DNA from: Algoriphagus yeomjeoni
GTDB taxonomy: Bacteria; Bacteroidota; Bacteroidia; Cytophagales; Cyclobacteriaceae
Direction of reading: 5' to 3'
Length of the DNA: 64,000 bases
Assembly (NCBI RefSeq): GCF_003259505.1
Contig: NZ_QLLK01000002.1
Span: 257,387-321,386 of the forward strand
Positions 1 through 64,000 of this stretch are shown here, piece by piece. The translations under genes were made by a program, and so were the position numbers. Each line of letters opens with the position of its first letter. The stretch's first letter is position 1. The notes beneath the pieces are model-generated. The model did no database searches. It was not told where the DNA came from and saw nothing but the letters and a program-made list of their open reading frames with translations.

Positions 1-1139
1 GAAAGTGCAATTACAGGAACCTCTAGTTCTTTTGCGATTTTCTTCAAGGCTCTGGAAATACTTGCAATCTCCTGCTCTCGATTTCCTCCACCTCCGCCTT
101 TAGAATCTCCTGACATCAACTGCAAATAATCAATCACGATCATCTGAATATCGTGCTGAGCTTTTAGCTTTCTACATTTTGCCCTAAGCTCAAGTATAGA
201 AAGTGCAGGCGTATCATCTACGAAAAGCGGTGCTTTGGAGAGTTTTGCAGTCTTATGAACCAATTGAGCCCACTCATGCTCAGCAAGTGTACCTTTTTTG
301 ATTTTCTCTGAGTCCAATTCAGCCTCGGAGGAAATCAAACGATTCACCAACTGAATCGAGGACATCTCCAGTGAGAAGATTGCCACCGGACGACTGTGAT
401 CTACCGCTGCATTTCTCAAAACAGAAAGTACAAAAGCCGTTTTACCCATTGCAGGACGAGCCGCAATAATCACCAAATCTGATTTTTGCCATCCTGAGGT
501 CACTCGATCCAACGCAGTCAAACCAGAAGGGACACCAGTCAAACCGTCTTTTTGACCTTTTCTGGCTTCCAATTCTATGATCGCCTCCCGCATGATGGAC
601 TTCATATCGGAGTAATTCTTCCGGATATTTTTTTCAGATATCTCAAAAAGATTCTGCTCCATTTTGTCCAGCAACTCAAAAACATCAGTAGTCTCCTCGT
701 AAGCATCTTTTTGGATATCAGACGCAATTCTGATCATCTCACGCTTGATGGATTGCTCAGTGATAATCCGAGCATGGTATTCAATATTGGCGGCAGAAGC
801 TACTTTTGAAGTAAGTTCAGTCACATAAAAAGCCCCACCGGCAATCTCCAACGTACCGCTTTTGCGAAGCTGAGAAGTAACGGTAAGCAAATCTATCGGC
901 TGACTTTCGGTAAAAAGATCAAGAATCGCCTGAAAAATGACCTGATGAGAATCCTTATAAAAACTCTCCACCTTCAAAATATCAATCACGTTTGTCAACG
1001 CATCCTTCTCGAGCATCAATGCACCTAGCACAGCTTCCTCAAGATCAATGGCTTGCGGCGGCACCTTGCCTAGCATGTTAGTATTTTGGTGAGTGGGCTT
1101 GTTTCGGGTAATACGGGGATTGCTACTTTTCTCGGTCAT
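1..1139 (-). CDS. dnaB: Replicative DNA helicase DnaB (3' part beyond window)
   Basis: This gene encodes the hexameric helicase that unwinds DNA at the replication fork. I translated the minus strand from the ATG at 1139. The N-terminal DnaB fold starts around residue 25 (PPQAIDLEEAVLGA). A linker follows, and then the RecA-like ATPase with the Walker A motif ARPAMGKTA near residue 228 and the Walker B region VIDYLQLMSG near the window edge. The frame is open for 379 codons to base 1, so only the C-terminal part is missing. It is divergent from mpl across a 325-base gap. Family assignment is secure; the C-terminus cannot be judged. Confidence 0.95.
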   Translation of the reverse strand, partial: MTEKSSNPRITRNKPTHQNTNMLGKVPPQAIDLEEAVLGALMLEKDALTNVIDILKVESFYKDSHQVIFQAILDLFTESQPIDLLTVTSQLRKSGTLEIAGGAFYVTELTSKVASAANIEYHARIITEQSIKREMIRIASDIQKDAYEETTDVFELLDKMEQNLFEISEKNIRKNYSDMKSIMREAIIELEARKGQKDGLTGVPSGLTALDRVTSGWQKSDLVIIAARPAMGKTAFVLSVLRNAAVDHSRPVAIFSLEMSSIQLVNRLISSEAELDSEKIKKGTLAEHEWAQLVHKTAKLSKAPLFVDDTPALSILELRAKCRKLKAQHDIQMIVIDYLQLMSGDSKGGGGGNREQEIASISRALKKIAKELEVPVIAL

Positions 1140-1464
1140 AGAACAAATGTATTCTGAAAAAGGCAAGAGTTCTAAACAACTTTTACCAGAGTTATCAACA
1201 ATTAAACTCCTCAATAACCAAGCCTCGAAAAGGAAATCAACCTATTAATTATCACAAAAATCCAGCCTTAACTCCGATTATAAGAGATAAATTCAGACAC
1301 TCAGGTAGTTGCATTTATTGGGAAAACAAACACAAAATCCTTTTAACTAACCAGTCAAAATTCAACAACTAAATAAAATCTTTTGAATTAGAATTGCTAT
1401 GCCCCCAAGCTGCCAATAATTATTTTTAAGTTTGAAGTATAATTCCCACTCGTTATTTTACTCA
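1140..1464. other. Divergent intergenic region dnaB/mpl
   Basis: This AT-rich gap of 325 bases separates two divergent genes and must hold both promoters. Apart from the TAnnTTTG box reported for mpl I see no RNA gene, repeat or convincing small ORF here. Confidence 0.5.
1427..1434 (+). promoter_or_regulatory. Bacteroidota-type -7 box upstream of mpl
   Basis: TAAGTTTG matches the TAnnTTTG -7 consensus of the Bacteroidota housekeeping sigma factor. It lies about 30 bases before the ATG at 1465. A possible TTG start at 1432 falls inside the box, which argues for 1465 as the real start. I see no well-spaced -33 TTTG element. Confidence 0.4.
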
Positions 1465-2820
1465 ATGAATAAATATCACTTTATAGCCGTCGGTGGAGCA
1501 GTGATGCATAATTTAGCCTTAGCACTCGTAGAAAAAGGCTATCAGGTCACCGGTTCTGATGATGAAATCTACGAACCATCCCGTACGAGATTAGAAAAAG
1601 CGGGGATTTTGCCGGCTGAATATGGATGGTTTCCTGAAAAAATCACAGCTGATTTGGAGGGTATAATCTTAGGCATGCATGCCAGAATAGATAATCCTGA
1701 ACTTATAAAAGCTCAGGAATTGGGCATTCCTGTTTACTCTTTCCCAGAATTCATCTATAATCAAAGTCAGAATAAAAAGCGGGTAATCGTAGCTGGCTCA
1801 CATGGAAAGACTTCAATTACTTCGGTGATTCTTCATGTACTGAAAGATCAACAGGTAGATTTTGATTATCTCGTTGGAGCCCAGATCGAAGGCTTTAACT
1901 TGATGGTTAAACTTTCTGATGCTCCGGTGATCATTATCGAAGGCGATGAATATCTTACCTCTCCCCTAGACAGAACGCCGAAGTTCTTTCACTATAAACA
2001 TGATATTGCTTTGGTGAGCGGAATAGCCTGGGATCATTACAATGTTTTTCCAGACTTTGAAGTATATAAAGAGCAGTTTAGCAAATTGATGAATTTAACT
2101 CCTGATTCTGGAGAATTGATTTATTGCGAAGCCGATCCTTTAGTAAAAGCAGCAGCTGAGAAAAGTGAAATTTCAGCTACAAAAACTGCCTATAATGCTC
2201 ATCCAGCTATCATCAAAGGCGGCAAGACTTTTCTGGAAACAGAAAATGGCCATATTCCAATCTATATTTTCGGAGAACACAACCTTCAAAACTTGCAAGG
2301 TGCTTTAGATATTTGCTTGGCATTGGGATTGACTAAAGAACAATTCTACAAAAGTATCCAGACTTTCAAAGGCGCAGCAAAGCGTCAAGAACTTTTGGTG
2401 GAAACAGGTAACTCCAGTCTTTTCCGGGACTTTGCTCACGCTCCTTCCAAATTAAAAGCGACTGTTTCGGCTGTAAAAACTCAATTCCCAAACAGGAAGC
2501 TAATTGCTGTGCAGGAATTGCATACTTACTCTTCGCTGAATAAGGAGTTTTTGCCAAACTACGCCAAATCAATGGAGGCGGCTGACCTCGCAATTGTGTA
2601 CCTTGATCCTCATGCTGTCGCATTGAAAAAACTAGAGTTGATGGATGAAGATACATTAAGAGAAGGCTTCCAACGACCTGATTTAAAATTATTTACAGAT
2701 AGCAAAAGCCTTAAAGAATTCCTTTTGGCTCAAGACTATACTAATTCCAACCTACTTTTGATGAGTTCGGGATCCTACGACAAAATGGATCTGGAGCCGA
2801 TTAAAGCTAAATTCAATTAA
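1465..2820 (+). CDS. mpl: UDP-N-acetylmuramate:L-Ala-gamma-D-Glu-meso-DAP ligase (Mpl)
   Basis: Mpl reattaches the recovered murein tripeptide to UDP-MurNAc in cell-wall recycling, in the cytoplasm. The protein has the Mur ligase layout: an N-terminal Rossmann segment (FIAVGGAVMHNLAL), the ATP loop GSHGKTS near residue 112, a central domain with the IIEGDEYL motif, and a C-terminal domain containing RDFAHAPSKL. The length of 451 residues is normal for Mpl, and MHNLAL near the N-terminus separates it from MurC. I chose ATG 1465 because a TTG 33 bases upstream lies in the probable promoter box. It is followed after two bases by the exonuclease gene, so the two are probably co-transcribed. Confidence 0.92.
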   Translation: MNKYHFIAVGGAVMHNLALALVEKGYQVTGSDDEIYEPSRTRLEKAGILPAEYGWFPEKITADLEGIILGMHARIDNPELIKAQELGIPVYSFPEFIYNQSQNKKRVIVAGSHGKTSITSVILHVLKDQQVDFDYLVGAQIEGFNLMVKLSDAPVIIIEGDEYLTSPLDRTPKFFHYKHDIALVSGIAWDHYNVFPDFEVYKEQFSKLMNLTPDSGELIYCEADPLVKAAAEKSEISATKTAYNAHPAIIKGGKTFLETENGHIPIYIFGEHNLQNLQGALDICLALGLTKEQFYKSIQTFKGAAKRQELLVETGNSSLFRDFAHAPSKLKATVSAVKTQFPNRKLIAVQELHTYSSLNKEFLPNYAKSMEAADLAIVYLDPHAVALKKLELMDEDTLREGFQRPDLKLFTDSKSLKEFLLAQDYTNSNLLLMSSGSYDKMDLEPIKAKFN

Positions 2821-2822
2821 CC

Positions 2823-3626
2823 ATGAAATTAAACTTGAAGAATTCCGTAGCATTTTTTGATCTAGAAGCCACTGGAATCAACATTTCGACAGACCGAATC
2901 GTGGAAATTTCCATCGTGAAGGTAAAGCCAGATGGAGGACAGGAAATCTACACCAAGAAAATCAACCCAACCATTCCTATTCCGCTTGAGTCATCGCTAA
3001 TTCACGGCATTTATGACAAGGATGTGAAAGAGGAAAAGACCTTTAAAGAACTTTCGAGAGAAATATACCAATTCATTGGTCAATCAGATTTGGCTGGGTT
3101 TAATGTTTTAAAGTATGACATTCCGCTTCTGGTAGAAGAATTTCTCAGGGCTGGAATCGAGTTTGATTTAGACAAAAGAAATCTTTTGGATGCGCAGAAG
3201 ATTTTCTTCATGATGGAAAAGCGAAACCTCACTGCCGCCTACAAGTTCTACTGCGGACAAACGCTAGAAAATGCACACAGTGCTGAAGCAGACACACTTG
3301 CTACATTAGATGTGTTCAAAGCACAAATAGAACGCTATTTAGGAGAAGAAATGGAAGACTTGCAAGGGAACAAAATGGGCGTCTTCGAAAACGACATGAA
3401 GAAACTCCATGACATGCTGAATGAAAAAATGGTAGATCTGGCTGGGAGATTTGTGTTCAACAACGAAGGTGTAGAAGTATTCAACTTCGGAAAGCAAAAA
3501 GGAACTCCTGTCACTCAGGTACTCAAAGATGAGCCAGGATACTATGATTGGATGATGCGCGGTGATTTCCCGTTGGACACTAAAAGGAAGCTAACTCAGA
3601 TCAAACTGAGAGGATTTAATCAATAA
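2823..3626 (+). CDS. DEDDh-type 3'-5' exonuclease (ExoX/DnaQ-like)
   Basis: This is a 267-residue single-chain exonuclease of the DnaQ superfamily. The ExoI motif FDLEATG gives the first acidic pair near residue 13, GFNVLKYD is the ExoII region, and HSAEAD near residue 155 is the DEDDh ExoIII motif. The C-terminal segment FNFGKQKGTPVTQVL followed by GYYDWMMRGDFP resembles the small C-terminal domain seen after exonuclease X-type domains, which distinguishes it from a Pol III epsilon subunit. The likely role is DNA repair or proofreading; the exact substrate is not shown. It sits two bases after mpl and ends in a strong bidirectional terminator. Confidence 0.85.
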   Translation: MKLNLKNSVAFFDLEATGINISTDRIVEISIVKVKPDGGQEIYTKKINPTIPIPLESSLIHGIYDKDVKEEKTFKELSREIYQFIGQSDLAGFNVLKYDIPLLVEEFLRAGIEFDLDKRNLLDAQKIFFMMEKRNLTAAYKFYCGQTLENAHSAEADTLATLDVFKAQIERYLGEEMEDLQGNKMGVFENDMKKLHDMLNEKMVDLAGRFVFNNEGVEVFNFGKQKGTPVTQVLKDEPGYYDWMMRGDFPLDTKRKLTQIKLRGFNQ

Positions 3627-3663
3627 CAAAAAACCCGGAAGTAACTCCGGGTTTTTTGTTATT
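3622..3663. terminator. Bidirectional intrinsic terminator
   Basis: An 18-bp perfect inverted repeat (3622-3639 and 3646-3663) with a 6-base loop has a GC core CCCGGA flanked by A and T runs. It works in both directions and overlaps the stop codons of both converging genes. Confidence 0.9.
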
Positions 3664-4456
3664 AGTTTCCTTTATAAAATTCCAAAGCCTTAGGCATGTG
3701 CTTATTTAACTTGTCAATTCTTGTTTGCGAAGCTGGGTGAGTAGAAAGAAATTCCGGTGGAGCTTGACCATTTTCATTGGCAAGCATTCTTTCCCAGAAA
3801 ATTGGAGCCTCACGTGGATCATATCCAGCTATTGCCATAAAGGTCAAACCCAATTCATCTGCTTCTAACTCGTGCTTTCTCGAGAAACTCAACATCCCTA
3901 ATTCTCCCCCAATACCAACAGACTGAAGGAAAATAGCTTGGGTCATTGAAGGGTTCTGGCCGATTGCACTGGAAAGCACACTTACCCCTAAATTAGCGAC
4001 CATACCATTTGACATACGCTCTGCAGAATGTGACGCAACGGCGTGCGCAATCTCATGCCCCATGACAACAGCTATACCTGTCTCCGTTTGAGTCAATGGC
4101 ATAATTCCCGTGTAAAAAGCCACTTTACCTCCTGGCATACACCAAGCATTGACCTGGTCACTTTGGAGCAAATTGAACTCCCAATCGAATGAGTTCGCTA
4201 GTTCCTGATATCCTTGAGAAGCCAAGTAGCTTTCCACGGCTTCAGCCATACGCTTCCCCACTTTGAGAACCTTTTGCCCGTCTGCGGTATTGGTTACGAC
4301 TTTGTCTTCTTTTAATACCTGATCGTATTGTTCATCTACTAAAGGTTGGATCTCTTCATTTGATACCAATGCAAGTTGATTCCGGCCTGTTAATGGCACT
4401 TTAGCACATGAATACAGTATTAATCCGGCGCAAAATACTATTGCTATTTTTTTCAT
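3662..4456 (-). CDS. M48 family metalloprotease lipoprotein
   Basis: This is a zinc metalloprotease of the peptidase M48 (HtpX/Oma1/BepA-like) family, probably an outer-membrane-anchored quality-control protease facing the periplasm. The N-terminus MKKIAIVFCAGLILYSC is a lipoprotein signal peptide with Cys at residue 17. The zinc motif HEIAH is at 134-138 and the third ligand region is KHELEADELG. I chose ATG 4456 rather than the ATG 30 bases upstream, because the upstream extension would place ten charged and polar residues before the signal peptide. At 264 residues it is a compact M48 protein without TPR repeats. It converges on the exonuclease. Confidence 0.9.
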   Translation of the reverse strand: MKKIAIVFCAGLILYSCAKVPLTGRNQLALVSNEEIQPLVDEQYDQVLKEDKVVTNTADGQKVLKVGKRMAEAVESYLASQGYQELANSFDWEFNLLQSDQVNAWCMPGGKVAFYTGIMPLTQTETGIAVVMGHEIAHAVASHSAERMSNGMVANLGVSVLSSAIGQNPSMTQAIFLQSVGIGGELGMLSFSRKHELEADELGLTFMAIAGYDPREAPIFWERMLANENGQAPPEFLSTHPASQTRIDKLNKHMPKALEFYKGN

Positions 4457-4538
4457 GGTGGTTGTTTTTTTCTTCTCTTGTTTCAAATTAAATACCAGAA
4501 AGCATTTTTCACTACTTTAAGCTCTCGATTAAAGAAAT

Positions 4539-5045
4539 ATGAACGACAAAGAAACCCATTCTTCCTTAAAGCCTGCTGCTTTAGCCTATCAAAAAAAAAT
4601 GAGTAACCCGTTTTATTTCTGGTTTGGCATGTTGATTAAGCTTCCATCAGCGGTTTTTTGGAAATTCCGGATTAAAGAATTGGATGCAGAAAAATGTGTG
4701 GTAACTATCCCATATACTTGGCGAACGCAGAATCCTTTTAATTCTATTTATTTTGCTGCAATGGCTGGAGCAGCAGAATTAAGTACAGGTGCATTGTGCC
4801 AGTTGGCCATCAGCGGTCTGGGAAAATACGCTATGCTTGTTGTGGATTTTCGGGCAGAATACTATAAAAAAGCCAATCAAAAAATCAAATTTACCTGCGA
4901 GCAAGGACTAGAATTATTTGCTCTTCTTGCCTCTTTAGAGCCAAATGACACCGGAAAATTGACAATGATTTCAACTGGTAAAAACCCGCAACAAGAAGAA
5001 GTTGCACGATTCTACGTCACTTGGTCTTTCAAGAGAAAATCTTAA
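4539..5045 (+). CDS. DUF4442 hotdog-fold protein
   Basis: This 168-residue cytoplasmic protein resembles the DUF4442 family, which has a thioesterase-like hotdog fold. The segment TQNPFNSIYFAAMAGAAELSTGAL around residues 64-87 corresponds to the helix and loop of hotdog thioesterases (similar to the HGG loop of PaaI types, but without that motif). No substrate can be read from the sequence. It is a single gene facing a divergent protease, and its stop overlaps the 3' end of the next minus-strand gene by four bases. An acyl-CoA thioesterase function is an inference from fold only. Confidence 0.75.
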   Translation: MNDKETHSSLKPAALAYQKKMSNPFYFWFGMLIKLPSAVFWKFRIKELDAEKCVVTIPYTWRTQNPFNSIYFAAMAGAAELSTGALCQLAISGLGKYAMLVVDFRAEYYKKANQKIKFTCEQGLELFALLASLEPNDTGKLTMISTGKNPQQEEVARFYVTWSFKRKS

Positions 5046-5773
5046 TTAATCCATCTCCTCTCCCTATCAATAAACTCACTCAGCGTCGCATAAACCCGCT
5101 CTTTGCTCCAATCCAAAAATTCGTGGTAGGCGTTTCCTTCATTGAAACGAATAATTATTCTATCCCAATCTGATCGTTCAAGCTGATACTTTACCATGAG
5201 ATTTTGACGAATTGAGTCTGATTCAACGACGGCATAATATCCTTCTCGCCTCCGCATCCATTCTTGTTTTTTCTGATACTCTCGTTCTAGTCTCGCCCGC
5301 TTGGTCAGTGAGGATAATACCCCGGCTATTGCAATTCCCCCATTTGGTGAGTCAAGATATCCAGCACTGATACCACTTGAATTGGAAGGCGCTTTCTCCT
5401 CATCAGGATCGATAAGCGTTAATTTCCCATCTTTGAATCGAAAAGCATAAGGCTCAGACTTTACCTCAAAAGTCGGGAGAAACCTTGCCCTATCCTGAAT
5501 CTGAAGCATTAAAAAAGTCTCTTCCCCCAACGATATTTTCTGCTCAATAAATCCCGGAAAGGAGATTTTCAAGGTATCCCCTATATTCCCCTTGACAGAA
5601 AAATAGCCTCGAATATTGGTTATAGAAGAACTTGTGGAACCTAGAACTTCCACATTCACCCCTTCCATGTATGTTTTATCTGTAGCATCAAGCACGTTCC
5701 CTGAATAGGTTCTCTGTGCGAGAATTGCTGGTAGAAAAGCAAAATATAGGGTAACTAGGAATCTGAATTTCAT
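5042..5773 (-). CDS. Secreted CarboxypepD_reg-like domain protein
   Basis: The protein has a signal peptide (MKFRFLVTLYFAFLPAILAQ) followed directly by a CarboxypepD_reg-like beta-sandwich (YSGNVLDATDKTYMEGVNVEV ... SFPGF, about residues 21-85), a module typical of Bacteroidota envelope proteins. The remainder is rich in charged residues with a run of Arg/Glu/Lys (about 165-185) and no recognisable enzyme motif. I chose ATG 5773 instead of the TTG nine bases upstream. A second protein of the same general plan lies at 57979-59103. Function unknown; envelope location is supported. Confidence 0.75.
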   Translation of the reverse strand: MKFRFLVTLYFAFLPAILAQRTYSGNVLDATDKTYMEGVNVEVLGSTSSSITNIRGYFSVKGNIGDTLKISFPGFIEQKISLGEETFLMLQIQDRARFLPTFEVKSEPYAFRFKDGKLTLIDPDEEKAPSNSSGISAGYLDSPNGGIAIAGVLSSLTKRARLEREYQKKQEWMRRREGYYAVVESDSIRQNLMVKYQLERSDWDRIIIRFNEGNAYHEFLDWSKERVYATLSEFIDRERRWIN

Positions 5774-5905
5774 AAAGTCCAAAAATAAGCAGGCTTTTGA
5801 TAGCTATTGAATTTATGGAAGTTAAAGATGCTTAAGAGTAAAATCAAAAGTGACTAGACTACTTCTTCAACAGTAATTATGCGCTATTCTATTTAATTTC
5901 GCCCG

Positions 5906-6784
5906 ATGAATTTGAAACTCACAAGAATTGCACCCACTCCGAGCGGCTTACTTCATTTGGGAAACCTCTATTCTTTTTTGGTTACCAAAGCTTTGGCTGA
6001 AGAGACAGGCGCTAAGATTCTTCTTAGAATAGATGATTTGGATCGGGAGCGATATAGAACGGAATATGTTCAGGATATTTTTGATACGCTGGAGTTTATG
6101 GAAATAAGCTACGAGCAAGGCCCGAAAACAGTTCAGGACTTTGAGCAGGAATGGTCTCAGATTCACCGAATGAACAGTTATTTGGAAGCATTGGAAGAAA
6201 TACGTGAAAAAAGATTAGTCTTTGCATGCGATTGTACCCGAAAGAAAATCCAGCAATTAGACTCTTCAGGCTATTATTTAGGGCATTGTCAGGTGAGAAA
6301 TATTCCATTGGAAAGAGCTGATACCTGCTGGCGAATGGACACTTTTGAGACAGACTTTATCAAAGTCAAAACCTATGCAGCAGGAGAGAAATCCTATACT
6401 CTTCCAGAAGATTCAGCCTTTTTTATCGTTAGGAAAAAGGACAAACTCCCAGCCTATCAACTCACTTCTGTAATTGATGATGTACAGTATGGAGTTGATT
6501 TAATCGTAAGGGGGAATGACTTGCTGGGGTCAACATTGGATCAGCAGATCGTAGCAAATGGACTTGAACTCACTTCCTTTCAAGAAGCAACTTTTCACCA
6601 TCACCAACTTTTGAAAGGCCCAAAAAACAAGAAACTGTCCAAATCTGAAGGAGCAACATCCATTCAATTTCTAAGAAAGGAAGGAAAAAAGCCGACAGAT
6701 ATGTATCGGCTTTTGGGAGAGATGATTGGTGCAAAGGAACCGATTGAGGATTTTGAAATGTTCAAGCATGCTATTTCTAATTGA
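5906..6784 (+). CDS. gluQ: Glutamyl-Q tRNA(Asp) synthetase-like enzyme
   Basis: This is a truncated glutamyl-tRNA synthetase of 292 residues containing only the catalytic half. The HIGH-like motif is TPSGLLHLGN at residues 11-20 and the KMSKS-like motif is KLSKS near residue 243. A cysteine cluster CDCTRKK ... YYLGHC (about 109-131) matches the zinc-binding pattern of GluQ-RS, which loads glutamate onto the queuosine of tRNA(Asp). The anticodon-binding domain of a full GluRS is absent, which supports GluQ-RS. It stands alone. The chief alternative is another stand-alone GluRS paralogue. Confidence 0.8.
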   Translation: MNLKLTRIAPTPSGLLHLGNLYSFLVTKALAEETGAKILLRIDDLDRERYRTEYVQDIFDTLEFMEISYEQGPKTVQDFEQEWSQIHRMNSYLEALEEIREKRLVFACDCTRKKIQQLDSSGYYLGHCQVRNIPLERADTCWRMDTFETDFIKVKTYAAGEKSYTLPEDSAFFIVRKKDKLPAYQLTSVIDDVQYGVDLIVRGNDLLGSTLDQQIVANGLELTSFQEATFHHHQLLKGPKNKKLSKSEGATSIQFLRKEGKKPTDMYRLLGEMIGAKEPIEDFEMFKHAISN

Positions 6785-6789
6785 ATTTA

Positions 6790-6833
6790 TATGACTGAGG
6801 TAAAGACTTCGACTTCGCTCAGTCTGACCCAGA
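6790..6833. repeat. Copy of dispersed GAGCGAAGTCGAAG repeat
   Basis: The plus strand reads CTTCGACTTCGCTCAGTCTGAC here, whose reverse complement contains GAGCGAAGTCGAAG. The same core occurs in the opposite orientation at 50529-50544. It is an intergenic repeat with no coding content; I know this motif as common in many bacterial genomes. Confidence 0.6.
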
Positions 6834-6851
6834 AAAACCAACTAATAAAAA

Positions 6852-6875
6852 AAGCCGAAGAATTATCTTCGGCTT
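6852..6875. terminator. Intrinsic terminator hairpin
   Basis: A perfect 10-bp stem (AAGCCGAAGA / TCTTCGGCTT) with loop ATTA is preceded by seven A bases on the left. Because of the A run it reads best as a terminator on the minus strand, for the S10 peptidase gene; it may also stop the gluQ transcript. Confidence 0.75.
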
Positions 6876-6924
6876 CTTAAAAGACCTATTTTCTAGCATC
6901 TAGATACTTACTACTTAAATCTTA

Positions 6925-8406
6925 TCAATCATACTTTGCAGGCATATCTGGCGCTACCATTGATTTCTTGATAAACTGACGAATATCCTCATTGGAAGTT
7001 TCTAAATCCTCAGCTCTTAGGTACATCATGTGGCCACTTCTGTAGCCTTTCCATGAAAGTCTATCTGCCAATCTACCAGATGGGTCCATTTGCCAATGGT
7101 TATACTTTGCATTGAAATAGTCTGTACCTCCGTCGAAATAGCCTGATTGCGTCATGACATGTAGGTAAGGATTTTGGCGCATAGCATCAGCCAAATCATA
7201 GCCGGTGTTCTCATTAGAGCGATTCCAAGGATGAACAGGGCCAAATAGATTGTAGGTCAGATCCGTTTTGTAATTGAGATGCTCTCTCACATAAACCTGA
7301 AATGAAGGAGCGAAAGCATGATTCCAAGACGATAATGCTGGATCAAAATCAGGTCTAGAGCCTGTTCCGGCATTGTCAAAGCCCTTATATCTACTATCCA
7401 GTCTTCCGATTGTCATTCCCTGGTCTCTCAGCAATTCTTTCCAGAAGAAATTGGTTGGTATCATTAAATTGTGCTCCAGCACCACTTTTTTGTCCAATCC
7501 AGAATACAAAGCATATTTCGCAGCTATGGCATCTCGCTCAGTTGCGGACAGCAAGCCTCCTTTCACCACAGCAGGAATCAGCTCATTGATTGTGAATGCT
7601 TCCACTTCCGGTAAGAAATCCTCCAAATCCTGACTTTGCAGTGACGCATCCAGTGCTTTGTGATACCAAGCCGTCGCTGCATAATAAGGCAGATAGTTAG
7701 ACGTATGAATTGGTGCGCCACGCTCAATCCCCAATTCTGTAGGTGAAACCATGATGACACCATTGAAATACATCCAGTGTGAATTTTGAAGCTGTGCTAC
7801 CAATCCTGCCACACGCGTAGTGCCATAGCTTTCACCGATTAGATACTTTGGCGAAGCCCAACGCTGCTGGCGGGTAACAAATGTGTTTACCCAATCCGCC
7901 AGGTATTTAATATCAGAATTGATCCCAAAGAAAGTAGAACGATCCACCTCTTCATCCACAATTCTAGAAAACCCTGTATTCACTGGATCCACATACACGA
8001 TGTCTGCTACATCTAGAATTGAGTGTGGATTCGATTTGGTACCGTAAGGCTGAAGTGGGTATCCTTCATCATCAATATTCAAGACAACTGGACCGGTGTA
8101 AGCAATATGCATCCAGATAGATGCCGAACCTGGCCCACCGTTGAATGAAATCACAAGCGGGCGAGTTGTCTTATCTGAAACATCGGTACGCTCATAGAAA
8201 GTGTAAAATAGGGAAGCTATTGGCTTGCCCTTTTCGTTCCAGACGGGCTGGGTTCCAGCCGTTGCCTTGTAAGGCACCTTTTTTCCTTTGATGGTCGTCT
8301 CGTGGGGAGTTACCACAGCTGACTCTATTTCTATATGTCTTTCTTCCTGAGCAAAAACTACAGAAAGTAAAGCCATAAAAAGTACTGTTAAACTAAATTT
8401 TCTCAT
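6925..8406 (-). CDS. Secreted S10 family serine carboxypeptidase
   Basis: This is an exported serine carboxypeptidase of 493 residues with the alpha/beta hydrolase fold. It has an N-terminal signal peptide ending VVFAQ (about residue 20), the oxyanion-hole motif SFNGGPGSAS near residue 110, and the nucleophile elbow GESYGTTR near residue 190. The C-terminal HMMYLRAEDL contains the expected catalytic His (SGHMMY). S10 enzymes remove C-terminal residues from peptides; here the place of action would be periplasm or outside. It is a single gene between a terminator and an intergenic gap before the channel gene. Confidence 0.92.
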   Translation of the reverse strand: MRKFSLTVLFMALLSVVFAQEERHIEIESAVVTPHETTIKGKKVPYKATAGTQPVWNEKGKPIASLFYTFYERTDVSDKTTRPLVISFNGGPGSASIWMHIAYTGPVVLNIDDEGYPLQPYGTKSNPHSILDVADIVYVDPVNTGFSRIVDEEVDRSTFFGINSDIKYLADWVNTFVTRQQRWASPKYLIGESYGTTRVAGLVAQLQNSHWMYFNGVIMVSPTELGIERGAPIHTSNYLPYYAATAWYHKALDASLQSQDLEDFLPEVEAFTINELIPAVVKGGLLSATERDAIAAKYALYSGLDKKVVLEHNLMIPTNFFWKELLRDQGMTIGRLDSRYKGFDNAGTGSRPDFDPALSSWNHAFAPSFQVYVREHLNYKTDLTYNLFGPVHPWNRSNENTGYDLADAMRQNPYLHVMTQSGYFDGGTDYFNAKYNHWQMDPSGRLADRLSWKGYRSGHMMYLRAEDLETSNEDIRQFIKKSMVAPDMPAKYD

Positions 8407-8490
8407 AAAGTGTGGGTATAATTATTCGGAATTGAAACTACTAATTGTAAATGCAAACCTGAAAAAAATTACACAAATGGGTAGAATTAA

Positions 8491-9192
8491 TTAGCTCTTC
8501 CTTACAGAAACCAGTCTAGCAATAACCACAGCTGGATAAAGTATTCCTATGGTAGAGAGGAAAACCGAAAGCATTTTTGACATCACCTGAATGGGATATA
8601 TATCTCCAAAACCCACAGTAGTAAGTGATACTAAACTAAAATAAATATAGAGCGCAAAATCTTTGTCAATTCCTTCCAGCACTACATCGCCGCCTATGCC
8701 GGATCCTGTAGTCAGATAGATGATTTCAAAAACGAAAGCACCTAAAATCGCAACTAATAAATAGACATTTATGGCCCCAATAATTCTATAAATATTTACT
8801 TCATCATTTCGAAATAATAACCTGATATTCAGAAATATAAAAACCAACATATTCATTATACCAACAATTCTTTCTGCCAAGTAAAATTCAAAATCATAAT
8901 TTGAAAACCGCAGGATTCTAAGGCCCAATTGGGTCATAAAAAGAATTGAGGTCAATACTATCAAAATCTTAAACCGAGATGACCATATTCCTGTGAAAAA
9001 CAAAAACAGAAAGACTGTATTGACAAACAACGCATGCACATGACCATATTCGATAAGAATTGGCAGCACAAATACTGTAAAAAGTAGGATCAGTAATAGC
9101 ACTCCAAAACTTGCATCGGTCAGCCAATACTCTGTAAAAGAATTGAATGCATGTTTTACTTGACGCCCTCTTTTGTTTACAAATTGATTCAT
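8491..9192 (-). CDS. Two-pore-helix potassium channel family protein
   Basis: This is an inner-membrane ion channel of 233 residues with about six predicted membrane segments. The last pair brackets a pore loop with the selectivity filter TTVGFGD (about residues 191-197), as in the Ion_trans_2 / voltage-gated-like K+ channel families. No cytoplasmic RCK or cyclic-nucleotide domain is present. It starts one base from the end of the phzF-like gene upstream, so the two are translationally close and probably one operon; no functional link between them is evident. Confidence 0.85.
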   Translation of the reverse strand: MNQFVNKRGRQVKHAFNSFTEYWLTDASFGVLLLILLFTVFVLPILIEYGHVHALFVNTVFLFLFFTGIWSSRFKILIVLTSILFMTQLGLRILRFSNYDFEFYLAERIVGIMNMLVFIFLNIRLLFRNDEVNIYRIIGAINVYLLVAILGAFVFEIIYLTTGSGIGGDVVLEGIDKDFALYIYFSLVSLTTVGFGDIYPIQVMSKMLSVFLSTIGILYPAVVIARLVSVRKS

Positions 9193-9987
9193 CTAAAATT
9201 CAATTTCTCCAGACAAAACTTTAACTGCTTGACCTCTTATAATTACGCGATTTCCTCTTTTTTCTAAATGCAGTTCTCCCCCTCTTCTACTTGCCTGATA
9301 TGCTTTCAACTTATTTTTCCCATTTCTCTGAAACCAAAAATCCATCAAAGCACAGTGAGCAAACCCTGTGACCGGATCCTCATCAATTCCTAAATTTGGA
9401 GCAAAGTAACGGCTATAAATATCAAAAGAATTCCTTCCAGCTGCAGTAATAATAATTCCTTCCTCACTATGCTTTTTCACGAGGGTGAAATCAGGAGAGC
9501 AAGATTCCAAAGCTTCTGCATTTTCCAATTCAATAATCCAGTTGCTTCTCAACTTCGCAGTGCTTTTGATTGGAAAACCAAAAAAATCCTTCTCGAAAAA
9601 AGGATGTGTTTCTTTTTGAGTTGGAAGCAAAGGGAAATCCATCTCCATCCATTCCCCATCACTTTTGACCCGAAGCTCTCCACTTCTAGTTTGAAAACGA
9701 ATAATATCCCCAGGGTTTACCAACCCAGATTCTACCATCCAGTATGCGGATGCCAAAGTAGCATGTCCGCAAAGATCAACTTCCGCTGCTGGCGTAAACC
9801 ACCTCAGTCCAAATGAATCGTCATGAGTAGTACGGCTTATAAAAGCCGTCTCGCTCAGATTCATTTCTATTGCAATCATCTGCATTTGATCTGCTGTAAG
9901 TTCATTCTCCAGTAAACAAACAGCTGCAGGATTTCCAGAAAAAGGCTTTTTGGTAAAAGCATCAATGGTTACTATGGACAGTTTCAT
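9193..9987 (-). CDS. PhzF family isomerase
   Basis: This 264-residue protein belongs to the PhzF/YddE fold, which has two diaminopimelate-epimerase-like halves. Family signatures are DAFTKKPFSGNPAAVCLL near the N-terminus, LSETAFI with the catalytic Glu region, RWFTPAAEVDLCGHATLASA around residue 70, and EDPVTGFAHCAL in the second half. The phenazine pathway itself is not present, so the natural substrate is unknown. I chose ATG 9987 because the extra nine codons upstream precede the conserved MKLSIVTIDAF start. It is followed at once by the channel gene. Confidence 0.9.
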   Translation of the reverse strand: MKLSIVTIDAFTKKPFSGNPAAVCLLENELTADQMQMIAIEMNLSETAFISRTTHDDSFGLRWFTPAAEVDLCGHATLASAYWMVESGLVNPGDIIRFQTRSGELRVKSDGEWMEMDFPLLPTQKETHPFFEKDFFGFPIKSTAKLRSNWIIELENAEALESCSPDFTLVKKHSEEGIIITAAGRNSFDIYSRYFAPNLGIDEDPVTGFAHCALMDFWFQRNGKNKLKAYQASRRGGELHLEKRGNRVIIRGQAVKVLSGEIEF

Positions 9988-10119
9988 GTAATTTAAATTG
10001 TTTTGGGGTGGCAATCTCGACTATTCGAGACTACCAATGAAGTTCCGTAAGAAGGAAAATAATCTTGGTGTATAATTCTTATTTCTTCTCAGCCTGATTA
10101 AATCGGCTCGATTTCATTT

Positions 10120-10635
10120 TTAATAGCGTTCCTTTAAAATATTCAGGTGATGAATAAAATGACCAGGAATAATCCAAAAAAGAGCTCTTGGAGTAATTGG
10201 ATTTCCGCTTGCAGTCCCTACCAGATCTAGTGTGTCTTCATGCAAAATTCGAAGTAGGGACAATAATGCCATGCGTTGGCTTACAAAATCATCCAACAAG
10301 TGTTCAATCGGAACATGCCCAAATCTAGCATTAAGTACATAGGGATCTTGATCAAAACCCGGTAATGCCGATTTCTCCCCTCTGGCAAAACATAACGCTC
10401 TGAAAGTCATAATTCTTTCAGTATCGATGATATGACCCAGTACTTCCTTGGGTGTCCATTTCCCTTCTGTATAGGATTTTTCTGCCCATGCTTTACCCTT
10501 CTCGTCAAACAGCTTTAAAAGGGCATTCGATTGATTTAGCACCTGCTCCTCGTAATTATTTCCTGTCACTAAATTTAGGTAGGTTGAAAAAAAAGGCGAA
10601 TAATCACCTTTTTTAGGTTGATCTATGGTTTTCAT
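10120..10635 (-). CDS. DinB family protein
   Basis: This is a four-helix-bundle protein of 171 residues in the DinB/YfiT-like superfamily. The three metal-ligand histidines are visible: KEVLGHIIDTE near residue 65, and HFIHHLNILKERY at the C-terminus. Such proteins are often metal-dependent thiol transferases or of unknown function; the sequence does not say which. It is a single gene divergent from the M28 peptidase. Confidence 0.85.
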   Translation of the reverse strand: MKTIDQPKKGDYSPFFSTYLNLVTGNNYEEQVLNQSNALLKLFDEKGKAWAEKSYTEGKWTPKEVLGHIIDTERIMTFRALCFARGEKSALPGFDQDPYVLNARFGHVPIEHLLDDFVSQRMALLSLLRILHEDTLDLVGTASGNPITPRALFWIIPGHFIHHLNILKERY

Positions 10636-10703
10636 GTAAAAATGCTTTGGGAGGAATATATATGCAATAAATTTAAGTCATAAGTATAAACCACCTCAAT
10701 ATC

Positions 10704-12050
10704 ATGCAGAAAAAATTACTCATTATCATTTTCGCCCTTTGCACCCAAGTGGCGATTTCACAAACTACTATTATCCGAAATCCGGAAATTGCTCAAATGA
10801 TTTCTGAAATTTCCTCAGATTCTCTCGAGCACCACGTGCGAGCATTAGCCTCTTTCAATTCCCGCCATACCCTGAGTACAGATGAAAAGGATGGTATGCC
10901 TGCAGCTCAACGCTATGTGCTTTCCAAATTCAATCATTTTGCGAAGCAATCCGGAGGCAGAATGACCGCAGAAATTGAAAAATTCACTATTCCAGCTGAT
11001 AATCGAAGAATAACGGCGGACTCTCCTGGCGCTAATGTGATAGCGACTCTCAAAGGAACTAATCCTAATGATTCTCGAATATTTATCCTTTCGGCACACA
11101 TGGATTCTCGAAACAAAGATGTGATGGATGCTGAAGGTAATTCTCCAGGAGCAAATGACGATGGTAGTGGAACTGCAGCAGTGATAGAATTAGCCAGAAT
11201 CATGGCTTCACATGAGTTTTCAGCTACCATTATGTTTGTCGCTTTCACTGGAGAAGAACAAGGGTTAAAAGGAGCTACCTATTTGGCGGATAAGGCTAAG
11301 TCAGAAGAATGGAACCTTATAGCAGTGCTAAATAATGACATCGTAGGAAACAGCAGTTCTTCTGAAACTCTAATCAAAGACAACTTAAAAATGCGTGTTT
11401 TCTCAGAAACAATTCCTGTGGCAGAGACCGAGCAAGAAGGTAATATTCGTCGGTACACCAATGCCGATAATGACAGCAAATCGAGACAATTGGCAAGGTA
11501 TGTCAAGGAGCATGGTGATAAGTATGTCGATCAATTTGAAGTGAAATTGATTTATCGTGCTGATAGATTCTTGCGCGGTGGAGATCAAACTTCTTTTGCC
11601 AGAAATGGCTTCACTGCTGTTCGAATGTCTGAAATGAACGAAAACTTCATTCATCAGCACGAAAATGTACGCGTAGAAGATGGAATCCAATATGGCGATC
11701 TACCGGAGTTTATGGATTTTGAATACTTGAGAAAAGTCTCCGCTGTAAACCTAGCTTCCCTCGCATCTTTGGCTAATTCCCCAGGCCAACCTCAGGAAGT
11801 GAAAATAGATGTTCGTGGGCTGAGCAATAAATCGAAATTACTTTGGGAAGCTCCTGCAATCGGAAATCCTGCTGGATATTATGTGCTGATGCGAGAAACT
11901 TCTTCTTCGATGTGGGAACAAAAATTCTGGACTACAGAAACTTCATTGACAGTACCGTACTCCAAAGACAATTACTTCTTTGCTGTACAGTCAGTTTCAG
12001 ATTCTGGAGCAGAAAGCCTTCCTGTTTTCCCGATTCCTCTTTCCAGATAA
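10704..12050 (+). CDS. Secreted M28 family aminopeptidase
   Basis: This 448-residue exported zinc aminopeptidase has a signal peptide (to about residue 20, IAISQ) and the M28 metal-binding motifs SAHMDSR (about 132), PGANDDGSGTAA (about 149) and FTGEEQGL (about 185, catalytic Glu). A final zinc ligand His lies in FIHQHENVR. A C-terminal beta-sandwich of fibronectin III type follows (about 365-448, LLWEAPAIGNPAGYYVLMR). It probably digests peptides in the periplasm or outside. It stands alone downstream of a divergent promoter region. Confidence 0.92.
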   Translation: MQKKLLIIIFALCTQVAISQTTIIRNPEIAQMISEISSDSLEHHVRALASFNSRHTLSTDEKDGMPAAQRYVLSKFNHFAKQSGGRMTAEIEKFTIPADNRRITADSPGANVIATLKGTNPNDSRIFILSAHMDSRNKDVMDAEGNSPGANDDGSGTAAVIELARIMASHEFSATIMFVAFTGEEQGLKGATYLADKAKSEEWNLIAVLNNDIVGNSSSSETLIKDNLKMRVFSETIPVAETEQEGNIRRYTNADNDSKSRQLARYVKEHGDKYVDQFEVKLIYRADRFLRGGDQTSFARNGFTAVRMSEMNENFIHQHENVRVEDGIQYGDLPEFMDFEYLRKVSAVNLASLASLANSPGQPQEVKIDVRGLSNKSKLLWEAPAIGNPAGYYVLMRETSSSMWEQKFWTTETSLTVPYSKDNYFFAVQSVSDSGAESLPVFPIPLSR

Positions 12051-12150
12051 GTTCATACTTTAATTAAATCAATTCCAAATTCGCTGAAAGACAATCCAAA
12101 CTGGAACTTCAATCCTGATATTTAGTTTATACTATGAAACACTTAATCTT

Positions 12151-12693
12151 ATGAAAACTAAAGAAATTGTAACGCTTCAGCGTTCATTACTTGTTGATAC
12201 AGAAAAATTATTGAACCAACAGGTAGAGATGGAAGGCAAATCTTCCGCTTACTACTTATCTATGGCTTCTTGGTGTCATATGATGGGGTATGAAAATGCT
12301 GCAAAATACCTCTATACCCATTCTGACGAAGAAAGAATGCACATGATGAAAATATTCCAATACATCAATGAAGCTGGTGGACATGCCATTCAGCCTGAGA
12401 TCTCTGGAATTAGACATAATTTCAATTCCTTAAGAGAAATCTTCGAATTGATATTAGAGCATGAAATCAACGTGACAAAATCTATCAATAATATTGTAGA
12501 TCATGCCTTCACCAAGAAGGATTTTGCTACGTTCAGCTTTATGCAGTGGTATGTCACTGAGCAAAGAGAGGAAGAGACTATGTCTAGAAGAGCGCTTGAG
12601 CTTTTCGATATCATTGGAGAAGAAGGAGTAGGACTTTGGACCATAGACCAAGAACTTGGGAAGCTCCACGCCGCAGCCCATGTTGCAGAATAA
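12151..12693 (+). CDS. Ferritin
   Basis: This is a 180-residue non-heme ferritin that stores iron as a 24-subunit shell in the cytosol. The ferroxidase ligands are visible as E in NQQVEMEGKSSAYYLSMA, the HSDEERMHMMK helix, and EQREEE in the fourth helix. The sequence matches FtnA-type ferritins rather than bacterioferritin (no heme Met) or Dps. It is monocistronic and ends in a clear UUCG-loop terminator. Confidence 0.92.
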   Translation: MKTKEIVTLQRSLLVDTEKLLNQQVEMEGKSSAYYLSMASWCHMMGYENAAKYLYTHSDEERMHMMKIFQYINEAGGHAIQPEISGIRHNFNSLREIFELILEHEINVTKSINNIVDHAFTKKDFATFSFMQWYVTEQREEETMSRRALELFDIIGEEGVGLWTIDQELGKLHAAAHVAE

Positions 12694-12697
12694 ATTT

Positions 12698-12724
12698 AAA
12701 GCGACTTTCGAGTCGCTTTTTTTT
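12698..12724 (+). terminator. Intrinsic terminator after ferritin
   Basis: The stem AAAGCGACT / AGTCGCTTT closes on a TTCG tetraloop and is followed by a run of eight T bases, a textbook rho-independent terminator. Confidence 0.9.
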
Positions 12725-12890
12725 CGCCTTATTCTTAGGTAAGTACAACAAAACAAACAATAATTATATTATCATTTGACAATCAAGTCTTTGGATGAAA
12801 TTCTTTTAGAGGTATAGATTTTTTCTTATTCTTCTTTCCTATATCTTAATATAGTTTTAACGACTTACATACCCTTACACCCTTGTTGCT

Positions 12891-13901
12891 ATGAGTTTCA
12901 ATAAGAGCCAAGCGGCATTTTTCCAAGCAATAAAGCAATCATTACCTAGTTACAATTCACTCGTCGACGAAATAGCTGAGATTTTAGAAATCAGCATTGA
13001 CAGTGCTTACAGAAGGATTCGAGGTGAAAAGTTACTAGATTTCAATGAGCTGGAGACTCTTTGTAGTCGCTTCAATATCTCTGTGGACACCTTTTTTAAT
13101 CTACATTCCAATAACATTCTCTTTCATGGTAACCAAAATGATTATCAGGAAAATAGCTTCATGAAATGGATGGAAGACGTCTATGCCCAGTTGAACCTGG
13201 TAAATAGCTTCTCTAAAAAACACATCTATTGGCTGGTAAAAGACATGCCACCTTTTCACCATTACTATCATAAGGAATTGGCTGCTTTCAAATTCTTTTT
13301 CTGGAGAAAATCAATTTTGTTTAATGAAAGCTTGAAAGACACCAAGTTTTCTATCAAGGATAATACCTACGATCAGTTTGCCGAGATCACCCAAAAAATT
13401 CTCAAAGCCTACCATAAAATTCCAACCACAGAAATCTGGAACATAGAAGGTATAAGTGTGACGTTACGGCAGATTGAATTATATCACGAAATGGGTATCA
13501 TGACTTCCAAAGAGGACACCCTATTTCTATATAATTGTATGATGGAGGTGATCGACAACTTGGAGCGAATGGCTGAAAAGGGCAAGAAAATCATACCCTC
13601 ACATCCAGAAATTGAAGGGGCTGATTATAACTTTTTCGTGAATGAATTTATTATTGGGGACAATACTTTTTTTGCCACCATGGATGAGCAAAAGGTAACC
13701 TATTTAAATCATAGCGTGATCTATTTCCATGGCACATCAGATCCAGCATTCAATAATGCAATGTTTCGTAACCTCGAAAATCTGATTAAAAAATCAACTC
13801 AAATCAGCGTAGTATGCGAGAAAGAACGAAAGCAGTTCTTCAACAAATTGCGAAAAAAAGTAACAGAAAGAATCAATGCGCTTCCTGTTGAAGAGGATTA
13901 A
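12891..13901 (+). CDS. HTH-containing putative transcriptional regulator
   Basis: The N-terminal 65 residues look like an XRE/BetR-type helix-turn-helix (SLVDEIAEILEISIDSAYRRIRGEKLLDFNELETLCSRF shortened here: residues 23-61). The remaining 270 residues form a mostly helical, aromatic-rich domain that I do not recognise, with FHHYYHKELAAF near residue 115. No signal peptide or membrane segment is seen. It lies 72 bases upstream of the FGE-like lipoprotein gene in the same direction, so it might regulate or be co-transcribed with it. DNA binding is an inference from the HTH alone. Confidence 0.7.
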   Translation: MSFNKSQAAFFQAIKQSLPSYNSLVDEIAEILEISIDSAYRRIRGEKLLDFNELETLCSRFNISVDTFFNLHSNNILFHGNQNDYQENSFMKWMEDVYAQLNLVNSFSKKHIYWLVKDMPPFHHYYHKELAAFKFFFWRKSILFNESLKDTKFSIKDNTYDQFAEITQKILKAYHKIPTTEIWNIEGISVTLRQIELYHEMGIMTSKEDTLFLYNCMMEVIDNLERMAEKGKKIIPSHPEIEGADYNFFVNEFIIGDNTFFATMDEQKVTYLNHSVIYFHGTSDPAFNNAMFRNLENLIKKSTQISVVCEKERKQFFNKLRKKVTERINALPVEED

Positions 13902-13973
13902 GCACCATTACTTAGTGAAATCTTTCGGATAAAGAATAGTTTCTACTACTTTTAACCTTGAAGGAACCCACTT

Positions 13974-15071
13974 ATGAATAATTCAATAAAATACAGTTTA
14001 GCTAGCTTTATCTTGGTTAGCACTTCATTTTTCTCCTGTCAGGAAAAGACTTCTGAAACGGTTATTGACGAAGACAAAATGGTAATAACCAGCATGCCTG
14101 AACCATCCGAAAAAATAGAAGGAATGGCATGGATCCCGGGAGGAGAGTTCGTTATGGGAACTAATGAGGCAGATGCCTATTCTGCTGAGAAACCTGCAGT
14201 AGACCTGAAAGTAAAAGGGTTTTGGATGGACAGGCATGAAGTTACTAATGCAGAATTCAAGAAATTTGTGGACGCTACAGGCTATGTGACTGTCGCTGAG
14301 AAAAAACCGGAATGGGAAGATCTCAAACAGCAATTACCTCCTGGCACCCCAAAACCAGATGAGTCACTTTTGGTAGCGGGATCTATGGTATTCAGTCCAC
14401 CAACCTACCCCGTTCCGACTCAGGATATTTCCTTGTGGTGGGTATGGGTAGAAGGAGCCAGCTGGAAAAACCCCGAGGGACCAGATTCAAATTTGGAAGG
14501 ACGAGAAAACCACCCGGTGGTTCATATTGCCTATGAAGATGCTAAAGCCTATGCCGATTGGGTTGGAAAAAGACTTCCTACGGAAAATGAATGGGAGTTT
14601 GCCGCACGCGGTGGCGCAGAAGGAAAGCGCTTTGCTTGGGGAGATGAATTAACTCCAAATGGACAATATCTAGCTAATACTTTCCAAGGAAACTTTCCAA
14701 ACGACAACCAAAATCTAGACGGATTTGAAGGAACTTCTCCAGTAAAATCATTCGCTCCAAACACATTTGGGCTATACGATATGATCGGAAATGTCTGGGA
14801 ATTGACGGATGATTGGTATGATGCGCTGAAATACGCAAGACTGGCTGGACAAGCACCGAAGCTGGATGCCAACATGAAGCAATGCTACAATCCTGACAAT
14901 CCATACGCGATGGAACGCGTGATTAAAGGTGGTTCCTACCTTTGTGCAGATAACTACTGTGTGAATTATCGCCCATCTTCCCGTCAGGGTCAAGCTTTCG
15001 ATAGCGGTACTTCTAATGTGGGTTTCAGATTGGTAAAAGATGCTGAAGAGAAAACAATCAGTATGAAGTAA
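13974..15071 (+). CDS. FGE-like (SUMF1-type) lipoprotein
   Basis: This is a 365-residue member of the formylglycine-generating enzyme family. A lipoprotein signal (SFFSC, Cys22) indicates export and lipid anchoring. The FGE domain runs from GMAWIPGGEFVMGTNE (about residue 45) to NVGFRLV near the end, with the typical FWMDRHEVTNAEFKKFV and GRENHPVVHIAYEDA segments. Cys324 and Cys329 in GGSYLCADNYC have the i/i+5 spacing of the two copper-binding catalytic cysteines of true FGE. Many Bacteroidota homologues (GldJ, GldK) are structural and non-enzymatic, so activity is uncertain. No sulfatase gene is in the window. Confidence 0.85.
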   Translation: MNNSIKYSLASFILVSTSFFSCQEKTSETVIDEDKMVITSMPEPSEKIEGMAWIPGGEFVMGTNEADAYSAEKPAVDLKVKGFWMDRHEVTNAEFKKFVDATGYVTVAEKKPEWEDLKQQLPPGTPKPDESLLVAGSMVFSPPTYPVPTQDISLWWVWVEGASWKNPEGPDSNLEGRENHPVVHIAYEDAKAYADWVGKRLPTENEWEFAARGGAEGKRFAWGDELTPNGQYLANTFQGNFPNDNQNLDGFEGTSPVKSFAPNTFGLYDMIGNVWELTDDWYDALKYARLAGQAPKLDANMKQCYNPDNPYAMERVIKGGSYLCADNYCVNYRPSSRQGQAFDSGTSNVGFRLVKDAEEKTISMK

Positions 15072-15101
15072 ATTGTGATTAGTCACTGTTAGTGAAGCTT
15101 A

Positions 15102-15611
15102 ATGAACTTTATTTTAGTTTTTCTTTTAGTAACAGAGCTTTATTCAGAAAAACTTTGCGATTGCTATTTCCAGGAAGATTTGGCAAGTGCACAGAAGTTG
15201 AACTATGAAGAAAGTGACCTTATTTTTTTAGGGAAAATTGTTGAAAGAAATGACGATGGTTCTTTCAAATTTGAAGTTTTGGAAACTTTAAAGGGGGAAG
15301 AGGTGGGATTTGTAATTGGATCTTTAACAAATTCATGTACAATTTTCCCAGATGAAAATGAAGAATTTTGGCTAGTGTACACAAATAGCCCTAATTCAGA
15401 TGAATTTATTACAATGTCACAATGCGGGCTTTCAAGAAGCTTTAAATTCCCTTATTTATTGAAATTTACAAGTCCACCCCCTCCGCGAAATCCATCAGAC
15501 CCGACTTTGCATCTTGAATCAGAACTCGAGTATTCAAAAAAAAGGATTGAAGCGCTAGAAATCCTCAAATCAGAAATCGAACAACTGAGAAAATGGAAGG
15601 AGCTTAATTAA
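15102..15611 (+). CDS. Small secreted protein, NTR/TIMP-like
   Basis: The 169-residue product starts with a hydrophobic segment followed by CDCYFQEDLASA and then SDLIFLGKIVERN, a pattern reminiscent of the netrin/TIMP-like (NTR) beta-barrel that follows an N-terminal CxC. Further cysteines lie near residues 78 and 107. The C-terminal 30 residues are helical and charged (EYSKKRIEALEILKSEIEQL). It lies 30 bases after the FGE-like gene and may share its transcript. The fold guess is weak and no function is proposed. Confidence 0.6.
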   Translation: MNFILVFLLVTELYSEKLCDCYFQEDLASAQKLNYEESDLIFLGKIVERNDDGSFKFEVLETLKGEEVGFVIGSLTNSCTIFPDENEEFWLVYTNSPNSDEFITMSQCGLSRSFKFPYLLKFTSPPPPRNPSDPTLHLESELEYSKKRIEALEILKSEIEQLRKWKELN

Positions 15612-15676
15612 ATCCTTTAAACCCTAACAATCGCGAACTTTGCGTTTCCCTTTGTGGCCTCAGTGGTTAAAAAAAA

Positions 15677-16273
15677 TCATGGCAAATCGTATCCTTTCGT
15701 GATTCGTTGTATGTATTTCCCTAGAATATCAAACTCCAGATTTACCAAGTCCCCTGGCTTCAACTGATGAAAATTGGTGTGCTCAAAAGTGTAAGGAATA
15801 ATAGCTACAGAAAATCTACCAGGACCGGAATTAAAGCAGGTTAAACTCGTCCCGTTAATGGTTATCGAGCCTTTTTCCACCGTCACATTTCCCAGGTCAT
15901 GATCAAATTCCAGATCGAAAACCCAGGAGCCATCCTGATCAGATATGTTTTTGACTTTCCCTACCTGATCTACATGACCTTGCACGATATGTCCGTCAAA
16001 ACGCCCATTTGCAGGCATGCAGCGCTCCAAATTAACCTTCTTTCCTACTTTCCATTGTGATAAATTTGTCTTCTGAATTGTTTCGTCGATTGCAGTTACG
16101 CGATAGGAATCAGGTGTTGTTTGAACCACTGTCAAGCAAACTCCATCATGGGCTAGGGACTGATCAATCTTCAATTCAGAAGCAAGTGTAGAGTCTAAAT
16201 CAAAATGCACATTGCTGCCATCTTGGGTGATATTATTTATTGTACCAAAAGCTTCAATAATTCCTGTAAACAT
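15677..16273 (-). CDS. ribE: Riboflavin synthase, alpha subunit
   Basis: This enzyme converts two 6,7-dimethyl-8-ribityllumazine molecules into riboflavin plus the pyrimidinedione. The 198-residue chain has the expected two lumazine-binding barrels: MFTGIIEAFGTI at the N-terminus, AHDGVCLTVV at the end of the first, and GHIVQGHVDQVG, KGSITINGTSLT at the start and middle of the second. I chose ATG 16273 because MFTGII is the invariant N-terminus; the 7-codon extension upstream is not expected. Other rib genes are not nearby. Confidence 0.95.
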   Translation of the reverse strand: MFTGIIEAFGTINNITQDGSNVHFDLDSTLASELKIDQSLAHDGVCLTVVQTTPDSYRVTAIDETIQKTNLSQWKVGKKVNLERCMPANGRFDGHIVQGHVDQVGKVKNISDQDGSWVFDLEFDHDLGNVTVEKGSITINGTSLTCFNSGPGRFSVAIIPYTFEHTNFHQLKPGDLVNLEFDILGKYIQRITKGYDLP

Positions 16274-16384
16274 ATCGGTGAATTTAACTTTCAAAGTTTC
16301 AATGAGTAAGCAACAAATGCCCTATTCAAGTTCAAATTAAGCCAAATAATCTTTTATCTTCGACGGCAGAATCATAAATTAATC

Positions 16385-17053
16385 ATGCCCCTACTCAAAC
16401 TCGAAGACACGTATTTACATAAAGGAAAACGACGAGCTCTAGTAACTTTGCTCCGGGAAAAAGGCATCAAAAGCGAGCGTGTTCTTCAGGCTATCAACAC
16501 CTTACCCAGACATTTTTTCTTTGATTCTGCTTTGATTTCCCATGCCTATGAAGACAAAGCCTTCCCTATCGGTGAGGGTCAAACAATCTCCCAACCTTAC
16601 ACCGTTGCTTTCCAAACTGAGCTGCTGGAAATTAAAGAAGGAGATAGAATATTAGAAATCGGAACTGGATCTGGTTACCAAGGTAGCATCTTGCATCTAC
16701 TTGGAGCAGAGGTATTTACCATTGAGTATCAGAAGAAATTATTTGAAGGAACAAAGCGATTTCTGACGAGATTGGGAATAGAAATGCAGCTTTTTTACGG
16801 TGATGGAACAGGAGGCCTCCCTGACTATGCGCCTTATGATAAAATAATTGTAACCGCTGGAGCACCGATCGTTCCAGAAGCTTTGATTCAGCAATTAAAA
16901 ATAGGTGGCATCTTAGTAATTCCTGTAGGTGATAAGCGCCGGCAAGCTATGCTCAAAATCACTAAAAAATCAAACACAAAGGTAGTTCAAGAAGAATATG
17001 ATGGCTTTGCATTTGTGCCGCTTTTAGGAAAAGACGGTTGGGGGGTGAAATGA
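16385..17053 (+). CDS. pcm: Protein-L-isoaspartate O-methyltransferase
   Basis: Pcm methylates isoaspartyl residues in aged proteins using S-adenosylmethionine, allowing their repair. The 222-residue chain has the family signature FPIGEGQTISQPYTVA (about residues 60-75) and the SAM loop LEIGTGSGYQGSIL (about 92-105), then VTAGAPIVPEAL. The length is normal. It is divergent from riboflavin synthase and stands alone. Confidence 0.95.
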   Translation: MPLLKLEDTYLHKGKRRALVTLLREKGIKSERVLQAINTLPRHFFFDSALISHAYEDKAFPIGEGQTISQPYTVAFQTELLEIKEGDRILEIGTGSGYQGSILHLLGAEVFTIEYQKKLFEGTKRFLTRLGIEMQLFYGDGTGGLPDYAPYDKIIVTAGAPIVPEALIQQLKIGGILVIPVGDKRRQAMLKITKKSNTKVVQEEYDGFAFVPLLGKDGWGVK

Positions 17054-17152
17054 TTTGAAATTTCAAATTTCAATTTCTCATAATTCTATTATGATTTCGG
17101 AATTAAATTCCGATATATCACCGATAGTTATTTCCTAGCCAAATTTTATTTC

Positions 17153-17160
17153 TATTTTTG
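17153..17160 (+). promoter_or_regulatory. Bacteroidota-type -7 box before thioesterase gene
   Basis: TATTTTTG fits TAnnTTTG and lies 15 bases before the ATG at 17176. A TTG codon at 17158 that could extend the ORF is inside this box, supporting 17176 as the start. Confidence 0.4.
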
Positions 17161-17175
17161 TTAAAATTTAGATTT

Positions 17176-17694
17176 ATGAGTACCAAGAAATTTGCAAGAG
17201 AGTCCGCAGTGATCATGACCGAAATGGTCCTTCCCAATGATACCAACACATTGAACAACCTTATGGGAGGTAAACTGATGCATTGGATGGATGTGGTGGC
17301 TGCTATTGCTGCTCAGAAGCATTCAAACAGCATCGTCGTGACAGCCTCTGCAGATAATATCTCTTTCCAAGAGCCTATCGCCCTTGGTAATGTAGTTACT
17401 TTGAAAGCTCAGGTGACCCGCGCATTTAACTCTTCCATGGAAGTATTCATCGAAGTGACAGCCGAAGATATTCCTGCAAATAAAAAGGTAATGACGCACC
17501 GTGCGTTTTTCACCTTTGTAGCTGTAAATGAAAACAATAAGCCTTCACGAATTCCTGAACTAGTTCCAGAAACTCCAGAAGAAATCGAGAACTTCCAAGG
17601 TGCTTTGAGAAGAAGGCAGCTTAGATTAGTTCTTGCCAAACGAATGAAACCAGAAGATGCTGTGGAATTGAAGTCCATTTTCAATTTGGATTGA
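17176..17694 (+). CDS. Acyl-CoA thioesterase (YciA/BACH-like hotdog)
   Basis: This is a 172-residue single hotdog-domain thioesterase that hydrolyses acyl-CoA esters. The segment TNTLNNLMGGKLMHWMDVVAAIAA (shortened: residues 22-45) contains the G-G-x-L-M-xWMD pattern of the hexameric YciA/acyl-CoA hydrolase group, with the catalytic Asp in WMD. SADNISFQEPI is the second conserved block. I chose ATG 17176 over the upstream TTG because of the promoter box. A strong terminator follows. Confidence 0.88.
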   Translation: MSTKKFARESAVIMTEMVLPNDTNTLNNLMGGKLMHWMDVVAAIAAQKHSNSIVVTASADNISFQEPIALGNVVTLKAQVTRAFNSSMEVFIEVTAEDIPANKKVMTHRAFFTFVAVNENNKPSRIPELVPETPEEIENFQGALRRRQLRLVLAKRMKPEDAVELKSIFNLD

Positions 17695-17718
17695 TCCAAT
17701 TCACAGAGAATAAATATT

Positions 17719-17752
17719 AGAGGGGCACTAGAGATATTGCCCCTCTTTTTTT
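17719..17752 (+). terminator. Intrinsic terminator
   Basis: A 9-bp GC-rich stem (AGAGGGGCA / TGCCCCTCT) with a 10-base loop is followed by a T run. Confidence 0.85.
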
Positions 17753-17783
17753 GTGTTAAGGCGAATTTTAAGCAATTTCCCAC

Positions 17784-18359
17784 ATGGAAAATATGAGCAT
17801 TCAGGAGCTCCAGCACATCATCACCGAAGAGCTTTTTTTCTTCGAAAAAGAATCTAAAACAGATCAGCAAAACGAAGGAACAACTTCTGCTCAAGTAGCT
17901 GAAAAACCAAAGACTCTTCCGAAAACTGTCCATCTTGATGGCGCAACGCCTCCAAAAGAAGAACTAAAACCCGAACCTCTTGTCGTTCGTGGTAAATTCG
18001 AAAAAGGAATTCTTGTCCTACATGAGGAGGAGCAATTAAAACCGGAAGTAATGGAGATGCTGGTGAACATGATTAACGCAGTCGGTCATTCCATGAATGA
18101 AGTTGGACTACTTTCTTCCAAAGAACTGGAAGGAAGATCATTGGCAGAACTTTATGATCTAAATGCACATATTGTTTTGAAGTTTGGTCGTATAAAACAC
18201 CCGATCAATGCACTGCCTGCTTCAGATTACCAGATCCATATGGAAAAGGAAACTGAATACCTTTTCGCAGATGCACTATCTACAATTTCAGAAGACAAAG
18301 CACTCAAAGGCAAACTTTGGAACACTCTTAAAGTCCTATTTAACATAGCTAAAAAATAA
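17784..18359 (+). CDS. Conserved-looking hypothetical protein
   Basis: I do not recognise this 191-residue cytoplasmic protein. The N-terminal helix (IQELQHIITEELFFFEKE) is followed by a low-complexity Pro/Lys/Glu linker (about 30-65), then a compact alpha/beta region (VRGKFEKGILVL ... HIVLKFGRIKHPI) and a helical tail ending LFNIAKK. The stop overlaps the start of the next gene by one base (TAATG), so it is translationally coupled to the DUF3817 protein. The linker suggests a tethering or scaffold role, but that is only a guess. Confidence 0.7.
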   Translation: MENMSIQELQHIITEELFFFEKESKTDQQNEGTTSAQVAEKPKTLPKTVHLDGATPPKEELKPEPLVVRGKFEKGILVLHEEEQLKPEVMEMLVNMINAVGHSMNEVGLLSSKELEGRSLAELYDLNAHIVLKFGRIKHPINALPASDYQIHMEKETEYLFADALSTISEDKALKGKLWNTLKVLFNIAKK

Positions 18360-18676
18360 TGAGTTTAACACCAGAACAACATACTTGGGCCAAGCGATTT
18401 CGCTGGATCTCTCTTATTGAAGGGACCTCATTCCTACTTTTGCTTTTGATCGCAATGCCCCTCAAATACATGTGGGACTATCCCCTCGCAGTGAAATATG
18501 TAGGCTGGGCTCACGGGATTCTATTTATCATTTATATCTACACCGTATTCCCAACTGCACATAAGTTAAAATGGAATTTCAGCAGAACTTTATTTGCATT
18601 GATTGCTTCAGTCTTGCCTTTTGGTCCATTTATTTTTGACAGAAACCTGAAGAACAGTCAGCACGTGGATTTGTAA
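18359..18676 (+). CDS. DUF3817 family membrane protein
   Basis: This 105-residue integral membrane protein has three hydrophobic segments. The opening FRWISLIEGTSFLLLLLIAMPLK (shortened: residues 14-36), the central KYVGWAHGILFIIYI and the C-terminal FGPFIFDR match the DUF3817 family, which includes small inner-membrane proteins of unknown role. It is coupled by overlap to the gene upstream and is followed after three bases by the kinase-fold gene, forming a three-gene operon. Confidence 0.82.
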   Translation: MSLTPEQHTWAKRFRWISLIEGTSFLLLLLIAMPLKYMWDYPLAVKYVGWAHGILFIIYIYTVFPTAHKLKWNFSRTLFALIASVLPFGPFIFDRNLKNSQHVDL

Positions 18677-18679
18677 AAA

Positions 18680-19702
18680 ATGGCATTAATCAGCAAAAAG
18701 AAGCGAATTTTTCCGATCAGCAATGGACTGAGACGCTACCTGATTAAGTATTCCAGAGAAGTGGATATCCCTATCCATTATCACGAATTGTTACGCTATT
18801 CGAGCTCTATTGCGCTATATGATTCCAAGGATCAAGATACGCTTTGGGAGACAGTTTTTTACGATCAGTCCGACCGTGAAGAGATTCACCTGAATGTCAA
18901 AAAAATCTATGCCTTGCTGAAAGCAGGTGGCGACATGTCGGTGATGGAGCACTTGTATGTGGATAGAATTGATCTTTGTGTGTATGGAAATACTCAGCCA
19001 TTTCGGGTGAGAATTGTAAATAGAATCAACGATAACTTCGACTATTTCTACGTCAAAAATGCCGATGCCTCACGAGTTTATGGTTTGGAGTTTGAACATT
19101 TACTTTCACCCAATAGAATCTCTTACTTAGTTCATCAAAACACGCTGATCGAGGAGCATATTGCCGGTATTCCTGGAGATAAATTCATGCGTGCTCACAT
19201 GGATGATCCGCATTTGAATCCTATTCGATTGGCCAAGGAATTCGTCAAATTCAACGAACGTTGCTTTGTGCGATTGCTTGGAGATATGCATTCTTCAAAC
19301 TTTGTAATCGACGTTACTCCTGACTTTGAGGAGACACATTATAGAATTCGGGCGATTGATTTTGACCAGCAATCTTATGAGGGGAAAAAATCGATTTATC
19401 TGCCCCAATATTTCAAGGAAAACAATGTACTGATCCAGTTGGGAATGAAGTACATCACGCCGGAATCGATGGTGCAATACCAGAAAGAAGAGCGTGCATT
19501 GATCGCCACACGACTCAAATCTTCTAGGCAAGGTATTCTGGATATTCTACGATCAATGGAGCACGATACCATTTCCCTTCCGGAAAATATAGCTTCATTA
19601 AAAGCTGACTTAGCGAAGCATTATGGAAATGATAAGTTCCTGGAATGCAAGAACATGGGGCAAATAATGAAAACAAGCCTTGAAGAGCTAATCAAGAAGT
19701 AA
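18680..19702 (+). CDS. Protein with kinase (APH-like) catalytic signature
   Basis: This 340-residue protein is not one I can name. The centre carries the catalytic loop of aminoglycoside-phosphotransferase/kinase folds: LLGDMHSSNFVI gives Asp202 and Asn207, and AIDFDQ gives Asp227 as the metal-binding acid. EEHIAGIPGDKF (about 158-169) looks like the hinge segment EExIxG that precedes it. No glycine-rich loop is obvious at the N-terminus. It is third in an operon with a hypothetical and a DUF3817 protein, and converges on rfbA. Substrate and activity are unknown. Confidence 0.65.
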   Translation: MALISKKKRIFPISNGLRRYLIKYSREVDIPIHYHELLRYSSSIALYDSKDQDTLWETVFYDQSDREEIHLNVKKIYALLKAGGDMSVMEHLYVDRIDLCVYGNTQPFRVRIVNRINDNFDYFYVKNADASRVYGLEFEHLLSPNRISYLVHQNTLIEEHIAGIPGDKFMRAHMDDPHLNPIRLAKEFVKFNERCFVRLLGDMHSSNFVIDVTPDFEETHYRIRAIDFDQQSYEGKKSIYLPQYFKENNVLIQLGMKYITPESMVQYQKEERALIATRLKSSRQGILDILRSMEHDTISLPENIASLKADLAKHYGNDKFLECKNMGQIMKTSLEELIKK

Positions 19703-19708
19703 TTCTCT

Positions 19709-20569
19709 TTACTTCACCAACCTCCTCAAATACCCACCGTAGCCACTTTTTCCTAACTTTTGGGCAGCCTCAAGCAATTTTTCATCTCCAATAAAGCCAG
19801 CTCTATAGGCTATTTCCTCGATGCATCCAATCTTCAAACCCTGACGCTCTTCTATTACTTCTACGAATTGAGCAGCTTGCAATAGCGACTGGTGAGTTCC
19901 TGTATCCAGCCAAGCTGTTCCTCGATTCAAAATAGCTACATCCAGCTCTCCCAACTTCAAATATTCATTGTTGATGTCAGTAATTTCCAGCTCACCACGA
20001 GGACTTGGTTTGATTTTCTTTGCAATTTCTACCACACGATTATCATAAAAATAAAGCCCCGGAACTGCAAAATTGGACTTAGGATTTTCAGGTTTTTCTT
20101 CGATGCTGATAGCCTTTTTGTTCTCATCGAACTCGACGACTCCATATCGCTCTGGATCATTCACATGATAGGCAAACACTACTCCACCTTCTGTCTCGGT
20201 GTAAGCCTGCAAAGTTTTGTGGAGACCTGAACCATAGAAAATATTATCCCCAAGTATCAATGCTACTTTGTCATTACCTATAAATTTCTCCCCAATAATA
20301 AAGGCTTGAGCCAATCCATCCGGGCTTGGCTGAACAGCATATTCAAAGGAACATCCAACTTGAGATCCATCTCCTAAAAGTCTCTGAAACGCCTCACTAT
20401 CATCAGGAGTAGTGATGATTAGGATCTCTTTGATCCCCGCCATCATCAAAACTGAAAGCGGGTAGTAAATCATCGGTTTGTCATAGACTGGCATGAGCTG
20501 CTTACTCACCGAAATCGTCAAAGGATAAAGACGAGTGCCGGATCCTCCAGCCAAAATAATTCCCTTCAT
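19709..20569 (-). CDS. rfbA: Glucose-1-phosphate thymidylyltransferase
   Basis: RfbA makes dTDP-glucose from dTTP and glucose-1-phosphate, the first step toward dTDP-L-rhamnose and related surface sugars. The 286-residue chain opens with the nucleotide-binding signature [16 protein letters not shown], has LGDNIFYG near residue 107, EEKP near 160 and [11 protein letters not shown] near 220. Length and motifs are typical. rfbB, C and D are not adjacent. It converges on the kinase-fold gene with only six bases between. Confidence 0.95.
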
Positions 20570-20877
20570 GTATCTTAGGTTCTATTAGTTTAATTTTAAT
20601 AACTCTGGTTTTCTACCAATAAAAGGACAAAAATCAAAAGTCATCTCTGCTTACTTCAATTCATTGAAGAAGGCATTTCAATTAATTCTGGATAAAAAAG
20701 CTTAAAAATTTGAGCTAGATTATGGTTCAAAGCTACGGAATGAGCAAATATTAAAAAAATTAAGACATGAAATGCCCATGAGAAAGCTACCCACAGAGAG
20801 GAATGATTATCCGGGGCATTATCCCTATGAAAAATCGGCACAGGCTATTTGACCAGTGAAAAACAACATATAAACAG
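20570..20877. other. Divergent intergenic region
   Basis: This 308-base AT-rich gap lies between rfbA and the glycosyltransferase gene, which diverge. It must hold their promoters. A 61-codon minus-strand reading frame inside it (20656-20841) has no supporting signal and I do not call it. Confidence 0.5.
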
Positions 20878-22155
20878 ATGAAAATACTTTTTGCTTCCAT
20901 AGGAACACGTGGTGATGTCGAGCCTTTTTTAGCTCAAGCGGAGATTTTTGCGGAAGCTGGTCATGAAGTTATCTGCCTTTTTCCAGAGCAATTCAGAGAG
21001 ACGGTATCCAAATTGGATTACGAATTCATTGGGTTTGATAAAAGATTTTTGGAATTGATTGATTCTCAAAGTGGCAAAACTATCATGGGAGGAGGAGGAA
21101 GTAGATGGAATCAGCTCAAAAACTTTATTAACCTGGCAAAAAGCTCCTTAAAAATTCAAAATAATATCATAAGTCAGCAACGAGATGCAATCCTTACCCA
21201 TAACCCAGATAGAATCGTGTTTCATGCAAAATGCCTTTATTATTATGTGGCAGCGATGGCCGAACCTGAGCGATATACCTTGCTTACCCCACTGCCATGC
21301 CTTACACATCCATCAGCAGAATTTCCCCATATAGGCTTAGGTAAATGGAAGCCTTTTAGTAGCAAAATCAATCTTAAGTCCTATAATTTCATTAATGCTA
21401 CTAGACGCCTGGCTATGAGAAAGTATATAGGAAAGTATTATTCAGATTTTCCTCAACTAACAATAAATTCTAAAACTCTCAAAGATTTTGAACTGAATCG
21501 ACTTCAAACTATCTATACCATCTCCCCTAGCCTTTTTCCAAAACCTGAAAATTGGCCGGAATCAGCGAAGATTGTAGGTTACTATTTCAGGAATCAACTC
21601 AAAGAATACCAACCTTCATTAGAACTAAAAGAATGGCTTAAAAAGTATCCAAAAGCTATTCTTCTCACTTTTGGGTCAATGAGTAACACTAAGCCCAAAG
21701 AATACTCTAAAACAATTATCGAATTACTTCAAAAGCATAACATCCCTGCAATTGTCAATACTTCCTGGGGTGGATTGGAGCAGATTGAAGAAAGTGATGA
21801 CTCGATTTTTTATGTGAATCAAATTCCATACGATTGGATTCTACCACAGCTCCAAGGAATTATTCATCATGGAGGCTCAGGCACAACTCATCAAGGCGCA
21901 GCTCATGGATGTGTTCAAATGATCGTTCCCCATATTATTGATCAGTATTTTTGGAACAGAATTATAGCAAAGCGCGAACTTGGGCCTTTGGGAACCAGCA
22001 TACACAATTTGGATGCAGGCAAATTTGAGATAGCTTTGGTAGACTTTTGGACAAATCCAGCTTATACAGGAAGCGCAAAAACGCTCTCAAAAGTAATCCA
22101 AAATGAAGCGAAGCGAGAAACAGTGCTTAACCTTGTGATCAATCGCCTTGACTAA
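20878..22155 (+). CDS. GT1-type glycosyltransferase (UGT/sterol-glucosyltransferase-like)
   Basis: This is a 425-residue GT-B glycosyltransferase. The N-terminal domain starts with the typical ILFASIGTRGDVEPFLA, and the C-terminal donor-binding domain has HHGGSGTTHQGAAHG (about 341-355) followed by PHIIDQYFWNRI, the signature of GT1 enzymes of the sterol/macrolide and rhamnosyltransferase type. The acceptor is unknown; a lipid or secondary metabolite is plausible. It is followed after nine bases by a GH32 lipoprotein gene, so both are probably on one transcript. Confidence 0.88.
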   Translation: MKILFASIGTRGDVEPFLAQAEIFAEAGHEVICLFPEQFRETVSKLDYEFIGFDKRFLELIDSQSGKTIMGGGGSRWNQLKNFINLAKSSLKIQNNIISQQRDAILTHNPDRIVFHAKCLYYYVAAMAEPERYTLLTPLPCLTHPSAEFPHIGLGKWKPFSSKINLKSYNFINATRRLAMRKYIGKYYSDFPQLTINSKTLKDFELNRLQTIYTISPSLFPKPENWPESAKIVGYYFRNQLKEYQPSLELKEWLKKYPKAILLTFGSMSNTKPKEYSKTIIELLQKHNIPAIVNTSWGGLEQIEESDDSIFYVNQIPYDWILPQLQGIIHHGGSGTTHQGAAHGCVQMIVPHIIDQYFWNRIIAKRELGPLGTSIHNLDAGKFEIALVDFWTNPAYTGSAKTLSKVIQNEAKRETVLNLVINRLD

Positions 22156-22164
22156 CCAAATCAT

Positions 22165-23652
22165 ATGAATCGACTTATTCTTCTTCTAATCCCAGTTTGT
22201 TTCCTCATAATTTCTGGCTGCCAGTCAGACCCTGAAATCATTTTTCAATCCAGTGTTACTGAGGAATATAGGCCTAACTACCACTTTACTCCAGAATCAG
22301 GCTGGATGAATGATCCAAATGGACTGGTTTATCTGGATGATGAATACCATCTTTTCTACCAATTTTACCCAGATAGCACAGTCTGGGGTCCTATGCACTG
22401 GGGACATGCAGTTAGCAGGGATTTGGTGAACTGGGAGTCTTTGCCTACAGCGCTTTATCCTGATAGTTTAGGATATATTTTCTCAGGAAGTGCAGTTTTT
22501 GATGCGGAAAATAGCTCTGGGTTGGGCACCAAAGAGAATCCTCCTTTGGTGGCAATTTTCACTCATCACAATGCAGAAGAGGCAGAAACTTCTTCGGATA
22601 CTTTTCAGAATCAATCAATCGCTTTTTCGCTAGACAAAGGGAGAACCTGGGAAAAGTATTCACAGAATCCAGTTTTGAAAAACCCTGGAATCCGAGATTT
22701 TCGGGATCCAAAAGTATCTCAAATCACAAATCCAGACGGTTCGAAATCTTGGATAATGACTTTAGCAGTTCTTGATCATATTAATTTTTACAGCTCACCG
22801 GATTTAAAAAACTGGTCCCTATTAAGTGAATTTGGAAAAACAATCGGAGCGCATGGAGGTGTCTGGGAATGTCCAGATTTACTTCCTTTCAAAACACCAG
22901 CAGGAGAGCAAAAATGGGTATTGCTAGTTAGCATAAACCCAGGTGGTCCACAAAATGGCTCGGCTACCCAATACTTTATCGGGGATTTCAAAAACGGTGA
23001 ATTCACTCCGGATGACACCATGATTCGATGGATCGACTACGGACCAGATAATTACGCTGGAGTAACTTGGAGTAATCTACCAACTGAGCAAAACAGAACT
23101 CTCTTCATAGGCTGGATGAGCAATTGGCTCTATGCAAACGTGGTACCGACTAAAGCATGGAGGTCTGCGATGACAGTCCCTAGAGCACTCAGCTTATTCG
23201 ATGTGGATGGTACGCTGCTTTTAAAATCTGCCCCTGCCATAGAACTTGAAAAGCTTAGATCAGAGGAGTTTGAGATTAACCAAACAGAAGCTGGTTTGCC
23301 ATCAGAGGCAGTAGAATTAACAGCTGAAGTCAAATCGGATTCTTTCTCAATGACCTTGTCAAATGAATTAGGAGAAAGTGTGATCATTTCCAAAGAAAAT
23401 GGGTTGGTTAGCATAGACCGAAGAAATGCAGGAAAGAGTGATTTTCAGCGAGATTTTGCTGCTATGCATTCTGCTCCTATGAGCTGGGAGGCTAAGGAAA
23501 TCCGAATTTTCCTGGACGCTTCTTCTATTGAGTTATTTATAAATGATGGAGAATTAGTGATGACTTCCATCCTTTTTCCTACAAGTCCATGGAAAAATGT
23601 GGCAGTTTCCGAAAGTCTCAATTCTTTGAAAATCTATAATTTGAAAAAATAA
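22165..23652 (+). CDS. GH32 family beta-fructosidase lipoprotein
   Basis: This 495-residue enzyme belongs to glycoside hydrolase family 32 (levanase, inulinase, invertase). The N-terminus is a lipoprotein signal with Cys19 (IISGC). The five-bladed propeller follows with the nucleophile motif WMNDPNG (Asp50), RDPKV with the transition-state Asp, and ECPDL with the acid/base Glu. A C-terminal beta-sandwich (about 365-495) completes the GH32 layout. It should cleave fructose units from fructans or sucrose at the cell surface. No SusCD pair is adjacent. Confidence 0.93.
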   Translation: MNRLILLLIPVCFLIISGCQSDPEIIFQSSVTEEYRPNYHFTPESGWMNDPNGLVYLDDEYHLFYQFYPDSTVWGPMHWGHAVSRDLVNWESLPTALYPDSLGYIFSGSAVFDAENSSGLGTKENPPLVAIFTHHNAEEAETSSDTFQNQSIAFSLDKGRTWEKYSQNPVLKNPGIRDFRDPKVSQITNPDGSKSWIMTLAVLDHINFYSSPDLKNWSLLSEFGKTIGAHGGVWECPDLLPFKTPAGEQKWVLLVSINPGGPQNGSATQYFIGDFKNGEFTPDDTMIRWIDYGPDNYAGVTWSNLPTEQNRTLFIGWMSNWLYANVVPTKAWRSAMTVPRALSLFDVDGTLLLKSAPAIELEKLRSEEFEINQTEAGLPSEAVELTAEVKSDSFSMTLSNELGESVIISKENGLVSIDRRNAGKSDFQRDFAAMHSAPMSWEAKEIRIFLDASSIELFINDGELVMTSILFPTSPWKNVAVSESLNSLKIYNLKK

Positions 23653-23715
23653 GATATCGCTCCTATTGTCATCTCGGATTATTTTAATTTACCTTTAATC
23701 CTTCTTCGAAAGTAA

Positions 23716-24060
23716 ATGAAAAAACAGCTGTCATTCTGCATGATTTCCCTGAGTTGGGTGATGTGGTTTGTGGCTGTTATTGCATTTCCGGTCTCTATTG
23801 AATCTTCCAATATAGACCTCTCGCACGATTCTGTTTCCAATCACATCCAGCTTAGTACCATTCAATTCAATGCTGGTCCAGAAATACTTAAAATTCCCGA
23901 ATTTAAAGTTGATTGGAGCTTAAACTACAAGTTAAATTCCAACTGCAAATTTGAATTTGTTAGTCCATACAAGACATATTTATCGCCTTCATTTTTTAAA
24001 AAGTCCCTTCCACTTTTTGACGTCAAAGACACCTTTATCCACTTTTTCTACACCTGGTAA
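23716..24060 (+). CDS. Small exported hypothetical protein
   Basis: I do not recognise this 114-residue product. It has a hydrophobic N-terminus (CMISLSWVMWFVAVIAFPVS) that could be a signal peptide or membrane anchor and a polar remainder ending in the aromatic DTFIHFFYTW. It lies 63 bases after the GH32 gene on the same strand. Coding is supported only by length, start context and protein-like composition. Confidence 0.5.
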   Translation: MKKQLSFCMISLSWVMWFVAVIAFPVSIESSNIDLSHDSVSNHIQLSTIQFNAGPEILKIPEFKVDWSLNYKLNSNCKFEFVSPYKTYLSPSFFKKSLPLFDVKDTFIHFFYTW

Positions 24061-24128
24061 AATTGAATAGAAACTAGCCTAGCGATCTTCAATCGCCTAA
24101 AAACTCTATTCAATTTAATTCCAATCCT

Positions 24129-24623
24129 ATGATTTCAATTGATCCAGTCACACTTATTGTGACTTCATTTGCTATGGTGGCTACAGCTTCACCATTTGTG
24201 TATTACAGTTATAAACTCAAGAAATTAACCTCAGCTAACCTCGCCTCATTTGAGGAGTTTTCCAGCTCCAACAATACTTTCCCAACGCAGCATGAGCGAT
24301 GGAGAAATCATTATCACCTTGGTTTGGATAGCCAGCATAAAAAGTTGATTTATCACAGATTTGGCAGCTATCCTGAGCAAAGTATGGTAGACCTAAAAGA
24401 GGTAAACAAAGTCAGTATTCAAGAAAAAAGTCGCATGGTCCAAGTTGGAAAAGAGAAGCGTCATATCTTAGAATACCTAGCATTGCAATTTCACTTCAAG
24501 GACTCTTCGCATTCCCCTAAAACAATAGAAATCTATGATGGGGAGCTCTTTACTGATGTAGCAGGAGAACGCGGAATAGCAGAAAAGTGGCAAAAAATAC
24601 TGGAAGTGCAGCTTAAAAATTAG
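24129..24623 (+). CDS. Membrane-anchored hypothetical protein
   Basis: This 164-residue protein has one N-terminal membrane segment (TLIVTSFAMVATASPFVYYSY, shortened: residues 8-28) and a cytoplasmic alpha/beta domain with the segment SMVDLKEVNKVSI, which resembles a small PH-like barrel, and a C-terminal helix. No catalytic motif is visible. It is followed by a terminator, so it closes this transcription unit. Confidence 0.6.
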   Translation: MISIDPVTLIVTSFAMVATASPFVYYSYKLKKLTSANLASFEEFSSSNNTFPTQHERWRNHYHLGLDSQHKKLIYHRFGSYPEQSMVDLKEVNKVSIQEKSRMVQVGKEKRHILEYLALQFHFKDSSHSPKTIEIYDGELFTDVAGERGIAEKWQKILEVQLKN

Positions 24624-24688
24624 CACGACTATTTTCAGTTTGAACCTGCCAGACAACTTAATTTGCAGGCAAAATTTTGATTGGTTAC

Positions 24689-24723
24689 AAAAAGACTCGG
24701 TTAAGTGGCTGAGTCTTTTTTTT
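24689..24723 (+). terminator. Intrinsic terminator
   Basis: The stem AAAAAGACTC / GAGTCTTTTT with a partly paired 12-base loop is followed by further T bases. Confidence 0.8.
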
Positions 24724-24804
24724 ATAATCCGTGGGTTATTAATTCTAGGCTACAAGGATTAATTTGTAATATTAAAAAGAAGTCAAACCTATAAATAAAA
24801 GATT

Positions 24805-25239
24805 ATGTCGGATACTCCTATCCATAAAGAATATTCAAATGGTGAGGTTACCATTACTTGGGAACCTCACAAATGCATCCATTCCAAAAATTGTATCACA
24901 GGTTTAGCTTCTGTTTTTGATTTTGAAAAACGACCTTGGATCAATGCTGAGGGGGCAAGTACAGAAGCGATTGTCAAGCAGATAGACAAGTGCCCTAGTG
25001 GTGCACTTGGGTACTATTTTAAGGAACAAAAAGAAACGAGTTCAGGAGATGTGATGTCAGAGCAACTAGTAGAAGTAATGCCCAATGGACCCTTGATGGT
25101 TTATGGTAATCTCAAAGTCAAACTTCCTGACGGTCACATCAAAAACCAAAGTAAAGTATCAGCCTTCTGCAGGTGTGGATCCAGCCAAAACAAACCATTT
25201 TGTGATGGCACCCATAAGAAAATTAATTTTCAAGGATAA
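24805..25239 (+). CDS. YjdI-type (4Fe-4S) plus CDGSH iron-sulfur protein
   Basis: This 144-residue protein joins two metal domains. Residues about 10-70 resemble the Fer4_19/YjdI ferredoxin-like family (KCIHSKNC ... KCPSGAL), and residues about 118-140 carry the CDGSH motif CRCGSSQNKPFCDGTH (with Thr in place of Ser), which binds a redox- and pH-labile 2Fe-2S cluster in mitoNEET-like proteins. It is first in an apparent operon with a KefF-like flavoprotein (11-base gap) and a KefC-like antiporter. The context suggests redox sensing or electron delivery, which is an inference. Confidence 0.88.
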   Translation: MSDTPIHKEYSNGEVTITWEPHKCIHSKNCITGLASVFDFEKRPWINAEGASTEAIVKQIDKCPSGALGYYFKEQKETSSGDVMSEQLVEVMPNGPLMVYGNLKVKLPDGHIKNQSKVSAFCRCGSSQNKPFCDGTHKKINFQG

Positions 25240-25250
25240 AGCCAGTATAC

Positions 25251-25811
25251 ATGCGTAAGGTACTTGTACTTTTTGCCCACCCCAAATTTGAGCATTCTGA
25301 GGCAAATCAAGCCTTAATTCAGGCTATTTCAGGTATTGAAAATATAGAAATCAGAGATCTCTATGAACTCTATCCTGATTTTAATATTTCTATTCAGGCA
25401 GAGCAAGAAGCACTTTTCGAAGCTGAGATCGTCATTTGGCATCATCCTATTTATTGGTATTCCTGTCCGCCGCTCATGAAGCAATGGATAGATCTGGTTT
25501 TGGAATTTGGGTGGGCTTATGGGCCAGGGGGTATTTACCTCAAAGGAAAATACATCGCAAATGCCATCACCTCTGGTGGATCTCAGGAAGCATATCAATA
25601 CGATGGAAGGAATAACTATAAAATCGAAGACTTTCTTAGACCATTTGAGCAAACTGCCAGGCTCTGCAACATGACTTATTTACCTCCATTTCAAGTGGCT
25701 GGAACACATAAAATCTCCGCTTTTGATCTCAAGAAAAAAGCTGAATCTTATCGGAAATTCCTGCTTGAACTGCGGGATGCTGCGGATCTCTCTCATTTCA
25801 AAAATCTCTAA
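25251..25811 (+). CDS. kefF: KefF-like NAD(P)H:quinone oxidoreductase
   Basis: This is a 186-residue flavodoxin-fold FMN/FAD oxidoreductase. Typical blocks are VLFAHPKFEHSEAN at the N-terminus, WHHPIYWYSCPPLMKQWID (residues 63-81) and FGWAYGPGG, as in KefF/MdaB. In enterobacteria KefF is the ancillary subunit that is needed for full activity of KefC. The next gene, after 11 bases, encodes a KefC-like antiporter, so the partnership is conserved here. Confidence 0.85.
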   Translation: MRKVLVLFAHPKFEHSEANQALIQAISGIENIEIRDLYELYPDFNISIQAEQEALFEAEIVIWHHPIYWYSCPPLMKQWIDLVLEFGWAYGPGGIYLKGKYIANAITSGGSQEAYQYDGRNNYKIEDFLRPFEQTARLCNMTYLPPFQVAGTHKISAFDLKKKAESYRKFLLELRDAADLSHFKNL

Positions 25812-25822
25812 ATTTTGAACCT

Positions 25823-27721
25823 ATGAATGGATTTTTGGTAAATGCCATCTTATATATTCTTGCGGCAATCATCTGTGTTCCCCTAGCCAAAAAACTTGGA
25901 ATGGGTTCGGTCTTGGGTTACTTGATCGCCGGAATTCTAATAGGTCCTTACTTGCTTGGTTTTATTACAAATGAAGGACAAGGCCAAGATATCATGCATG
26001 CTACCGAATTCGGAGTGGTAATGATGCTCTTTCTGATAGGTTTGGAATTAGAGCCGAAGAATCTCTGGAAAATGCGTCAGTTGATTTTAAAAGTAGGGTT
26101 AAGTCAAGTGCTGATTACTTCGGCGCTGGTTTTTGGAATAGGAATTCTATTCGAAGTCCAATGGCAAATATCCCTTGCAATTGGGCTCTCCATGGCACTA
26201 TCCTCTACAGCTATTGTGCTGCAATCTCTCAAGGAGAAAAATCAGATGAACGGTCCGAATGGTAGGCTTTCCTTTGGAGTACTGCTAATGCAGGATATAG
26301 CTGTAATCCCAATTTTAGCACTATTGCCGCTCCTCATCATTGGTGATCCGATTCTTTCCACAAATGCATCTGAAATGCACGGCTTAATAGATAGCCTACC
26401 GGGCTGGGCTCAGACCTTATCAATTTTCGGAGCGATTGGGATAGTAGTACTTCTCGGTCAGTTTGGTTTTGGTCCATTACTAAATTATGTCGCTAAAAGC
26501 AGGCTTCGCGAACTCTTCACGGCCTCTGCCTTATTGATTGTAGTTGGAATCTCGTTTCTGATGGAACTAGTAGGCCTAAGTCCCGCTTTGGGTGCATTTT
26601 TGGCAGGAGTCATCCTAGCCAATTCACCTTACCGACACGCCCTAGAATCTGATCTTGAGCCTTTCAAAGGATTGCTTTTAGGGCTTTTCTTCATGGCTGT
26701 GGGTTCTACAATCAATTTCAGTTTGATATTCAATAACGCTACCACCGTCATTTCTCTGACCATGGGAATAATAGTTCTGAAAACAGTGATTCTGATGATC
26801 ATAGGAAAGTCGAGAAAACTAAGCCTTTCAGACAACCTGAGTTTTGCGATAGGTCTTTCCCAAGTCGGGGAATTCTCTTTTGTTACGTATGCCTTTGCGC
26901 TACAGCTCGGGATTTTCGACCAGTCTATTTCTGATACCTTGATGGCGGTCACCGCATTAAGTATGACCATCACTCCTATTCTGATGGTTGTACTGGACAA
27001 AGTCATAAATCCAGCAATTAATAAAACCCACAAAACTATTGAAAAGGAAATGGACAGTATTGAGGAGCACAACAAAGTGATTCTCATAGGTTTCGGGCAT
27101 TTTGGATCTACTCTTGGACGATTCCTTAGGGCAAATGGTGTGGAAGCAACTATTCTGGATTCAGACCCAGATCGGGTGGAATACCTTCGGAAAATGGGCT
27201 TCAAAGTATATTTTGGAGATGGAACCCGTGCTGACCTTCTACTTTCCGCTGGAGTGATGGACGCATCTATTTTGATCTCTGCGCTGGATAATACAGAGTA
27301 CAGTATAAAACTAGTAGAGCTTTGCAAGGAAGAATTCCCACATTTGGAAGTAATGATAAGGGCCAAAAACCGATACGATGCTTTTGAACTCATGGAAATG
27401 GGTGTGAAAAATATCTACCGAGAACACTTGGATACTTCCATAAGAATGGGGGAAGATTTATTGAAAAAGCTTGGATTTAGAGCTCATACTGTACACAGAC
27501 TTGCAAAACAATTTAGGGACTATGACGAGAGTGCACTGAAGGTGTTGGTGAATTTTAAAGACAATACAGATGAGTATATTTCTAAAAGTCGTCAGCAGAT
27601 AGAAATGCAGGAAAGCCTCCTATCGGGTGAATTGATGAGAAAATTCTCTGTGAATGATCACACTTGGGACAGTGATTCTATCAAGGAGGCTGTAAATTCA
27701 GAAGAAAAGCCTGCAGAATAA
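25823..27721 (+). CDS. kefC: KefB/KefC-like CPA2 cation:proton antiporter
   Basis: This 632-residue inner-membrane protein exchanges K+ (or Na+) for protons. Residues 1-385 form about 12 membrane segments of the CPA2 type, including LMQDIAVIP in the conserved core. A TrkA-N/RCK Rossmann domain begins near residue 421 (IGFGHFGSTLGRFL, with acidic ILDSDPDR) and binds nucleotide, as in Kef systems. The C-terminal 100 residues are charged. It is third in the operon with the KefF-like and CDGSH proteins. Kef systems are glutathione-gated in proteobacteria; the gating ligand here is unknown. Confidence 0.9.
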   Translation: MNGFLVNAILYILAAIICVPLAKKLGMGSVLGYLIAGILIGPYLLGFITNEGQGQDIMHATEFGVVMMLFLIGLELEPKNLWKMRQLILKVGLSQVLITSALVFGIGILFEVQWQISLAIGLSMALSSTAIVLQSLKEKNQMNGPNGRLSFGVLLMQDIAVIPILALLPLLIIGDPILSTNASEMHGLIDSLPGWAQTLSIFGAIGIVVLLGQFGFGPLLNYVAKSRLRELFTASALLIVVGISFLMELVGLSPALGAFLAGVILANSPYRHALESDLEPFKGLLLGLFFMAVGSTINFSLIFNNATTVISLTMGIIVLKTVILMIIGKSRKLSLSDNLSFAIGLSQVGEFSFVTYAFALQLGIFDQSISDTLMAVTALSMTITPILMVVLDKVINPAINKTHKTIEKEMDSIEEHNKVILIGFGHFGSTLGRFLRANGVEATILDSDPDRVEYLRKMGFKVYFGDGTRADLLLSAGVMDASILISALDNTEYSIKLVELCKEEFPHLEVMIRAKNRYDAFELMEMGVKNIYREHLDTSIRMGEDLLKKLGFRAHTVHRLAKQFRDYDESALKVLVNFKDNTDEYISKSRQQIEMQESLLSGELMRKFSVNDHTWDSDSIKEAVNSEEKPAE

Positions 27722-28000
27722 CAGGGTGTACTCAGGACTATCTTGTGTATTTTTTCAATCAATCCAACAAACATCTTGTCTTCGTAGATGTTTGAAGTAA
27801 AGCTTACTTGCCTATTTACCAAGAAACTAGGAACAGAAATTAACAAAGCTATTTATTGTTAAATCTCTAGTTTGAAGTAGCGAATATTCGATTTATCACG
27901 TTATTTCAATTATTGGGAACTAAGCAGTTCCAACGCCGTTTTGAAAGACTGTAAGTTTTAAAATTTTCAGAGCAGATTACTACACCTATATTTCACTACT

Positions 28001-28249
28001 ATGAACCAACAATTTACACTACTAAAAAAGGCCATTGAAGTATTTCACTCCTATGGTATTACGCTGATTGGTCAGCATAAGAATGCAGATTTTATTCAGC
28101 AGCTGCATATGGATCAAGTCTTCATCAACGGGCTGATTTTCGAATTGGAATATCAGCTACAGGTAATTTTTCAAGATGAAAAACTAGGCGCTGTTCATAC
28201 GCCAAAAGATCTGATAGCGTTACTTGTAAACATCCCGCAAGACAATTGA
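28001..28249 (+). CDS. Acyl-carrier-protein-like fold lacking the carrier serine
   Basis: This 82-residue protein aligns without gaps to the second half of acyl carrier protein: FIQQLHMDQVFINGLIFELE matches the FxxDLGADSLDxxELVxALE helix, then FQDEK and TPKDLIALL. The position of the phosphopantetheine serine in DSL is Gln39 here (DQV), so it cannot be loaded in the usual way. It stands alone, with its own terminator. The fold match is my reading; the role is unknown. Confidence 0.65.
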   Translation: MNQQFTLLKKAIEVFHSYGITLIGQHKNADFIQQLHMDQVFINGLIFELEYQLQVIFQDEKLGAVHTPKDLIALLVNIPQDN

Positions 28250-28276
28250 TGGATGTTTTGAAAACTAAACCAACGA

Positions 28277-28317
28277 TAAAGGGCTGATTTCTTAATTGAA
28301 ATCAGCCCTTTACTTTT
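28277..28317. terminator. Strong intrinsic terminator
   Basis: A 15-bp perfect stem (TAAAGGGCTGATTTC and its complement, 28277-28291 and 28298-28312) with loop TTAATT is followed by a T run on the plus strand. It separates two converging genes. Confidence 0.88.
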
Positions 28318-28342
28318 TAAAGCCTTCAAATTTAGGATGACT

Positions 28343-28816
28343 CTATTTCTCAACTCGATCATAAATTATTCCTAGAGAACTTGCATACAAAGGCATAATG
28401 GTATGCAATTCTGAATTCTTATTTCTGAGTTGAAATTCTCTAGTCTGGTTGTCTATATCCACTAAGCTTAACTTTTCCTTGTCCGAATACATCTCACCAC
28501 TCACTTGGTTTGTGTAATGTTCGGTGATTGAAACAGTTATTTTATTCTGAACAATTTGATAGGTGCCACTGTAATATTCTATAAAACCTAACACATTTTT
28601 ATTTTCCAAATCTCTAAAAAAAGCCTCGTAATTTACAACCCCATTAGCCTGAAAATCAATAGAATATACTACTTCATAGGGAGGATCTAAACTTGCATCT
28701 TGGAAGACTTTTTCCCAGTGATTTTGAGTCAAAACTTCCGGATTAACGTCATCATCGTTCTTGCAGCCAAACAGAATAAAAACAAAAGCGAATAGTGGTA
28801 TTAGTTTCAATTTCAT
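28343..28816 (-). CDS. Hypothetical lipoprotein
   Basis: This 157-residue protein has a lipoprotein signal (FVFILFGC) followed by an Asp-rich stretch (KNDDD) common after the lipid-bearing Cys in Bacteroidota surface lipoproteins. The mature part looks like a beta-rich lipocalin-type fold (NHWEKVFQDASLDPPYEVVYSID, shortened: residues 33-55), similar in feel to DUF-type calycin lipoproteins, but I cannot assign a family. ATG 28816 is preferred over a TTG six bases upstream. Confidence 0.65.
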   Translation of the reverse strand: MKLKLIPLFAFVFILFGCKNDDDVNPEVLTQNHWEKVFQDASLDPPYEVVYSIDFQANGVVNYEAFFRDLENKNVLGFIEYYSGTYQIVQNKITVSITEHYTNQVSGEMYSDKEKLSLVDIDNQTREFQLRNKNSELHTIMPLYASSLGIIYDRVEK

Positions 28817-28984
28817 ATGCAAAAATTCTTTAAGTGAAAAGCTACTGCATAAAAAAGGAACAACAGGAGCTTTAACTTCTTACGTGATATAGATGCAAAA
28901 TGCTACAAAAAGTATTCATAATTTATTGTTTGAATCATATCAAAGTCACAATTACCTTGCAAGTTCAAGCGTGCAAATCTAAAA

Positions 28985-29200
28985 ATGGAAAAGAAAACTC
29001 TTACTGGTACGATCCGAAAAAACATACAATTAGACAGTGAAGTCACTATCGTACAGAAACACCATCAGCGGTCTGGTGAACTCACTGAAGGTTTTGTAAA
29101 GAGAATCCTTACCTCTTCTCCTACTCATCCGCACGGCATCAAAGTCATGCTGGATACCGGAGAAGTTGGAAGAGTCGTCGATGTTTTTGTAGAAGACTAA
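28985..29200 (+). CDS. ywbE: YwbE family protein
   Basis: This 71-residue protein matches the YwbE (DUF2196) family: the central LTSSPTHPHGIKVML and GEVGRVVDV are the family signature. The fold is probably a small beta barrel; the function is unknown. It meets the convergent DUF1456 gene with no bases between the two stop codons. Confidence 0.88.
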   Translation: MEKKTLTGTIRKNIQLDSEVTIVQKHHQRSGELTEGFVKRILTSSPTHPHGIKVMLDTGEVGRVVDVFVED

Positions 29201-29665
29201 CTAAGCTGTTGGACGATATTTCTTTTTTAGGCCATTTAAGAAATTCCTGAGAATTTGATCCTTACATGGTCTGTATTGGGATTGGCTAGGCTTTCTGAAA
29301 AAGGCACTCAACTCGTGGGGACTGATGTGCATACCTACAGATGAAAGAATTTCCAGCACGTCATCTTCTTTCAGATTCAATGCAATTCGAAGTTTCCTGA
29401 AAATGATATTATTGTTTAGTGACTTTTCTGGCTTTGGATCCTCACCATCTTTTTTGCCTCTTTTTTCGACAATAAAGCCATTCAAAAAAGCTGCAAGATC
29501 TTTATCGATAATTGCCTGGAAATACTCCTCGTCGTCATTTTTTAAAAAATTTGCGACTTCCTCCCGCTTTAGATCCAATCCACCAGCTTTAAAAATGGCG
29601 ACCATTTCGGGATCCTTAAAGTTGAAAATATAACGTATCGTCCGTAAAATATCTGAATTTGTCAT
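29201..29665 (-). CDS. DUF1456 family protein (YehS-like)
   Basis: This 154-residue cytoplasmic protein has two copies of the DUF1456 motif: NSDILRTIRYIFNFKD at the N-terminus and NNIIFRKLRIALNLKEDD in the second half, each followed by a helix pair (REEVANFLK; PHELSAFFRKP). That matches YehS-like proteins of unknown function. ATG 29665 is supported by a promoter box at 29690-29697 that overlaps the only longer start. Confidence 0.88.
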   Translation of the reverse strand: MTNSDILRTIRYIFNFKDPEMVAIFKAGGLDLKREEVANFLKNDDEEYFQAIIDKDLAAFLNGFIVEKRGKKDGEDPKPEKSLNNNIIFRKLRIALNLKEDDVLEILSSVGMHISPHELSAFFRKPSQSQYRPCKDQILRNFLNGLKKKYRPTA

Positions 29666-29689
29666 GTATGCTCTTTGGCGGGTGTAATT

Positions 29690-29697
29690 CAAAGGTA
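29690..29697 (-). promoter_or_regulatory. Bacteroidota-type -7 box upstream of DUF1456 gene
   Basis: On the minus strand TACCTTTG fits TAnnTTTG exactly and lies 24 bases before the ATG at 29665. Confidence 0.45.
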
Positions 29698-29830
29698 AGG
29701 ATGAATTAGGAATTGCAGGTTTGAAAATAGCAATGAAATGCTTTTCATTAAACCAGCCAGATGAAAAAGAGTAAGGTTGAAATTAGCTCAAAGTTGTTCT
29801 GCTTTTCCAAAAGTAGGAAATAGTTGAATT

Positions 29831-29869
29831 TTTAACCAAACCGTTCGTGTGACACGAACGGTGGTTAAA
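29831..29869. repeat. 39-base near-perfect palindrome
   Basis: ACCGTTCGTGT and its exact complement flank a single central G at 29851. The outer arms TTTAACC / GGTTAAA extend the symmetry with a two-base bulge. It lies between two genes on the minus strand, downstream of the VOC gene and upstream of the DUF1456 gene. It lacks a T run on either strand, so it may be an operator or a cruciform rather than a terminator. Confidence 0.6.
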
Positions 29870-29911
29870 ATCACCAAGAACTGGATTTCTCGGCTTTCAC
29901 TTCATTCACTT

Positions 29912-30352
29912 TTACTCTTCCTGCGCAGGAGCCTCAGCAAAAGAAATCATCCAATTGATCCCAAATCGATCTGTAAGCATTCCAAAATAATCACCCCAGA
30001 AAGTACTTGCCATTGGCATTGTCACCTTCCCATCTGCGGAAAGCTTCGCAAAATACGCATCAGCTCTATCCTTAGAATCGGTATTGATGGAAATTGAAAA
30101 ATTTGTACCTACCGTCACTGGCCCTCCATGTCCGCCAGTGTCAGATCCCATCAGAATACTATGCTCACCTATCGGCAAACTGATGTGCATGATTTGGTTT
30201 CGAAACTCATCTCCAATAGGATAAGTTGGGTCAGCAGGCATGTCTGAGAATCTTCCCACATGGGCAAATTCACCACCAAAAACAGAGCGGTAGAAGTTGA
30301 ACGCATTTTCACAATTTCCTTCAAAAGTCAGATAAGTGTTTAGAGATGTCAT
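29912..30352 (-). CDS. VOC family protein (PhnB/YcgJ-like glyoxalase fold)
   Basis: This 146-residue protein belongs to the vicinal oxygen chelate superfamily. FEGNCENAFNFYRSVFGGEF at the N-terminus and FGMLTDRFGINWMI at the C-terminus are the usual PhnB-like blocks. It has no clear set of metal ligands for glyoxalase I, so the reaction is unknown. Confidence 0.88.
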   Translation of the reverse strand: MTSLNTYLTFEGNCENAFNFYRSVFGGEFAHVGRFSDMPADPTYPIGDEFRNQIMHISLPIGEHSILMGSDTGGHGGPVTVGTNFSISINTDSKDRADAYFAKLSADGKVTMPMASTFWGDYFGMLTDRFGINWMISFAEAPAQEE

Positions 30353-30397
30353 AGGGTTTAGGGTTAAGTATGTATTGAAATAAATCTTGTTTCTTCC

Positions 30398-30694
30398 TCA
30401 AAGGCTATCAGCCATCTTTTGAATTAATTCGTCAATGCAATCATCAATTTGTGATAAGGACAAATCCTCAAGCCGATAATCTGCTTGTACTTCTTCATCT
30501 GCAGAGAAGCAAACAGGTGACGCAAAATTGCTTAAGTGCAGCTCGCTGTTCTCACCACCAACTCTCAAACTATCGAAGCTCTCCATTCTATCCTGTATTC
30601 TTTTTACCAAATACTCATCAGATGGAATTGGACGAACACAAGCATCTTTTATAACTACCATTAATTTTCTCAGAATAAGTTCTTCAGATTCCAT
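30398..30694 (-). CDS. Small acidic hypothetical protein
   Basis: I do not recognise this 98-residue acidic protein. It has an N-terminal helix (EELILRKLMVVIKDA) and an acidic helical C-terminus (LSLSQIDDCIDELIQKMADSL, shortened: residues 78-98). It lies 63 bases downstream of a MATE exporter gene on the same strand. Overlapping plus-strand frames are less protein-like, so I prefer the minus strand. Confidence 0.5.
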   Translation of the reverse strand: MESEELILRKLMVVIKDACVRPIPSDEYLVKRIQDRMESFDSLRVGGENSELHLSNFASPVCFSADEEVQADYRLEDLSLSQIDDCIDELIQKMADSL

Positions 30695-30757
30695 AGGAGT
30701 AGATTTTGAACTTTGTAGTCATTTAATTTAGCAAAACCATATGACTTCACCTCATGC

Positions 30758-32137
30758 CTAAACTTCTGTGAGCTTCCATTTGCCTTTTCTAAAGAAAAAG
30801 AAAGAAACGACAGAATGAAAACTATGGCTAAATGCAATGGAGATAAAAATCCCCAAATGAGCCAATCCAAAGGGAAAAGCCAAAATATAGGCAAGTGGAA
30901 TCTCAATAAACCAAAGTACGCCGATATTGATCCAAGCCGGCGTTTTGGTGTCTCCTGCGCCATTGAAAGCTTGTGTCAGCACCATGCCAACAGCGAAGAA
31001 AACGTAACCTAGCGCCACCACCCAAAGACCTTGTGCAGCTACTGATTTTACTTCAGGGATCGAGGTAAAAAAGCCAGCCAGCTGCTGGTTAAAAAGCAAA
31101 TAGATACCTGTGACCGAAGCCATGAAAATCACGGTGTATCGTGTAGTCAGCCAAACTGATTTTTCAGCACGGTCAGGTTGCTTGGCTCCTAGATTCTGTC
31201 CTACCAAAGTAGATGCAGCTCCGGATAATCCCCAGGCAGGTAAAAGTGTGAATATCAATATTCTAAAAGCAATCGTAAATCCAGCAAGTGAAGCCGAGCC
31301 AAACTCAGCATTCATTCGAGTCAACGCAATCCAAGAAACAGAATCAATCAGGAATTGCCCCATTCCACCTATCGCGATTTCCATTATTTTCTTGATAATT
31401 TCCCAGGAAATCACAATGTTTTCTTTCAGGATTTTAAGCTTATGCTTACCATTGAATAAATGATATAACTGGTATACCACGCCTATTCCTCTACCAAAAG
31501 TCGTCGCGATTGCTGCACCTTCTAACCCATATCCAGCCCAGTTTCCAACTCCAAAAATCAGTAGCGGATCCAAAATCATATTCAAGCCATTGGCGATCCA
31601 AAGCGAACGCATCGCATGATGGGCTTGACCAGCACCTCGAAATGCGCCATTCAATAGGAAAAGTAGCATGATTGCAGTATTTCCTGCGAAAATAATCCGG
31701 GTATAATTGACCCCTGTTTCTATCACCTTTGCCTCTGCTCCCATCAAAGCCAGAATATCAGGTGCGAAGATCCAGCCTAGAATGCCTAGTATAATCGATA
31801 TAGCTCCTCCAACGATTAACAGCTGAAAAGCTGCTGCTCCTGCCTCAAAGTATTCTTTTTCTCCAAATCTTCTCGCAACCAATGCTGTCGCTGCCATGCT
31901 AATCCCAAAACCCATGGCATAAACGAGAACGACAACAGACTCTGTCAAACCGACTGTAGCAATGGCATGCTCGCCAAGTTTGGCCACAAAAAAGATATCC
32001 ACGACCGCAAACGCCGATTCCATCATCATCTCGAGGATCATGGGAATAGCTAATACGAAAATGGCTGTTTTCAGCGAGAGACTGGTAAAGTCCTGCTCTT
32101 TACCGCGAAGGGCATCTTTGATTAATTGCCAAGTCAT
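30758..32137 (-). CDS. MATE family efflux transporter
   Basis: This 459-residue inner-membrane exporter has 12 predicted membrane segments in two MATE halves. Typical blocks are AIPMILEMMMESAFAVVDIFFVA (shortened: residues 30-52) and NGAFRGAGQA in the first half, and NLGAKQPDRAEKSVW and FNGAGDTKTP in the second. MATE proteins export cationic drugs or metabolites using Na+ or H+; the substrate is unknown. A second MATE gene lies upstream, on the other side of the nagB-like gene. Confidence 0.92.
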   Translation of the reverse strand: MTWQLIKDALRGKEQDFTSLSLKTAIFVLAIPMILEMMMESAFAVVDIFFVAKLGEHAIATVGLTESVVVLVYAMGFGISMAATALVARRFGEKEYFEAGAAAFQLLIVGGAISIILGILGWIFAPDILALMGAEAKVIETGVNYTRIIFAGNTAIMLLFLLNGAFRGAGQAHHAMRSLWIANGLNMILDPLLIFGVGNWAGYGLEGAAIATTFGRGIGVVYQLYHLFNGKHKLKILKENIVISWEIIKKIMEIAIGGMGQFLIDSVSWIALTRMNAEFGSASLAGFTIAFRILIFTLLPAWGLSGAASTLVGQNLGAKQPDRAEKSVWLTTRYTVIFMASVTGIYLLFNQQLAGFFTSIPEVKSVAAQGLWVVALGYVFFAVGMVLTQAFNGAGDTKTPAWINIGVLWFIEIPLAYILAFPFGLAHLGIFISIAFSHSFHSVVSFFFFRKGKWKLTEV

Positions 32138-32276
32138 TGGTGGATAGAAAAATTATGAAGGGCGAAAGAACGGGAAATTTCTGCTGATCGAAAAGCAGGC
32201 TGAGTTAATAAAGCGTTACTAATCGCATATAGGACACATTTTGTCGCTTTTCACCTTCTTCATTGCATCTTTCTTT

Positions 32277-32990
32277 TCAATGCACCGACTTCCTATCTAC
32301 GATCACATGCACGTTCGGATGTAGCCAAAGCAGAGAAGCAGGCAAATCTGTGCTGATTCTACCTTCCAAAAAGGAATCCAACGCTGGCTTTTTGCCTTTG
32401 CCCGTGACAAAGAGAATAACCATTTTGGAACTCATAATATTGCCAACACCTAAAGTCATTCCTTCAGAAAGCGGAATTCCAACTTTTTCAATCATCCCAC
32501 TTGCTAAAGTAAGCGGATGTAAATTCGCTACATGGCAATTTGGCTGTAAAAATTCTGCTGGTTCATTTAGCGCAATATGTCCATTGATCCCAATTCCTAA
32601 AATACAGATATCAATACCTTCGTGGTTGTCAATTTCATCCTGAACTCGACCACATTCGGATTCAGGATCCGCCGCTTCCACTTCGAAAGAGATGTAACGA
32701 TCTCCATCGATCCCCAGCTTCTTCAGCAGTTTTTCCTGTATATCATATTCTGAATTGAAGGTGGAATCCTTCGTCAAACCCACCCACTCATCGAGTTTGA
32801 TCACTTTCATATAATCAAAAAAGTCAGGTGAATCCGCGTGTTTCTCTGCCATCAATTCGTATAATCCAGATGGAGAGTTCCCGCTCGCAGCACAGAAAAG
32901 CAAATCGGGATTGATCTCTACTTCAGCATGGACAAGTTCAGCTCCTAGCAGACTCATCTCTACGTAATTCTTACAATTGTGTAGTTTCAT
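32277..32990 (-). CDS. nagB: Glucosamine/galactosamine-6-phosphate deaminase family
   Basis: This 237-residue enzyme belongs to the NagB/AgaI sugar isomerase family that converts hexosamine-6-phosphate to ketohexose-6-phosphate and ammonia. SGNSPSGLYELM binds phosphate, VIKLDEWVGL carries the general-base Asp and LGIGINGHIALNEPA carries the catalytic His and Glu. It is slightly shorter than E. coli NagB and lacks the extra C-terminal allosteric segment, so the galactosamine isomerase branch (AgaI-like) is also possible. It is 24 bases downstream of a MATE gene in the same direction. Confidence 0.85.
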   Translation of the reverse strand: MKLHNCKNYVEMSLLGAELVHAEVEINPDLLFCAASGNSPSGLYELMAEKHADSPDFFDYMKVIKLDEWVGLTKDSTFNSEYDIQEKLLKKLGIDGDRYISFEVEAADPESECGRVQDEIDNHEGIDICILGIGINGHIALNEPAEFLQPNCHVANLHPLTLASGMIEKVGIPLSEGMTLGVGNIMSSKMVILFVTGKGKKPALDSFLEGRISTDLPASLLWLHPNVHVIVDRKSVH

Positions 32991-33014
32991 TTACTAGTCA
33001 TTTGATTTATATCA

Positions 33015-34403
33015 TCATCCCAAGCCTGATTGTATCAACTCATTTCTATTTCTGAAGGTCCGAATTTTCCAATACCCTGTTTTATAATATGTAAAAGCTA
33101 CCAAAGCTGCGATCAAATTAGAAATTGGAAAAGCCCACCAAATCCCTTCAAAACTAAGCTCTGTTTTGGCAGAAAGTACAAAGGCAACTGGAAAGCGAAC
33201 CATCCAAAGACTAAAGATGGAAATCAGCATGGAAGCTTGAGTAAAACGAGAACCGTTGAAAACCCCGTTGAGCACTTGCTGCACTCCCAACAGTCCGAAA
33301 CTCAAACTCATAATTCGTATGAACTTCGCTCCGTCTTTGATCACCTGTGGATCATTTGGCACGAAGAAAGCTGTCAGTGTTTCAGCAAAAAGAAAGAGAA
33401 TTAACCCAATTCCTGTAAGTCCGAAGAAAGCTATTTTGACACTCAGATCACCGATTTTTTCCGCTCGTTTGATTTGCCCAGCACCTATATTTTGGCCTAC
33501 AAGCGTTGTAGTGGCAATTCCCATTCCTATGGAGGGGACGATTACCAAACTGAGAATTCTAGCTCCTATTCCATAGGCAGCAACTATTTCACTACCAAAA
33601 CTGGTAACCAGCATAACCATTACCGTCATTGCCGCCGCTCTTGAAGATTGCTCCAAACTGGCCGGTATTCCAAGTTCAAACATTCGCTTCACCCATTTAA
33701 ACTCCAGTTTCATGAAGCTTACCTTAATTTTGATGCCTTGCTTTCCTCGGAACAAAATGTATAATCCGGCTGCTGCTGACAATCCTTGCGTAATTATGCT
33801 TGCAATAGCCGCTCCTGCCACACCATATCCCTCGATGCTTCCGTATCCAAAAATGAATAAAGGATCCAAAACCAAGTTTAACAGAACAGTTCCAAAAACG
33901 ATGTACATCGGGAGCAGCACATTCCCAATCCCTCTCATCAGAGATTGGAAAACAAAAAACATAAACAGAAATACGAACCCGAAAGAAGATACTTGGAAAT
34001 AAGTAACAGAATCATTCAGAATTTCAGGCCCTGCTCCTACTAAATTCATCAAAGGGGAAGCAACGGCGAAGCCGAGAAAAGCCAGTAGAATCGAAATCAA
34101 AAAGACAATGACAACAGTTTGCGAAGCTGCGAAATCAATCATTTTTTTATCATTTGCTCCTTTAAACTGCGAAACGATCACAGTTCCAGCAAGGGTCAGT
34201 CCAGCGCCAAGTGAAAGCACCAAAAACAAAATCGGAAAACTTATACTGACTGCCGCCACAGCATTTGCTCCCAGCCTCCCTAGCCAAAATGTATCTATTA
34301 ATTGATAGGCAGTCTGGAGGATATTGGCCATAATAATCGGCCAAGCCAAGGTAAAGAGGCTTCGAACCAAACTCACTTCCGCTAGTTGATTTTTATTACT
34401 CAT
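33015..34403 (-). CDS. MATE family efflux transporter (second copy)
   Basis: This 462-residue exporter again has 12 predicted membrane segments with the MATE blocks LAWPIIMANILQTAYQLIDTFW (shortened: residues 18-39), QSLMRGIGN in the first half and VGQNIGAGQIKRAEK and VFNGSRFT in the second. It resembles the copy at 30758-32137 only at family level, so it is not a recent duplication. It precedes the nagB-like gene by 24 bases and is probably co-transcribed with it. Confidence 0.92.
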   Translation of the reverse strand: MSNKNQLAEVSLVRSLFTLAWPIIMANILQTAYQLIDTFWLGRLGANAVAAVSISFPILFLVLSLGAGLTLAGTVIVSQFKGANDKKMIDFAASQTVVIVFLISILLAFLGFAVASPLMNLVGAGPEILNDSVTYFQVSSFGFVFLFMFFVFQSLMRGIGNVLLPMYIVFGTVLLNLVLDPLFIFGYGSIEGYGVAGAAIASIITQGLSAAAGLYILFRGKQGIKIKVSFMKLEFKWVKRMFELGIPASLEQSSRAAAMTVMVMLVTSFGSEIVAAYGIGARILSLVIVPSIGMGIATTTLVGQNIGAGQIKRAEKIGDLSVKIAFFGLTGIGLILFLFAETLTAFFVPNDPQVIKDGAKFIRIMSLSFGLLGVQQVLNGVFNGSRFTQASMLISIFSLWMVRFPVAFVLSAKTELSFEGIWWAFPISNLIAALVAFTYYKTGYWKIRTFRNRNELIQSGLG

Positions 34404-34798
34404 GCTTGGTTTGTTTGAGGGGAAATGGCCATTCAGTCTAAGATGCCAGTAATATTCGAAAATCAGAAATTGAATGCAGTCAATTACTTTAAAAAGTAAC
34501 CCTTAAACCTTCTTTGTATAAAAATCCCAAGTCTACCCTTCACTTCGATCATTAGATTTTCATTTGACTCAGGTTTAAAAAAGCACATATGATCATTTAA
34601 TTGATGCTTTACCCACTCTTCGATTTGGAAGTTGCGGTCCTAAATGCCTTTCGGCGCCCAAAGGGTCTACAGCTACTATCTTCTCTGCAGGACCTTTTTC
34701 ATCCCATTTTCAAACCAAGAGTCCTCCCAATTGCATGTTAACCTAATAATCAACAAATTAAGCTGAGGATTTATTTCGATCGCTTAAATTTTTAGACT
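34404..34798. other. Intergenic region, no gene seen
   Basis: This 395-base AT-rich gap lies between two divergent genes. I see no RNA gene, no repeat shared with other loci here, and no ORF worth calling; promoters for both sides are expected. Confidence 0.45.
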
Positions 34799-36409
34799 AT
34801 GGCTAGGAAGTTTTCAGATTTACACTGTCACAATCATATGCGAGCCCATTTCCACATGCAGGAAAAACGGGAAGCTTATGAGAAAAAGGATGAATTCAGT
34901 CCTTGGACCGTAATCTCATCCAATAGAGCTGGATATGTAAAAGGAAAAATGGGCGCTTCTTACAGTCAATGCGACCTAGTCAAAGCATGGAATGGGAATG
35001 TGAGACTAACCTTCAATTCCCTATATCCGCTGGAGCGGCAGTTTGTACTTGGTTTGGACAAGATCAATTCCAGCGATTTGCTGAATATAGCTATTGGCAT
35101 CAGCACCCACGACAAGCTTCCACTTAGAGACCTGATCCAAACCTTCTATATGCGAATCCCGCTTGAAACTGTCAATTATGTGCAATCCAAAAACTACGAT
35201 TACTGGGAATCATTAAACAGGGAGTTTGAATTTGTACTGATGGATTCTGGAAAAACAATTGAGTCAAATAAGATTCATACTTCTGGTATTTTGAGAAGGA
35301 TTTTTGAAAATGAAAAGAAGCGGAGAACCAAATTCAAAAAGGAACTCTGGGCTGAAAATGCCAGATATCTAATTCCAGAATCATCCAAGGAACTCAGTGA
35401 ATCCCTTCAAAATGACGATGAGATCACGATGATTCTTACCATAGAAGGATCTCATGCCTTGGGAACTGACCTGCTTGAAAAAGACAGAATCTCAATTGAT
35501 GAGATTTCAAAGCGGATTCAGATCATCAAAAACGAGTGGAAAGTTCCTGTCTTTTTTATGACCTTTTCCCACCATTTTAATAACAATCTCTGCGGACATG
35601 CGCACTCTATTCCGGACAAGGGAAAAATCCTATTGAACCAAGTTCATAATATGAACGAGGGTTTTACTGATTTCGGAAAAAGGATAGTGTTGGAGTTATT
35701 GGGACTAAACGAAAACTTGGAGAAGAACCCAAAACTTGGCTATAGAATCCTGATCGATGTCAAGCATATGAGTGCCTGTGGGCGGCAAGAATATTACGAA
35801 CATATCATCAAACCTTGTTTGGCGAAAGGTGATAAAATTCCCGTGATAGCTTCGCATTGCGGTTTTTCTGGAATAGAAACCTTACAAGATCATATAGAAA
35901 ATTTTCACTTAGAAAAGGATGGCTACGCTGATCCCAGCAAAAAATTCAATGCCTGGAATATCAATGTCTGCGAAGAAGACATAGAAATGATCGTGAAAAC
36001 TGGTGGACTTTTCGGTCTTTCTTTTGATCAACGAATTCTAGGAATTACCAAGAAGGATAAGAAATCCAAGCGAAATGGAATTGAACTGCTTTGGGACAAT
36101 ATTGAGGGAATCGCTAAATCTGCTTACGCCAATCCAAATCTAAGCGAGGCTGAGAAGCCCAAAATCTGGAAATGCATGACACTCGGGACAGATTTCGAAG
36201 GCCTAATTGACCCTATTGACCACTATCCAACTGCGCTGGAATTTCAGCTATTTTCAAATAATCTAATCTTCGTAATCGAACAGGCAAGAAAGAATTCCGA
36301 AGCCAAACATCTTGCCCATCTTAAGTCGAGAGAAGACACAGAGGCGTTGGTTGATGATTTTTGCTATTATAATGCGGAGGCTTTTGTGAGGGCGAATTAT
36401 CCTCGCTGA
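34799..36409 (+). CDS. M19-like membrane dipeptidase homologue
   Basis: This 536-residue protein resembles metal-dependent amidohydrolases of the renal dipeptidase (M19) type. Conserved metal-site blocks are SDLHCHNH at the N-terminus, TIEGSHAL (about residue 217), FMTFSHH with a following NN (about 258), LIDVKHMS (about 320) and VIASHCG (about 350). It has no signal peptide, unlike many bacterial M19 lipoproteins, and is longer than the usual 350-400 residues because of an insertion near residues 90-200. The reaction is likely hydrolysis of a dipeptide or similar amide; not proven. Confidence 0.75.
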   Translation: MARKFSDLHCHNHMRAHFHMQEKREAYEKKDEFSPWTVISSNRAGYVKGKMGASYSQCDLVKAWNGNVRLTFNSLYPLERQFVLGLDKINSSDLLNIAIGISTHDKLPLRDLIQTFYMRIPLETVNYVQSKNYDYWESLNREFEFVLMDSGKTIESNKIHTSGILRRIFENEKKRRTKFKKELWAENARYLIPESSKELSESLQNDDEITMILTIEGSHALGTDLLEKDRISIDEISKRIQIIKNEWKVPVFFMTFSHHFNNNLCGHAHSIPDKGKILLNQVHNMNEGFTDFGKRIVLELLGLNENLEKNPKLGYRILIDVKHMSACGRQEYYEHIIKPCLAKGDKIPVIASHCGFSGIETLQDHIENFHLEKDGYADPSKKFNAWNINVCEEDIEMIVKTGGLFGLSFDQRILGITKKDKKSKRNGIELLWDNIEGIAKSAYANPNLSEAEKPKIWKCMTLGTDFEGLIDPIDHYPTALEFQLFSNNLIFVIEQARKNSEAKHLAHLKSREDTEALVDDFCYYNAEAFVRANYPR

Positions 36410-36454
36410 TGCTTTTATCATCTATTATCCCAGTGACCACATTTCCCTTGCTTG

Positions 36455-36488
36455 ACTAGACGGAAGACCGATGACCGATGACCGAAGT
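36455..36488. repeat. Short tandem GACCGATGACCGATG repeat
   Basis: The sequence GACGGAAGACCGATGACCGATG contains two exact GACCGAT units and a diverged third one, next to the degenerate CTTGATACT-type array that follows. It is non-coding. Confidence 0.55.
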
Positions 36489-36534
36489 CGCGTCAATTAA
36501 ATAGTTAGACATTAACGTTATTGCTTTTATCTAT

Positions 36535-36695
36535 ACTAGCACCAACTCCAAAATCTTAATACTTGCGTCTTGATACTATTGTCTTGACTCTTGTTTCTTA
36601 AGTTTTGATTCTTGGATCTAACGTCTTAAATCTTGATTCTAATATCTTGATACTAATTTCTTACTACTTGATACTTACATCTTGCTACTCCTAGA
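36535..36695. repeat. Degenerate CTTGATACTA-type intergenic repeat array
   Basis: About ten imperfect units of 13-15 bases around the word TCTTGATACTA follow one another (for example CTTGATACTA, CTTGATTCTA, CTTGATACTT). Shorter stretches of the same word family are found at 6888-6922 and 52160-52215, each at the 3' end of a gene. No coding content is visible. Confidence 0.6.
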
Positions 36696-36698
36696 TCC

Positions 36699-37658
36699 CT
36701 ACTCTTCCCCAAAAATCTCCTTCACTACCCAGCCTTTTCCCCACTCTTCTCTCTCCTTCTCAGTCCAAAGTTCTGGATAGAAAATCACCTTCTGAAAGCG
36801 CGGAGGCAGATATTTCTGCCAGTTGGTCCCACCAGTAGCAGCGATATCCACTGGATCTCTTTGGAGAAAACGGACAGCTGATTTGTAATGAGCGAGAGGC
36901 CAAAAGACATTTGCTTTGAGGTCAAACTGCTTCATCGTCTCGGTCAATTCGGCTGAAGGTTCATTCAGATCTATATACCGTTGCCAGAGATTTTTCCGTC
37001 TGTAGGCATCGATGAGGTCCATCAATTTCTTGCTGTACTTCGCTTCAAAATTCTTTAGCGTCAGCGTCTTCTCCCCCGTCGCCAATTCCACTGCTCCTTG
37101 CTGCCAATATAAATTTTCAAAAATCTCATCCGTCGGTGTATGGAAATCAGGATCAGTTCGCTTATCCAAGGCTACAAGATTAAAAGCATCTGCAGCCATC
37201 AATTCAATTTCACGATATTGAGCGCTTTGGAACCCACTCGCAGGAAGCAAAGACATACGGAACTTGAGAAATTGCTCCTGCTCCATCCCTTTCCACATCA
37301 TCGCAAAAGAGCCAATCAGCTGATCGAAATACATGTTGATCCGCTCCAATCTGGCTTTGAAAAACTCCTCCGTAATCGGCTGAAGTTCTGCAATCTGCTC
37401 CATCTCAGAAATAATCAGCTTGAAATAAAGTTCAGTGATCTGATGATAGATGATAAAGATTTTTTCGTCTTTGAAGGAAGTCTTGGGCTGCTGAAGTGAA
37501 AGCAAGACATCCAGATTGATATAATCCCAGTAGGCCAAGTAATCCGCATACTGCAAGCCTTCCAGGTAAGAAAGCATATCCTGACCAGAGGCTTTGAATT
37601 TCTTCTGAAGCAGTTCGATTTTATCTAAGATCTTGGGGTCAAAATGGGATTCAGCCAT
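36699..37658 (-). CDS. kynA: Tryptophan 2,3-dioxygenase
   Basis: This heme enzyme opens the indole ring of L-tryptophan to give N-formylkynurenine, the first step of the kynurenine pathway. The 319-residue chain has the family blocks LQYADYLAYWDYINLD, EKIFIIYHQITELYFKLI with substrate-binding residues, and FWPLAHYKSAVRF with the heme-ligand His, followed by ATGGTNWQKYLPPRF. It is divergent from an acyl-CoA dehydrogenase of the glutaryl-CoA type, which acts later in tryptophan and lysine breakdown. Confidence 0.93.
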   Translation of the reverse strand: MAESHFDPKILDKIELLQKKFKASGQDMLSYLEGLQYADYLAYWDYINLDVLLSLQQPKTSFKDEKIFIIYHQITELYFKLIISEMEQIAELQPITEEFFKARLERINMYFDQLIGSFAMMWKGMEQEQFLKFRMSLLPASGFQSAQYREIELMAADAFNLVALDKRTDPDFHTPTDEIFENLYWQQGAVELATGEKTLTLKNFEAKYSKKLMDLIDAYRRKNLWQRYIDLNEPSAELTETMKQFDLKANVFWPLAHYKSAVRFLQRDPVDIAATGGTNWQKYLPPRFQKVIFYPELWTEKEREEWGKGWVVKEIFGEE

Positions 37659-37776
37659 GCGTACTTTTAGGATAAAAAGGTAGTATTTTCGTGGGTGATC
37701 TATTTACTTAGGATCAGCCGAGGATTTTAAAATCCCGACAAAAATCACAGATTCATCTTTATAAACCAAAAATAAC

Positions 37777-38982
37777 ATGGAGTCAGTTGAAATCAGAAAG
37801 TCATTAAAGCAAGATACCTTTGAAGGAGTTGATTTTTTAGAATTGGATGATTTGCTTACTGAAGAGCATAAATTGATCAGAACTTCCATCCGGGATTTCG
37901 TCAAAAAAGAGATCTCTCCCTACATAGAAGACTGGGCTCAGAAAGCCCACTTTCCTACCGAAATCGTCAAGAAATTCGGTGATGTGGGTGCTTTTGGTCC
38001 GCAAATCCCTGAGCAATATGGAGGCGGAGGATTGGATTATATCGCTTACGGACTCATCATGCAGGAGATCGAGCGGGGAGATTCTGGCATGCGCTCAACA
38101 GCATCCGTACAAGGTTCGCTGGTGATGTATCCTATCTATAAATTCGGTTCGGAGGAGCAGCGAAACAAGTACCTTCCGAAACTCGCTTCTGGAGAATTTT
38201 TAGGCTGCTTCGGACTCACCGAGCCGGATCATGGTTCCAACCCGTCTGGCATGGTGACCAACTTCAAGGACATGGGTGATCATTACTTGCTGAATGGTGC
38301 CAAAATGTGGATTTCAAATTCCCCTGAAGCTGATATCGCGGTAGTCTGGGCCAAAAATGAAGAAGGAAGAATTCACGGCTTGATCGTAGAGCGGGGAATG
38401 GAAGGTTTCACCACTCCAGAAACTCACGGCAAATGGTCGCTTCGGGCTTCCTGCACCGGAGAACTGGTTTTTGATAATGTGAAAGTGCCAAAGGAGAACC
38501 TACTTCCAGGCAAATCAGGTTTGGGTGCTCCACTGATGTGCTTGGATTCTGCGCGTTTTGGAATTGCCTGGGGAGCAATCGGAGCCGCAATGGACTGCTA
38601 TGAGTCTGCAAGAAAGTATGCCGCTGAGCGGATCCAATTCGGAAAGCCAATAGCAAGTTTTCAGCTGGTGCAGAAGAAACTCTCCGAAATGCTGACTGAA
38701 ATCACCAAAGCCCAACTCCTAGCCTGGAAAGTCGGCAAGATGATGAATGAGGGCAAAGCCAAAACGGTGCATATCTCCATGGCGAAGCGTAACAATGTAG
38801 AAATGGCACTCAACATCGCCCGTGAAGCCAGACAAATCCATGGTGGAATGGGTATCACTGGAGAGTATCCGATTATGCGTCACATGATGAACTTGGAGTC
38901 TGTGGTCACTTATGAAGGAACACAGGATATTCACTTGCTGATTTTAGGTCAGGAGATTACTGGGATTGGGGCTTTTGTATGA
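37777..38982 (+). CDS. gcdH: Glutaryl-CoA dehydrogenase-like acyl-CoA dehydrogenase
   Basis: This 401-residue flavoenzyme oxidises and decarboxylates glutaryl-CoA to crotonyl-CoA. It has the acyl-CoA dehydrogenase fold with LTEPDHGSNPSGM (FAD/substrate region), SLRASCTGELVFDNVKVP and the C-terminal GGMGITGEYPIMRHMMNLE (shortened: residues 353-370). Catalytic Glu380 lies in VTYEGTQDIHLLILGQEITG, the GCDH-specific ending. Its position opposite tryptophan dioxygenase fits the kynurenine-glutarate route. The main alternative is a paralogue with another short acyl-CoA substrate. Confidence 0.88.
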   Translation: MESVEIRKSLKQDTFEGVDFLELDDLLTEEHKLIRTSIRDFVKKEISPYIEDWAQKAHFPTEIVKKFGDVGAFGPQIPEQYGGGGLDYIAYGLIMQEIERGDSGMRSTASVQGSLVMYPIYKFGSEEQRNKYLPKLASGEFLGCFGLTEPDHGSNPSGMVTNFKDMGDHYLLNGAKMWISNSPEADIAVVWAKNEEGRIHGLIVERGMEGFTTPETHGKWSLRASCTGELVFDNVKVPKENLLPGKSGLGAPLMCLDSARFGIAWGAIGAAMDCYESARKYAAERIQFGKPIASFQLVQKKLSEMLTEITKAQLLAWKVGKMMNEGKAKTVHISMAKRNNVEMALNIAREARQIHGGMGITGEYPIMRHMMNLESVVTYEGTQDIHLLILGQEITGIGAFV

Positions 38983-39010
38983 GGGCGTTTTACCGCGGTG
39001 GGCGCGGTGA

Positions 39011-39152
39011 AATGGCTCTTTTAAAGTAAAAATCTCTTTGAGAGGAAATTTAACTAAGTTTTCTAAGCAAAAAATAAATGAGAAATATCACCAAGTACCT
39101 GAGGATATCGGTCCTATTTGGGTAGATATCACCAATTGGGGATATACAATCG
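39011..39152 (+). pseudogene. Possible remnant reading frame cut by cassette insertion
   Basis: From 39011 an open frame without ATG runs on to a stop at 39187 and reads like protein (KISLRGNLTKFSKQK ... DIGPIWVDITNWGYTIV). The first cassette junction at 39152/39153 lies inside it, so only the part to 39152 can belong to the original sequence. I read it as the stub of a gene into which the cassette array inserted. The family is not recognised, and a chance frame remains possible. Confidence 0.35.
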
Positions 39153-39177
39153 TTGGCGGTCATTTTAAAAACAGACG

Positions 39178-40149
39178 ATGCAAGTAAAAGAAGGAGACAT
39201 TTTTATAACCAAACTTGAAAGAGACTTTTTTGGAGCTTTCAAAGTGATTAGGAAAGGTAAGTCATTTTTTGACGAATCAGAAGGTGGGACATTAATGCTA
39301 GGTGTCTTAAACTATATTGATATTGAAAAGCCAAAAATTTCCGATTCTAGGTTAAGGGAAATTCTTTGTCGTGACAGATTTTCCTACAACAATAATTATT
39401 GCATTGAATTCTTTACTGACAATGAAAAATATAATAGAATAAAGGAATATGAATTTTTAGGTAATCTTCATCTTACTGAATTTGAATTATCATTAGAATA
39501 CAAATTAGGAGATGGAAGAAAGGGAATAAAAGAAGGTTTTCCACTTTCAGGTGTAATTACTCCAGATTTCGGAAACAATATGTTTTTAGAATGGAGATGG
39601 GAAAATGAAAAAGAAGCATTCATTGAGGAAGTCGAAAAGGCAAAAATAGAATCTGAAAAACGATGGGCTGATTTAAGAAAGAAACAAATGAAGCCTAAAA
39701 AAATGATTGAAGACCACCTGTTTTGGGCAGTGATTGATAAAATTAAATGGGATTTAAATACATCAGACAGCCAAATTCAGCCTGCAATAGACTACTTGTC
39801 AAAAATGAAAGTTTCGGAAATTAAGCAATTTAAGGAAAGCCTAGCTTATAAGTTATATCTGCTTGACACAAGGGAACACGCAAGAAATATTGGTGAAGAA
39901 TCATATCAAGATGATAATAATCATTTTTCGGGCGACTACTTCCTTTATGTGAGATGTTGCGCCATTGCAAATGGGAAGGATTTCTTCGAGAAGGTTTTGA
40001 ATGACCCTAAGAAAATGCCAAAAGATTTAGATTTTGAAGAGCTTTTAAGTCTACCAGAAGAAGCCTATGAAAGAAAGACAAAAAAACAGTTGGACTTCGA
40101 TACAGGATGTGACTATGAAACTTATTCAAATTTTAAAGGGTGGGAATGA
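39178..40149 (+). CDS. Cassette gene 1: Imm26-like plus DUF4240 protein
   Basis: This 323-residue cytoplasmic protein begins with VKEGDIFITKLERDFFGAFKVIRK, a pattern like the Imm26 family of immunity proteins, and its second half (about 175-300, HLFWAVIDKIKWDL ... FSGDYFLYVRCCAIANGKDFFEKVL) matches the DUF4240 family, often found among immunity proteins to polymorphic toxins. A charged coiled segment (about 145-175) joins them. It is AT-rich compared with flanking genes, starts 25 bases after the cassette junction and is followed by an attC-like site. Immunity function is an inference from family company. Confidence 0.7.
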   Translation: MQVKEGDIFITKLERDFFGAFKVIRKGKSFFDESEGGTLMLGVLNYIDIEKPKISDSRLREILCRDRFSYNNNYCIEFFTDNEKYNRIKEYEFLGNLHLTEFELSLEYKLGDGRKGIKEGFPLSGVITPDFGNNMFLEWRWENEKEAFIEEVEKAKIESEKRWADLRKKQMKPKKMIEDHLFWAVIDKIKWDLNTSDSQIQPAIDYLSKMKVSEIKQFKESLAYKLYLLDTREHARNIGEESYQDDNNHFSGDYFLYVRCCAIANGKDFFEKVLNDPKKMPKDLDFEELLSLPEEAYERKTKKQLDFDTGCDYETYSNFKGWE

Positions 40150-40157
40150 AAAACGAA

Positions 40158-40292
40158 CCGCCAACATCACCTATACGCAAGCAGGGGTTTCGTGCTTCGT
40201 AGGACAGTTAAGTTGTAATTTTAAAATTCAGTTCTTCGTAGGAAGTTTAGTGGTAAAAATCCCTGCCTGCGTATAGCTGAGAACCGTTGGCA
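40158..40292 (+). repeat. attC-like site A (about 132 bases)
   Basis: The left arm GCCAAC-ATCACC-TATACGCA-A-GCAGGG pairs with the right arm CCCTGC-C-TGCGTATA-GCTGAGAACC-GTTGGC. The 70-base centre holds two imperfect 39-base units starting TTCGTAGGA (40196 and 40235) around TTTTAAAA. The junction G|TT is at 40286/40287. Left and right ends are those of integron attC sites in layout (AAC...GTT) but not in the flanking RYYY/RRRY consensus. Confidence 0.75.
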
Positions 40293-40331
40293 CCAATTTG
40301 AGCAGAGTCCGCAAATCATAGAAACAGTAAA

Positions 40332-41078
40332 ATGATTGACAAACCTATCCCTGCAAAAATACAATTGACACTGGCTGACAATAAATCAACTAGCGAAGAA
40401 TTTATCGGATTATCAGGTTCTCTTTATAGACAGAATCTAATTTTTTGTGAGCCAAGAGAATTAAGACGAAGCAAAAATACTTTAGAACTAATAGTTGTTT
40501 TTCGTGACAATAATTCATTCAAGACCTGGAACAAGAATGTAGAGATAAAAAAGTATTGGCTTGAAAAGTTTGATAAGACCCTTGCAAACAAACCTAAGAC
40601 AATTAGAGAAAAAAACGTTATTGTTGAGGTTGACAATGTTATAAATTGCTCTTGCGAAAATTCTGACTTTTATTTATTGCAAGGTAGGTCCTTGCAATTT
40701 GTAGACGAATTGACTTGTAATAAATGTTTAGGACAAGTCCCTTATTCTAAAGTTCCATTAGAAATTGCACTCGAAGATTGGCAAACAAAACATGAAAGAA
40801 CATATTTAAACTGGCTAGAAAGTGGACTTTTTGAAAAAGAAGCTTATAAAGAATTGACTAATTACAAAAACGGTAAACTAAATCTGGTAGGAGAAAAAAT
40901 TAGACAACAGCTTTCTGACCATTTTAAAATCCCAGTATATATTAGTTATTTTACTAAAGAGCCAGATGAAAACAATTCATGCCCAGTTTGTGGACAAAAA
41001 GGATTTGACTCTGGACTCATAAGACCAAATAGAATTTGTAAAACTTGTAATACGATATTTGGTTATGACGGAAAATAA
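40332..41078 (+). CDS. Cassette gene 2: DUF2310-like zinc-ribbon protein
   Basis: This 248-residue protein has two cysteine clusters: CSCENSDF ... CNKCLG near residues 105-133 and a C-terminal zinc ribbon CPVCGQKG ... CKTCN (about 218-241). The layout, with KVPLEIALEDWQTKHERTYLNWLESG between them, is reminiscent of the DUF2310 family (predicted zinc-ribbon, possibly nucleic-acid-binding). AT content is high. It starts 45 bases after the junction at 40286/40287 and its attC-like site is interrupted by a group II intron. Function unknown. Confidence 0.65.
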   Translation: MIDKPIPAKIQLTLADNKSTSEEFIGLSGSLYRQNLIFCEPRELRRSKNTLELIVVFRDNNSFKTWNKNVEIKKYWLEKFDKTLANKPKTIREKNVIVEVDNVINCSCENSDFYLLQGRSLQFVDELTCNKCLGQVPYSKVPLEIALEDWQTKHERTYLNWLESGLFEKEAYKELTNYKNGKLNLVGEKIRQQLSDHFKIPVYISYFTKEPDENNSCPVCGQKGFDSGLIRPNRICKTCNTIFGYDGK

Positions 41079-41087
41079 AGAAAAACT

Positions 41088-41823
41088 GGTGCCAATCGAG
41101 TAGACGGCCGTGAGCCATAAGCCCACGGTGCGCCTCTCACACCACCGTACGTACGGGTCTTCCCGATTCTCGGGACAGGCTGTATACGGCGGTTCGTAAA
41201 GCATAAGGCTGTCGCTCTTTACACCAACAACCTCTTTCCGTTACTTTTAAGATAAGGCTACACGATGGCTCCTTATCGAATTTTCACTTCACAATACGTT
41301 CGGCCCTTCATCAACTCGTGAGAACTCCTTGGTATTTACAAAGCTCAAGTCCTGTTGACTACTATGGCCTCTGCTGACTTCTCTTAGATGTTCACGACAG
41401 CCAGAGATCTCCCCAGAGCCTGTGCCGATCCCTATCGGCATAAGAGCATATTCCTTCCCTCAATATCCACTGGATCTACCATCTAAGCACATGTTGGTTA
41501 CCCAACCTTTGGACGTCAGTATGATGTGCTACCTCATCCGACCTAAATAGCCTCCGTATCCAGCACTACGTGCGCCCCCTTCGCACTCCCGTGCTCGGCC
41601 GTATTCGTTGGAACCAAGGTTTGCTGTCTCGCTTCCTTCAGTGCATGTCTCACGACAAACCACCTTGCGACTTGCTAATGCTTCGGGGCGTTACCCCCGC
41701 ACATAAGGGACTTTCACCCTCTGGAATAATTTGATATCTTCGATATCAGATGCCCATGCTGGGCACACACAATGCATATAGTGCATACCCTACGGGATAC
41801 GCACCATATGCGAACCGTTACCT
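41088..41823 (+). repeat. attC-like site B, split by a group II intron
   Basis: The left end GGTGCCA (41088-41094) is separated from the rest (41769-41823) by the intron. When the intron is removed the site reads GGTGCCAACAATGCATATAG and so on, a 62-base hairpin: GCATATAGTGCATACCC pairs with GGGATACGCACCATATGC around a TAC loop, followed by GAACC and the junction G|TT at 41817/41818. Confidence 0.72.
41095..41768 (-). mobile_element. Group II intron without reverse transcriptase ORF
   Basis: Read on the minus strand, the 674-base element starts GTGTGCCCAGCATGGGC (GUGYG-type 5' end), has domain I signatures GAGGGTGAAAGTCC and TAGCAAGTCGCAAGG, a domain V (41141-41193: ACCGCCGTATAC ... GTACGTACGGTGGT) and a domain VI hairpin, and ends CTACTCGAT, giving the expected AY 3' end. 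No reverse transcriptase frame is present, so splicing or mobility would need a maturase in trans. The insertion point on the minus strand is TTGT|TGGC in the left arm of attC-like site B. Confidence 0.8.
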
Positions 41824-41855
41824 ACAATTATAGAGGCTCTGCAAAAAACAATTAG

Positions 41856-42281
41856 ATGGAATTCATTGAAAAGATACTATACACCGCTGTTGGTGTTTTT
41901 GTGGCTTATTTCATTATAAGACAGTGGTCGGGTAAAAGTGGAAAAAAATTTGACACGACGTTTTTCAAATACTTTGCAATACTATTAATTTTAGCGTTTG
42001 GATCTGAGCTATTAGTTAGTTGGATTAGTTCGGAGCCAAAAATTGTCACTCAAACTATTGAGCAGTTAAAAGTGAACCCTAAAATAAAAAGGGAAATAGG
42101 ATCTTTTATAGGATACGGTTACAATAAAAATGAAATAATTGGAATCAAAGAATTTCCCACATCCATCGACTTTACCTTATTTGGAAGTGAAGCGGAAATC
42201 CACTTGTCAGTACTAGTGGATTCATCTGCCAATATATTTGAGGTAAAAGAATATAAAGTTGATACTCTGATCAAAGAATAA
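41856..42281 (+). CDS. Cassette gene 3: small membrane protein, Coa1/Tim21-like
   Basis: This 141-residue protein has two N-terminal hydrophobic segments (about 8-22 and 42-56) and a soluble C-terminal domain, with LKVNPKIKREIGSFIGYGY ... ALFGSEAEIHLSVLV-type spacing that resembles the cytochrome-oxidase-assembly Coa1/Tim21-like domain. The match is by eye and weak. It is AT-rich, begins 38 bases after the junction at 41817/41818 and is followed by attC-like site C. Confidence 0.55.
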   Translation: MEFIEKILYTAVGVFVAYFIIRQWSGKSGKKFDTTFFKYFAILLILAFGSELLVSWISSEPKIVTQTIEQLKVNPKIKREIGSFIGYGYNKNEIIGIKEFPTSIDFTLFGSEAEIHLSVLVDSSANIFEVKEYKVDTLIKE

Positions 42282-42315
42282 TATGACCAGAAATAAATAA
42301 AAATTGAAAACGGCA

Positions 42316-42447
42316 GGTAACAAGCGTTTGGCTCAATTGCGGTTAAAAAGATTAATTGAACATTCTAATTTAGATTAACTTTTGTGGTGTATTGGCAGTT
42401 TTATACGCCGAAATCCGCCACCGCGCCTAGCGCCAAACCGTTAATCC
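42316..42447 (+). repeat. attC-like site C (132 bases)
   Basis: The left arm GGTAAC-AA-GCGTTTGGC-TCAATT-GCGGTT pairs with AATCCGC ... GCGCCAAAC-C-GTTAAT on the right. The AT-rich centre has no shared sequence with site A beyond length and the AAACCGTT end. The junction G|TT is at 42440/42441. No matching GGATTAAC left end occurs downstream, so this appears to be the last cassette. Confidence 0.7.
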
Positions 42448-42462
42448 AGCCTCATTAAAAAA

Positions 42463-43536
42463 ATGCCCAACTCCAAAACCAAACAAACCCTCCGCATCCT
42501 TTTTATCCTTGCCAGTATAGGTTCCCTGTATTTTGTGCCTTGGCCTTTGGTGAAGGCTTGGATTTTACCCCTACCCGATACAGTTCAGGAACAGTTGGAA
42601 GAGGGAGTTGAACAGGGATTTGATGGAATGATTGTTTATGTAGATCAGGGCGGAAAGTCCCCAGAGTTTTATGCAGCTGGATGGCATGATAGGGACAAGA
42701 AAATCGCAGCTTACCCAGAAGCACTTTTTAAGATAGCCAGCATCACCAAGCTTTATGTGGCTGTTTCAGTAGCCAAACTGGTGAAGGAAGGACGTTTGTC
42801 ATTGGACAAAACATTGACGGAGTATTTTCCGGAATTGGCAGGAAGGATAGAAAACTCGGATAGAATTACGCTCAGAATGATGGCCCAGCATAGATCTGGC
42901 ATTCCTAATTTTGTCGATCATCCGGACTACTGGACCAATCCTCCAACTAACAAGGAAGAGACCTTAGGTTATGCATTGGATTTACCTGCTGACTTTGAAC
43001 CTGGAGAAGGCTATGGCTATTCCAATACGAACTATATGCTGATCTCTGACCTTATCGACAAGACCGTAGGATATCCTCACCAGCAATATATTCGGGAAGA
43101 GATTTTGACACCACTTGGACTGAAAAACACTTATACTTCCTTGAGCGAAGTGGATATGGATGAGGTGATGAGCGGATATTACGTGGGACTTGATCAGGAT
43201 TTTAAAACAGAAAACACAGGCTTAATGCTTGCTACTGCTGAAGATGTGGGTATTTTCCTTCGTGCGCTAAATGACGGTTCGGTATTCAAGGAAGGTGAAC
43301 AGGAAATCTATTCTTCCATTTACGTGTATGAACATACCGGTTTGCTTGTTGGCTATCAGAGCATTGCGAAGTATCACAAAGACATCGATACTGTCATCAT
43401 TCAGTTTAATAACACGACCAACTTTGATGGCTATGACTGGAGTTTGGCGGAAATCATCTATAACCGTGTGGTGAAGATTGTGAGAAGGGGAAGAGGAATA
43501 GATTATCAACCCTTAACAGAAAAAAACGTAAATTAG
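42463..43536 (+). CDS. Serine hydrolase, class C beta-lactamase family
   Basis: This 357-residue protein belongs to the beta-lactamase/penicillin-binding-like serine hydrolases (PF00144 type). It has an N-terminal membrane anchor (LFILASIGSLYFVPWPLV), the SxxK motif SITK with Ser93 and Lys96, and the YSN motif in YGYSNTNYM. The third HTG-type motif region is EHTGLLVGYQS. The likely substrate is a peptide or ester, not necessarily a beta-lactam. It begins 22 bases after the last cassette junction, but its base composition is closer to the chromosome, so I regard it as flanking. Confidence 0.85.
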   Translation: MPNSKTKQTLRILFILASIGSLYFVPWPLVKAWILPLPDTVQEQLEEGVEQGFDGMIVYVDQGGKSPEFYAAGWHDRDKKIAAYPEALFKIASITKLYVAVSVAKLVKEGRLSLDKTLTEYFPELAGRIENSDRITLRMMAQHRSGIPNFVDHPDYWTNPPTNKEETLGYALDLPADFEPGEGYGYSNTNYMLISDLIDKTVGYPHQQYIREEILTPLGLKNTYTSLSEVDMDEVMSGYYVGLDQDFKTENTGLMLATAEDVGIFLRALNDGSVFKEGEQEIYSSIYVYEHTGLLVGYQSIAKYHKDIDTVIIQFNNTTNFDGYDWSLAEIIYNRVVKIVRRGRGIDYQPLTEKNVN

Positions 43537-43554
43537 ATTCTAAAATTAAGTGTT

Positions 43555-43782
43555 ATGAAATCTTTAAACCTTCTAATTTCTGATTCTGAATTCGACCAAC
43601 TAGGCCTGGATAAAAATTCTATGTCTTTTTCTGAACTTATTGAAATCGTCGGAAAAAAAATCACAAAGCAAGCACTAGAGAAAAGTATTCAACTTGCAGA
43701 AAAATATGGGCTTTCAAATATGACGATGGAAGAAATAGATGAAGAAATAAACGCTCACAGGAATGCAAAAAGTAATTCTTGA
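43555..43782 (+). CDS. Antitoxin of PIN-type toxin-antitoxin pair
   Basis: This 75-residue basic-acidic protein lies directly upstream of a PIN toxin gene and overlaps it by 20 bases. The opening SLNLLISDSEFDQLGLDKNSMSFSEL (shortened: residues 3-28) and the helical C-terminus LSNMTMEEIDEEINAHR look like small antitoxins of such pairs. No classical MazE or RHH motif is certain. The role is inferred from position and size. Confidence 0.7.
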   Translation: MKSLNLLISDSEFDQLGLDKNSMSFSELIEIVGKKITKQALEKSIQLAEKYGLSNMTMEEIDEEINAHRNAKSNS

Positions 43783-44173
43783 TACGAACGTAATTGTCTC
43801 TGCGCTAATTCAAAAAAATTATCCCTTTTTAATTGTTGAGTATTGCATTGAAAGAAATGCTACAATTTGTCTGTCTAGCGAAATACTTCAAGAATATGTT
43901 GAAGTCCTTAGCCGCCCCAAATTTGCTAGATTTTTTGATTTTAAAACAAACGCTGATTTTCTAATCGCTAGATTGAGCGAGATATGCGAATTCTCTGAGC
44001 CAAATGACGAAGTGAAAATCATCAAAGATGCCCCTGACAATCGTCTATTAGAGTTGGCTCAAATTTCTAAAGCAGATTTTTTGATAACGGGAAACACAAA
44101 TGATTTTACTATGAAAACCTTTGATGACACTAGAATAGTCACACCAAAAGAATACTGGAATAATCATAAATAG
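43763..44173 (+). CDS. PIN domain toxin (ribonuclease)
   Basis: This 136-residue protein has the PIN-family acidic core: ILDTNVIVSAL with Asp7 at the N-terminus, LQEYVEVL with a conserved Glu near residue 43, and DAPDNRLLELA and ADFLITGNTNDF in the C-terminal half. Toxins of this type (COG1569-like) cleave RNA when free of their antitoxin. The antitoxin gene overlaps its start. The pair is AT-rich and sits next to the cassette region, consistent with mobile origin. Confidence 0.85.
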   Translation: MQKVILDTNVIVSALIQKNYPFLIVEYCIERNATICLSSEILQEYVEVLSRPKFARFFDFKTNADFLIARLSEICEFSEPNDEVKIIKDAPDNRLLELAQISKADFLITGNTNDFTMKTFDDTRIVTPKEYWNNHK

Positions 44174-44201
44174 CTTAATAAGTGATCTTAATTTCCCAAG
44201 C

Positions 44202-44236
44202 AAAAAACCTCATAAAATCACTTTTATGAGGCTTTT
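44202..44236. terminator. Bidirectional intrinsic terminator
   Basis: The stem CCTCATAAAA / TTTTATGAGG (44208-44217 and 44222-44231) is flanked by an A run on the left and T-rich bases on the right, between the converging toxin and metallophosphatase genes. Confidence 0.8.
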
Positions 44237-44254
44237 CTATCTCTATTACAACTC

Positions 44255-47200
44255 CTACTGCTTAATCAACTTCCCGACAAAAACCCGGTTGTCCTGACCT
44301 TCTACCATAATCACATAGGTTCCTGCAGAAAGTCTAGGAATAGCTAAAATAATAGCATTTGAACTCTGACGGATTACCTCCACGCTGGAGCTGACTTCCT
44401 TGCCATTTTGATCATAGATTCGCATGGAACTCTCTGCAAACTTCAGATCTCCCAAAACTTGAATTTCAACTTGAGAAGAAGCTGGGTTTGGGAAGATTCT
44501 CAGTTCTTCAGAAACCACAATACTAGGATTAAAAATACCTGAAATAGTCATGTTTACTGAAGCCAATCTCGCAGTGCAGCCAGCTTCATTGGTTAGCTCC
44601 ACGCTAAACTCACCCATCTGATTTACAGTCAGATTTCGCTGAGTTGCCTCTGGAATTTTCTCTCCATTTCTATACCATTGGTAAGTGAAGTTGCCTTCTG
44701 GAGCTCTCAGGATATTTCCATCCACAACGATTTCTCCGCTTGGTTTTGCTTCTGTTTTCACCTCAAACTTGGAGGTTTCCACCAGACAACCTCCAGCAAA
44801 CCTAACAATGGCATGGTAACTTCCCCCTTCCGCTATCTCAAGTGTTTTGCTGGTAGCTCCAGGAATTTCAGTTCCATTTCTTCTCCATCTGACTACTTCA
44901 AAATCACCTTCTGAAGTCAAATTCAGTGTTTTATTATCTCCAGCGCAAATAGAAGTTGGACCAGTTATTTTCACATCTGTAGTAGCAGTTTCTTTTACAA
45001 TAAAATCCGCCGTTTCAACTAGGCATCCTCCTGCAGTTCTAACAATAGCCTGATAGGTTCCTCCACTTTCGATTTCTAGGGTTTTTCCTGTTGCTCCAGT
45101 AATCTCAGTTCCGTTTCTTCTCCATTTTACCACTTCAAATGCAGCTTCAGACTTCAATGTCAACGTTTGCTTTGTCCCAACACAAATGGTTTCTGATCCA
45201 GTGATGGTTACAGGAGTGCTATTCGCAGATTCGACTACAAAATTTGGAGTTTCAACTAGGCATCCTCCTGCAGTTCTAACAATTGCCTGATAGGTTCCTC
45301 CACCTTCGATTTCTAGGGTTTTTCCTGTTGCTCCAGTAATCTCAGTTCCGTTTCTTCTCCATTTTACCACTTCAAATGCAGCTTCAGACTTCAACGTCAA
45401 CGTTTGCTTTGTCCCAACACAAATGGTTTCTGATCCAGTGATGGTCACAGGAGTGCTATTCGCAGATTCGACTACAAAATTTGGAGTTTCAACGAGACAG
45501 CCACCAGCAGTCCTAACAATTGCCTGATAGGTTCCTCCACCTTCGATTTCTAGGGTTTTTCCTGTTGCTCCAGTAATCTCAGTTCCGTTTCTTCTCCATT
45601 TCACCACTTCAAATGCAGCTTCGGACTTCAACGTCAACGTTTGCTTTGTCCCAACACAAATGGTTTCTGATCCAGTGATCGTTACAGGTGTAGTATTGGC
45701 TGCTGTCACTATGAACTCTTCTGTCTCAAACAAGCATGCACCACCATATCTGATAATAGCCTTGTAAGTTCCAGTACCTTCTATTTCCAAGGTTTTTCCT
45801 GTTGCCCCTGAGATCTCAGTCCCATTCTTTCTCCATCGTACGACTTCAAAAGCTGCTTCTGATTTTAAAGTCAATGTTTGATTTGTTCCAACACAAATGG
45901 ATTCAGAACCTGTTATGGTTACAGGTTTAGAAGTAAAGCTTTTAACTATTACTGTGGCATTTTTTTCTGTCACATTTCCTGAGAAATCGACAGCTCGAAG
46001 CTCAACTGTAATCTCCTTTCCCACATCTTCACAGGTAACTTTTAGCTTATTAAGCGTTACTTCTCTAATTCTACAGTTGTCACTTATAGCTTGAATAAAA
46101 TCCTCCGGGCTCAATTCCACTTGACCTTTTGTCAAATCAAGCTGAACTTCCAAATTCTTGGTTACAAGGATTGGTGCTATTTTATCTAAAACAACTACCT
46201 CGATTTTCTCCTCCCAAGTAGTTCCCTTATCGTCTTTGATGATCACAGTTACTTCTTGCGCACCTATATTTTCGCAGGAAAAGTCTGACTTACTTAATGA
46301 AACTGTATAGATAAAACTGATTGGCCAATTCGTGAAAACCTGCTCTGGGATTAAGGTGATTTTCCCTTCATTGTTCAGCTCCAACTCCACCCTATCCTTT
46401 ACCGTAGGCCTTGATTCGGTGGTTCGAAGGGGTATTTTCAAGCTTACTTCATCATTGTAAACCCTACGCTCAACCTTCTGCAGATTGTAGTTTTGATCTA
46501 ATACTGGAAAAATATAAACGGGTGTGAAATTAACTATGGCAAACTCCTGATCTCCTTCTACCTTTTTCTCCAAATTCACTTCCAAATGCCCATAATGCTT
46601 GCCTCCGTCTACCAAAACTGGATTGGCTCCAGATGTATTCCATTGCTCCACAGAACTCTGATCAGCTGTCCATTTTCGATAAGGATTGTAATCAAGTGTG
46701 TTAAATGGATTACCTAGCCAATCTCTCTTTTCCCCTCTCATTCCATCACCAGCTACACCTACATCATAATATAAGATCCCTTTTCCATCTCCATCCTCAT
46801 CAACAAAGCTTCGTTCGAATATTTCATCATGTCCAGAAAAGACCGCTATTACGCCATAGTTTTCCAGCAAAGGATTCAAGACCCGCAAAGGTGTTCCTAC
46901 CTGTCCAACTGAAAGTTCATGATTCATCGGCACGCCGTGCTCACCAGAGGAATAAGCAATGTGGTGATATTGAACAAAAATCAACTGTCCATTTTCCTTG
47001 GCATCTTTCAGATTTTCTTCCAGCCATAAATACTGATCGGATCCGGGTTCAAAACCACTTAAATCATTACCCCCGGCAGCATTGTATTGAGCAAGCGTGT
47101 AGTTTTCTTGAGTATCAGTACCCGGAACAGTGTATTGCTTGCCTGTTAGCTTAGGTTGTCCTTCAAAATCGGCGGCGGTTTGGTCAGGAGTGCCGTTACT

Positions 47201-48184
47201 GGAATCCAGTGTCAAAATAGTCACAGGACCATAATCTACTCGATAGTAGCTCTTTTTATGCTTTTGAAGTGGATCTTCAATTGGTGTTTCGAAATAAGTA
47301 TGAAAACGATTCCTACCTACAACAGGCAAGAATTCACCTCTTTCGTTTGTTCCATATCCTCCACTAATTGCTCCATAAGACTCCCAATTTCCTAGTGCTG
47401 GAATAATTGCGTAGCTAGACAAACCATTGCCCATGGTTCCTGCATTTTGTCTAAAAAACTCATCCCATCCCGGCTGATAGCCACCTCCCTGTACCAAATC
47501 CCCCGGCATTATGATGAAGTTCGGGTTTCGGGAATTTATGACTTTTAGGTTTTCATTATAGCCAACTTGCTCTGTCAACATGTAATTTGGAATCTCAATC
47601 CCCTGCTCAACGGTGCTACCAAACTTTTGCTTCCAAAGTTCTGGGACAGTTGTAATGGGACGAAATATTGGGTTTCCAGGGTACCAAGCCCTATTTGTAA
47701 CTCTTCCTCTAGGATCAGTCTCAGAATCAGCCAAAGCCATAAACCTAATCTTATCCCAATTAGCCTTGGAGGCTGGCATGGTAAAAGCACCAGCATAGTC
47801 CTCACCTGCAAGTTTTACCAAATAGTTTACAACAGTACCTGCGGGTAACTCAATTGGCATCCTGTAGCGAAAAACCTCGTCACTTTCTATCCAACTCCCC
47901 TGCTCCAAACCTGTAAGTACTTGACTTTTTTCTTGGGATGTATAGTAAATATTTGGGACAGGTTCGCCTGTGACATCACCTTCATAGAGTACGTTTCCTG
48001 ATTCTCCTGTAAGCTTTATCGAACTGGAAGTCAATGAATTACTAAACCAAGTTAATTGCATCTTACCCTCTCCATAAACTTGCAAATAGGGATAGATTCT
48101 ATAGGGGTTTACTTCAGTGACTTTTAGGGACATAAAAGTCAAGCATATCAACAACCCAAAACTAACTAGCAGATGCTTTTTCAT
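44255..48184 (-). CDS. T9SS-exported metallophosphatase with Ig-like repeats
   Basis: This 1309-residue secreted protein has a signal peptide, an N-terminal fibronectin-like segment (YPYLQVYGEGKMQLTWFS) and a calcineurin-like phosphoesterase domain (about 145-480) with ALADSETD, IMPGDLVQGG, LGNWES, QYHHIAYSS and FSGHDE as metal-site blocks. Two beta domains with EVTVIIKD-type ends follow. Then come five 79-residue Ig-like repeats (about 750-1145) and a degenerate sixth. The last 95 residues (ELRIFPNPASSQ ... GTYVIMVEGQ) are a type IX secretion sorting domain, so it ends up outside or on the surface. Substrate unknown. Confidence 0.9.
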   Translation of the reverse strand: MKKHLLVSFGLLICLTFMSLKVTEVNPYRIYPYLQVYGEGKMQLTWFSNSLTSSSIKLTGESGNVLYEGDVTGEPVPNIYYTSQEKSQVLTGLEQGSWIESDEVFRYRMPIELPAGTVVNYLVKLAGEDYAGAFTMPASKANWDKIRFMALADSETDPRGRVTNRAWYPGNPIFRPITTVPELWKQKFGSTVEQGIEIPNYMLTEQVGYNENLKVINSRNPNFIIMPGDLVQGGGYQPGWDEFFRQNAGTMGNGLSSYAIIPALGNWESYGAISGGYGTNERGEFLPVVGRNRFHTYFETPIEDPLQKHKKSYYRVDYGPVTILTLDSSNGTPDQTAADFEGQPKLTGKQYTVPGTDTQENYTLAQYNAAGGNDLSGFEPGSDQYLWLEENLKDAKENGQLIFVQYHHIAYSSGEHGVPMNHELSVGQVGTPLRVLNPLLENYGVIAVFSGHDEIFERSFVDEDGDGKGILYYDVGVAGDGMRGEKRDWLGNPFNTLDYNPYRKWTADQSSVEQWNTSGANPVLVDGGKHYGHLEVNLEKKVEGDQEFAIVNFTPVYIFPVLDQNYNLQKVERRVYNDEVSLKIPLRTTESRPTVKDRVELELNNEGKITLIPEQVFTNWPISFIYTVSLSKSDFSCENIGAQEVTVIIKDDKGTTWEEKIEVVVLDKIAPILVTKNLEVQLDLTKGQVELSPEDFIQAISDNCRIREVTLNKLKVTCEDVGKEITVELRAVDFSGNVTEKNATVIVKSFTSKPVTITGSESICVGTNQTLTLKSEAAFEVVRWRKNGTEISGATGKTLEIEGTGTYKAIIRYGGACLFETEEFIVTAANTTPVTITGSETICVGTKQTLTLKSEAAFEVVKWRRNGTEITGATGKTLEIEGGGTYQAIVRTAGGCLVETPNFVVESANSTPVTITGSETICVGTKQTLTLKSEAAFEVVKWRRNGTEITGATGKTLEIEGGGTYQAIVRTAGGCLVETPNFVVESANSTPVTITGSETICVGTKQTLTLKSEAAFEVVKWRRNGTEITGATGKTLEIESGGTYQAIVRTAGGCLVETADFIVKETATTDVKITGPTSICAGDNKTLNLTSEGDFEVVRWRRNGTEIPGATSKTLEIAEGGSYHAIVRFAGGCLVETSKFEVKTEAKPSGEIVVDGNILRAPEGNFTYQWYRNGEKIPEATQRNLTVNQMGEFSVELTNEAGCTARLASVNMTISGIFNPSIVVSEELRIFPNPASSQVEIQVLGDLKFAESSMRIYDQNGKEVSSSVEVIRQSSNAIILAIPRLSAGTYVIMVEGQDNRVFVGKLIKQ
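44744..45928 (-). repeat. Five tandem 237-base repeats inside the metallophosphatase gene
   Basis: The unit is 79 codons (VTITGSETICVGTK at its start, GGCLVET near its end). The three middle copies (about 44990-45700) are almost identical in DNA, with an exact 237-base period for the segment GATTTCTAGGGTTTTTCC at 45071, 45308 and 45545. The outer copies are diverged. Such a pattern indicates recent expansion by recombination within the gene. Confidence 0.9.
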
Positions 48185-48209
48185 GATTAAACAATAAAAG
48201 TAAGCTAAA

Positions 48210-48217
48210 CAAAGCTA
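48210..48217 (-). promoter_or_regulatory. Bacteroidota-type -7 box upstream of metallophosphatase
   Basis: TAGCTTTG on the minus strand fits TAnnTTTG and lies 25 bases before the ATG at 48184. Confidence 0.4.
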
Positions 48218-48306
48218 AACGATAATTGCATGGAATACAGGTTGTAAGCATAAAATATCGCGCTATTTGTTTTAATTCAAAAAATCTAATCTCGTGAAAT
48301 GTCTGC

Positions 48307-49401
48307 CTATTCCACCCTACTTTTCAACAAGAACAACTGAACTGGATTCAACGGGTCATTGCTGAAAATGTAGATATTACGCTGATCTATACCCTGCCGA
48401 CCTTTTGGGTTAAAAGTCACCTTTAAATAAATTGATTCCCCAGGGTCAAGAGTAGTTTTTGGCATTTCAAGCTTCAGACAAGTACAATTGCCTTGAACCT
48501 TCTTTATTTCCAAGGGCTGTCTTCCTTTATTAGTTAAAAGAACTTCTTTTTCCTGAATCGACGAACTTTTGATGGTTTTCAAATCGATCTCCTTAGGGTC
48601 TATTACCAGTTGAGGAACTTGCTTCAAATCATCCTTAGAAAAAGGGGCGTAATATTCGAAAACATCAGCCAAAACGCTTAAAACAATAAACCCTGTAGTA
48701 TCCTGCCAAGTAAGTGAAACCTGATCTTCGAAATACCCTAAATCATTTTTCATCGCTCCATCATAGGCTACCTGAAGTAATCCACGATCATTCGGCATGA
48801 TAGAATCCGTAAGCTGACTAATTTGTATATATTCAGGCCCTACGAAGGTTAGACTGTCTTTATAGAAAGGCTTTTCACCAAAATTATATACTTCCACCTG
48901 CTTCAATTTTGGCACATTGGTAAAGACTTCACCAACATTGATTTTCTCCAGTCGAAAGCCTAAATCCCCTTTCCTGGTCCTGTAAGTTCCTTCCGGATCA
49001 CTTGCTCTTGGAATCGCATTTCCCTCAATGTAAAGTGTATCCTGCACACCTTGAAGGTTACCTTTTACCACAATCATTCTTGAAAAAAAACCAGCGCCCG
49101 AAGACGGATCAAATGAAACCTTTAAGATTCCACTTTCACCTACGACCAAGGTATCCTTGGTGTATTCCACGGTGGTGCAACCACAATCTGTCACCACGGT
49201 CTCGATGTAAAAAAGCGAATCTTGGGTATGGGTAAATTCGAATTCTGCGACCTGTGGACCTTGCTCTTCCATAACAGTTCCTAGATCAACCTTATTCACT
49301 GCCCAAACCACCTTAGGAGTGATAGTATCTTGAGCCAGTGAGAGTTGGGAGAAAAAAGTGATAACTAGCAGCGCATAAAGGGTCTTTTCTAATCGAATCA
49401 T
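48307..49401 (-). CDS. DUF1573 domain protein, exported
   Basis: This 364-residue protein has a signal peptide (ending LSLAQ, about residue 24) and DUF1573 domains at the N-terminus (VDLGTVMEEQGPQVAEFEFTHT, shortened: residues 38-58, with TDCGCTTVEY) and C-terminus (EKEVLLTNKGRQPLEIKKVQGNCTCLKL, shortened: residues 286-313). These are Ig-like (ASPM/SPD-2/Hydin-type) folds common in Bacteroidota periplasmic proteins. The CGC and CTC cysteine pairs are conserved in the family. The role is unknown. It is divergent from trpS. Confidence 0.88.
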   Translation of the reverse strand: MIRLEKTLYALLVITFFSQLSLAQDTITPKVVWAVNKVDLGTVMEEQGPQVAEFEFTHTQDSLFYIETVVTDCGCTTVEYTKDTLVVGESGILKVSFDPSSGAGFFSRMIVVKGNLQGVQDTLYIEGNAIPRASDPEGTYRTRKGDLGFRLEKINVGEVFTNVPKLKQVEVYNFGEKPFYKDSLTFVGPEYIQISQLTDSIMPNDRGLLQVAYDGAMKNDLGYFEDQVSLTWQDTTGFIVLSVLADVFEYYAPFSKDDLKQVPQLVIDPKEIDLKTIKSSSIQEKEVLLTNKGRQPLEIKKVQGNCTCLKLEMPKTTLDPGESIYLKVTFNPKGRQGIDQRNIYIFSNDPLNPVQLFLLKSRVE

Positions 49402-49471
49402 ACCCGCAATTAACGCATAATTTCAAACGTATTATAGGCTGATTTACTTAATTTGCAGCAAAATCAGACCA

Positions 49472-50446
49472 ATGGCAAGAGTACTTACAGGCATTCAAAG
49501 TAGCGGCAGACCACACTTAGGAAATATCCTAGGCGCGATCGTCCCTGCAATAGAATTGATCAAACAGAACAAAGAGGAATCGTACATTTTTATAGCAGAC
49601 TTGCATTCCCTTACTACGTCCAAAGACGGTGAAGTTAGAAAGCAAAATACCCACGCAGTCGCTGCAGCTTGGCTGGCTTTTGGGTTGGATATTGAGAATA
49701 CGACTTTTTATCGACAATCTAGAAGACCTGAGGTAGCCGAATTGACTTGGTATCTAAACTGCTTCACTCCTTTCCCAATGCTTGCAAATGCACATAGTTT
49801 TAAGGATAAAGCTGAGCGACTATCTGATGTAAACGCTGGACTTTTTACTTATCCGGTTTTGATGGCGGCTGATATCCTACTGTATTCAGCGGATTTAGTC
49901 CCTGTGGGAAAAGATCAAATGCAACATCTGGAAATGACGCGTGACATCGCTTCTACATTCAATAGAATCGTGGGTGAGGATATCTTGACTATTCCAGAGG
50001 CTAGAATAGACGAGGTTGTGAAAACCATCCCTGGCACAGATGGCCAAAAGATGAGTAAGTCTTACAATAACTTCATTGATATTTTCCTTCCGGAAAAAGC
50101 GCTAAAGAAAAATGTAAACCGAATCGTGACAGATAGTAAGGATCTGGAAGATCCAAAAGATCCAGATACTGACAACACCTTTAAACTGTATAGTTTGATC
50201 GCTTCGGAGGAACAAACCAAGCAAATGCGGGCAAATTACATAGGAGGAAATTACGGCTATGGTCATGCAAAGAAAGAATTACTTCAGCTGATTCTTGATA
50301 AATATAAAAAGGAGCGGGAGCTATTTGATTTCTACATGAATCACCCAGAAGAAATCGAATTGAAGCTTGCTGCAGGTGAAGAAAAAGCCAAAGCTGTTGG
50401 AGCTGAATTGCTGGATAAAGTAAGAGCGAAGTTGGGATTTAAATAG
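49472..50446 (+). CDS. trpS: Tryptophan--tRNA ligase
   Basis: TrpRS charges tRNA(Trp). The 324-residue chain has the class I signatures GRPHLGNILG (residues 12-21) and KMSKS (193-197), and LMAADILLYSADLVPVGKDQMQH (shortened: residues 130-152) with the tryptophan pocket. The length is normal for the bacterial enzyme. It is a single gene. Confidence 0.96.
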   Translation: MARVLTGIQSSGRPHLGNILGAIVPAIELIKQNKEESYIFIADLHSLTTSKDGEVRKQNTHAVAAAWLAFGLDIENTTFYRQSRRPEVAELTWYLNCFTPFPMLANAHSFKDKAERLSDVNAGLFTYPVLMAADILLYSADLVPVGKDQMQHLEMTRDIASTFNRIVGEDILTIPEARIDEVVKTIPGTDGQKMSKSYNNFIDIFLPEKALKKNVNRIVTDSKDLEDPKDPDTDNTFKLYSLIASEEQTKQMRANYIGGNYGYGHAKKELLQLILDKYKKERELFDFYMNHPEEIELKLAAGEEKAKAVGAELLDKVRAKLGFK

Positions 50447-50519
50447 GTTCTCGCGACGGCGCAGGGATTAGTATCTCCCGCAATGGCGCGAAGGCGCAAC
50501 CTGTGATAACCTTTGAGTG

Positions 50520-50556
50520 TAGTCATCCTGAGCGAAGTCGAAGGATACTCGAAGGT
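50520..50556. repeat. Copy of dispersed GAGCGAAGTCGAAG repeat
   Basis: GTCATCCTGAGCGAAGTCGAAGGA-type sequence lies between trpS and fabF. The same core occurs in the opposite orientation at 6790-6833. Non-coding. Confidence 0.65.
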
Positions 50557-50574
50557 TTGGTTTCTTATTTTAGT

Positions 50575-50612
50575 AAAAATGGCTCCGTCAGATGTTGACG
50601 GAACCATTTTTA
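50575..50612 (+). terminator. Intrinsic terminator downstream of trpS
   Basis: AAAAATGG-C-TCCGTCA pairs with TGACGGA-A-CCATTTTT with one internal mismatch and a 5-base loop, followed by T-rich sequence. Confidence 0.8.
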
Positions 50613-50706
50613 TTTGATTACTGATCGTACCGATTCAAAAACATACCACAATAACTTCCTTTGCGGAATTCTTAGCATCCTTCGCGACTTCTCGGTAAAA
50701 AACAAA

Positions 50707-50737
50707 AACCTCCGAGGTCTTAAAGATCTCGAAGGTT
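50707..50737 (-). terminator. Intrinsic terminator overlapping the fabF stop codon
   Basis: On the minus strand AACCTTCGAGATC pairs, with two mismatches, with GACCTCGGAGGTT and is followed by TTTGTTTTT. Its left edge includes the TAA stop of fabF. Confidence 0.75.
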
Positions 50738-51989
50738 ATGCAAATTCTTTGAAGATCACCGAAGCATTGTGTCCACCAAAGCCAAAAGTATTACTCAAGG
50801 CTACTTTTACCTTTTTCTCGATTGCTGTTTTCGTTACGATTTGAATACCTTCTGGAATAGCAGGGTCTAAATTTTCAGTATTGATCGTTGGAGGCACGAT
50901 TCCCTCATTGATAGTCTTCACGCAAAATATCGCTTCTATCGCTCCAGCCGCTCCCAACAGATGTCCTGTCATGGATTTGGTGGCTGAGATATGCATGTTG
51001 TCATAGTCACCATCCAGCAATCTAGCTATTGCTTTAATTTCACTTAGATCACCCGTTGGCGTGGAAGTCGCATGTGCATTGAGGTAATCTACATCCTGCA
51101 TAGCTAAACCAGCCTCTTCCAGGGCAAACTTCATACACTGGTAAGCTCCCGCGCCTTCGGGATGAGTTGCTGTCAAATGATAGGCATCTGCAGTCATGGC
51201 CGCCCCTACTACTTCTCCGTAGATTTTGGCCCCACGCTTTTTCGCATGCTCATATTCCTCCAGGATCAAAGCCGCTGCTCCCTCTCCCATCACAAACCCA
51301 TCTCTGTCCACATCAAAAGGCCTAGAAGCGGTACCCGGATCATCGTTTCGAGTTGAAAGTGCTTTCAATGCATTGAAACCTCCCATTGAGGCTTCAGTGA
51401 TTGGCGCGTCCGAACCGCCGGTGATGATCACTTTTGCTTTTCCCCATTTGATATAATTGAATGCATCCATGATAGCACTGTTGGACGATGCGCAAGCCGT
51501 CACAGCAGTATAATTGATCCCCATCAAACCAAACTTCATGGAGATCACTCCTGAAGCCATGTTTACAAGAAATTTTGGATGGAAAAAAGGATTAAAACGA
51601 GGAGATCGATCATTAGCGATAAATTCACTCATCTCCTTTTCGAGTGTATTCATTCCGCCTTGGCTCGTACCCCAGATCACACCTGCATCAAATGGAGAGT
51701 TTAATTTGGAAACATCCAATCCTGAATCCTCCATCGCCTCTGCAGCAACATATAAGGCATATTGGGTAAAAAGATCAGATCGTTTTATATCATTTCGATC
51801 AAGCCTGAGCGTAGGATCAAAATCTCTCAATTCACTTGCAAATCGGGTTTTGAATTTCTCCGGATCAAAATAAGAGATTTTACCGGCACCACTTTTTCCT
51901 TCCTTTGCACTCTGCCAATTGGACTTCACATCATTTCCAAGCGCTGATAACGCTCCCAAACCTGTGATTACTACTCTTTTTGAATTCAT
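50736..51989 (-). CDS. fabF: Beta-ketoacyl-ACP synthase II family
   Basis: This 417-residue condensing enzyme elongates acyl-ACP with malonyl-ACP in fatty acid synthesis. The catalytic triad is visible as Cys166 in VTACASSNSA, His in NAHATSTPTGD and His in SMTGHLLGAAGA, with the FGFGGHNAS tail. It matches FabF, not FabB or FabH. No acpP or other fab genes are adjacent, so it may be a second FabF copy in the genome; that cannot be judged from here. Confidence 0.93.
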   Translation of the reverse strand: MNSKRVVITGLGALSALGNDVKSNWQSAKEGKSGAGKISYFDPEKFKTRFASELRDFDPTLRLDRNDIKRSDLFTQYALYVAAEAMEDSGLDVSKLNSPFDAGVIWGTSQGGMNTLEKEMSEFIANDRSPRFNPFFHPKFLVNMASGVISMKFGLMGINYTAVTACASSNSAIMDAFNYIKWGKAKVIITGGSDAPITEASMGGFNALKALSTRNDDPGTASRPFDVDRDGFVMGEGAAALILEEYEHAKKRGAKIYGEVVGAAMTADAYHLTATHPEGAGAYQCMKFALEEAGLAMQDVDYLNAHATSTPTGDLSEIKAIARLLDGDYDNMHISATKSMTGHLLGAAGAIEAIFCVKTINEGIVPPTINTENLDPAIPEGIQIVTKTAIEKKVKVALSNTFGFGGHNASVIFKEFA

Positions 51990-52128
51990 TACTTTAAATT
52001 TTCAATACTTCGAAAAAGCCAACAAACTTTAGGATGAAGCCTTTCATTCGAATGACAAAGGTAAGCGCAACTTTTAACTAAATAAACTTGACTTACATGA
52101 CTGGACAAAATCACTCTCAAATAGAAAA

Positions 52129-52153
52129 ACCTGGCTATTCACCAGGTCTTTTT
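52129..52153 (-). terminator. Intrinsic terminator
   Basis: On the minus strand ACCTGG pairs with CCAGGT around a 7-base loop and is followed by TTTTTC. It lies downstream of the minus-strand gene at 52220-52642. Confidence 0.65.
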
Positions 52154-52159
52154 TATTGA

Positions 52160-52215
52160 TCATACCATGAATCTAGATTCTGATATCTAACATCTTGATA
52201 CTCATGTTTTGATAC
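52160..52215. repeat. Degenerate CTTGATACT-type repeat, second locus
   Basis: CTAGATTCTGATATCTAACATCTTGATACTC and TTTTGATACTAA belong to the same word family as the array at 36535-36695. The repeat lies at the 3' end of the gene beginning at 52220. Confidence 0.5.
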
Positions 52216-52219
52216 TAAT

Positions 52220-52642
52220 TTATCTGCTTCTCCAAAGGTCCTTCAATTGTTTACCATTAATCAGCATCACAAACCGAGCTGGATTCGGGATCAAAACAAT
52301 GCGAACATCTTGCTTATCAAACTGCTCAGATTCAATCGGAACACCTTGCTGACCTGAGACCTCATAGCTAACTATGCCATTTGCATCAGGCAAAAGCGGC
52401 TTATAAACGTTTGCGATATATGCCGTTGGCAAAAGTATGTCCGTGTCAGACTGTAACTTATCTTGAATTTTCTCAATTTCGGCTTCAAGTCTATCCTCAT
52501 AGTTCTCATTGAAATCATCTTCCAAGTCATGAATTGCCTCTTCTAGGTCGTCATAGCTTTCGTCGCTATAATCCATAGCTGCAAGTTGATTTCTTTTTTC
52601 TACTATTTCGGTAAGCTCTTTATCCAGCGTATCCCAATTCAT
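52220..52642 (-). CDS. Hypothetical coiled-coil protein
   Basis: I do not recognise this 140-residue protein. Residues 1-70 are strongly charged and helical (ELTEIVEKRNQLAAM ... LEEAIHDLEDDFNENYEDRLEAEIEKI, shortened), a likely coiled coil. The C-terminal part is beta-rich (DVRIVLIPNPARFVMLING). No signal peptide. ATG 52642 is preferred because the upstream ten codons add a basic, unrelated tail. Confidence 0.65.
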   Translation of the reverse strand: MNWDTLDKELTEIVEKRNQLAAMDYSDESYDDLEEAIHDLEDDFNENYEDRLEAEIEKIQDKLQSDTDILLPTAYIANVYKPLLPDANGIVSYEVSGQQGVPIESEQFDKQDVRIVLIPNPARFVMLINGKQLKDLWRSR

Positions 52643-52715
52643 TCTGTTCAGTTTTTTTGATTTGAAATGCAAAGATGGGGAATCCCTTTTTTTATGAAGA
52701 ACTATTTCAAAGAAA

Positions 52716-53696
52716 TTAACTCACCAAGAGGATTTTTCCATTTCTGCCAGGCTTATTATAAGCTGCTATTGCCGCTTTTACTTCTGAAAGCGGAAACTTC
52801 TCAGCCACTTCTGCCTTTGAATCATCTTTCATCAAAAAGGCTTGCGTCTCTTTATAAAGTTGCGCTCTTTCCTCACTGCTAATTCTTTGTAGCAAACTAC
52901 TCAACCAAAACCCTTCTATTTTAACTTCCTTGAAAATCATCATTCCTGTGTTTAAAGACATATTTTCCAAGCTTAAAACACCAAAAACATACATAGTCCC
53001 CAGTTGCTTAATGCAGGTCAGAGCCTTTGCCCCAAGTTCTCCACCTACCGCATCAAAAACTGCAGAAACACCTACTTCTGTGACTTCAGTGATCACTTTT
53101 TTCAAATCTTCTTTCTCAGTATTGACTACCAAATCTGCACCTAAATCAGCTAAATACTTTTTTTGCTCATCATGCCTAACTGTACAGGCAACTCGTATCC
53201 CTTTAGACTTTGCTACCTGAATCGCAAACTTACCAAAAGCCGAAGCTCCCGCAGTCAGCAAAAGCCATTCTCCTTCTTTTAAAGCAGATTGGTTGACCAT
53301 CGCCACGGCGGTTACAGGATTCACAAATGCTTGGCATCCTACTTCAAAAGGCATCTCATCCGGCATAGGAATTACTTGTTTAGCGGGAAGGGTAATGTAT
53401 TCTCGCCAAGTACCCATACTAGTACCTTGGGCAGTAAACATAACTCTCGTACCAACAGGCACCTTGCCTTCTGCATCAGATTTACTTACAATACCAGCTG
53501 CTTCAAACCCTGCACTACTTGGCAAATTTGGTTGGATTCCATACCGGCCCTGAATAAACATCAGATCTGAAGGGTTTATGTTTCTTGCCTTTACTTCTAT
53601 TTGAACTTCATTAGGCTTCGGTTCTGGAGCGGGGGATTCTTTGACTTGTAAAACATCCTCAGGCAGTCCAGTCATTTCAAAAATTACTTCTATCAT
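52716..53696 (-). CDS. MDR-family zinc-independent reductase (MECR/quinone-oxidoreductase-like)
   Basis: This 326-residue medium-chain dehydrogenase/reductase has the GroES-like N-terminus ending NINPSDLMFIQGRYG, the NADPH Rossmann fold (LLTAGASAFGKFAIQVAKSKG, shortened: residues 145-165) and the catalytic-domain sequence AVFDAVGGELG. The structural zinc ligands of alcohol dehydrogenases are absent, which points to the enoyl reductase/quinone oxidoreductase branch. The substrate is unknown. It is divergent from the SDR gene. Confidence 0.88.
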   Translation of the reverse strand: MIEVIFEMTGLPEDVLQVKESPAPEPKPNEVQIEVKARNINPSDLMFIQGRYGIQPNLPSSAGFEAAGIVSKSDAEGKVPVGTRVMFTAQGTSMGTWREYITLPAKQVIPMPDEMPFEVGCQAFVNPVTAVAMVNQSALKEGEWLLLTAGASAFGKFAIQVAKSKGIRVACTVRHDEQKKYLADLGADLVVNTEKEDLKKVITEVTEVGVSAVFDAVGGELGAKALTCIKQLGTMYVFGVLSLENMSLNTGMMIFKEVKIEGFWLSSLLQRISSEERAQLYKETQAFLMKDDSKAEVAEKFPLSEVKAAIAAYNKPGRNGKILLVS

Positions 53697-53807
53697 AGCT
53701 TTTTAAGTTTCCAATTCTCTGTTGCTGTAATTTAACTGAGAATAATATCCATTCGTTCAGGCATCTAGTATATCTTTTATATCTTGAAAGTAGAAAAAAA
53801 GCAACCT

Positions 53808-54575
53808 ATGGATCTATCAACATTATTCTCACTTGACGGAAAAGTCGCCTTGGTTACCGGAGCTAGTAAAGGAATTGGGTTCAGTATTGCAGAGATATTC
53901 GCTGCTGCAGGAGCTAAAGTCGTGCTCTGCAGCAGAAAACAGGAAGCTGTAGACGAGATGGCTGCCAAGCTTCGAGCGAAAGGATACGAAGCTATTGGGA
54001 TATCCTGTAACGTGGGAAATATTGAGGAACTTCCAAATTTGGTAGAAAAAACTATAGCTGCATGCGGGCAACTTGATATTTTGGTTAATAATGCAGCGAC
54101 GAGTCCAGTTTTCGGTCCGGTACATGAAACGAGCTCCGAAGCTTTTGACAAAATCATGAATGTAAACTTGAAGGCTCCTTTTGAACTCTCAAAATTATGC
54201 TGGCCACATTTACGAGCTTCATCTAACGCCTCTGTCATCAATATCAGTTCTATTGGAGGAATTTCCCCTGAACATGGATTAGGTATTTATAGCGTAAGCA
54301 AAGCTGCATTGATTTCCATGACCAAGGTGTTGGCCAAGGAATGGGGAGAAGCAAAAATCCGGGTTAATGTGATTTGCCCTGGCCTAATCGAGACTAAATT
54401 CTCAGAACCACTTTGGTCCAATGAGAAAATCATGAAAATGGTCATGAATCAACTTGCCATCAAGCGCGTGGGATCAGCACAAGAAATCGGAGCCATGGCA
54501 TTGTTCTTGGCCTCACCTGCATCCTCCTATACCACCGGGGCTGTGCTCACAGCAGATGGAGGCTTCACTATTTAA
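53808..54575 (+). CDS. SDR family oxidoreductase
   Basis: This 255-residue short-chain dehydrogenase has the nucleotide loop VTGASKGIG near residue 16, NNAAT near 90 and the catalytic YSVSK near 160. The C-terminal GAVLTADGGFTI is typical of FabG-like and beta-hydroxyacyl dehydrogenases. ATG 53808 is preferred over a TTG 24 bases upstream. It is 8 bases upstream of a 3-hydroxyacyl-CoA dehydrogenase gene, so the pair probably serves acyl-CoA or keto-acyl chemistry together. Confidence 0.9.
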   Translation: MDLSTLFSLDGKVALVTGASKGIGFSIAEIFAAAGAKVVLCSRKQEAVDEMAAKLRAKGYEAIGISCNVGNIEELPNLVEKTIAACGQLDILVNNAATSPVFGPVHETSSEAFDKIMNVNLKAPFELSKLCWPHLRASSNASVINISSIGGISPEHGLGIYSVSKAALISMTKVLAKEWGEAKIRVNVICPGLIETKFSEPLWSNEKIMKMVMNQLAIKRVGSAQEIGAMALFLASPASSYTTGAVLTADGGFTI

Positions 54576-54583
54576 CCTAGATA

Positions 54584-55462
54584 ATGACTATTTCTACTAT
54601 TGGTATTATAGGCGCTGGCAACCTTGGAACCAGAATCGGATTACAAGCAGCACTGTCAGGCTACAAAGTTAATGTATATGATAATCAGGAGCATAGTCTA
54701 AAAAATTCTTTACCAGCTATGAAAAAATTGCTGGCAAAATTAAGTCGAGCAGAGTTGATCAAAGAAGATGAAGGACAAAAGGCACTGGATAATATCTCCT
54801 TTACTTTAGATCTCAAAGAAGCATTAAAAAATACAGATTTACTCAGTGAAAGTGTCACTGAAGATCCAGACATCAAAACTGAAGTTTGGAGGGAAATAGG
54901 ACAACTGGCCCCAGCACATACTATTTTCACCACCAACACATCCTACTTACTACCTTCACAATTTGCAGAAATTTCAGGAAGACCAGAGAAATTCTGTGCA
55001 TTTCATTTCCATGATGTTTTTCACTCCAGAGTAGTGGACATTATGCCACACCCTAAAACAGACCAGGCACTTATAAGCATGTTGGAAGAGGTCGGAAGAC
55101 AGCTCAATCAAATCCCCATTCTGGTAAAAAAAGAACATTCCGGTTACATCTTCAATACCTTGCTTATAGCTTGGATCGATGCTGCAGGCAGATTACTAAC
55201 TGGAGAAATTGCAGAGGTGGAAGCAATAGATAAATCATGGATGATCAATTTCAATATGCCTGCCGGGCCATTCGGTATTTTGGACAATGTAGGCTTAGAT
55301 ACTGCTTGGCACATTACCAGCTCGCGTAGAAACCCTGCCTCACGTGCCTTCGCAACACTTTTAAAAACTTATGTAGATCAAGGAAAACTTGGAGCCAAAA
55401 CCGGGGAAGGTTTCTATAAATATCCAAACCCACGATACAAAAGCCCTGATTTTTTACATTAA
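54584..55462 (+). CDS. 3-hydroxyacyl-CoA dehydrogenase
   Basis: This 292-residue NAD-dependent dehydrogenase oxidises 3-hydroxyacyl-CoA to 3-ketoacyl-CoA. It has the Rossmann loop GIIGAGNLGTRI (residues 7-18), FCAFHFHDVFHSRVVDIMPHP with the catalytic His, and GAKTGEGFYKYPNP at the C-terminus. It is the stand-alone HAD form without enoyl-CoA hydratase. It overlaps none, but follows the SDR gene by eight bases. Confidence 0.9.
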   Translation: MTISTIGIIGAGNLGTRIGLQAALSGYKVNVYDNQEHSLKNSLPAMKKLLAKLSRAELIKEDEGQKALDNISFTLDLKEALKNTDLLSESVTEDPDIKTEVWREIGQLAPAHTIFTTNTSYLLPSQFAEISGRPEKFCAFHFHDVFHSRVVDIMPHPKTDQALISMLEEVGRQLNQIPILVKKEHSGYIFNTLLIAWIDAAGRLLTGEIAEVEAIDKSWMINFNMPAGPFGILDNVGLDTAWHITSSRRNPASRAFATLLKTYVDQGKLGAKTGEGFYKYPNPRYKSPDFLH

Positions 55463-55537
55463 TTCAAACAATTTCGGCATTAAAAAGATCTAATATTAAA
55501 AAGACCTCGTACCTATCCCTACCCTTTAATCACCTTT

Positions 55538-57925
55538 ATGAAACATGTTTATTATTGTCTAGCCATAGGCATGCTTTTTATGTTGGTCAGAAATGGTCAA
55601 GGTCAACCTACACCTAACCAAGAATTCCCAATCTCCATCCATCACTTGGCTGAAATTGCTCAAATCGATTCTGGAGATTATACTTTAGAGGAGTTGCTTG
55701 AAAAAGAAAACTCCCTAGCTTTTAATCCCTTAAAAAACACAATTACTGATCTTGGTTTCACTGACAAAACTTACTGGTTGAGATTCTCACTTGAGAATGA
55801 TTCTGACGAAGAAAAAACCTATTTCTTGGAAACTGGAAGACCAATCACCGACGTAGTACACCTGTATCAACTATCTCAAGGAGCAGTTGTCTCTGATCAA
55901 TTGAGCGGAGATTTAATAAAGTTTGAAGATAGACCATTCCAGCATAGAAAGCTTATTTTTCCAATCACAATTGCTCCAAATTCCACTTCAAAATTTTACA
56001 TCAAATACCAAAGTGACGGTGAAGTAGTTTCTCTTCCTTTACTGTTAAACGACACCTCCTCGCTTGTAAATTCCTCGTTTTTTAACCAACTGATTTTCGG
56101 TTTTTTCTATGGCATTCTATTTATAGCGAGTGTGATGTACCTTTTCTTCTACTTTGGAATGCGGGAGTCCAGCTTCTTATTTTATGTAGCCTATGTAGTA
56201 TCGATAGCCTTACTTCATTTAAACTTGGATGGGTACTTTTTCCAATATATTACGCTTGAACCAGGTTGGTTTGCCAACCGCTCGCTTTTGATCTTTGCTA
56301 CATTGAGCTCTTTGGCTCTGTGTGGTTATAGTTATGTTTACATCGAAGTTGTCAGGTTATCAATTATCATAAAGCGATCTTATCAAGTATTGATAGTTTC
56401 TCACCTTTTCCTTTTGCTAGCCATACTAGCATACTCGGCTGGTCAGGCTGTGTATTATCCTGCTGTTAATATTCTTGGAGTATTGACTTTAGCTTTGATT
56501 ATTACCACTATTTTCAATTGCTACCTAGCTAAACTGCCAATCGATTATTTCTTTACAATCGGTATAGCTTGCTTGACACTTGGGTTTGTGATTTTCATTC
56601 TGAATAATTTTTCATTGATACCAAATTCTTTTTTCACAGCGAATGCATCCAAAATTGGGACCGGAGCAGAGATCATATTTCTCTCACTTTCTATGGCAAA
56701 TAGAATTCGATTGCTAAAGACCGAAAAAGAGGAAATGCAGGAAATTGCATTACTACGCTCAGAGGAATCCAATGAAATGAAATCCTATTTTCTTTCAAAC
56801 ATGAGTCACGAACTCAGGACTCCATTGAATGCAATTTTGGGGCTTTCCAAATCAATTATAAGTAGTACGGATGACCCAACTATCAAAAACAACCTAGAAG
56901 TAATCCAATTTTCATCCATGTCATTATTGGGCTCTATCAATGATATTCTGGATTATTCCAAAATTGAAAAAGGTGATTTGAAGTTAGCTAATGTAGAGTT
57001 TGACCTGTATAAAATCATCCAGGAATTAAAAGTGGTGACTAATCTGAAATCACGTGAAAAAGGCCTGGAATTCATCTATGAAGAGCGAAATAGTATCAAA
57101 ACAAAATTGGTTGGTGATCCGATTCGCCTGAAGCAAATCATTTCAAATGTTTTGGATAACGCCACCAAATTCACTCAAAAAGGACAAGTAAAGCTTTCGA
57201 TAAACACGGAAGAAGTCCGAGGAAATAAGCTTAGAATCTCCTTGGATATTGAGGATACAGGAGTGGGAATTTCTAAAGAAAAACTCGATCGGGTATTTGA
57301 TTCTTTCAGTCAGGAGCAAATCAATGACAAGAGAAAATATGGAGGTTTTGGAATTGGCTTATGCATTGTCAAAGCTTTGGTAGACCTCCATCATGGAAAG
57401 ATAGAAATCAGCTCTTTGAAAAATAAAGGGACTCAGGTAAGAATAAACCTAGAATTAGAGAAGGCGATAGTCAATTCCCAAAATCAAGAAATGATGACTC
57501 CTGCCCAATCTGAGAAACTTATGAAGGACAAGCACCTGCTTGTAGTCGAGGATAATATGGTCAACCAACTCGTGATCAAATCAATTTTAAGAAAATGGAA
57601 AGGAGTTACTTTTGACTTTGCCAACCACGGGCTAGAAGCTTTGGAAGCAATGAATTCAAAAATGTATGATGCTGTTCTAATGGACCTGCAAATGCCTGAA
57701 ATGGACGGTTATGAAGCCACCGAACAAATTCGATCAGGAAATTCAGGCATGAATTCTAGAAATATCCCAATTATTGCCGTGACAGCAGACACCACTGAAA
57801 AGACCAAAGCGCGGGTTTTTGCAATAGGAATGGATGATTACATCACTAAGCCGATTGATGCAGATTTACTTTACTCCAGCGTGGAAAAAGCACTGTATTT
57901 GGAAAATATCAAGCTGGATATTTAA
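55538..57925 (+). CDS. Hybrid histidine kinase, 7TMR-DISM type
   Basis: This 795-residue membrane sensor has a signal peptide, an extracellular 7TMR-DISM-type beta domain (about 25-165, KTYWLRFSLEN), seven membrane segments (about 180-380), a HisKA domain with His424 in MSHELRTPLNAIL, a HATPase_c domain with DNATKFTQKG and GGFGIGLCIVKALVDLHHG (shortened: residues 602-620), and a C-terminal receiver domain with Asp716 in MDLQMPEMDGYE. The sensed ligand is probably a carbohydrate or similar extracellular cue, by analogy with the family. No response regulator gene is adjacent. Confidence 0.93.
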   Translation: MKHVYYCLAIGMLFMLVRNGQGQPTPNQEFPISIHHLAEIAQIDSGDYTLEELLEKENSLAFNPLKNTITDLGFTDKTYWLRFSLENDSDEEKTYFLETGRPITDVVHLYQLSQGAVVSDQLSGDLIKFEDRPFQHRKLIFPITIAPNSTSKFYIKYQSDGEVVSLPLLLNDTSSLVNSSFFNQLIFGFFYGILFIASVMYLFFYFGMRESSFLFYVAYVVSIALLHLNLDGYFFQYITLEPGWFANRSLLIFATLSSLALCGYSYVYIEVVRLSIIIKRSYQVLIVSHLFLLLAILAYSAGQAVYYPAVNILGVLTLALIITTIFNCYLAKLPIDYFFTIGIACLTLGFVIFILNNFSLIPNSFFTANASKIGTGAEIIFLSLSMANRIRLLKTEKEEMQEIALLRSEESNEMKSYFLSNMSHELRTPLNAILGLSKSIISSTDDPTIKNNLEVIQFSSMSLLGSINDILDYSKIEKGDLKLANVEFDLYKIIQELKVVTNLKSREKGLEFIYEERNSIKTKLVGDPIRLKQIISNVLDNATKFTQKGQVKLSINTEEVRGNKLRISLDIEDTGVGISKEKLDRVFDSFSQEQINDKRKYGGFGIGLCIVKALVDLHHGKIEISSLKNKGTQVRINLELEKAIVNSQNQEMMTPAQSEKLMKDKHLLVVEDNMVNQLVIKSILRKWKGVTFDFANHGLEALEAMNSKMYDAVLMDLQMPEMDGYEATEQIRSGNSGMNSRNIPIIAVTADTTEKTKARVFAIGMDDYITKPIDADLLYSSVEKALYLENIKLDI

Positions 57926-57978
57926 TCATGAATCAGCCAGAATGAAACTGAGCTAACGCGAAAGTCTTATTTTCTTTC

Positions 57979-59103
57979 TTAATCAATGCTAACTTCTGGC
58001 ATATAATCCATAGGCAACAAATCTCCAACCCGTTCCCAAGCAATATATCCTTCGACCAAAATCCCAAAAGGATCTGCATAACTACCATTTGCATATATTT
58101 CCAATTCCTCCATTTCGAGGTGCAGGGTAGAAACCTGATTTCCAAGCTTTCCAGGGCTGGCTCTACCTCTAAACTCCACACTTTCCAACTCCTCAGTATA
58201 GGTGACATGTACATAGTCACTGAAGCTTAGCATAAGCTTTCCCTCAGAATTCTTCTTGATAAGTTCCAGTGCGGAAAAAGGATTCATATCCAATTGGTTG
58301 ACGAACTTATCTGGATTGGAAGGATCAGGAATTCGGTAGAGCTTTCTTAAAACAAAACCTTCCTCTTCTGTATTCCCTTCATAAATAGACCTCACCAGGT
58401 GCTGTAAACTTCCTCGGTAGGCTTTTTCTCGTTCTTTTTCGACTTTTCCTTGTCGTCTTCTAGATAAGGATGAATCAGGTACAAAAAGTGGATACCCGGC
58501 ATAAAACACATAACCATCCCTTCTTTGATACCTAAACTCTTCCAGCAAATAGTCAAGCCTATAGCCAAGATTTGGGTTTTCAATTCTCAGGATATCTGCC
58601 GCAGTCACTTTAAGTACACCTGATTCGCTTTGATCATCCAGTCTTAATACAGTTTCATTGAGGAACTTACATTTGATGCCATTTTCTGATGTACCTAGAA
58701 AATACGCTTTAAAACTCTCCAAGTTCCTGTACCATGCTGGATCACGATTAACCTTCACCTCCACCAGGTCCAACTCCTCCTCACTTGGACTAAGTAAAAA
58801 CCTGTATCCCTGAGGCTTTAGATCATCAGTAGATAAACTGAATACCAAACCATTATAGCCCAACATACGAATAATCACTTCGTAGTTGCCTTCTGGAATA
58901 GAGAGAGAGAATTTCCCATTCTCATCAGCAGAAACACCAAAAGTGGTATTCGTAATAAAAACCGTGGCATACGGAATACCATCACCTGTTTCGTAATTCG
59001 CAACTGTGCCCTGAAAGACTTGCTGCGCAAAAGCTTCATTCTTCGCTAAAAACAAAAACAAGCCTAAAACAATCTTAACTAGAATTGAATTAGGCCTGTT
59101 CAT
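57979..59103 (-). CDS. Exported CarboxypepD_reg-like protein, DUF-type C-terminus
   Basis: This 374-residue protein has a signal peptide (ending EAFAQ, about residue 27), a CarboxypepD_reg-like beta sandwich (about 30-100, FQGTVANYETGDGIPYATVFI, shortened) and a large C-terminal part with RDPAWYRNLESFKAYFLGTSENG (shortened: residues 123-145), which I associate with Bacteroidota surface proteins of unknown role. It is not a TonB-dependent receptor. It converges on the hybrid kinase and lies 26 bases from the topA gene. Confidence 0.8.
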   Translation of the reverse strand: MNRPNSILVKIVLGLFLFLAKNEAFAQQVFQGTVANYETGDGIPYATVFITNTTFGVSADENGKFSLSIPEGNYEVIIRMLGYNGLVFSLSTDDLKPQGYRFLLSPSEEELDLVEVKVNRDPAWYRNLESFKAYFLGTSENGIKCKFLNETVLRLDDQSESGVLKVTAADILRIENPNLGYRLDYLLEEFRYQRRDGYVFYAGYPLFVPDSSLSRRRQGKVEKEREKAYRGSLQHLVRSIYEGNTEEEGFVLRKLYRIPDPSNPDKFVNQLDMNPFSALELIKKNSEGKLMLSFSDYVHVTYTEELESVEFRGRASPGKLGNQVSTLHLEMEELEIYANGSYADPFGILVEGYIAWERVGDLLPMDYMPEVSID

Positions 59104-59129
59104 AAACTCTTATTGACTTGAATTAAAAG

Positions 59130-61457
59130 TTACTTTTTCTTGGCAAATCTCCCACCCTTCTTCTTTGGATCAGGTTGATTTTCTATGATATGGATAGTCT
59201 CCTCATAAGTCAACGTTTCAGCTTCCTTATCTTTTGGAATTTTATAATTGTTTTTACCCATCTTGATATAGGGTCCCCATCTTCCGTTCAAAACCTGAAT
59301 TTCCGGATTTTCATCAAATGACTTGATATGCTTTTTGGCATCTGCCTCACGCTTGTCTTTAATGAGTTGAATTCCTTCTTCTTCAGTGATGCTTAGCGGA
59401 TCCATCTCCTTAGGAAGAGAGACAAAATTACCATCATGACGTACATACGGTCCAAATCGCCCAATAGCTGCCACCATTTTTTTATCCTCAAACATTCCAA
59501 TGTCGCGAGGTAATTTGAACAATTCCAACGCATCTTCCATGGTGATGTTTTCGATGAACTGGCCTTTCTTCAAACTTGCAAACTGCTTTTCTTCATCTTC
59601 AGAATCTCCGATCTGAACCAATGGTCCAAATTTCCCTAGCCTAGCGATCATCGGTTTGCCACTGACTGGGTGGTTTCCTAGTTCACGACTAGTATTGAGA
59701 TCCTGTCTGGCTATTTGCTCGGTATCTTCTACATTCTTGTGGAAATTGCCATAAAAAGAATCCAACATATCCTGCCAAACTTGTCCTCCGGCTGCGATAT
59801 CATCAAACTCCTTCTCTACCCTAGCGGTAAAGCTAAAATCAATCACGTTCGGGAAATGCTCCACTAGAAAATCATTGACCACCATCGCAATGTTGGTTGG
59901 GAAAAGCTTTTGCTTCTCTGCTCCTGTATTTTCCGTCTTGGTAGCATCTTTAAATGCACCACCTTTTATGATCATCTCTACATAATCTCTTGGCGTGCCA
60001 TCCCGGGATTCTTTGATCACATATTCTCGACGTTGAATCGTGGAAATGGTAGGCGCATAGGTGGAAGGACGTCCGATTCCCAACTCCTCCAGTTTTTTCA
60101 CAAGAGATGCTTCTGTGTACCTTGGAGAAGCTCTGGAGAAAGTCTCACGACCTTTCATCTCCTGCAGTGCAAGACTTTGACCAATAGTCAAAGGAGGCAG
60201 TAATGCCTTGCCTGCATTGGTTTCCTCCTCTTCTGGCTCATCATCTGTATCTTCCAGATACACTTTCAAAAACCCATCAAACTTGATGATCTCACCTGTT
60301 GCAACAAGATTTTGCGGCTGATTGGATATATCTACGGTAATGATGGTTTTCTCCAATTCTGCATCAGCCATCTGAGAAGCAATAGCACGCTTCCAGATTA
60401 GCTCATAGAGACGCTGTTCATTGCGATCACCAGACCCATGAGTATTGGAGAAGTCTGTAGGCCGAATGGCTTCGTGAGCTTCCTGTGCGCCTTCAGACTT
60501 GGTAGTGAATTTTCTGGATTTATGGTATTTCTCACCATATGAATCATGAATTGCGTTTTTGGCAGAAGCCATTGCATCATCCGATAGATTTACGCTATCT
60601 GTTCTCATGTAAGTAATCTTACCCGCTTCGTACAGCTTCTGGGCAACAGACATCGTCTGAGCAACTGAGAAGTACAGCTTTCTACTCGCTTCCTGCTGAA
60701 GTGTGGAAGTGGTGAATGGAGCAGCAGGAGATTTCTTGCCTGGCTTTTTCTCCAGGTTGGCTACAGAGAATGTAGCATCAAGGCATTTCTTTAAGAATTC
60801 CTCAGCTTCAGCTTTCGTATCAAATTTCTTTGGAAGTTCGGCTTGGAAAGTCTTTCCTTCTACTTCAAAAATAGCTGTTACTCTGTAGCTTGACTTTGCT
60901 TTATGCTGCTCTATTTCTCTTTCTCGATCTACTATTAGTCTCACTGCTACAGATTGTACTCGTCCTGCAGAAAGTCCCGTTTTTATTTTTTTCCAAAGAA
61001 TCGGAGAAAGCTCAAACCCCACCAAACGATCTAAAATCCGTCGAGCCTGCTGTGCATTTACCAAATCAATGTCTATTCCTCTCGGATTTTCAATTGCTTT
61101 TGTAATTGCATTTTTGGTGATTTCCCTAAAGACGATTCGTTTAGTGTTTGCATCCTTCAGCTTCAATACTTCCTTCAAGTGCCAAGATATCGCCTCTCCT
61201 TCACGGTCATCATCACTTGCTAAGAAGACTGTCTCAGCATCCTTCACCAATGCTTTCAGATTTTTGATCACATCCTTTTTGTCAGCAGTGACTTCATAGG
61301 TAGGACTAAATCTATTTTTAATATCGATTGCTTTATCGCCTTTTGGAAGATCCCGAACGTGACCGTAGCTGGATGCTACCTTATAGTCCTTACCCAAGTA
61401 ACCCTCAATGGTTTTAGCTTTGGCTGGTGACTCGACGATAACAAGGTTTTTTGACAT
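59130..61457 (-). CDS. topA: DNA topoisomerase I
   Basis: TopA relaxes negative supercoils by single-strand breakage. The 775-residue chain opens with the Toprim domain (NLVIVESPAKAKTIEGYLG, shortened: residues 4-22; DDDREGEAISWHL). The active-site tyrosine is Tyr283 in TYMRTDSV. The C-terminus has several topoisomerase-type repeats (GRFGPYVRHDG, GRWGPYIKMG) without zinc cysteines, as in Bacteroidota TopA proteins. The gene follows an AT-rich leader. It is divergent from the SixA-like gene. Confidence 0.96.
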   Translation of the reverse strand: MSKNLVIVESPAKAKTIEGYLGKDYKVASSYGHVRDLPKGDKAIDIKNRFSPTYEVTADKKDVIKNLKALVKDAETVFLASDDDREGEAISWHLKEVLKLKDANTKRIVFREITKNAITKAIENPRGIDIDLVNAQQARRILDRLVGFELSPILWKKIKTGLSAGRVQSVAVRLIVDREREIEQHKAKSSYRVTAIFEVEGKTFQAELPKKFDTKAEAEEFLKKCLDATFSVANLEKKPGKKSPAAPFTTSTLQQEASRKLYFSVAQTMSVAQKLYEAGKITYMRTDSVNLSDDAMASAKNAIHDSYGEKYHKSRKFTTKSEGAQEAHEAIRPTDFSNTHGSGDRNEQRLYELIWKRAIASQMADAELEKTIITVDISNQPQNLVATGEIIKFDGFLKVYLEDTDDEPEEEETNAGKALLPPLTIGQSLALQEMKGRETFSRASPRYTEASLVKKLEELGIGRPSTYAPTISTIQRREYVIKESRDGTPRDYVEMIIKGGAFKDATKTENTGAEKQKLFPTNIAMVVNDFLVEHFPNVIDFSFTARVEKEFDDIAAGGQVWQDMLDSFYGNFHKNVEDTEQIARQDLNTSRELGNHPVSGKPMIARLGKFGPLVQIGDSEDEEKQFASLKKGQFIENITMEDALELFKLPRDIGMFEDKKMVAAIGRFGPYVRHDGNFVSLPKEMDPLSITEEEGIQLIKDKREADAKKHIKSFDENPEIQVLNGRWGPYIKMGKNNYKIPKDKEAETLTYEETIHIIENQPDPKKKGGRFAKKK

Positions 61458-61611
61458 ATATGGCGATTTTTAAGGGTTTTTATTCCCTATTAGAAAAGCT
61501 AAAAATAGAGGGCATTGTTTTCTCGTCCAAATATTTAAAATTCCTTAGATCCATTTTGGAGGGATTTTTGAATGATTAGCTCAGCTGTTTAACGGTTATA
61601 AACCACTTATC

Positions 61612-62079
61612 ATGAAACGATTAATTTTACTTAGACACGGAGAAGCAGGTTTTTCTGGTGGTACGGATTATCAAAGAAATCTAACCAAAAAAGGCAAAGA
61701 AAATCTTATCAGAATGGGTGAAAGACTCAATCCAGCTCTGAAGACAATAGATTTGATGTACTGTTCAGAAGCCACGAGAACTATTGAAACAGCTGAAATA
61801 ATGGGAAAGTACATTTCTATTCAAGAGTCTGTTTTTACAAAAGACATTTATCACGGGGACTTAAGAAATATTATTACAATCCTTGAAAAAACTTCAAATG
61901 CAATAGAAACTTGCCTTCTTATTGGTCATAATCCTACCATCAGCATGCTTCTATCTCATATTTCCAATGAAAATTACCTAGGATTACAACCAGGAATGAT
62001 GGCTATTATCGACCTAGAGATATCGGATTGGACCATGATCGGATTTGGAACGGGAGTTTTAAAAGAAATAATTCAGTAA
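61612..62079 (+). CDS. SixA-like histidine phosphatase family protein
   Basis: This 155-residue phosphatase has the RHG motif (LRHGEAGFSG at residues 7-16), the conserved Ser/Arg segment SEATRTIETAE and the second His in LIGHNPT. It is the size of SixA, which dephosphorylates phosphohistidine proteins, but the substrate here is unknown. The family is wide, so only the histidine-phosphatase fold is secure. Confidence 0.88.
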   Translation: MKRLILLRHGEAGFSGGTDYQRNLTKKGKENLIRMGERLNPALKTIDLMYCSEATRTIETAEIMGKYISIQESVFTKDIYHGDLRNIITILEKTSNAIETCLLIGHNPTISMLLSHISNENYLGLQPGMMAIIDLEISDWTMIGFGTGVLKEIIQ

Positions 62080-62591
62080 AAGAAAGTAATCAGATTCTAA
62101 CCAGACCATATTTAAACCACTTATCGACTTTTTTCCAAAATTTTTTAAATATGCAGCAAATATAACCCCCTAGTTGATCTATATTCACAGAATAATTTAG
62201 AGAAAAGTAAAATTACGAAAGCAGCCCTTTTTAAATTTTACATCTTTGAAAATAATCTAGCAGAACCAGACAATGTTTAGGTCTACTGCAAAAACAACCC
62301 AAAATATTCTTGCGAATCCCCAGCCTAGGAACCATATTTTTGATTTAAGATCAAATGGCTAAAATCTTGAGTACCCTTAATAAGAATATACATACCCAAA
62401 TTTCGATTACCCGATGTCAGTTCTGGTATAAAAACCAGCTACATTAATCACCCAGCATCTCCATAGATGCACTATCAAATGATGTTTAGATGAACAAACA
62501 TTCTTCTGATAGCTAAAAAACACAAACCAATGTAAATGTAAAAAGCCCTGAATTTTACAGTTCAGGGCTTTCCAATTTTTCTTTAGTGAAA
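62080..62591. other. 512-base intergenic region, no gene seen
   Basis: Two converging genes flank this AT-rich stretch. I see no ORF, tRNA or structured RNA. The only recognisable signal is the terminator reported at 62542-62571. Confidence 0.45.
62542..62571. terminator. Intrinsic terminator
   Basis: AAAGCCCTGAA pairs with TTCAGGGCTTT across an 8-base loop. On the minus strand it is followed by TTTACATTTACATT, suiting the DUF1080 gene. Confidence 0.75.
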
Positions 62592-63365
62592 TCAGAAATC
62601 AGTGGACTTACCATCCAGATCCATCTTCTTAATCCAAACATTTCTATAAAATACATCATGTCCTTCTGCTTGTAGCTTCAATCCTCCAGGTCTATCTGTA
62701 ATTCCTTTGCCACCGTCATTCCCACCATCAAGCCCTGAATTGGGACCACCCCAAACCTGCTGTATTTCTTTGTCTTCGTGAATTTTCACCCCATTTAAAT
62801 AGACTGTCGCGCGAGGCTTTGCAACTAGTTTCCCATTTTCAAAACGAGCTGCTTTAAAAACAATATCATAAGCATTCCACTTGCCTATACCATAATATTC
62901 TTCAGAAGTAGGAATATGCTCGTTGATCAAAGCTCCCAAACCATGATCCCCATAATCACCATCAAGAATTTGTACCTCATACCTATTCTGTAAATATACT
63001 CCACTATTTCCGCCTTCATTTTTTATGTAGAATTCTACATGGGCACGAAAATCTTTGAATTTGTCTTTTGTCACAATATCTGCAGCGCCATAAAGTCCTC
63101 CCGCTGCTGCTGGATCGTTACTGCTAATCGCCTTTCCACCATCTGCAGGATCAGTTACTTCAGGCCATTTAATTGGTTTTTCGGCCATAAACCTAGGTCC
63201 TTCCCAATACTCCCAGTTTTTTTCAAGAGATTTTTTGGAGCCATCCAGATATAATTTGGCACCCTTCTCAGGCTTTACACCTACTCCCGTTTGAGCTTGA
63301 ACTAAGGTGAAGACACAGGCAAGTGAAAGTGTAAGTGCAAGTCTTTGAAAAACTTTATTATTCAT
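62592..63365 (-). CDS. DUF1080 (3-keto-disaccharide hydrolase-like) exported protein
   Basis: This 257-residue protein has a signal peptide (to about residue 24, LVQAQ) and one DUF1080 domain, a concanavalin-like sandwich: FKDFRAHVEFYIKNEGGNSGVYLQNRYEVQILDG (shortened: residues 104-137) and LQAEGHDVFYRNVWIKKM at the end. Members of this family act on 3-keto sugars or other glycans in the envelope. The catalytic residues are not certain from the sequence. Confidence 0.88.
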   Translation of the reverse strand: MNNKVFQRLALTLSLACVFTLVQAQTGVGVKPEKGAKLYLDGSKKSLEKNWEYWEGPRFMAEKPIKWPEVTDPADGGKAISSNDPAAAGGLYGAADIVTKDKFKDFRAHVEFYIKNEGGNSGVYLQNRYEVQILDGDYGDHGLGALINEHIPTSEEYYGIGKWNAYDIVFKAARFENGKLVAKPRATVYLNGVKIHEDKEIQQVWGGPNSGLDGGNDGGKGITDRPGGLKLQAEGHDVFYRNVWIKKMDLDGKSTDF

Positions 63366-63573
63366 AGATTTTAGGGTTTAATTAATTTGGCAAAAATAAG
63401 TATAAGTCAATGTGCAATTGCCCAATTTGGTTAATTTTAAACAAAATAGAACCTTTTATTATCTGAATTCGACCTTAACTAGAAGGACGAAGATGGAAGA
63501 ATAATTACTCCCTCAGTTTCGATGAACAGGTTTGGATAGACTATAATACCCCAAAAAATTAAATAAAATACCT

Positions 63574-64000
63574 ATGAAATGGGAAGGAAGAAGACGAAGC
63601 TCTAATGTAGAAGATAGACGCGGTCAACGAGTTGGAGGATCCGGCGGAGGAGGATTCAATCCCATGCTTATCGGACCACTTCTTAAGGTTTTATTCTCCA
63701 AAACCGGACTCATAATCGTCGGAATAATAATTGCCATTTCTGTCATCACAGGCACTAATCCTCTCACCTTTTTAGGAAACTTTATGGGAGGAGGTGGTGG
63801 ACAGGGGTTCACTACTGAGACCAATTACACTCCCTCTGAGGAAGAAGATCGATTGGCTGCTTTCAGCGAAACTATTTTGGCTGATACAGAAGACGTTTGG
63901 AATCAGCTGTTGGATAATTATAGAGAACCCACTTTGGTACTTTTCAGTGGACAAGTTTCTTCTGCGTGCGGTATGGCATCTAGCGCCACAGGACCTTTCT
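63574..64000 (+). CDS. YpfJ-type neutral zinc metallopeptidase (5' part)
   Basis: Translation from ATG 63574 gives MKWEGRRRSSNVEDRRG, then a hydrophobic segment (GLIIVGIIIAISVITG), a Gly-rich linker and FSETILADTEDVWNQLL, then SGQVSSACGMASSATGPF. This is the N-terminal half of the YpfJ/PF04228 putative neutral zinc metallopeptidase family, an inner-membrane-anchored protein. The catalytic HExxH is beyond the window edge, so the activity cannot be confirmed here. Confidence 0.85.
   Translation, partial: MKWEGRRRSSNVEDRRGQRVGGSGGGGFNPMLIGPLLKVLFSKTGLIIVGIIIAISVITGTNPLTFLGNFMGGGGGQGFTTETNYTPSEEEDRLAAFSETILADTEDVWNQLLDNYREPTLVLFSGQVSSACGMASSATGPF

What the first reader, a model, noticed from the sequence alone, without database searches (positions are those of the whole stretch)
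39153..42440. Integron-like cassette array with self-consistent junctions and no integrase
Seen: three one-gene units in the same orientation, each ending in an imperfect palindrome whose right end is AACCGTT. At every junction the bases after G|TT are the exact reverse complement of the left end of the palindrome carried by that same unit, for 9, 10 and 7 bases, whereas the three left ends differ from one another. Known: integron cassettes integrate by strand exchange at G|TTRRRY, which leaves exactly this pairing between the start of a cassette and the left end of its own attC. Inference: this is a cassette cluster lacking an integrase (CALIN-like), in a phylum where integrons are little described. 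The core bases (GTTGGCG, GTTGGCA, GTTACCT, GTTAATC) depart from GTTRRRY, so the recombinase may be a diverged one.
Basis: partly seen in the sequence, partly recalled or inferred. Interest (0 to 1): 0.92.

Follow-up and report, generated by a model that had tools for sequence, protein, structure and literature searches.

The report
Bacteroidota integron with unusual integrase
A row of three foreign genes sits in a gene-capture site of the integron kind, but the enzyme that most likely moves them is not the classical integron integrase; it belongs to another recombinase family, found across the Bacteroidota, that carries domains resembling a DNA-fork-remodelling domain.

Summary
Window 39054-42442 is an attI-like site followed by three one-gene cassettes. 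Unit 2's attC is split by a minus-strand group II intron (41095-41768); cutting it out in silico restores a near-perfect attC.

The genome has no canonical IntI over the cut-off. It has a 454-aa tyrosine recombinase (contig C23) whose 3' flank is 88% identical to the window's attI and then runs into another cassette. In an unnamed congener the same chromosomal place has the same attI; homology stops at G|TT and the following gene differs.

Relatives of this recombinase occur in many Bacteroidota. In genomes picked for having attCs, model attCs lie behind 20 of 23 family genes and 0 of 17 XerC/D genes; 82 of 83 are on the recombinase strand. The cassette-start rule holds in 55 of 75 adjacent pairs (controls 1.5%). 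The outer stem is 15 nt with an unpaired A at position 11 (60 of 60). The bottom strand folds better in 26 of 26 sites.

The recombinases lack the IntI-specific insert and carry HARP-like repeats (89 of 96). A truncated member precedes tet(X3) on Acinetobacter plasmids. Works like an integron; not an IntI integron. Nothing was assayed.

The parts
37777..38982 (+). acyl-CoA dehydrogenase gene, the chromosomal left neighbour
   Evidence: Pfam; DNA match in 36 of 38 genomes searched, own included
39044..39053 (+). remnant of the last codons and stop of the family recombinase (integrase gene otherwise lost here)
   Evidence: aligns with the recombinase end on C23; only about 10 bases, so inferred
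39054..39152 (+). attI-like site, insertion point G|TT at 39152|39153
   Evidence: 88% identical to the 3' flank of the C23 recombinase, falling to 51% after GTT; conserved in congener G009 up to 39154
39153..40286 (+). cassette 1 (gene 39178-40149, DUF4240)
40157..40288 (+). attC1
   Evidence: R1 105.7 bits (in the model's training set); bottom strand -32.2, top -26.2 kcal/mol
40287..41817 (+). cassette 2 (gene 40332-41078, DUF2310-like), carrying an intron in its attC
41087..41094 (+). attC2, left part (R'' side)
41095..41768 (-). ORF-less group II intron, 674 bp, inserted GT|T in the bottom-strand R'' box of attC2
   Evidence: Rfam hits; ends; intron-less homologue of attC2 at L071:13094-13151
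41769..41819 (+). attC2, right part
41818..42440 (+). cassette 3 (gene 41856-42281, no confident family)
42313..42442 (+). attC3
   Evidence: R1 112.9 bits (in the model's training set); bottom -21.3, top -18.5 kcal/mol
42441..44254 (.). segment with beta-lactamase-family gene 42463-43536 and two small genes; not at this place in G009; status as a further cassette not shown
   Evidence: right-hand synteny with G009 resumes at 44255; Pfam

Best explanation
The locus is an integrase-less platform (attI plus three cassettes, one attC split by a group II intron) of an integron-like system of the Bacteroidota. Proposed working: a tyrosine recombinase of the C23 family, supplied in trans, binds the folded bottom strand of a free circular cassette's attC and recombines it with double-stranded attI at G|TT. 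This leaves each cassette's first bases complementary to its own R''. The integrase gene next to this attI was lost down to its stop codon, and a copy on contig C23 remains beside its own attI and cassette. Shown by sequence: attI, cassettes, junction rule, content change at one attI, association of recombinase with arrays, missing IntI insert, HARP-like repeats. Inferred: that this recombinase catalyses the exchange, that it acts on the bottom strand, and that HARP-like domains help read the folded single strand in place of the missing IntI helix.
For: Own genome: recombinase, then attI-like flank, then cassette with a matching R'' on C23. The window attI is 88% identical to that flank up to G|TT and 51% after. 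Same place in congener G009: homology runs to window 39154, resumes at 44255, different gene between. Recombinase flanks: 24 of 53 loci with at least 700 bp downstream have a first cassette matching over 9 or more bases, against 2 of 96 control flanks. attC hits in 20 of 23 family regions against 0 of 17 XerC/D regions of genomes from the same attC-positive list; 82 of 83 hits on the recombinase strand. In L060-L139, 91 of 91 on the recombinase strand, 21 of these sites having trained the model. Junction rule 55 of 75 against 1.5%. Stem covariation: 16 of 20 pairs change on both sides, score 0.561 against 0.155. Bottom strand more stable in 26 of 26. Near-identical attI, different cassettes: L062/L063 attI 100%, then 56%; L064/L065 94%, then 53%. 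Two cassettes shared between arrays with ends at or within 4 bp of G|TT. All 15 genomes with an N-terminal-profile hit also have attC hits.
Against: No recombination was assayed. Of 146 genomes with attC hits, only 15 gave a hit with the N-terminal profile (that search scored at most 12 candidates a genome), and 5 of these 15 also hold a canonical IntI. Of 24 attC-positive genomes searched with the full-length profile, 20 had a family gene and 4 (G182, G304, G162, G115) did not. 3 of 23 family regions (L205, L217, L218) had no attC, and one (L216) had it on the other strand only. 20 of 75 pairs fail the rule at 6 bases (one of them is the window pair, between which the split attC2 lies). No attC was found behind the G009 gene. 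The three window cassette proteins had no tblastn match in the other array loci held. Canonical IntI occurs in 85 of 296 phylum genomes, so trans action of IntI is not excluded everywhere.
Confidence: 0.86

Rival explanations
1. A CALIN made by a canonical IntI integrase acting in trans or since lost; the C23 recombinase is an unrelated neighbour.
For: Same G|TT geometry as integrons. Canonical IntI is present in 85 of 296 genomes of the phylum, also in 5 of the 15 genomes with an N-terminal-profile hit.
Against: No IntI over the cut-off in the own genome, nor in any of the 55 attC-positive genomes of the own class. attC and canonical IntI are not positively associated (34 shared, odds ratio 0.59, p 0.054), whereas arrays sit downstream of C23-family genes on the same strand.
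Confidence: 0.07
2. Xer/dif-type modules: genes flanked by XerC/D sites, moved by the housekeeping Xer enzymes.
For: The recombinase is annotated XerD-like, and the catalytic region resembles XerA.
Against: 0 of 17 XerC/D gene regions have attC against 20 of 23 family regions. XerC/D form a separate clade (100/100). The sites are hairpins with a cassette-specific outer stem, not a fixed core.
Confidence: 0.03
3. Repeat elements (REP-like hairpins or intron targets) scattered between genes without cassette mobility.
For: Hairpins recur and introns target them. Some arrays look eroded.
Against: The cassette-specific start/R'' match, change of content at G|TT beside near-identical attI, and two cassettes shared between arrays at different positions.
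Confidence: 0.04

Closest known systems
Integrons (IntI, attI, attC; class 1 and sedentary chromosomal integrons)
   Same: attI beside the integrase gene, tandem one-gene cassettes in one orientation, G|TT insertion point, R'' complementary to the cassette start, folded attC with a more stable bottom strand.
   Different: The integrase lacks the IntI-specific insert and has HARP-like N-terminal repeats. The integrase gene points the same way as the array (in classical integrons it usually points away; recalled). Cores depart from GTTRRRY (position 5 is a purine in 30 of 60). The outer stem is 15 nt with an unpaired A at position 11; whether canonical attCs lack this was not adequately tested.
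CALIN (attC clusters without integrase)
   Same: No integrase gene beside the window array.
   Different: An attI-like site is present, so it is closer to a platform that lost its integrase.
Group IIC-attC introns
   Same: Intron inserted in an attC, opposite to the cassette genes (typical orientation per PMC7923331, passages read).
   Different: Insertion is in the R'' box, GT|T: 5 of 5 five-prime exon ends are GT and 8 of 9 three-prime exons begin with T. Intron class not determined.
XerA/XerD-like tyrosine recombinases, including the 'XerD' or 'TnpF' noted next to tet(X)
   Same: Same catalytic fold; NF040815 207 bits, below its cut-off of 220. A TnpF gene product is 65% identical to the C23 protein over residues 208-452.
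   Different: Here found with attI and cassette arrays. Papers read in passages name the neighbouring gene XerD; PMC7473080 asks whether it moves tet(X), PMC8635130 stresses ISCR2, PMC11194056 lists it as a mobile element.

Membership tests
Integron (IntI-defined) | Integrase with the IntI-specific domain near patch III | tested here: not met
   Catalytic R to HxxR spacing 91-96 in 76 measured of 96 family proteins, 98-99 in 17 XerC/D, 133 at the median in canonical IntI (7 of 8 measured, one a misread of 13). Chain residues 183-238 of 2a3v are unaligned, against about 18 family residues; TIGR02249 204 bits, cut-off 265.
Integron (IntI-defined) | attI next to the integrase gene with cassettes inserted at G|TT | tested here: met
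   In ssb-type loci the site is not directly behind the gene.
Integron (IntI-defined) | attC with complementary R''/R' and an inner imperfect hairpin | tested here: met
Integron (IntI-defined) | Core consensus RYYYAAC / GTTRRRY | tested here: not met
   Position 4 is a purine in 60 of 60, but position 5 only in 30 of 60 (G30, T23, C7)
Integron (IntI-defined) | Recombination through the folded bottom strand | not testable with these tools
   Only the folding preference was computed: bottom more stable in 26 of 26
CALIN | Two or more attC within 4 kb and no integrase gene nearby | tested here: met
   Two R1 matches plus the intron-split attC2 in the window; none of the own genome's TIGR02249 or family hits lies in the window
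Group IIC-attC intron | Bottom-strand attC insertion opposite to the cassettes | tested here: met
Group IIC-attC intron | Class C intron-encoded protein | not tested
   A full-length relative has a 365-aa RVT_1+GIIM protein with no endonuclease match in Pfam; no class tree was made
XerC/D housekeeping recombinases | Clusters with XerC/D | tested here: not met
   XerC/D clade 100/100, family on the other side with IntI; the family itself is one group only at 67/81, and long branches were flagged

The most novel reading that the evidence does not exclude
A second lineage of integrons, widespread in the Bacteroidota, recombines folded single-stranded attC without the IntI-specific helix. It uses HARP-like fork/ss-ds DNA domains and a 15-nt outer stem with an unpaired A instead. 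The 'XerD' genes noted beside tet(X) are integrases of this lineage, so mobile tet(X3) would be a cassette that left such an integron.
Probability: 0.55. Interest if true: 0.93.

Novelty: new variant of a known kind. Interest (0 to 1): 0.86.

Why it matters
The standard tool recognises integron integrases by the IntI-specific domain (PMC9668308, passages). In the passages read, IntegronFinder 2.0 names one Bacteroidetes genome with a complete integron, Salinibacter ruber, beside earlier ones in Chlorobi and Ignavibacteriae (PMC9024848). Model R1 finds attC-like sites in 146 of 296 genomes of the phylum. If right, a large gene-exchange system has been overlooked, the IntI-specific helix is not essential for structure-guided recombination, and the unexplained 'XerD' beside tet(X) resistance genes gets a role.

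Tried and rejected
AACCGTT as a marker: rejected as unspecific, 299 occurrences. First attC finder found only attC1, before the intron and the longer loops were understood. First guess of the intron start (GTGCGTATCC) rejected, because it left no hairpin; GTGTGCCC fits the Rfam hits and the intron-less homologue at L071. A test of whether blast matches between arrays end at junctions gave only 3 matches (3 of 6 ends within 10 bp of a junction, 0.15 expected), too few for a statistic. Canonical IntI loci as a comparison for the outer stem: 7 chained entries, at most 3 independent, and these too pair beyond base 7, so it is not known whether the long stem or A11 is peculiar to this system. Exact search for the R'' of the G009 cassette found nothing. 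The window's three cassette proteins have no match in the other held array loci. Fold comparison of the N-terminal repeats is weak: SMARCAL1 HARP 4o66 at rank 8, E 0.17; sequence-profile support is better (4o66 E 1.5e-5). The full model's domain arrangement is uncertain (pTM 0.42).

Rows dropped before counts. The 24 genomes were hand-picked from the attC-positive list. Searches took 23 of the 26 hits of 200 bits or more (own genome's two treated apart; G086:C16 has 120 bp of contig left). The control took 17 of 18 XerC/D-like hits; G112:C5:16533 was left out for lying near an array. Fragments under 200 bits and the 150-184-bit group of G233 were left out. L220 is the same sequence as L075 over 11,886 bp, so the two collections overlap there. 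Alignment A2 takes 21 of the 25 attC sites (L071, L105, L130, L135 left out for length) plus two from the window. One search used the 53 of 80 loci with at least 700 bp downstream. Searches used R1 matches typed in, about two dozen weak or isolated ones left out. profiles only the 60 pairs already identical over 6 bases, so positions 1-6 are 100% by selection; position 7 onward is not. One search measured 76 of 96 family proteins. In one search, 19 of the 96 proteins also trained the HMM. In one search the window1 row was read one base off, and the window2 and window3 rows held one extra base; the correct values are.
Full report
WHAT IS THERE. The window lies in G000:C2:257387-321386 of a 4.97-Mb, 30-contig genome. 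The nearest named carriers of its recombinase are Algoriphagus and relatives, so the host is probably Algoriphagus (inference). After an acyl-CoA dehydrogenase gene come an attI-like stretch (39054-39152) and three cassettes (39153-40286, 40287-41817, 41818-42440). Their genes are DUF4240, DUF2310-like and an orphan.

Junction and R'' match over 9, 10 and 7 bases. Unit 2's palindrome is split by a 674-bp ORF-less group II intron on the minus strand (Rfam). Cut out in silico, it leaves TGGTGCCAAC plus a 17-bp hairpin, almost the same as an intron-less attC in Algoriphagus sediminis (L071:13094-13151). In related copies the intron sits at the same point: 5 of 5 five-prime exons end in GT and 8 of 9 three-prime exons begin with T. 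A full-length relative in G009 encodes a 365-aa RVT_1+GIIM protein.

THE RECOMBINASE. No canonical IntI reaches the cut-off in this genome. The best hits are a 454-aa tyrosine recombinase on C23 and a degraded copy on C1, itself followed by cassette-like genes and introns. Behind the C23 stop codon is a stretch 88% identical to the window's attI, then G|TT, then a cassette with weak leucine-rich-repeat matches whose start matches its own R'' over 10 bases. That cassette's attC ends in AACCGG near the contig end, without a GTT.

SAME PLACE, OTHER CONTENT. In congener G009 the gene before the array and the attI are conserved (77% over 1,980 bp), homology stops at window 39154, at G|TT, and resumes at 44255. 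Between them lies another gene. I found no attC behind that gene. Of 21 same-genus loci fetched, 2 (this one and G009) show the attI by blastn; only flanks of at most 1.5 kb were seen in the others, so a clean empty site is not shown. Named pairs give the same picture: Cognataquiflexum rubidum and nitidum (L062, L063) have recombinases 98% and attI 100% identical, then 56% over the next 120 bp; Mongoliitalea and Belliella (L064, L065) 94%, 94%, then 53% (near the level I would expect of unrelated sequence under this aligner).

THE SYSTEM IN THE PHYLUM. A scan with 15 family proteins gave the best 80 of 397 loci. Their titles name Bacteroidota, except one labelled only uncultured bacterium; among the proteins one was named by its source as a Planctomycetota MAG. 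Many loci have an attI-like inverted repeat ending in GTT behind the stop (by eye, not counted). With 53 loci long enough, 29 show a first cassette at 7 or more matched bases, 24 at 9 or more; controls 11 and 2 of 96. Four of the 7-8-base hits look like chance. A covariance model (R1) finds 91 matches in L060-L139, 91 of 91 on the recombinase strand, two of them upstream of the recombinase (L080, L098), 21 of them training sites. In 24 attC-positive genomes picked, 20 had a family recombinase. Regions of up to 20 kb gave attC in 20 of 23 family regions, 82 of 83 matches on the recombinase strand, against 0 of 17 XerC/D regions. One of the 23 (L220) repeats L075. Over 296 genomes of the phylum, R1 hits 146 and canonical IntI over the cut-off 85. 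R1 and IntI are not positively associated (odds ratio 0.59, p 0.054), while all 15 genomes with an N-terminal-profile hit have R1 hits (p 1.7e-5; 5 of them also have canonical IntI).

SITE ANATOMY. Stem pairs covary (16 of 20 change on both sides; score 0.561, shuffled 0.155, slid 0.06 to 0.14). The sites were chosen with a hairpin score, which favours pairing but not two-sided change. Junction rule: 55 of 75 neighbouring pairs at 6 or more bases, controls 1.5% on average, 6.8% at most. In the 60 pairs identical over 6 bases, positions 7-9 pair in 97-98%, position 10 in 52%, position 11 in 0 of 60 and is A on the cassette-start side in 60 of 60, positions 12-15 in 70-85%, position 16 in 2%. 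A separate set of first cassettes agrees: 0 of 29 paired at 11, A in 28 (the other row was read one base off). On the bottom strand the commonest A/G case is a T-G wobble, which may help choose the strand (inference). The bottom strand folds more stably in 26 of 26 free-cassette sites, median difference about 4.6 kcal/mol.

PROTEIN ANATOMY. The best profile match in the PDB is the Vibrio cholerae integron integrase 2a3v (170.6 bits), but chain residues 183-238 are unaligned, where the family has about 18 residues. A paper read in passages (PMC3053210) says helix alpha-I2 contacts the region of extrahelical base G20'' and lists K209, Y210 and W219, which fall in that gap. The spacing between catalytic R and HxxR is 91-96, against 133 in canonical IntI. 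N-terminal repeats resemble the HARP domain: 10 of 15 members match Pfam HARP at E up to 0.1, best 0.00056, under the curated cut-off in the member shown; four shorter members gave no Pfam HARP match; the SMARCAL1 HARP structure 4o66 comes up at E 1.5e-5 by profile. A repeat HMM finds at least one copy in 89 of 96 family proteins, 0 of 8 IntI and 0 of 17 XerC/D. HARP domains mediate annealing-helicase activity of SMARCAL1 (PMC9243424, passages); that they bind fork or ss/ds DNA is recalled. Hence the proposal that they help read folded attC (inference, about even odds). The tree puts XerC/D apart (100/100) and canonical IntI as a clade (100/99); the family is one group only at 67/81, so its being the stock from which IntI arose, or a sister, is open.

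LINK TO tet(X). A family member truncated at its start (65% identity over residues 208-452) is annotated TnpF or recombinase on Acinetobacter and other plasmids (best 8 of 534 records seen, 28 of 534 at 60-80% identity). In the three records examined, which share this stretch and are not independent, it is followed by tet(X3). In the one I read (L278) an attI-like palindrome and GTT with A at position 11 lie between them, and a cut-off attC-like stretch follows tet(X3) (R1 E 0.0024 in L280, 0.042 in L278 and L279). Against: that attC's R'' does not match the start of the tet(X3) unit, so it is at best a rearranged cassette. PMC7473080 (passages) calls for testing whether XerD moves tet(X).

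NOVELTY. Nine paper searches bear on this (open-licence PMC only, no preprints). Their listings showed no description of this system, but three were cut short (25 of 51 papers, 10 of 318, 10 of 367). That is not proof of absence.

VERDICT. It works like an integron (strong sequence evidence, no assay). By the IntI-domain definition it is not a member; I rank it as a new variant of a known kind.

Noticed in passing
L278 5058-7247, L279, L280 (plasmids FJ012881.1, NZ_CP041297.1, NZ_CP104735.1): Truncated family recombinase, attI-like site (read in L278), tet(X3), cut-off attC-like stretch; described only.
   Followed up: partly
L084 11391-11753; L104 4642-5004; by eye also L082, L085-L089, L132: A subgroup of recombinases has a single-stranded-DNA-binding protein gene directly downstream (TIGR00621 confirmed for L084 and L104), with attC hits further on in L084, L088, L089, L104 and L132: fits a single-strand substrate.
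   Followed up: partly
G000:C1:43435-46867 (L029): Second, decayed array: recombinase with several stops, cassette-like genes, two group II introns at R''.
   Followed up: partly
G020:C1:1273619-1276065 (L247, L277): The 3' end of the acyl-CoA dehydrogenase gene is duplicated about 1.1 kb downstream in this congener.
   Followed up: no
window 44255-48184: 1309-aa gene with repeated segments; the G009 homologue is 1387 aa with shifted repeat matches, suggesting repeat-number change.
   Followed up: no
window 43555-44173: Two small overlapping genes that look like a PIN-type toxin-antitoxin pair (from the translation, recalled; not searched).
   Followed up: no
cassette starts, position 16 onward: Cassette starts are A-rich beyond the stem (A in 54 of 60 at position 16, 48 of 60 at 19), often with a GACA-like motif (by eye); meaning unknown.
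   Followed up: no
296 phylum genomes: Canonical IntI over the cut-off in 85 genomes, 84 of them outside the own class; the GTDB phylum is broader than the Bacteroidetes of older surveys (recalled).
   Followed up: no
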